DNA of 12,585 nt. Source: Desulfarculus sp. GTDB lineage: Bacteria; Desulfobacterota; Desulfarculia; Desulfarculales; Desulfarculaceae. The notes under the pieces were generated by a model. It had not been told where the DNA came from. It was given only the letters and a program-made list of their open reading frames with translations, and did no database searches. Position 1 is the stretch's first letter; each line of letters begins with the position of its first letter. The DNA is taken from positions 1-12,585 of the forward strand of contig JAIWNN010000121.1 in the NCBI GenBank assembly GCA_020216805.1, read 5' to 3'. Position numbers and translations under genes: made by a program. Positions 1 through 12,585 of this stretch are shown one piece after another.

Positions 1-553
1 TGGCGTAGCTGGGGATGATGTGGACCGCGCTGGTGCCCAGCTGGCGCATCAGGGTCACCTGGCGCAGGCTGTTGCCGGTGCCCGAGGGCACCACCAGGCA
101 TCCCAGGCGCTCGGCCCCGTAGTGCATGCCCAGGCCGCCGGTGAACAGGCCGTAGCCCACCAGATTCTGGAAGACGTCGTTGGCCCGCAGGCCGGCCATG
201 TACAGCGAGCGGGCCACCAGTTGGGTCCATGCCTCCAGGTCGGCGGCGGTGTGCAGCACCGCGGTGGGGGTGCCGGTGGTGCCGCTGCTGGCGTGCAGGC
301 GCACCGCCTGGTCGCGCGCCACCGCCAGCAGGCCGTAGGGATAGCCGGCGCGCAGGTCGCCCTTGGTGGTGAAGGGCAGGCGGTTAAGGTCGTCCAGGCT
401 CTTGATGTCCTCGGGATTCAGGCCCAGCTCGGCGAAGCGCTTGGCATAGAAGGGGGAGCGGGCGGCCTGGGCCAGGCTGGCGCGCAGGCGGGTCAGTTGC
501 AGGGAGCGGAGGGCCTCCGGGGCCAGGGTCTCGATCTCGGGCTGCCAATACAT
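1..553 (-). CDS. paaK: Phenylacetate-CoA ligase, N-terminal part (C-terminus beyond left edge)
   Basis: AMP-forming CoA ligase of the PaaK family, which adenylates an aryl acid such as phenylacetate and transfers it to CoA in the cytoplasm. Reading back from an ATG at 553 gives 184 residues open to the window edge. The N-terminus MYWQPEIETL followed by a stretch ending SPFYAKRF is the usual PaaK opening, and SSGTTGTPT (residues 89-97) is the ATP/AMP-binding P-loop. The later VGYGLFTGGLG and GLRANDVFQN segments also fit the family. The full protein is normally about 430 aa, so more than half is missing. A GAGGTG Shine-Dalgarno at 559-564 precedes the start by 5 nt. The 141-nt gap to the chemoreceptor gene, with a terminator in it, suggests independent transcription. 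Substrate (phenylacetate or another aryl acid) cannot be told from this part. Family assignment is strong. Confidence 0.9.
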   Translation of the reverse strand, partial: MYWQPEIETLAPEALRSLQLTRLRASLAQAARSPFYAKRFAELGLNPEDIKSLDDLNRLPFTTKGDLRAGYPYGLLAVARDQAVRLHASSGTTGTPTAVLHTAADLEAWTQLVARSLYMAGLRANDVFQNLVGYGLFTGGLGMHYGAERLGCLVVPSGTGNSLRQVTLMRQLGTSAVHIIPSYA

Positions 554-635
554 GCTGACACCTCGCGGGCGTGCGGAGCGGCGGTCAATTCCCCAACAGC
601 GGCGCTGATTGCGGGATTTATTACACCCGGGGTCC

Positions 636-674
636 ACAAAAAGCCACCGGCCGCCAGGCGGGGCCGGCGGCCGG
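636..674 (-). terminator. Rho-independent terminator of the chemoreceptor gene
   Basis: On the minus strand, 20 bp beyond the chemoreceptor stop, a perfect 9-bp inverted repeat CCGGCCGCC / GGCGGCCGG (arms at 666-674 and 647-655, 10-nt loop) is followed by TGGC and a run of five T (plus-strand AAAAA at 638-642). The short spacer before the T run is slightly unusual, but stem, place and orientation fit. It separates the chemoreceptor transcript from paaK. Confidence 0.65.
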
Positions 675-694
675 GGCGGGATCGGGCGGCGGGG

Positions 695-3127
695 CTAGAA
701 GTCCTTGAACTCGGCCTCGTCGTCAAAGGGAATGACCTCGGCGGGTCGGGAGCCACCCTGGGGCCCGGGCAGCGGCGGGGAGGGCTCCAACTCCAGCGCC
801 GGCTCCTTGGCGACCTCGGTCGCCAGCCCCGCGGTCGGCTCCAGCCCCAACGCCGCGTGGTCGTCATTCCTAATCTCAGCCCCGGTCGCCGCCGTGGCCG
901 CCGCCCCGGCCAACGGCGCCAGGGTTCCGGCGGCGGTCGGCGGCGCCAGGCGCTTGGCTCCGGCCGGGGCGCCGTCCCTGCCCCAGGCGCCCTCCACCAG
1001 CGTGATCAGGTCGCGGACGTGGCCTCGCATCAGTTCGGCCTGGTTCATCATCTCCTGGCTGGAGGCGGAGGTCTGCTCGGCGTAGGCGGCGTTCTGCTGG
1101 GTCACCCGGTCCATCTGGCTCAGCGCCTGGTTGAGCTGGTTCACGCCCTGGGCCTGCTCCTGGCTGGCGGCGGTGATCTCGCCCAGCAACTCGGCCACCT
1201 TGGCGGCGCTGGCGTTCACCTGCTCAAAGACCTGGTCGGTGGCCGCCACCAGTTGGTTGCCAGCCTTGATGTTTTGCAGGTTCTGCTCGATGAGCTGGGC
1301 GGTGTTCCGGGCCGCCTCGGCCGCGCGTTGGGCCAGGGCCCGCACCTCGCCGGCCACCACCGCGAAGCCGGCCCCGGCCTCGCCCGCCCGGGCCGCCTCC
1401 ACCGCCGCGTTGAGCGCCAGCAGGTTGGTCTGGAAGGCGATCTCGTCGATGGTCTTGATGATCTTGGCGGTCTGGTCGCTGGCCTGGCTGATCTGCTGCA
1501 TGGCCTGGCGCAGGTCCTTCATCGAGGCGTTGGCTTGGCCCGCCACCTGGCGGGTCTGCTCCATCAACTGGTTGGCCTGGCTGGCGTTTTCGGCGTTGGC
1601 CCGGCTCATGGAGGCCATCTGCTCCAAACTGGCGGAGGTCTGCTCCAGGCTGGCGGCCTGTTGGCTGGCGCCTTCAGCCAGGGACTGGCTGGCCGCGCCC
1701 ACCTCTTGGCTGCTGGCCGCCACCTGCTCGGCGGCCCCGCGCAGGCCGGCGATGGCCTTGCGCACCGGCCGGGCGATGGCCCGGGTCACCAACCAGGCCA
1801 GGACAAGGCCCACCACCGCCGCCGCTCCCACCACCACCAGCAGCAGCCAGCGGCCGGTCTGGGCGGTGGCGGAGAACTCCTGCTGGGCCGCGAGGCTCAA
1901 CTGCGAAACCGAGGTCATGAACCGCCGGGCCTGGCGCTGGATGCGCGTGACCTGCTCCTTGGCCAGCTTGGCGTTGGACACCTGCTTGGCGAAGGCCGCC
2001 TCGTAGACCTGGGCCTGCTGGCGCAGATCCTCCGGAGCCATCTCCATGGCCCGCATGGCCTTGAGGTGCTGGCCCACCTCCTCGGCTTGCTGGCCGTACT
2101 TCAGGTAGTACAGGGCCGCCACCCGGGCCCGCAGCCCCAGGGCGTCCAGATCGTGGGCGGCGCGCAGCTCGCCCAGGCCGAAGGAGAGCATCTCGGCGAA
2201 ATAGGCCGTTTTCAGGGCCAGGTCGTCCAGATAGACCCCGGCGCAGACGACCAGGTCCCAGGAGGCGTAGTGGCGGGCGTAGGTGATCATGGGATACAGG
2301 GCGCTGCCGCCGCCGGGCTTGGTCCAGTGGTGCTCGATCTCGGCCTCGCCGTCGGCCACCGCCGCCTCCACCAGCTCCTTGATGAAGGGCCGGCCGGTCT
2401 TCTGGTCCTTGATCACCCCGCAATCCATGCCCTCCAGTTGGCGCTCGCCGCCGTGGGCCAAGAGGGTCAGGTTCCGGCCCACCACGTAGAAATGGTTGTT
2501 GCCGGCGAAGCGCAGGGCGCGGATCAGGCCCAGGGCGGCGGACTTGGGATGCCCGGCGCTTTCCATCCAGGCCAGGGCGTCACAGGCCAGGCCCACCGCG
2601 TCGGCCACCTGACGGAGGGTGGCCTTGTCCAGGGTTTCCTTGAGGTTGGCCACCAGCTTGTCGCGCGTGGCCTGGGCCACCCGCTCCGATTCCTGGGCGC
2701 TGAGCTGGGCCATGGCCTGGGAGGCGGCCTGCAGCTCGCCCAGGAGCTTGGCGTCCTCCTCGGTCAGGCGCTTGATCTCAAGGGCGGCGAGGCGGTAGTC
2801 CTCCTGGGCCTCGACCAGCTTCTCCAACTGCTCGCCGGTCAGCCCGCGCTCCTTGAGCTGGTCCAGGGTGGCCTGGATCTGGTCCAGGGTCTTGGTGAGG
2901 TTGGCGAAGGATTCCTGGTCGGACCGCAGCAGGTAGTTCTTTTCCTGGCGGCGGGCCTCCAGCAGCAAGGTTTGCAGGCGGGTGGCCAGCTCCTCGTCGC
3001 TGGCGTGACCGATGACCCGGTGCAGGCTGAGGTTGCCCACCCCGCCGGTGGCCAGGGCCAGCACCACCAACGCCATGAATCCGCCAAAGATCTTGACCGC
3101 GACCCCAACTTGCAGCAGCTTTTTCAT
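695..3127 (-). CDS. Methyl-accepting chemotaxis protein with sCache sensor and CheR-docking tail
   Basis: Transmembrane chemoreceptor of 810 aa that controls CheA through CheW. The order is TM1 about 12-34; helical segment about 40-165; single-Cache region about 170-305 ([15 protein letters not shown], then [17 protein letters not shown], then [10 protein letters not shown] and [14 protein letters not shown]); helical segment 306-425; TM2 427-448; short HAMP-like link; long coiled coil. The signalling hairpin tip is at 561-583 ([19 protein letters not shown]). A flexible Ala/Pro/Glu-rich tail of about 100 residues ends in EFKDF, matching the x-[HFYW]-x-x-[HFYW] CheR-tethering pentapeptide. 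A longer reading frame begins at 3262, but the ATG at 3127 has an AGGGGAG Shine-Dalgarno 7-8 nt upstream and starts with MKK just before TM1, so I chose it. The ligand is unknown; sCache domains often bind small carboxylates. No chemotaxis genes lie beside it. Confidence 0.93.
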
Positions 3128-3303
3128 GACACCACTCCCCTGGCCCAGACCAACCCGGGGGGCGGCTTGCGCCGGGGACGGGGCGGCCGGAACCGAGAAT
3201 CTTGGAGCGAAAGGAAGATGAGCGCACCGGGGACGTTCCCCCACCCCCGGGGCTGGTGACACTTTAGAACTATCCGGGCGGTCGGGGCAAGGGGGCAGCG
3301 GCG

Positions 3304-3636
3304 TCAGCGCACCAGGGCGTAGGCGTAGAAGCTGGCCGCGCGACGGCCGTGGCCGCCCTGCGGAGAAAGGGCCTGGGGGGCGAAGAGCTTGCCGTCCCAG
3401 GCCCGCAGCAGGTCGGCCATGACCATGGCCTGGACAAAGGAGTGGGTGACCCAGAGGAGCTTCATGACCATCCAGGGCTGGCTCTGGCTTTGCAGGCGGA
3501 ACTCGGCGGCCGGGTTGCTCGTCAACCCGATGCGCAGGTTCAGGCAGGCCAGGTTGAGTTCGCCCAGCCTGGCGGCCAGGCGCTCCATCACCTCCTCCGG
3601 CGCGCCAATGCAGACCTCGCTGTAATCCAGGAACAT
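3304..3636 (-). CDS. Hypothetical protein, 110 aa
   Basis: I do not recognise this protein. It starts [20 protein letters not shown], followed by a helical stretch, a central part with [21 protein letters not shown], and a basic C-terminus with [13 protein letters not shown]. It has no clear signal peptide or membrane helix and looks soluble. The ATG at 3636 has a GGGGGAG purine run upstream, but only 2 nt lie between the run and the ATG, so the spacing is short; an internal Met at residue 17 is the alternative. The frame is free of stops over the whole length, and the opposite strand offers only GC-driven shadow frames. It lies 176 bp upstream of the chemoreceptor in the same direction and could share its transcript, though nothing in its sequence points to chemotaxis. 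Confidence 0.6.
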
Positions 3637-3756
3637 GGCTCCCCCGTTGCCGCGTCCAATTTCAGTCTAGCACGACCGGCGGCCGGCGCGCGCGGCAGTG
3701 GATTTTGCCTGGCGCCGGTGATAATCTACAGCCAGACTCAACACCTGGAGGGCGGG

Positions 3757-4065
3757 ATGGCCAAACGCGGCGAGGCGGGGCGGATGGTCCTGGTCGGCGG
3801 GCTCTGGCTGGTCGTCCTGGCCTTGGTCGGCTGCTCCAGGGCCAAGAACCTGGACAATTTCCGCCAGGTGAGGCCGGGCATGACCGCCGAACAGGTGCGC
3901 CGGCTCTTGGGCGAGCCGGACCGGATGCAGGAGGCCAGCGGGGTGGCCGGGGTCTGGGAGTACCACGGCCGCAACTGGTACGGCGGCCAGGACAGCACCC
4001 TGACCGTGACCCTGGTGGGGGGGCGGGTGATGTTGGCCACCCTGGCTTCGCCGGCCAGCCGATAG
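3757..4065 (+). CDS. BamE/SmpA-like outer-membrane lipoprotein, 102 aa
   Basis: Small lipoprotein with a SmpA/BamE-type fold. The ATG at 3757 follows GGAGG at 3747-3751 with 5-nt spacing. A basic N-terminus (MAKRGEAGR) leads into a hydrophobic stretch ending in the lipobox LVGC, giving lipidated Cys26 after signal peptidase II. The mature part contains NFRQVRPGMTAEQVRRLLGEP (residues about 33-53), the helix-helix signature of the BamE/SmpA family, then a Trp/Tyr-rich strand region (VWEYHGRNWYGG). In gamma-proteobacteria BamE is an accessory of the outer-membrane beta-barrel assembly complex; small proteins of this fold in other phyla have varied or unknown jobs, so I give no gene symbol. The frame is open upstream to 3349, but that part overlaps the divergent gene and lacks a ribosome site. 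Confidence 0.82.
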   Translation: MAKRGEAGRMVLVGGLWLVVLALVGCSRAKNLDNFRQVRPGMTAEQVRRLLGEPDRMQEASGVAGVWEYHGRNWYGGQDSTLTVTLVGGRVMLATLASPASR

Positions 4066-4106
4066 CCTCGCCGGACCAAAACCCCAACCCGAGGCGAGAC
4101 GAGGAG

Positions 4107-4331
4107 ATGGACCCCTATCGTCGCGGAAGTCAAGCCCAACCCAGCTTCGGCGGCCTGGAGGCGTCGAGCCTGTACTGCCCGCGTTGCAAGTCCGCCCAGC
4201 CGGTGCGCAGCAAGCTTTTGCTGGTTCTGCCCGGCGGCGACAAATACGCCTACTACTGCCGGGTCTGCGGGACCGAGGTGGGCAGCAAGACCGAGCAGGG
4301 CCAGCCATCGGCCAACTGGCGGCTGCCCTGA
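4107..4331 (+). CDS. Small zinc-ribbon protein, 74 aa
   Basis: Cytoplasmic protein with two CxxC knuckles, YCPRC (Cys24, Cys27) and YCRVC (Cys51, Cys54), separated by 23 residues that contain a hydrophobic strand LLLVLPGGDKYAYY. This is the layout of a zinc ribbon. Small proteins of this form occur next to unrelated genes in anaerobic deltaproteobacteria; their function is not known to me. The ATG at 4107 directly follows GAGGAG (4101-4106), and a second GAGG lies at 4091-4094, which gives normal spacing of about 12 nt. The gene starts 41 bp after the lipoprotein gene and probably shares its transcript. The frame is open further upstream to 3705, but that portion overlaps the lipoprotein gene and is a shadow. 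Confidence 0.75.
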   Translation: MDPYRRGSQAQPSFGGLEASSLYCPRCKSAQPVRSKLLLVLPGGDKYAYYCRVCGTEVGSKTEQGQPSANWRLP

Positions 4332-4409
4332 GCCCCAAGCCGGCGACCCCGGACTTCCCTTGGCCAATCCTAGGCATGGCTGGTGGTGGCCCTGGCCGGG
4401 CCGGGGGGT

Positions 4410-4415
4410 TATAAT
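4410..4415 (+). promoter_or_regulatory. Possible sigma-70 -10 element upstream of the SDR enzyme gene
   Basis: An exact TATAAT stands out in very GC-rich sequence 85-90 bp before the ATG at 4500. The hexamer 17 bp upstream (TGGCCC at 4387-4392) matches TTGACA at only three of six places and there is no extended -10 TG, so the assignment rests on the -10 box and location. It would give a leader of roughly 80 nt for the 4500-7335 gene pair. Confidence 0.4.
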
Positions 4416-4499
4416 GCCTTCGCGCCGCCGGGTCGCCGAGGCGCCAACCCCAGCCACCGCCGCCGGTATCGCCCCGGAGGCGGCAAGGGAACATGACCC

Positions 4500-5486
4500 A
4501 TGAACCAGCTCAGCCCCAAGGCCACCCGCACCCTGATCACCGGCGGGGCCGGCTTCATCGGCAGCCACCTGGCCGAGCACCTGCTGGACCTGGGCCAGGA
4601 GGTGCACGTGGTGGACGATTTGTCCACCGGGGCCATCGAAAACATCGACGCCCTGCGCCAACGGTCCGGCTTCTCCCACACCATCGCCGACATCCGCGAG
4701 GAGCCCCTGTTGGCCGAGCTGGTGGATCGGGCCGACGTGATCTATCACCTGGCGGCGGCGGTGGGGGTGCGCCTGATCGTGGAAAGTCCGGTGCGCACCA
4801 TCGAGACCAACATCGGCTGCACCGAGAGCGTGCTCAAGCTGGCCAACAAAAAGCGCAAGAAGGTCATCATCGCCAGCACCAGCGAGGTCTACGGCAAGAA
4901 CGACCAGGTGCCCTTTCGCGAGGACCACGACCTGGTGATGGGCCCCACCAGCAAGGCCCGCTGGTCCTACGCCTGCAGTAAGGCCATCGACGAGTTCCTG
5001 GCCCTGGCCTACCACCGCGCCCGGGGTCTGCCGGTGGTTATCGCCCGGCTGTTCAACACCGTCGGGCCCCGCCAGACCGGACGCTACGGCATGGTGCTGC
5101 CCAGCTTCGTGCTCCAGGCCCTGATGGGCAAGCCCATCACCGTCTACGGCGACGGCAGCCAGTCGCGCTGCTTCTCCTACGTGGGCGAGGTGGTGCGGGC
5201 CCTGGCCGCCCTGGCCGAGTGCGAGGCGGCGGTGGGCCAGGTGGTCAACGTGGGCTCGCAGCAGGAGATCAGCATCGCCGGGCTGGCCGAGCTGGTCAAG
5301 GAGCTGACCGGCTCCAGCAGCAAGATCGTCTACGTGCCCTACGACCAAGCCTACGAGGAGGGCTTCGAGGACATGCAGCGCCGGGTGCCGGATGTCTCCC
5401 GCCTGGAGAGCCTGGTGGGTTTCAGCCCCCGGATGGGCATCCGCGAGATCGTGGAATCGGTGATCGGCTTCTACCGGGAGCGCTGA
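4500..5486 (+). CDS. NAD-dependent nucleotide-sugar epimerase/dehydratase (extended SDR), 328 aa
   Basis: Extended short-chain dehydrogenase acting on an NDP-sugar. The N-terminal Rossmann motif TGGAGFIGSH has the GxxGxxG glycines at 15, 18 and 21, an acidic VVDDLSTG (38-44) for NAD ribose, and HLAAAVGV (83-90). The catalytic set is Ser/Thr in ASTSEVYG (125-132) and Tyr157-x3-Lys161 in YACSK. RLFNTVGPRQTGRYGMVLPSF and PITVYGDGSQSRCFSYVGEV are the substrate-domain hallmarks of UDP-glucose 4-epimerase and UDP-glucuronate decarboxylase relatives. Length is typical (310-340 aa). Exact reaction is not decidable from motifs. AAGGGA (4485-4490) precedes the ATG by 9 nt; an out-of-frame ATG at 4493 is ignored. 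It lies 73 bp before the phosphoglycosyl transferase gene, probably in one operon, which suggests supply of an activated sugar to that enzyme. Confidence 0.92.
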   Translation: MNQLSPKATRTLITGGAGFIGSHLAEHLLDLGQEVHVVDDLSTGAIENIDALRQRSGFSHTIADIREEPLLAELVDRADVIYHLAAAVGVRLIVESPVRTIETNIGCTESVLKLANKKRKKVIIASTSEVYGKNDQVPFREDHDLVMGPTSKARWSYACSKAIDEFLALAYHRARGLPVVIARLFNTVGPRQTGRYGMVLPSFVLQALMGKPITVYGDGSQSRCFSYVGEVVRALAALAECEAAVGQVVNVGSQQEISIAGLAELVKELTGSSSKIVYVPYDQAYEEGFEDMQRRVPDVSRLESLVGFSPRMGIREIVESVIGFYRER

Positions 5487-5559
5487 GGCCGGCCCCGGCC
5501 CGGCGCGCAAGACGGCAACCCTTCGGGGGCCGGACGCGGCTCCCTCGCTTGGCGGCCCG

Positions 5560-7335
5560 ATGCACCTCGTCTACGCCTTCATATCCGCCCTCGTCCTGGC
5601 CGCGCTGGCCACCCCCGTGGTGATCTGGCTGGCCCGCCGCCGGGGTTGGGTGGTGGTGCCCCGGGCCGACCGTTGGCATAAAAAGCCCACCGCGGTCTAT
5701 GGCGGGGTGGCCATCTTCCTGGCCTTTTTGATCACCTTCCTGGGGTTGGGGCCCCATGACCGGGTCCACCTGACCCTCCTGGCCTGCGCCGGGGCCATGT
5801 TCCTGCTGGGCCTGTATGACGACGCCCGCGAGCTGAAACCCCAGCTCAAGTTCCTGGGCCAGTTGGTGGTGGCCCTGGTGGCGGTGACCCAGGGGGTGCG
5901 CCTGGACCAGGAAATCATCCCCTGGGCCTGGTTGGCGGTGCCGCTGACCGTATTCTGGCTGGTGGGCGTCACCAACGCCGTGAACATCCTGGACAACATG
6001 GACGGCCTCAGCTCCGGGGTGGTCTTCAGCGCCGGGGCGGTGCTGGCGGTCTCGGCCGGGGTGCAGGACTTCCAGGGGCCGGGGTTCATCGCGGCGGCCC
6101 TGGCCGGGGCGGCGGCGGGTTTTTTGATCTATAATTTCAATCCCGCCAAGATCTTCATGGGCGACTGCGGCTCGCTGTTCTTGGGCTTCACCCTGGCCAG
6201 CGTCACGGTGCTCTCGGCCAACACCGCCGCCGAGGCCTCCCACCTGGTGATGGCCCTGCTGGTGCCGGTGGGGGCCCTGGTGGTGCCCTTGTTCGACACC
6301 ACCCTGGTCTCCTTCCAGCGCACCAGCCACGGCCGCTCCATCGCCCAGGGCGGTCGCGACCACTCCAGCCACCGTCTGGTCTTCCTGGGCTTGTCCGAGC
6401 GCCGGGCGGTGCTGGTGCTGTTGGCCATCAGCCTCCTGGGCGGGTTGGGCTCGCTCTGGCTGAGCCGGGCGGCCTCCCCCCTGACCGCCCTGGTGGTGGC
6501 CAGCCTGATCGCGGTGGCCTTGGCCGCCTTCGGCATCTACCTGGGCGAGGTCAAGGTCTACGAGGGGGAGCGGAAGGTCTCCTGGCTGGAGAAGAGCCCC
6601 ATCCTGGGGCGGGTCTTTCTGTTCAAGAAGCAGATGTTGCAGATCATGGCCGACCTGGTCCTGGTCTCGGCCGCCTTCGCCGCCGCCTGGCTGCTGCGCT
6701 TCGAGGGTCAGCTCACCAATTGGGAGCTGGGTCTGCTGGCCCAGTCCCTGCCCTGGCTGTTGGTCATCAAACTGAGCTGCTTCTGGTTCTTTGGCCTCTA
6801 CCGGGGCCAGTGGCGCTATCTTTCGGTCTACGACCTGGTGCAGATGGGCAAGGCCGCCCTGGCCGGCAGCCTCCTGACGGTGCTGGCCTTCGTTCTGCTC
6901 TACGGCCCCCAGGGCTTCTCCCGGGCGGTGATGGTCATCGACCTGATGCTGACCTATGTCTTCGTGGCCGGGGCCCGGGGGTTGATGCGCATCTTCCGCG
7001 AAAAGGTGCGGGGGCGCGGCGGCCGGCCGGTGCTGATCATGGGCGCGGGCGACGGCGGCGAGCTCCTGCTGCGGGAGCTGCGCAACAACCCGGCCTACGA
7101 CTACGTGCCGGTGGGCTTCATCGATGACGACCCGGCCAAGGCCGGCCGCCTGATCCACGGGGTCAAGGTCCTGGGCTCCCGGGCGGACCTGCCCCACCTG
7201 ATCCAGACCCACGCAGTGGAGCGGGTCTTCATCGCCATCCTCTCCGCCCCGGCCGAGCGCTTCGCGGACGTGCACGACCTCTGCGCCCAGCGCGGGGTGG
7301 AGTGCACCCGCATCCAACCCATCATCAAGCTCTAG
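5560..7335 (+). CDS. Polyprenyl-phosphate phosphoglycosyl transferase (WecA/MraY type) fused to WbpM/FlaA1-like membrane-Rossmann region, 591 aa
   Basis: Inner-membrane enzyme expected to move a sugar-1-phosphate from an NDP-sugar to a polyprenyl phosphate. Residues 1-325 form a multi-helix domain with all polytopic PGT motifs: GLYDDAREL (Asp87-Asp88), NAVNILDNMDGL (139-150), IFMGDCGSLFLG (198-209) and GGRDHSSHRL (264-273). After a link at about 330-355 (YEGERKVSWLEKSP), residues 356-475 give about four further helices (LLRFEG, WFFGLYRGQWRY) as in the N-terminus of WbpM/CapD/PglF-type NDP-sugar dehydratases. A Rossmann fold with GAGDGGE (495-501) and VPVGFIDDD (516-524) follows. The protein ends there without the SDR catalytic domain those dehydratases carry. 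WecA alone is about 350 aa. The start is chosen because MHLVYAFISALVLAALATPV is a normal first helix, though the ribosome site is weak. Confidence 0.9.
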   Translation: MHLVYAFISALVLAALATPVVIWLARRRGWVVVPRADRWHKKPTAVYGGVAIFLAFLITFLGLGPHDRVHLTLLACAGAMFLLGLYDDARELKPQLKFLGQLVVALVAVTQGVRLDQEIIPWAWLAVPLTVFWLVGVTNAVNILDNMDGLSSGVVFSAGAVLAVSAGVQDFQGPGFIAAALAGAAAGFLIYNFNPAKIFMGDCGSLFLGFTLASVTVLSANTAAEASHLVMALLVPVGALVVPLFDTTLVSFQRTSHGRSIAQGGRDHSSHRLVFLGLSERRAVLVLLAISLLGGLGSLWLSRAASPLTALVVASLIAVALAAFGIYLGEVKVYEGERKVSWLEKSPILGRVFLFKKQMLQIMADLVLVSAAFAAAWLLRFEGQLTNWELGLLAQSLPWLLVIKLSCFWFFGLYRGQWRYLSVYDLVQMGKAALAGSLLTVLAFVLLYGPQGFSRAVMVIDLMLTYVFVAGARGLMRIFREKVRGRGGRPVLIMGAGDGGELLLRELRNNPAYDYVPVGFIDDDPAKAGRLIHGVKVLGSRADLPHLIQTHAVERVFIAILSAPAERFADVHDLCAQRGVECTRIQPIIKL

Positions 7336-7351
7336 CCCCCGCGCCTGGTTT

Positions 7352-7367
7352 CGGGCCCAGCCCGGTT
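7352..7367 (+). terminator. Weak hairpin after the phosphoglycosyl transferase gene
   Basis: CGGGC-CCA-GCCCG (arms 7352-7356 and 7360-7364) followed by GTTT lies 17 bp after the stop at 7335. Stem and T run are short, so this is only a possible terminator; the larger hairpin just downstream may share the job. Confidence 0.25.
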
Positions 7368-7375
7368 TCGGCCTG

Positions 7376-7427
7376 TCCATCGCGGAAAAAGCGATAAAGC
7401 CGCTAAAGATCGCTTCGCCGCGCTGGA
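7376..7427. repeat. Long imperfect inverted repeat in a convergent intergenic region
   Basis: The arms pair in three blocks: TCCA/TGGA (7376-7379 with 7424-7427), CGCGG/CCGCG (7381-7385 with 7418-7422) and AAGCGAT/ATCGCTT (7389-7395 with 7409-7415), around a 13-nt loop. This gives 16 base pairs with two small internal interruptions. It sits between two convergent genes, so it could act as a bidirectional transcript end or mRNA 3' structure. No good T run follows on either strand. Confidence 0.5.
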
Positions 7428-7476
7428 TGACGGCCTGGGGATCGCGCTGGCGTCTCAGGAAAACTTCAACCGAATC

Positions 7477-9285
7477 CTAGTGTTCGGATGAAGTCCGCTG
7501 GCCGTCGGCGGCGGCCGGGGTCAGCTCGTAGACCCAGCCGGCGGTGCGGGCCTCGCTGGGCAGGCGGATGGCGGTGAGCCAGGCGTAGGACTCCCGCCAG
7601 CCCAGCGCGGCCGCCAGACGGTAACGCGGGCGCAGGGGATGCCCGGCCCACTCCCGGTGGTCCGCGCCGCCGTTGCCCAAAAGCACATAGCGGGGGGCCG
7701 GGTCTTGGGCTCGCAGGCCGCGCAGGTTGACCAGGGCGCAGCGGGCCCAGGGCAGGGGGGGCTGGTTGGTGGGATCGGGCAGACCGAAAACCCCCACGCC
7801 TTCTTCCAGGGCCGGCCGCGCCTGGGCCAGCCACTCCTGGGTGGGGGGCAGCCAGGCCCGGTGGGCGATGGCGTGATAGGCGGCCAAGCCCTGGGCGGCC
7901 AGGCCGGGCAAGAGCAACAGGCCCAGCAATCCCCGGCGCAGCCAGACCGGAGCCCAAGCCCCTCGCCACAGCCAACGCTCCAGGGCCAGGCCGGAGAGCA
8001 GGCAGAGCAGGGAGCCCAACACCAGGGCCACCCGGCGATGGCCGAAGACCCCGCCCAGGACCAAGCCCAGCACCAGGCTGGCCCAGGCCAGGCGGCGCTG
8101 GTCGCTGGGGCCCCGCCAGCAGCGGACCAGGAGGTAGGCCGGCCCCAACAGGATGACCGGGAAGACCAGGTCGCCCAGCAACAGGTTGCGCCAGAAGCGC
8201 AGGCTGTTGGCCAGACTACCCCGGGAGGCGTCCTCGGTGTTGATCTCCAGCACCCACTGCGAGACATAGCCGTAAAAATTCAGGATCGCGTAGGGGTTGG
8301 TGAGCAGGAAGACGGCCAGGGCCGCCAGCCCGGCGATCAGGCTCTGGCCCAGCCAGGCCCAGGGCCGGCGGCGGTCGTAGAGCAAGATGGGGTAGACCAG
8401 GCCCAACAGGCCGCTGGTGACGGTGCTGCCCATGGCCAGGCCCAGACAGGCCCCGCTGAGCCCCAGCCGCCAGGGCCGGAGATCATCCCCCTCCCGTCGG
8501 TGCAGCAGATACAGGGCCAGCAGACCCCAGGCCGCGGCCCAGGTGTGGGGCTTGGTGACCAGGGCCATCCAGAAGGGCAGGCTGGAAAGGGCCCAGGCGG
8601 CCATGGCCAGGCCGGCGGCCGCGGGGCCGGCCAGGCGCCGGGCCCAGAGGCCCAGGACCAGCATCACCCCCAGATGACCGGCCACGCTCAACCAGCGCCC
8701 GGCCAGGTACATCCTGGCCAAGTGCTCTGGATGCCGAAAGTAATGCCCCAGGTCGCTGGCGATGTCGATCAGGCCCAGCAGCTTGCCGGCATACAGCGCC
8801 GCCCCCACTGGATAGACAAAGGCCCCGCCATAGACGTAGAAGCCGGGGTCCAACTGGAGCCGGGCCGGGTCCATGCGCGACAGGGCGTGGAAGATGTGGC
8901 GCTCGTCCATGGCCGCGCTGCCCAGCAGATAGGCCCGCAGGGTGATCAGGCTCTCCTCCGGGCCCAGCCTGGCGTCCGGGGCCCAGCGGGGCAGGCCCTC
9001 GCTCAGCATCTCTCCGGCGGCCAGGCGGCGGGCGGCTTCGGCCCCGTGCCGCGCCTCCCACTCCAGGTGGCGCTGGCGCGAGGCGTTGATGGCCGCGATT
9101 TCCTCCGGGCCGGGGAGTCGGCCGTCGGTGATGATCGCCACCCGGGCGGCGTCGGGCAGGCCCCAGAAGGAACAGGCCAGCAAGACCAGGGCGGTCAGGC
9201 CTCAGAGCAGCCAGGCCCAGGGGCCGAGTCCAGCGGTGGGCGCGGCGGGTGACGGAGGGCCGGGCCGCGCCGGGATAAGATTCAT
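7477..9285 (-). CDS. GT-C-type membrane glycosyltransferase, interrupted by an in-frame TGA at codon 28
   Basis: Polytopic membrane protein resembling PMT/GT39-like glycosyltransferases that use polyprenyl-linked sugars. Full frame is 603 codons: a first helix about residues 22-42, a large extracytoplasmic loop with MDERHIFHAL (acidic pair at 127-128, the usual place of the catalytic Asp in GT-C enzymes) and FYVYGGAFVYPVGAALY, then about eight to ten helices and a soluble tail. The ATG at 9285 has an excellent GAGGTGA site 5 nt upstream. From it the frame runs 27 codons to TGA (9204-9202), then continues in the same frame without further stops to 7477. The helix resumes at once (GLTALVLLACSFW), so the stop breaks one helix. 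Without readthrough, only weak internal starts such as TTG at 9183 remain, lacking half the helix. It may therefore be a recent pseudogene, a sequencing error, or recoded. Confidence 0.75.
9202..9204 (-). other. In-frame TGA inside the first membrane helix of the GT-C gene
   Basis: Reads CTC-TGA-GGC on the minus strand, codon 28 counted from the ATG at 9285, with coding potential continuing in the same frame on both sides. A single G-to-A change in a TGG Trp codon would explain it. Confidence 0.85.
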
Positions 9286-9290
9286 GCGGT

Positions 9291-9297
9291 TCACCTC
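9291..9297 (-). promoter_or_regulatory. Ribosome binding site fixing the GT-C gene start
   Basis: GAGGTGA on the minus strand, 5 nt before the ATG at 9285. It is among the best matches to the anti-Shine-Dalgarno in this window and is the reason to place the start upstream of the in-frame TGA rather than after it. Confidence 0.75.
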
Positions 9298-9412
9298 GCG
9301 GGAAGGGAATAGGCCCAGGACGGGGACCATGATAAGGCATGGGCGACCCCAGGTCCATGGCCTAGCCGAGCTCGCCGTCTTCCACATAGCGGAAAAAGAC
9401 GGCCCGCCAGCG

Positions 9413-9441
9413 TTGACATGTCCGGGACAGCGTGTGATATT
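9413..9441 (+). promoter_or_regulatory. Sigma-70 promoter of glyA
   Basis: Exact TTGACA (9413-9418), 17-bp spacer, GATATT (9436-9441), with an extended -10 TG at 9433-9434. Predicted start is near 9448, giving a leader of only about 26 nt that holds AAGGGA (9461-9466), 7 nt before the ATG. The leader is too short for a riboswitch. Confidence 0.75.
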
Positions 9442-9473
9442 TACGCTTTCTTCGTCTGGAAAGGGATCCGAAC

Positions 9474-10718
9474 ATGGACCATCTTCGCCAACAAGATCCC
9501 GCAGTGGCCGAGCTGATCAGCCGCGAGGCCCGGCGTCAGGCCGCGGTGCTGCGGATGATTCCCTCCGAGAACTACGCCTCCCACGCCGTGCTGGAGGCCA
9601 CCGGCTCCTGCCTGAGCAACAAATACTCCGAGGGTTACGCCCATTTCCGCTATTACCAGGGCCAGGAGTTCATCGACCGCATCGAGGACCTGGCGGTGGA
9701 GCGGGCCACGACCCTGTTCGGGGCCGAGCACGCCAACCTCCAGCCCTATTCCGGCAGCCCGGCCAACATGGCGGTCTACTTCGGCCTGCTCAAGCCCGGC
9801 GACCGGGTGATGGGTATGGACCTCAGCGCCGGCGGCCACCTGACCCACGGCGCAAGGGTCAGCTTTTCCGGCAAGTTTTACCAGGTGCGCCAGTACGGTC
9901 TGGACCCGTCCACCCAGCTCATCGACTACGAGGCCGCCCTCCGTCTGGCCCGGGAGTGGCAACCCCGCCTGATCTTCACCGGGGCCAGCTCCTATCCCCG
10001 GGCCATCGACTTCGCCGCCTTCCGCGCCATCGCCGACCAGGTGGGGGCCTACCTGGTGGCGGACATCAGCCATATCTCGGGCCTCTGCCTCAGCGGCGAC
10101 CACCCCCACCCCCTGCCCCACGTGGACGTGGTCACCACCACCACCCACAAGCTGCTGCGCGGCCCCCGGGGCGGCATGATCCTCTGCCGGGGCGAGTTGG
10201 GGCCCAAGATCGACAAGGCGGTCTTCCCCGGCCTGCAGGGCGGTCCCCACAACCACGTCACCGCCGCCATCGCGGTGGCCCTGGGCGAGGCCGCCCAGCC
10301 CGCGTACGTCGAGTATTGCCACCAGGTAGTCAAGAACGCCAAAGCCCTGGCCCAAGGGCTCCTGGACCGGGAGTTCAAGCTGATCACCGGCGGCACCGAC
10401 AACCACCTGGTGCTGATCGACGCCACCGCCCTGGGGCTGACCGGCAAGATCCTGGCCGTGGCCCTGGAAGAGGCCGGCATCGTGGCCAACGCCAACAAGA
10501 TCCCCTTCGATCCCCGCCCGGCCGACGATCCCAGCGGCCTGCGCCTGGGCACCCCGGCGCTCACCACCCGGGGATTCAAGGAGGCCGAAATGGATCAAGT
10601 GGCTGATATGATTCATCAGGTGTCCCGCAATACCTCCAGGCCCGAGGTGCTGGCCAAGATCAAGGCCCGGGTGGAGGCCCTCTGCGCCCAATTCCCGGCC
10701 CCGGGGCTGCCGGAGTAG
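9474..10718 (+). CDS. glyA: Serine hydroxymethyltransferase, 414 aa
   Basis: PLP enzyme interconverting serine and glycine with transfer of a one-carbon unit to tetrahydrofolate; cytoplasmic. Seen: SENYAS (31-36), NKYSEGY (49-55), [21 protein letters not shown] (82-102), GGHLTHG (120-126) for PLP stacking, the PLP-contacting Asp197 and His200 in [10 protein letters not shown], and Schiff-base Lys226 in [26 protein letters not shown] (356-367) holds the carboxylate-binding Arg357. Length is normal (about 415). Several spots differ from the common bacterial form: RMIPSENY rather than [14 protein letters not shown] rather than GKRYYGGC, and THKLLRG rather than THKTLRG. The fold and catalytic residues are complete, so it should be active. 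It has its own promoter at 9413-9441, and a terminator candidate lies at 10811-10843. Neighbours are unrelated. Confidence 0.95.
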
Positions 10719-10757
10719 AGCCAATTTTTTGAACCCCGACCCGCGGCTGGCGGTATT

Positions 10758-10780
10758 GGTTTTTGAACGCAGTAAAAACC
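10758..10780 (+). repeat. Small AT-rich inverted repeat after glyA
   Basis: GGTTTTT (10758-10764) and AAAAACC (10774-10780) can pair around a 9-nt loop, 40 bp past the glyA stop. No T run follows, so it is not a classical terminator; role unknown. Confidence 0.3.
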
Positions 10781-10810
10781 TTGTAAAGCAATAATTTACC
10801 CGCACCAAGC

Positions 10811-10843
10811 GAACCGCTCCCCCCAGGGGCGGTTCAAATTTTT
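10811..10843 (+). terminator. Rho-independent terminator downstream of glyA
   Basis: GAACCGC-T-CCCC pairs with GGGGCGGTTC (3' arm 10826-10835), 11 pairs with one bulged T and a 3-nt loop, followed by AAATTTTT (10836-10843). It lies 93 nt after the glyA stop, giving a long untranslated 3' end. Confidence 0.65.
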
Positions 10844-10946
10844 GTACCACGATCTGAGTGCCACCCAACGACCACCAGGAAGGCCCATCAGGATAACATA
10901 TTGGAATTTAACGATAATTTATTCAGAAGCCTAGCGGGGACGGATT

Positions 10947-10962
10947 GGGCATGGCTATTGCA
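10947..10962 (+). promoter_or_regulatory. Sigma-54 (RpoN) -24/-12 promoter of small RNA candidate 1
   Basis: GGGCATG-GCTA-TTGCA compared with the consensus TGGCACG-N4-TTGCW: the invariant GG (10948-10949) and GC (10960-10961) are exactly 10 bp apart, the -12 element is perfect and the -24 element has five of seven. Expected transcription start is near 10973. The same GC-to-RNA distance is seen in promoter 2, which is strong mutual support. Confidence 0.55.
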
Positions 10963-10972
10963 GCACGATTCG

Positions 10973-11046
10973 CCAGCCAGCTTCTGCACCCCTTTTCTCC
11001 TTTTCAGGTAACGCCGGGCCCCCTCAGCCCGGCGTTACCTGTTCTT
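10973..11046 (+). ncRNA. Candidate small RNA 1 (pyrimidine-rich, sibling of candidate 2)
   Basis: No coding frame fits here. The predicted RNA of about 74 nt begins 12 nt after the -12 GC, carries CCAGCTTCT (10977-10985), then a pyrimidine tract with TTTCTCCTTTTC (10994-11005), then a perfect 15-bp hairpin CAGGTAACGCCGGGC / GCCCGGCGTTACCTG (11005-11019 with 11027-11041, loop CCCCTCA) followed by TTCTTC. Boundaries are inferred. The tract is complementary to Shine-Dalgarno sequences of the type GAAAAGGAGAAA, so translational repression is the obvious guess. I know no named family with this pattern. Its near twin lies 205 bp downstream. Confidence 0.55.
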
Positions 11047-11072
11047 CGAGCCGGAAACCCTGCGCGCCCTCT

Positions 11073-11145
11073 TGGCTAACTGGCTAAAAAATCATGATAA
11101 TAATGCGGCGCGGCCGGGATGGTCCCAGAACGGGCCCCCGGCCGG
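11073..11145 (+). promoter_or_regulatory. Possible activator/IHF region before sigma-54 promoter 2
   Basis: Contains a tandem 8-mer TGGCTAAC-TGGCTAAA (11073-11088), an AT-rich stretch AAAAAATCATGATAATAATG with the palindrome ATCATGAT (11091-11098) and a loose match to the IHF consensus WATCAA-N4-TTR (AATCAT-GATA-ATA, two mismatches). There is also an 8-bp inverted repeat CGGCCGGG / CCCGGCCG (11111-11118 and 11137-11144). Sigma-54 promoters need an upstream enhancer-binding protein and often IHF bending; the place fits, but protein binding is inference only. Confidence 0.3.
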
Positions 11146-11151
11146 AAAAGT

Positions 11152-11167
11152 TGGCACCAACCTTGCT
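11152..11167 (+). promoter_or_regulatory. Sigma-54 (RpoN) -24/-12 promoter of small RNA candidate 2
   Basis: TGGCACC-AACC-TTGCT is one base off the consensus TGGCACG-N4-TTGCW, with GG (11153-11154) and GC (11165-11166) exactly 10 bp apart. Expected start is at the G run near 11178. Confidence 0.7.
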
Positions 11168-11177
11168 AGTAAATTAG

Positions 11178-11246
11178 GGCACCAGCTTCTCAAACCCTTT
11201 CTCCTTTTCTGGTAAGCACCGGGTCGCCAGCCCGGTGCTTGCTTTT
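11178..11246 (+). ncRNA. Candidate small RNA 2 (pyrimidine-rich, sigma-54 driven)
   Basis: Predicted RNA of about 69 nt. It shares with candidate 1 the CCAGCTTCT box (11182-11190), TTTCTCCTTTTC (11198-11209) and GGTAA, then a 10-bp hairpin AAGCACCGGG / CCCGGTGCTT (11214-11223 with 11231-11240) followed by GCTTTT, which looks like an intrinsic terminator. The hairpin sequence differs from that of candidate 1 while staying base-paired, a pattern expected of conserved RNA structure. ACCAG (11181-11185) and CTGGT (11209-11213) could pair and hold the pyrimidine tract in a large loop. CCCTTTC at 11195-11201 is complementary to GAAAGGG at the glyA ribosome site, though seven bases is weak evidence for a target. 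Confidence 0.6.
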
Positions 11247-11269
11247 GGGGCCTCGCCTTTCGGCGCGCC

Positions 11270-11300
11270 AAAAGCAACGGACCGGGGAGAACCCGGTCCG
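11270..11300 (-). terminator. Rho-independent terminator of era
   Basis: Minus strand, 33 bp after the era stop: perfect 9-bp stem CGGACCGGG / CCCGGTCCG (11278-11286 with 11292-11300, 5-nt loop) followed by TTGCTTTT (11277-11270). Stem strength, T richness and place fit the end of the era transcript. It faces the end of small RNA candidate 2. Confidence 0.65.
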
Positions 11301-11332
11301 GCGGCGACGGAGCGATGATTGTTGGGGGGCGT

Positions 11333-12217
11333 TCAGTAGCCCAGCTTGCGCAGGCCCTTGTCCTGGCGCGACCATTTGGGCTCCACCCGCACGAAGAGAT
11401 CAAGGAAGACCGGGCCGCCCAAGAGCCGCTCCAGGTCCTGGCGGGCGGCGGTGCCGATTTTCTTCAGCATCTGTCCACCCTTGCCGATCAGGATCGCCTT
11501 CTGCCCCTCGCGCTCGGCGTGGATGGTGGCGGTGATGGCGGTGGGGCGGCCCTCCTCCTTCGGCTCCAGGAACTCGTCCACCGTCACCGCCACTGCGTAG
11601 GGCAACTCGCGCTCGGTCAGGCGGAAGACCTTCTCCCGGATCAGCTCCCCGGCCAGGAAGCGCTCGCTCAAGTCGGTGAGCATCTCCTCGGGGAAGAGCC
11701 GCTCGCCCTCGGGCAGGCAACGACCCAACTCGTCGAGCAGGGCCGGGCAGCCGTCGCCGGTCTGGGCGCTGATGGGCACCACCGCCGCCCAGGAGCCCCA
11801 GGCCGTCACCCGCTGCAGGATCGGCAGCAGGGCGGTCTTGTCGGCCACCAGGTCGATCTTGTTCAGGGCCAGCACCACCGGCTTGCCCGCGGCCAGGACC
11901 TGGTGGGCCACCTCCTGGGCCTCCTGCAATCCCCGCGGGCTGACCTCGGCCATGAACAGCACCGCGTCCACCTCCTCCAGGGTGGCCAGGGCGGTCTGCA
12001 CCATGCGCTGGTTCAAGGCCCGACGGGCGTTGTGCAATCCCGGGGTGTCCAGGAAGACCACCTGGCGCTGGGGATCGTTGTGCACCCCCAGGATGCGGTG
12101 GCGGGTGGTCTGGGGCTTGTCGCTGGTGATGGCCAGCTTGAAGCCCAGCACCTGGTTGAGGAAGGTGGACTTGCCCGCGTTGGGCGGTCCCAGGATGGCC
12201 ACGAATCCGCTTCTCAT
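11333..12217 (-). CDS. era: GTPase Era, 294 aa
   Basis: Ribosome-assembly GTPase that binds 16S rRNA near its 3' end and acts in 30S maturation. G1 is GPPNAGKS (10-17; the commoner form is GRPNVGKS), G2 lies in QTTRHRI (36-42), G3 DTPGLH (57-62), G4 NKID (119-122), G5 SAQTG (150-154). The C-terminal KH domain follows, with GQKAILIGKGGQMLKKIG (238-255) and GPVFLDLFVRVEPKWS (268-283). Length is typical (about 300). The frame is open upstream to 12316, but the ATG at 12217 gives the standard N-terminus (MRSGFVAILG) and avoids overlap with the preceding gene, whose stop lies only 4 bp away. A GAGGAGG within that gene's end, about 12 nt upstream, and AGG closer in can serve ribosome binding; translational coupling is likely. 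Confidence 0.96.
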   Translation of the reverse strand: MRSGFVAILGPPNAGKSTFLNQVLGFKLAITSDKPQTTRHRILGVHNDPQRQVVFLDTPGLHNARRALNQRMVQTALATLEEVDAVLFMAEVSPRGLQEAQEVAHQVLAAGKPVVLALNKIDLVADKTALLPILQRVTAWGSWAAVVPISAQTGDGCPALLDELGRCLPEGERLFPEEMLTDLSERFLAGELIREKVFRLTERELPYAVAVTVDEFLEPKEEGRPTAITATIHAEREGQKAILIGKGGQMLKKIGTAARQDLERLLGGPVFLDLFVRVEPKWSRQDKGLRKLGY

Positions 12218-12221
12218 CTGC

Positions 12222-12585
12222 CTAGCCCGCCTCCTCGTCCGCCGGCGGTCCGGCCGGAGGCCGGTGTCCGCCGAAACGCCGCCAGGCCCGCCAACGGCTG
12301 CTCCGGGCCTGGTCATAGGCCTCCTGGAAGATCTTCCGCCGCCGCGCCAGCCGGTCCAGCCCCCAGCCCGCGGCCAGCAAGCCTACACCGGCCAGGAGCA
12401 AAATGAAACCCAAGAGCAGCCGGGTCTGGGGCGCGTCCTCCACCCCGCTGTGGACCAGGTAGCGGATGCTGCCCCAGACCGGGATGATCAGCGAGATGGC
12501 CAGCACCCCCAGCCCGAAGAGCACCAGGGCCAGGGCGTGCCGCCGCGCCCGTCGCCGGGCGTGCCGCCGCGCCAGCGCCGCCCGG
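12222..12585 (-). CDS. Small membrane protein, partial at right edge
   Basis: I do not recognise this protein. A GTG at 12524 would give 100 aa, but the frame stays open to the window edge with an Arg-rich run (RRHARRRARRHALAL) directly before the first helix, so the true start may lie outside. Two membrane helices are visible: the first around VLFGLGVLAISLIIPVWGSI, the second around LLLGFILLLAGVGLLAAGW. A basic cytoplasmic tail (LARRRKIFQEAY, then WRAWRRF) ends in PADEEAG. The positive-inside pattern places both ends in the cytoplasm. It stops 4 bp before era and is probably cotranscribed with it. The frame is supported by the clean two-helix profile. Confidence 0.7.
   Translation of the reverse strand, partial: RAALARRHARRRARRHALALVLFGLGVLAISLIIPVWGSIRYLVHSGVEDAPQTRLLLGFILLLAGVGLLAAGWGLDRLARRRKIFQEAYDQARSSRWRAWRRFGGHRPPAGPPADEEAG

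Follow-up and report, generated by a model that had tools for sequence, protein, structure and literature searches.

We describe a family of small RNAs in the Desulfarculaceae that appears to be new and whose likeliest job, judged from sequence comparison, is the repression of porins under a two-component, sigma-54-dependent switch. Two members stand in tandem in the window, by which we mean the whole 12,585-nucleotide stretch of Desulfarculus sp. DNA analysed here. The best explanation, to which we give a probability of about 0.8, is that they are trans-acting siblings, driven by a two-component system through sigma-54, that would repress porin-like proteins without Hfq. This reading draws on features obtained by computation: a conserved unit, its promoter, an upstream enhancer, a covarying hairpin, and a complementarity to porin mRNAs that co-varies with its target.

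A sequence-only reading of the window had placed two such units between glyA and era in a likely Desulfobacterota genome. Profile matches to both neighbours and the taxonomy of the genome (Desulfarculaceae, class Desulfarculia; Thermodesulfobacteriota in NCBI naming) agreed with this, and the unit coordinates and the distance of 205 bp from one -24 element to the other were as that reading gave them. The parts of the locus are as follows.

9474..10718, + strand: glyA (serine hydroxymethyltransferase; NF000586, 555 bits), the conserved upstream neighbour
10832..10847, no strand: palindromic upstream activating sequence GTTCAAATTTTTGTAC, putative enhancer-binding-protein site, 115 bp 5' of the unit 1 -24 element
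10894..10906, no strand: AT-rich YAANNNNYTGAWW-like block between enhancer and promoter, a possible IHF site picked out by eye, weak here and clearest in G002 and G004
10947..10961, + strand: unit 1 sigma-54 promoter -24/-12 GGGCATGGCTATTGC, also kept in relatives
10972..11046, + strand: unit 1 small RNA, predicted extent (start deduced from the -12 position, end at the terminator; body without ATG)
10976..10985, + strand: unit 1 box 1 GCCAGCTTCT, predicted to pair with porin mRNA codons 2-4 or 5' UTR
10990..11005, + strand: unit 1 box 2 CCCTTTTCTCCTTTTC, anti-Shine-Dalgarno segment with a 16-nt exact complement to the G000:C170 porin start region
11005..11041, + strand: unit 1 terminator hairpin, 15 bp, then a weak T tract (TTCTTC)
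11152..11166, + strand: unit 2 sigma-54 promoter -24/-12 TGGCACCAACCTTGC
11177..11248, + strand: unit 2 small RNA, predicted extent
11181..11190, + strand: unit 2 box 1 ACCAGCTTCT
11195..11209, + strand: unit 2 box 2 CCCTTTCTCCTTTTC, anti-Shine-Dalgarno segment
11211..11243, + strand: unit 2 terminator hairpin, 14 pairs, then TTT
11333..12316, - strand: era (GTPase Era; NF000908, 352 bits), the convergent downstream neighbour

The CCAGCTTCT box begins at 10977 in unit 1 and at 11182 in unit 2, and the 16-nt step from the -12 C to this box, claimed earlier for both units, was found in both. The unit 1 stem is a perfect 15-bp helix (arms 11005-11019 and 11027-11041), the unit 2 arms lie at 11211-11224 and 11230-11243, and the folding z-scores of the two units are -7.9 and -3.6. 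The AT-rich block was judged against the IHF consensus.

The promoter motif KGGCA-N6-TTGC occurs in the window at only two sites, both of them the unit promoters (0.51 expected); because 19 of 200 shuffled windows also held at least two sites, the motif alone is weak evidence, and it is conservation that makes it strong. BLAST across the six genomes of the genus located the tandem pair in the window's own genome (G000) and in G002, G004 and G005, and a single unit at this locus in G003. A covariance-model search of related genomes, proposed by the sequence-only reading, recovered units across the family. The model, R1, was built from nine genus units with the promoter excluded, and it scores mostly sequence, since its RNAalifold structure has only 7 pairs. 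Among 63 genomes of the class, R1 matched 17 of the 20 family genomes at E≤1e-4 and, at E≤1e-3, also one genome of another family of the same order; in the other 42 the best E was 0.002 (G057), and the one of the two G057 matches that was viewed had no promoter. All 14 non-training matches at E≤1e-3 carried TGGCA-N6-TTGC 3-11 nt 5' of the model start, a conservation that is independent of the search because R1 did not contain the promoter. Among the weaker matches viewed, only G006 C1 (E 0.0013) had a promoter, which was absent from seven others (L039-L042, L044, L045 and L047). We set aside the R1 matches L039-L047 and G020 C67/C263 as chance, the promoter being absent in those viewed (all except L043, L046 and the second G057 match).

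A second model, R2, includes the promoter, where its structure holds a spurious 3-pair helix; it added G011, with two promoter-bearing units. These two come on top of 24 promoter-bearing units in 17 family genomes and the one same-order genome, so that R1 and R2 together found at least one unit in 18 of the 20 family genomes; neither model found one in G001 or G013, each 71% complete. One unit was found in most family genomes, and the tandem arrangement was seen only in the window's genus. AGCTT begins 16-18 nt past the -12 C in 22 of the 24 units, both G006 units being without an AGCTT box 1. The hairpin, which the sequence-only reading had described as differing in sequence while staying paired behind a shared box and tract, indeed covaries: over 19 units, 96.0% of cells were paired and 9 of 13 pairs showed changes on both sides, a result equalled by none of 500 shuffles and far better than all slid versions. 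Loss of the -24/-12 elements or of hairpin pairing in close relatives had been named as evidence against the units; we looked for it, and both features were retained. The invariant columns across units are the promoter, box 1 and the stem core, the promoter being the -24 GG/-12 GC at fixed distance that marks sigma-54-dependent small RNAs. An ATG within the first 60 nt occurs in 1 of 24 units, consistent with a non-coding character.

The neighbourhood is partly conserved. In 15 relatives the first unit comes 228-280 bp after glyA, and era is convergent downstream also in G003 and G005 and was not found at the other loci searched. Units away from glyA are a second copy in G003 (C116), both units of G006, and units in G011 and G020 (C342). 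Qrr, GlmZ/SraJ, RybB and MicA have Rfam families, and Rfam scans of the window, four relatives and ten further loci came back empty save for one tRNA, a permissive search returning chance-level matches only. The earlier suggestion that the pair might be undescribed thus stood up in Rfam.

Alignment of the upstream regions revealed a palindrome, GGTTCAAA-WW-TTTGTACC. Across the 20 family genomes the pattern GTWCAAANWTTTGWAC turned up at 19 distinct sites, against one match in the reversed control. Of these sites, 18 stand 101-190 bp 5' of the -24 element of an sRNA. Twelve of them lie at -114 to -116 and three at -125/-126, with single sites at -101, -104 and -190. The palindromes at -125/-126 sit one helical turn further from the promoter. 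G016 has a variant at -115, outside the exact pattern, which brings the units with an upstream site to 19; the sole exact-pattern site that does not precede an sRNA is in G018 (C476). No palindrome was found within 260 bp of unit 2 in the tandem pairs, that of G006a is degenerate, and none was recognised at G020a. The sequence-only reading had overlooked the palindrome at 10832-10847, of which there is a single copy for the pair, and the likely porin-like mRNA targets. Since the palindrome is nearly private to these sRNAs, it behaves as expected of the site of a dedicated activator.

A candidate for such an activator came from a scan of 395 genomes of the phylum with R2, in which 35 genomes had matches at E≤1e-3. 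The promoter pattern was present at 13 of the 20 loci viewed (12 of them outside the family) and missing at 7, and it is not independent evidence at these loci because R2 contains the promoter. Loci in further families combine a sigma-54 promoter with an anti-Shine-Dalgarno tract and a terminator hairpin behind it. At G344, the sRNA lies between a histidine kinase and response-regulator pair and a convergent era, with GTACAAAATTTTGTAC at -115; the regulator has receiver, sigma-54 activation and Fis-type helix-turn-helix domains, and a number of homologues of the kinase are named HydH by their sources. HydH is another name of ZraS, an envelope-stress sensor. A palindrome at about -115 with an activator gene adjacent in G344 is what a sigma-54-dependent small RNA would be expected to show, and the family's site is putatively of this kind. 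In G132 the sRNA follows a kinase-regulator pair, and in G417 a regulator whose preceding gene lies outside the fetched stretch; the palindrome differs from the family's in both. By eye, no activator was recognised among the open reading frames flanking G003b, G006a/b and G020a, and a motif look for an RpoN-box sequence found none in the small sample of fetched stretches. We infer that an orthologue of the G344 regulator drives the pair in the window.

The targets emerged from the searches themselves. The BLAST short matches L016 and L017 and the weak R1 match L042 all lie antisense to a single gene's start; the gene encodes MKK[LF]F..., and it was L042 that led to the target. The 5' UTR of this gene carries AAGCTGGT and GAAAAGGAG, complements of both conserved boxes, and a homologue with this arrangement is present in 6 of 6 genus genomes. 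The protein belongs to a porin-like family with 1-7 matches, fragments counted, in each of the 20 family genomes. Against Pfam porin models, P0001 gave matches below cut-off only (Porin_2, E 0.009; KdgM, E 0.015); among its 88 homologues, several carry PF13609, PF02530 or PF13505 and three are named porin.

Motif counts pointed in the same direction. The pattern AAGCTGGTN{8,38}AAAGGAG has 24 matches in the 20 genomes vs 7 when reversed: six are the porins, one per genus genome, and the other 18 are non-porin, some standing before other ORF starts and some having no start within 20 nt. The reverse-order pattern AAAGGAGN{3,20}AGAAGCTG has 23 matches, comprising 13 antisense strands of the sRNAs themselves, 3 porins and 7 others. 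The 13-mer AAAGGAGAAAAGG, which complements box 2, was found 33 times in the 20 genomes and 3 times in the reversed control; the 30 viewed were 14 sRNAs themselves, 9 porin Shine-Dalgarno sites, 1 other gene start and 6 neither. One of the nine porin sites, L256, stands before a fragment with a stop at the contig end.

We then compared predicted duplex energies at gene starts, background starts being called by a simple rule of our own. The median was -28.4 kcal/mol for 48 porin starts vs -19.5 kcal/mol for 331 background genes from seven genomes (p 7e-16); the advantage persisted after anti-Shine-Dalgarno strength was removed (p 2e-14) and was lost with 20 shuffled sRNA sets. It was the pairing that first drew attention to the genus porins; those from outside the genus, collected solely by protein homology, also differed from background (35 vs 252, p 2e-11). 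A contiguous complement of at least 11 nt was found at the start of 17 of 48 porins and of none of the 331 other genes. When only the best porin per genome is taken, the complement is at least 9 nt long in 17 of 17 genomes and at least 11 nt in 15. In 15 of the 48 porin copies the contiguous complement is only 5-7 nt, the same as in background genes, so not every porin paralogue would be a target.

The pairing also follows the genome. A genome's own sRNA pairs better than those of other genera in 46 of 50 porins, by a median of 4.9 kcal/mol, where the two G011 porins were added (hence 50), G006b was left out, and "own" denotes the better of up to two sRNAs, for background genes too. This advantage is larger in porins than in background genes (p 3e-11), a value that, like the other p-values of these comparisons, is a rank of strength that overstates independence, since the porins are related, the start rule is ours and "own" is the better of two. 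In G011 a changed tract, UUUCUUCCUUUCUUAU, goes with a porin start that reads AUAAGAAAGGAAAAG and with CUUAAGCUGGUU in the UTR. As predicted from these sequences, pairing to porins persists in most of the related genomes examined, changes in one partner being matched in the other; conserved complementarity of this sort to the ribosome-binding region of an outer-membrane protein mRNA is the mark of sRNAs that repress such proteins.

The predicted duplex has a definite geometry. In the window's genome a single duplex would place box 2 on the Shine-Dalgarno region and box 1 on codons 2-4 (AGAAGCU[GU]), with the start codon in the loop between the two paired boxes. Upstream AAGCTGG sites occur in 11 of 56 porin UTRs vs 4 of 326 background genes, and outside the genus in only 3 of 40 porins. 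Because AAGCTGG stands upstream of the Shine-Dalgarno sequence, the two cannot both pair with one sRNA by simple antiparallel contact, and the upstream sites may serve a second sRNA or take part in a loop contact. At L223 a hairpin is predicted whose loop holds the box 1 complement; shuffled sequences fold just as stably (z -0.8).

The siblings differ in their predicted partners. Unit 1 outpairs unit 2 by 8-11 kcal/mol on the G000:C170 and G005:C512 porins (L251 10.6, L223 8.1); the two are about equal on the G000:C89 porin (L166; -40.6 and -39.7), and unit 2 is better by 3.0 kcal/mol on the G005:C555 porin (L174). The siblings may thus be partly specialised. The porins L166 and L251 are cut by contig ends.

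The Pfam Hfq model PF17209 matched in 0 of 20 family genomes and in 5 of 14 control genomes, figures to be read with the incompleteness of the genomes and the possible escape of a divergent Hfq in mind. If Hfq is truly absent, the pairing works without it, as long strong duplexes would allow. VrrA is reported to repress an outer-membrane protein with no strict need for Hfq (PMC2628432), so that an sRNA of this kind can act without it.

Our proposed mechanism is the following. We infer that, upon envelope or nutrient stress, an NtrC-type activator, probably a HydH-like two-component response regulator, binds GTTCAAA-N2-TTTGTAC, some 115 bp upstream, and by looping of the DNA enables sigma-54 RNA polymerase to initiate both RNAs. 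The products would be sibling trans-acting RNAs of about 70-75 nt, each with a short unstructured 5' segment and a terminator hairpin. On porin mRNAs, the tract CCCUUUUCUCCUUUUC would pair with the Shine-Dalgarno region, and CCAGCUUCU would contact either codons 2-4 (AAGAAGCUG, the MKKL signal-peptide start) or AAGCUGG[U/C] in the 5' UTR. Ribosomes would thereby be kept from binding and less porin would be made, with no need for Hfq.

Several other accounts of the same data were weighed. The RNAs might be genuine sigma-54 transcripts that act as general anti-Shine-Dalgarno RNAs on many mRNAs, porins standing out merely by a long, strong Shine-Dalgarno sequence. A Shine-Dalgarno tract is by nature complementary to any anti-Shine-Dalgarno RNA, a property that the strength correction and the own-versus-foreign test reduce and do not abolish. 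Porin Shine-Dalgarno sequences do pair more strongly than background with the 16S tail (medians -8.65 vs -6.6, p 7e-5), the start of a lipoprotein-like gene (L254) also has the AAAGGAGAAAAGG 13-mer, and HU-like genes and a Cu/Zn SOD gene carry a matching Shine-Dalgarno sequence in the G347 family. We nevertheless think this account unlikely: the porin effect survives regression on Shine-Dalgarno strength, the complements run past the Shine-Dalgarno sequence into codons 2-4, the own-genome advantage is bigger for porins than for background, and 9 of the 10 gene starts that bear the 13-mer belong to porins. A positive effect on porins in place of repression, through activated translation or a stabilised mRNA, seems improbable. 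The longest and most conserved complement spans the Shine-Dalgarno and start region, where pairing would block ribosomes, although the genus has sites upstream of the Shine-Dalgarno sequence at which pairing could open an inhibitory structure, and the L223 loop position of the box 1 complement would suit such a role.

Two accounts dispense with porin pairing as the function. CsrA recognises GGA, and in 23 of 24 units, including both in the window, this motif is missing from the first 34 nt, which speaks against decoys for a CsrA-like RNA-binding protein. Multicopy sigma-54 sRNAs can be decoys, and GlmY is described as working through RapZ (PMC7073468), but the conserved boxes here match porin mRNAs, and we hold decoys or sponges to be very improbable. 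Least credible of all is a reading of the units as DNA or terminator elements belonging to the space between glyA and era and not as independent genes. Their position between convergent genes, their GC hairpins with T tracts, and a glyA terminator-like hairpin at 10811-10835 that overlaps the enhancer would fit this; yet promoter and hairpin units also occur at the loci away from glyA listed above, the enhancer pattern is present at three of these (G003 C116, G006 C1 and G011 C97), and the invariant columns are promoter, box 1 and stem core.

Repression of porins by trans-acting siblings thus remains our preferred reading, and it has partial parallels in known systems. Qrr RNAs are under an NtrC-type response regulator, target quorum-sensing mRNAs and require Hfq; the action of GlmY/GlmZ also involves Hfq. 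The analogy to Vibrio Qrr and to GlmY/GlmZ drawn by the sequence-only reading holds for the promoter type and the arrangement as several siblings and fails for the rest, the units having no Rfam relation to either, another class of target and another Hfq status, in that Hfq was not found here. For GlmY/GlmZ, published work describes a sigma-54 promoter, the two-component activator QseE/QseF, an envelope link and a glmY gene beside the qse genes (PMC6075780, PMC8745638). Sigma-54 promoter, two-component activator and envelope link would all be shared by the present RNAs, whereas GlmY/GlmZ are reported to act on glmS via RapZ (PMC7073468). With MicA, RybB and VrrA the likeness is that a short sRNA pairs with the start of a porin mRNA and prevents ribosome binding, as reported for VrrA (PMC2628432) and predicted here. 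These RNAs differ in having a sigma-E promoter, where our units have one of sigma-54 type, and in belonging to another phylum, acting on another porin family and lacking any Rfam relation to ours. Most likely, by these comparisons, the family works like Qrr, GlmY/Z and RybB/VrrA and yet is a member of none of them.

Closer in phylogeny are the ncRNAs of Desulfovibrio vulgaris. In the relevant parts of two studies, its sigma-54 regulome includes four ncRNAs, one downstream of the response regulator DVU0653 and one of DVU0679, and the ncRNAs are targets of the response regulators DVU0653, DVU0679 and DVU1419 and of the regulator DVU2359 (PMC4641369, PMC3333781). Those parts give the ncRNA function as unknown or as "posttranscriptional regulation" only and name no target, and the word "porin" is absent from the main texts of both papers (PMC4641369, PMC3333781). 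They share with our units the sigma-54 promoter and the phylum and would share the NtrC-type activator (PMC4641369, PMC3333781), and the ncRNA placed directly 3' of its response regulator gene recalls G344 and G132/G417, a likeness of gene arrangement.

The logic may recur with other letters. In Syntrophobacteraceae (the G347 family, 26 genomes), GAGGAGGAAAGAG, the complement of another sigma-54 sRNA tract, has 104 sites vs 17 reversed; 51 were viewed, comprising 26 sRNAs behind TGGYA-N6-TTGC, 15 called gene starts, four of them doubtful (L387, L395, L398 and L400), and 10 neither. Four similar outer-membrane-type proteins carry it at their start (L370, L376, L384 and L396): L370 has a sub-threshold PF13372 match, the other three have no Pfam match, and homologues of L384 carry PF13372 or PF13609. 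Further such starts belong to a secreted protein (L386), to Cu/Zn SOD (L372), to L382, which was not scanned, and to four HU-like genes, of which L365 was scanned and three were assigned by eye. In G461 an sRNA matches the start region of an outer-membrane protein encoded in that genome with 21 bp of perfect complementarity (-37.6 kcal/mol). The site counts, set against a reversed control, and this duplex are the ground for thinking that the logic recurs.

A broader reading, which we offer tentatively and rate at somewhat under even odds, is that in many Desulfobacterota an old, widespread circuit of a HydHG-like system, sigma-54 and Hfq-free anti-Shine-Dalgarno sRNAs silences the porins of each lineage, replacing the sigma-E/Hfq route, and that the D. 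vulgaris ncRNAs belong to it. Under that broader reading the pairing segments would turn over fast and co-evolve with the porins, so that the circuit stays and the letters change: Desulfarculaceae would use CCAGCTT and CTTTTCTCCTTT against the porin-like proteins, Syntrophobacteraceae CTCTTTCCTCCTCAAAAGCTAACC against alginate-export-like barrels, and families f22, f38 and f55 would add their own sets.

Control of porins by sRNAs is known mainly from Hfq-containing gamma-proteobacteria under sigma-E. In the open-licence PMC literature we found no description of this sRNA family or of a link between a sigma-54 sRNA and porin repression. Sigma-54 sRNAs and porin-repressing sRNAs are each known, and their union, with a near-private enhancer, co-evolving targets and apparent freedom from Hfq, is new within the literature covered. 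The finding defines a whole regulatory unit in a family of sulfate reducers, namely the putative enhancer, the sigma-54 promoter, the sRNA, its terminator and the co-evolving porin targets. It would offer a function for the sigma-54-controlled Desulfovibrio ncRNAs reported without one and would tie a HydH-like sensor to outer-membrane permeability. It also provides a natural series of sRNA-target co-evolution, including two siblings perhaps matched to two porins.

Within the 26 genomes of the Syntrophobacteraceae, a second RNA type was observed that shares the CTCTTTCCTCCTC tract with the local sigma-54 sRNA. It contains GGAAAG...CTTTCC plus a GC hairpin, and most copies are preceded by a sigma-70-like promoter (TTGAC...TTATAAT). 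An Rfam scan of seven of the eight loci returned no match. The copies are as follows:

Loci L387, L389 (two copies), L391, L394, L395, L400, L403 and L406: second RNA type, Syntrophobacteraceae.

In genome G377, one locus (L332) carries two sigma-54 promoter-like sites about 390 bp apart, with CCCTCC-type tracts. The sites lie next to a sigma-54 activator gene and are perhaps another tandem pair, in an unrelated family.

The palindrome proposed as an enhancer site in the window (10832-10847) is overlapped by a hairpin at 10811-10835 resembling a glyA terminator. The palindrome GTTCAAAAATTTGTAC was also found in a Desulfarculaceae genome (G018:C476:109-124, locus L350), where neither an sRNA nor a sigma-54 promoter could be recognised behind it.

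Elsewhere, the window encodes a protein in which a WecA/MraY-like sugar-phosphate transferase part is combined with a polyprenyl glycosylphosphotransferase N-terminal-like part:

5560-7335, + strand: gene for a 591-aa protein; domain matches all below curated cut-offs.

At four Syntrophobacteraceae genes for HU-like DNA-binding proteins (L365, L388, L397 and L401), the Shine-Dalgarno tract matches what would pair with the local sigma-54 sRNA. These genes may be an extra target of the sRNA, or strong Shine-Dalgarno sequences may match it by coincidence.
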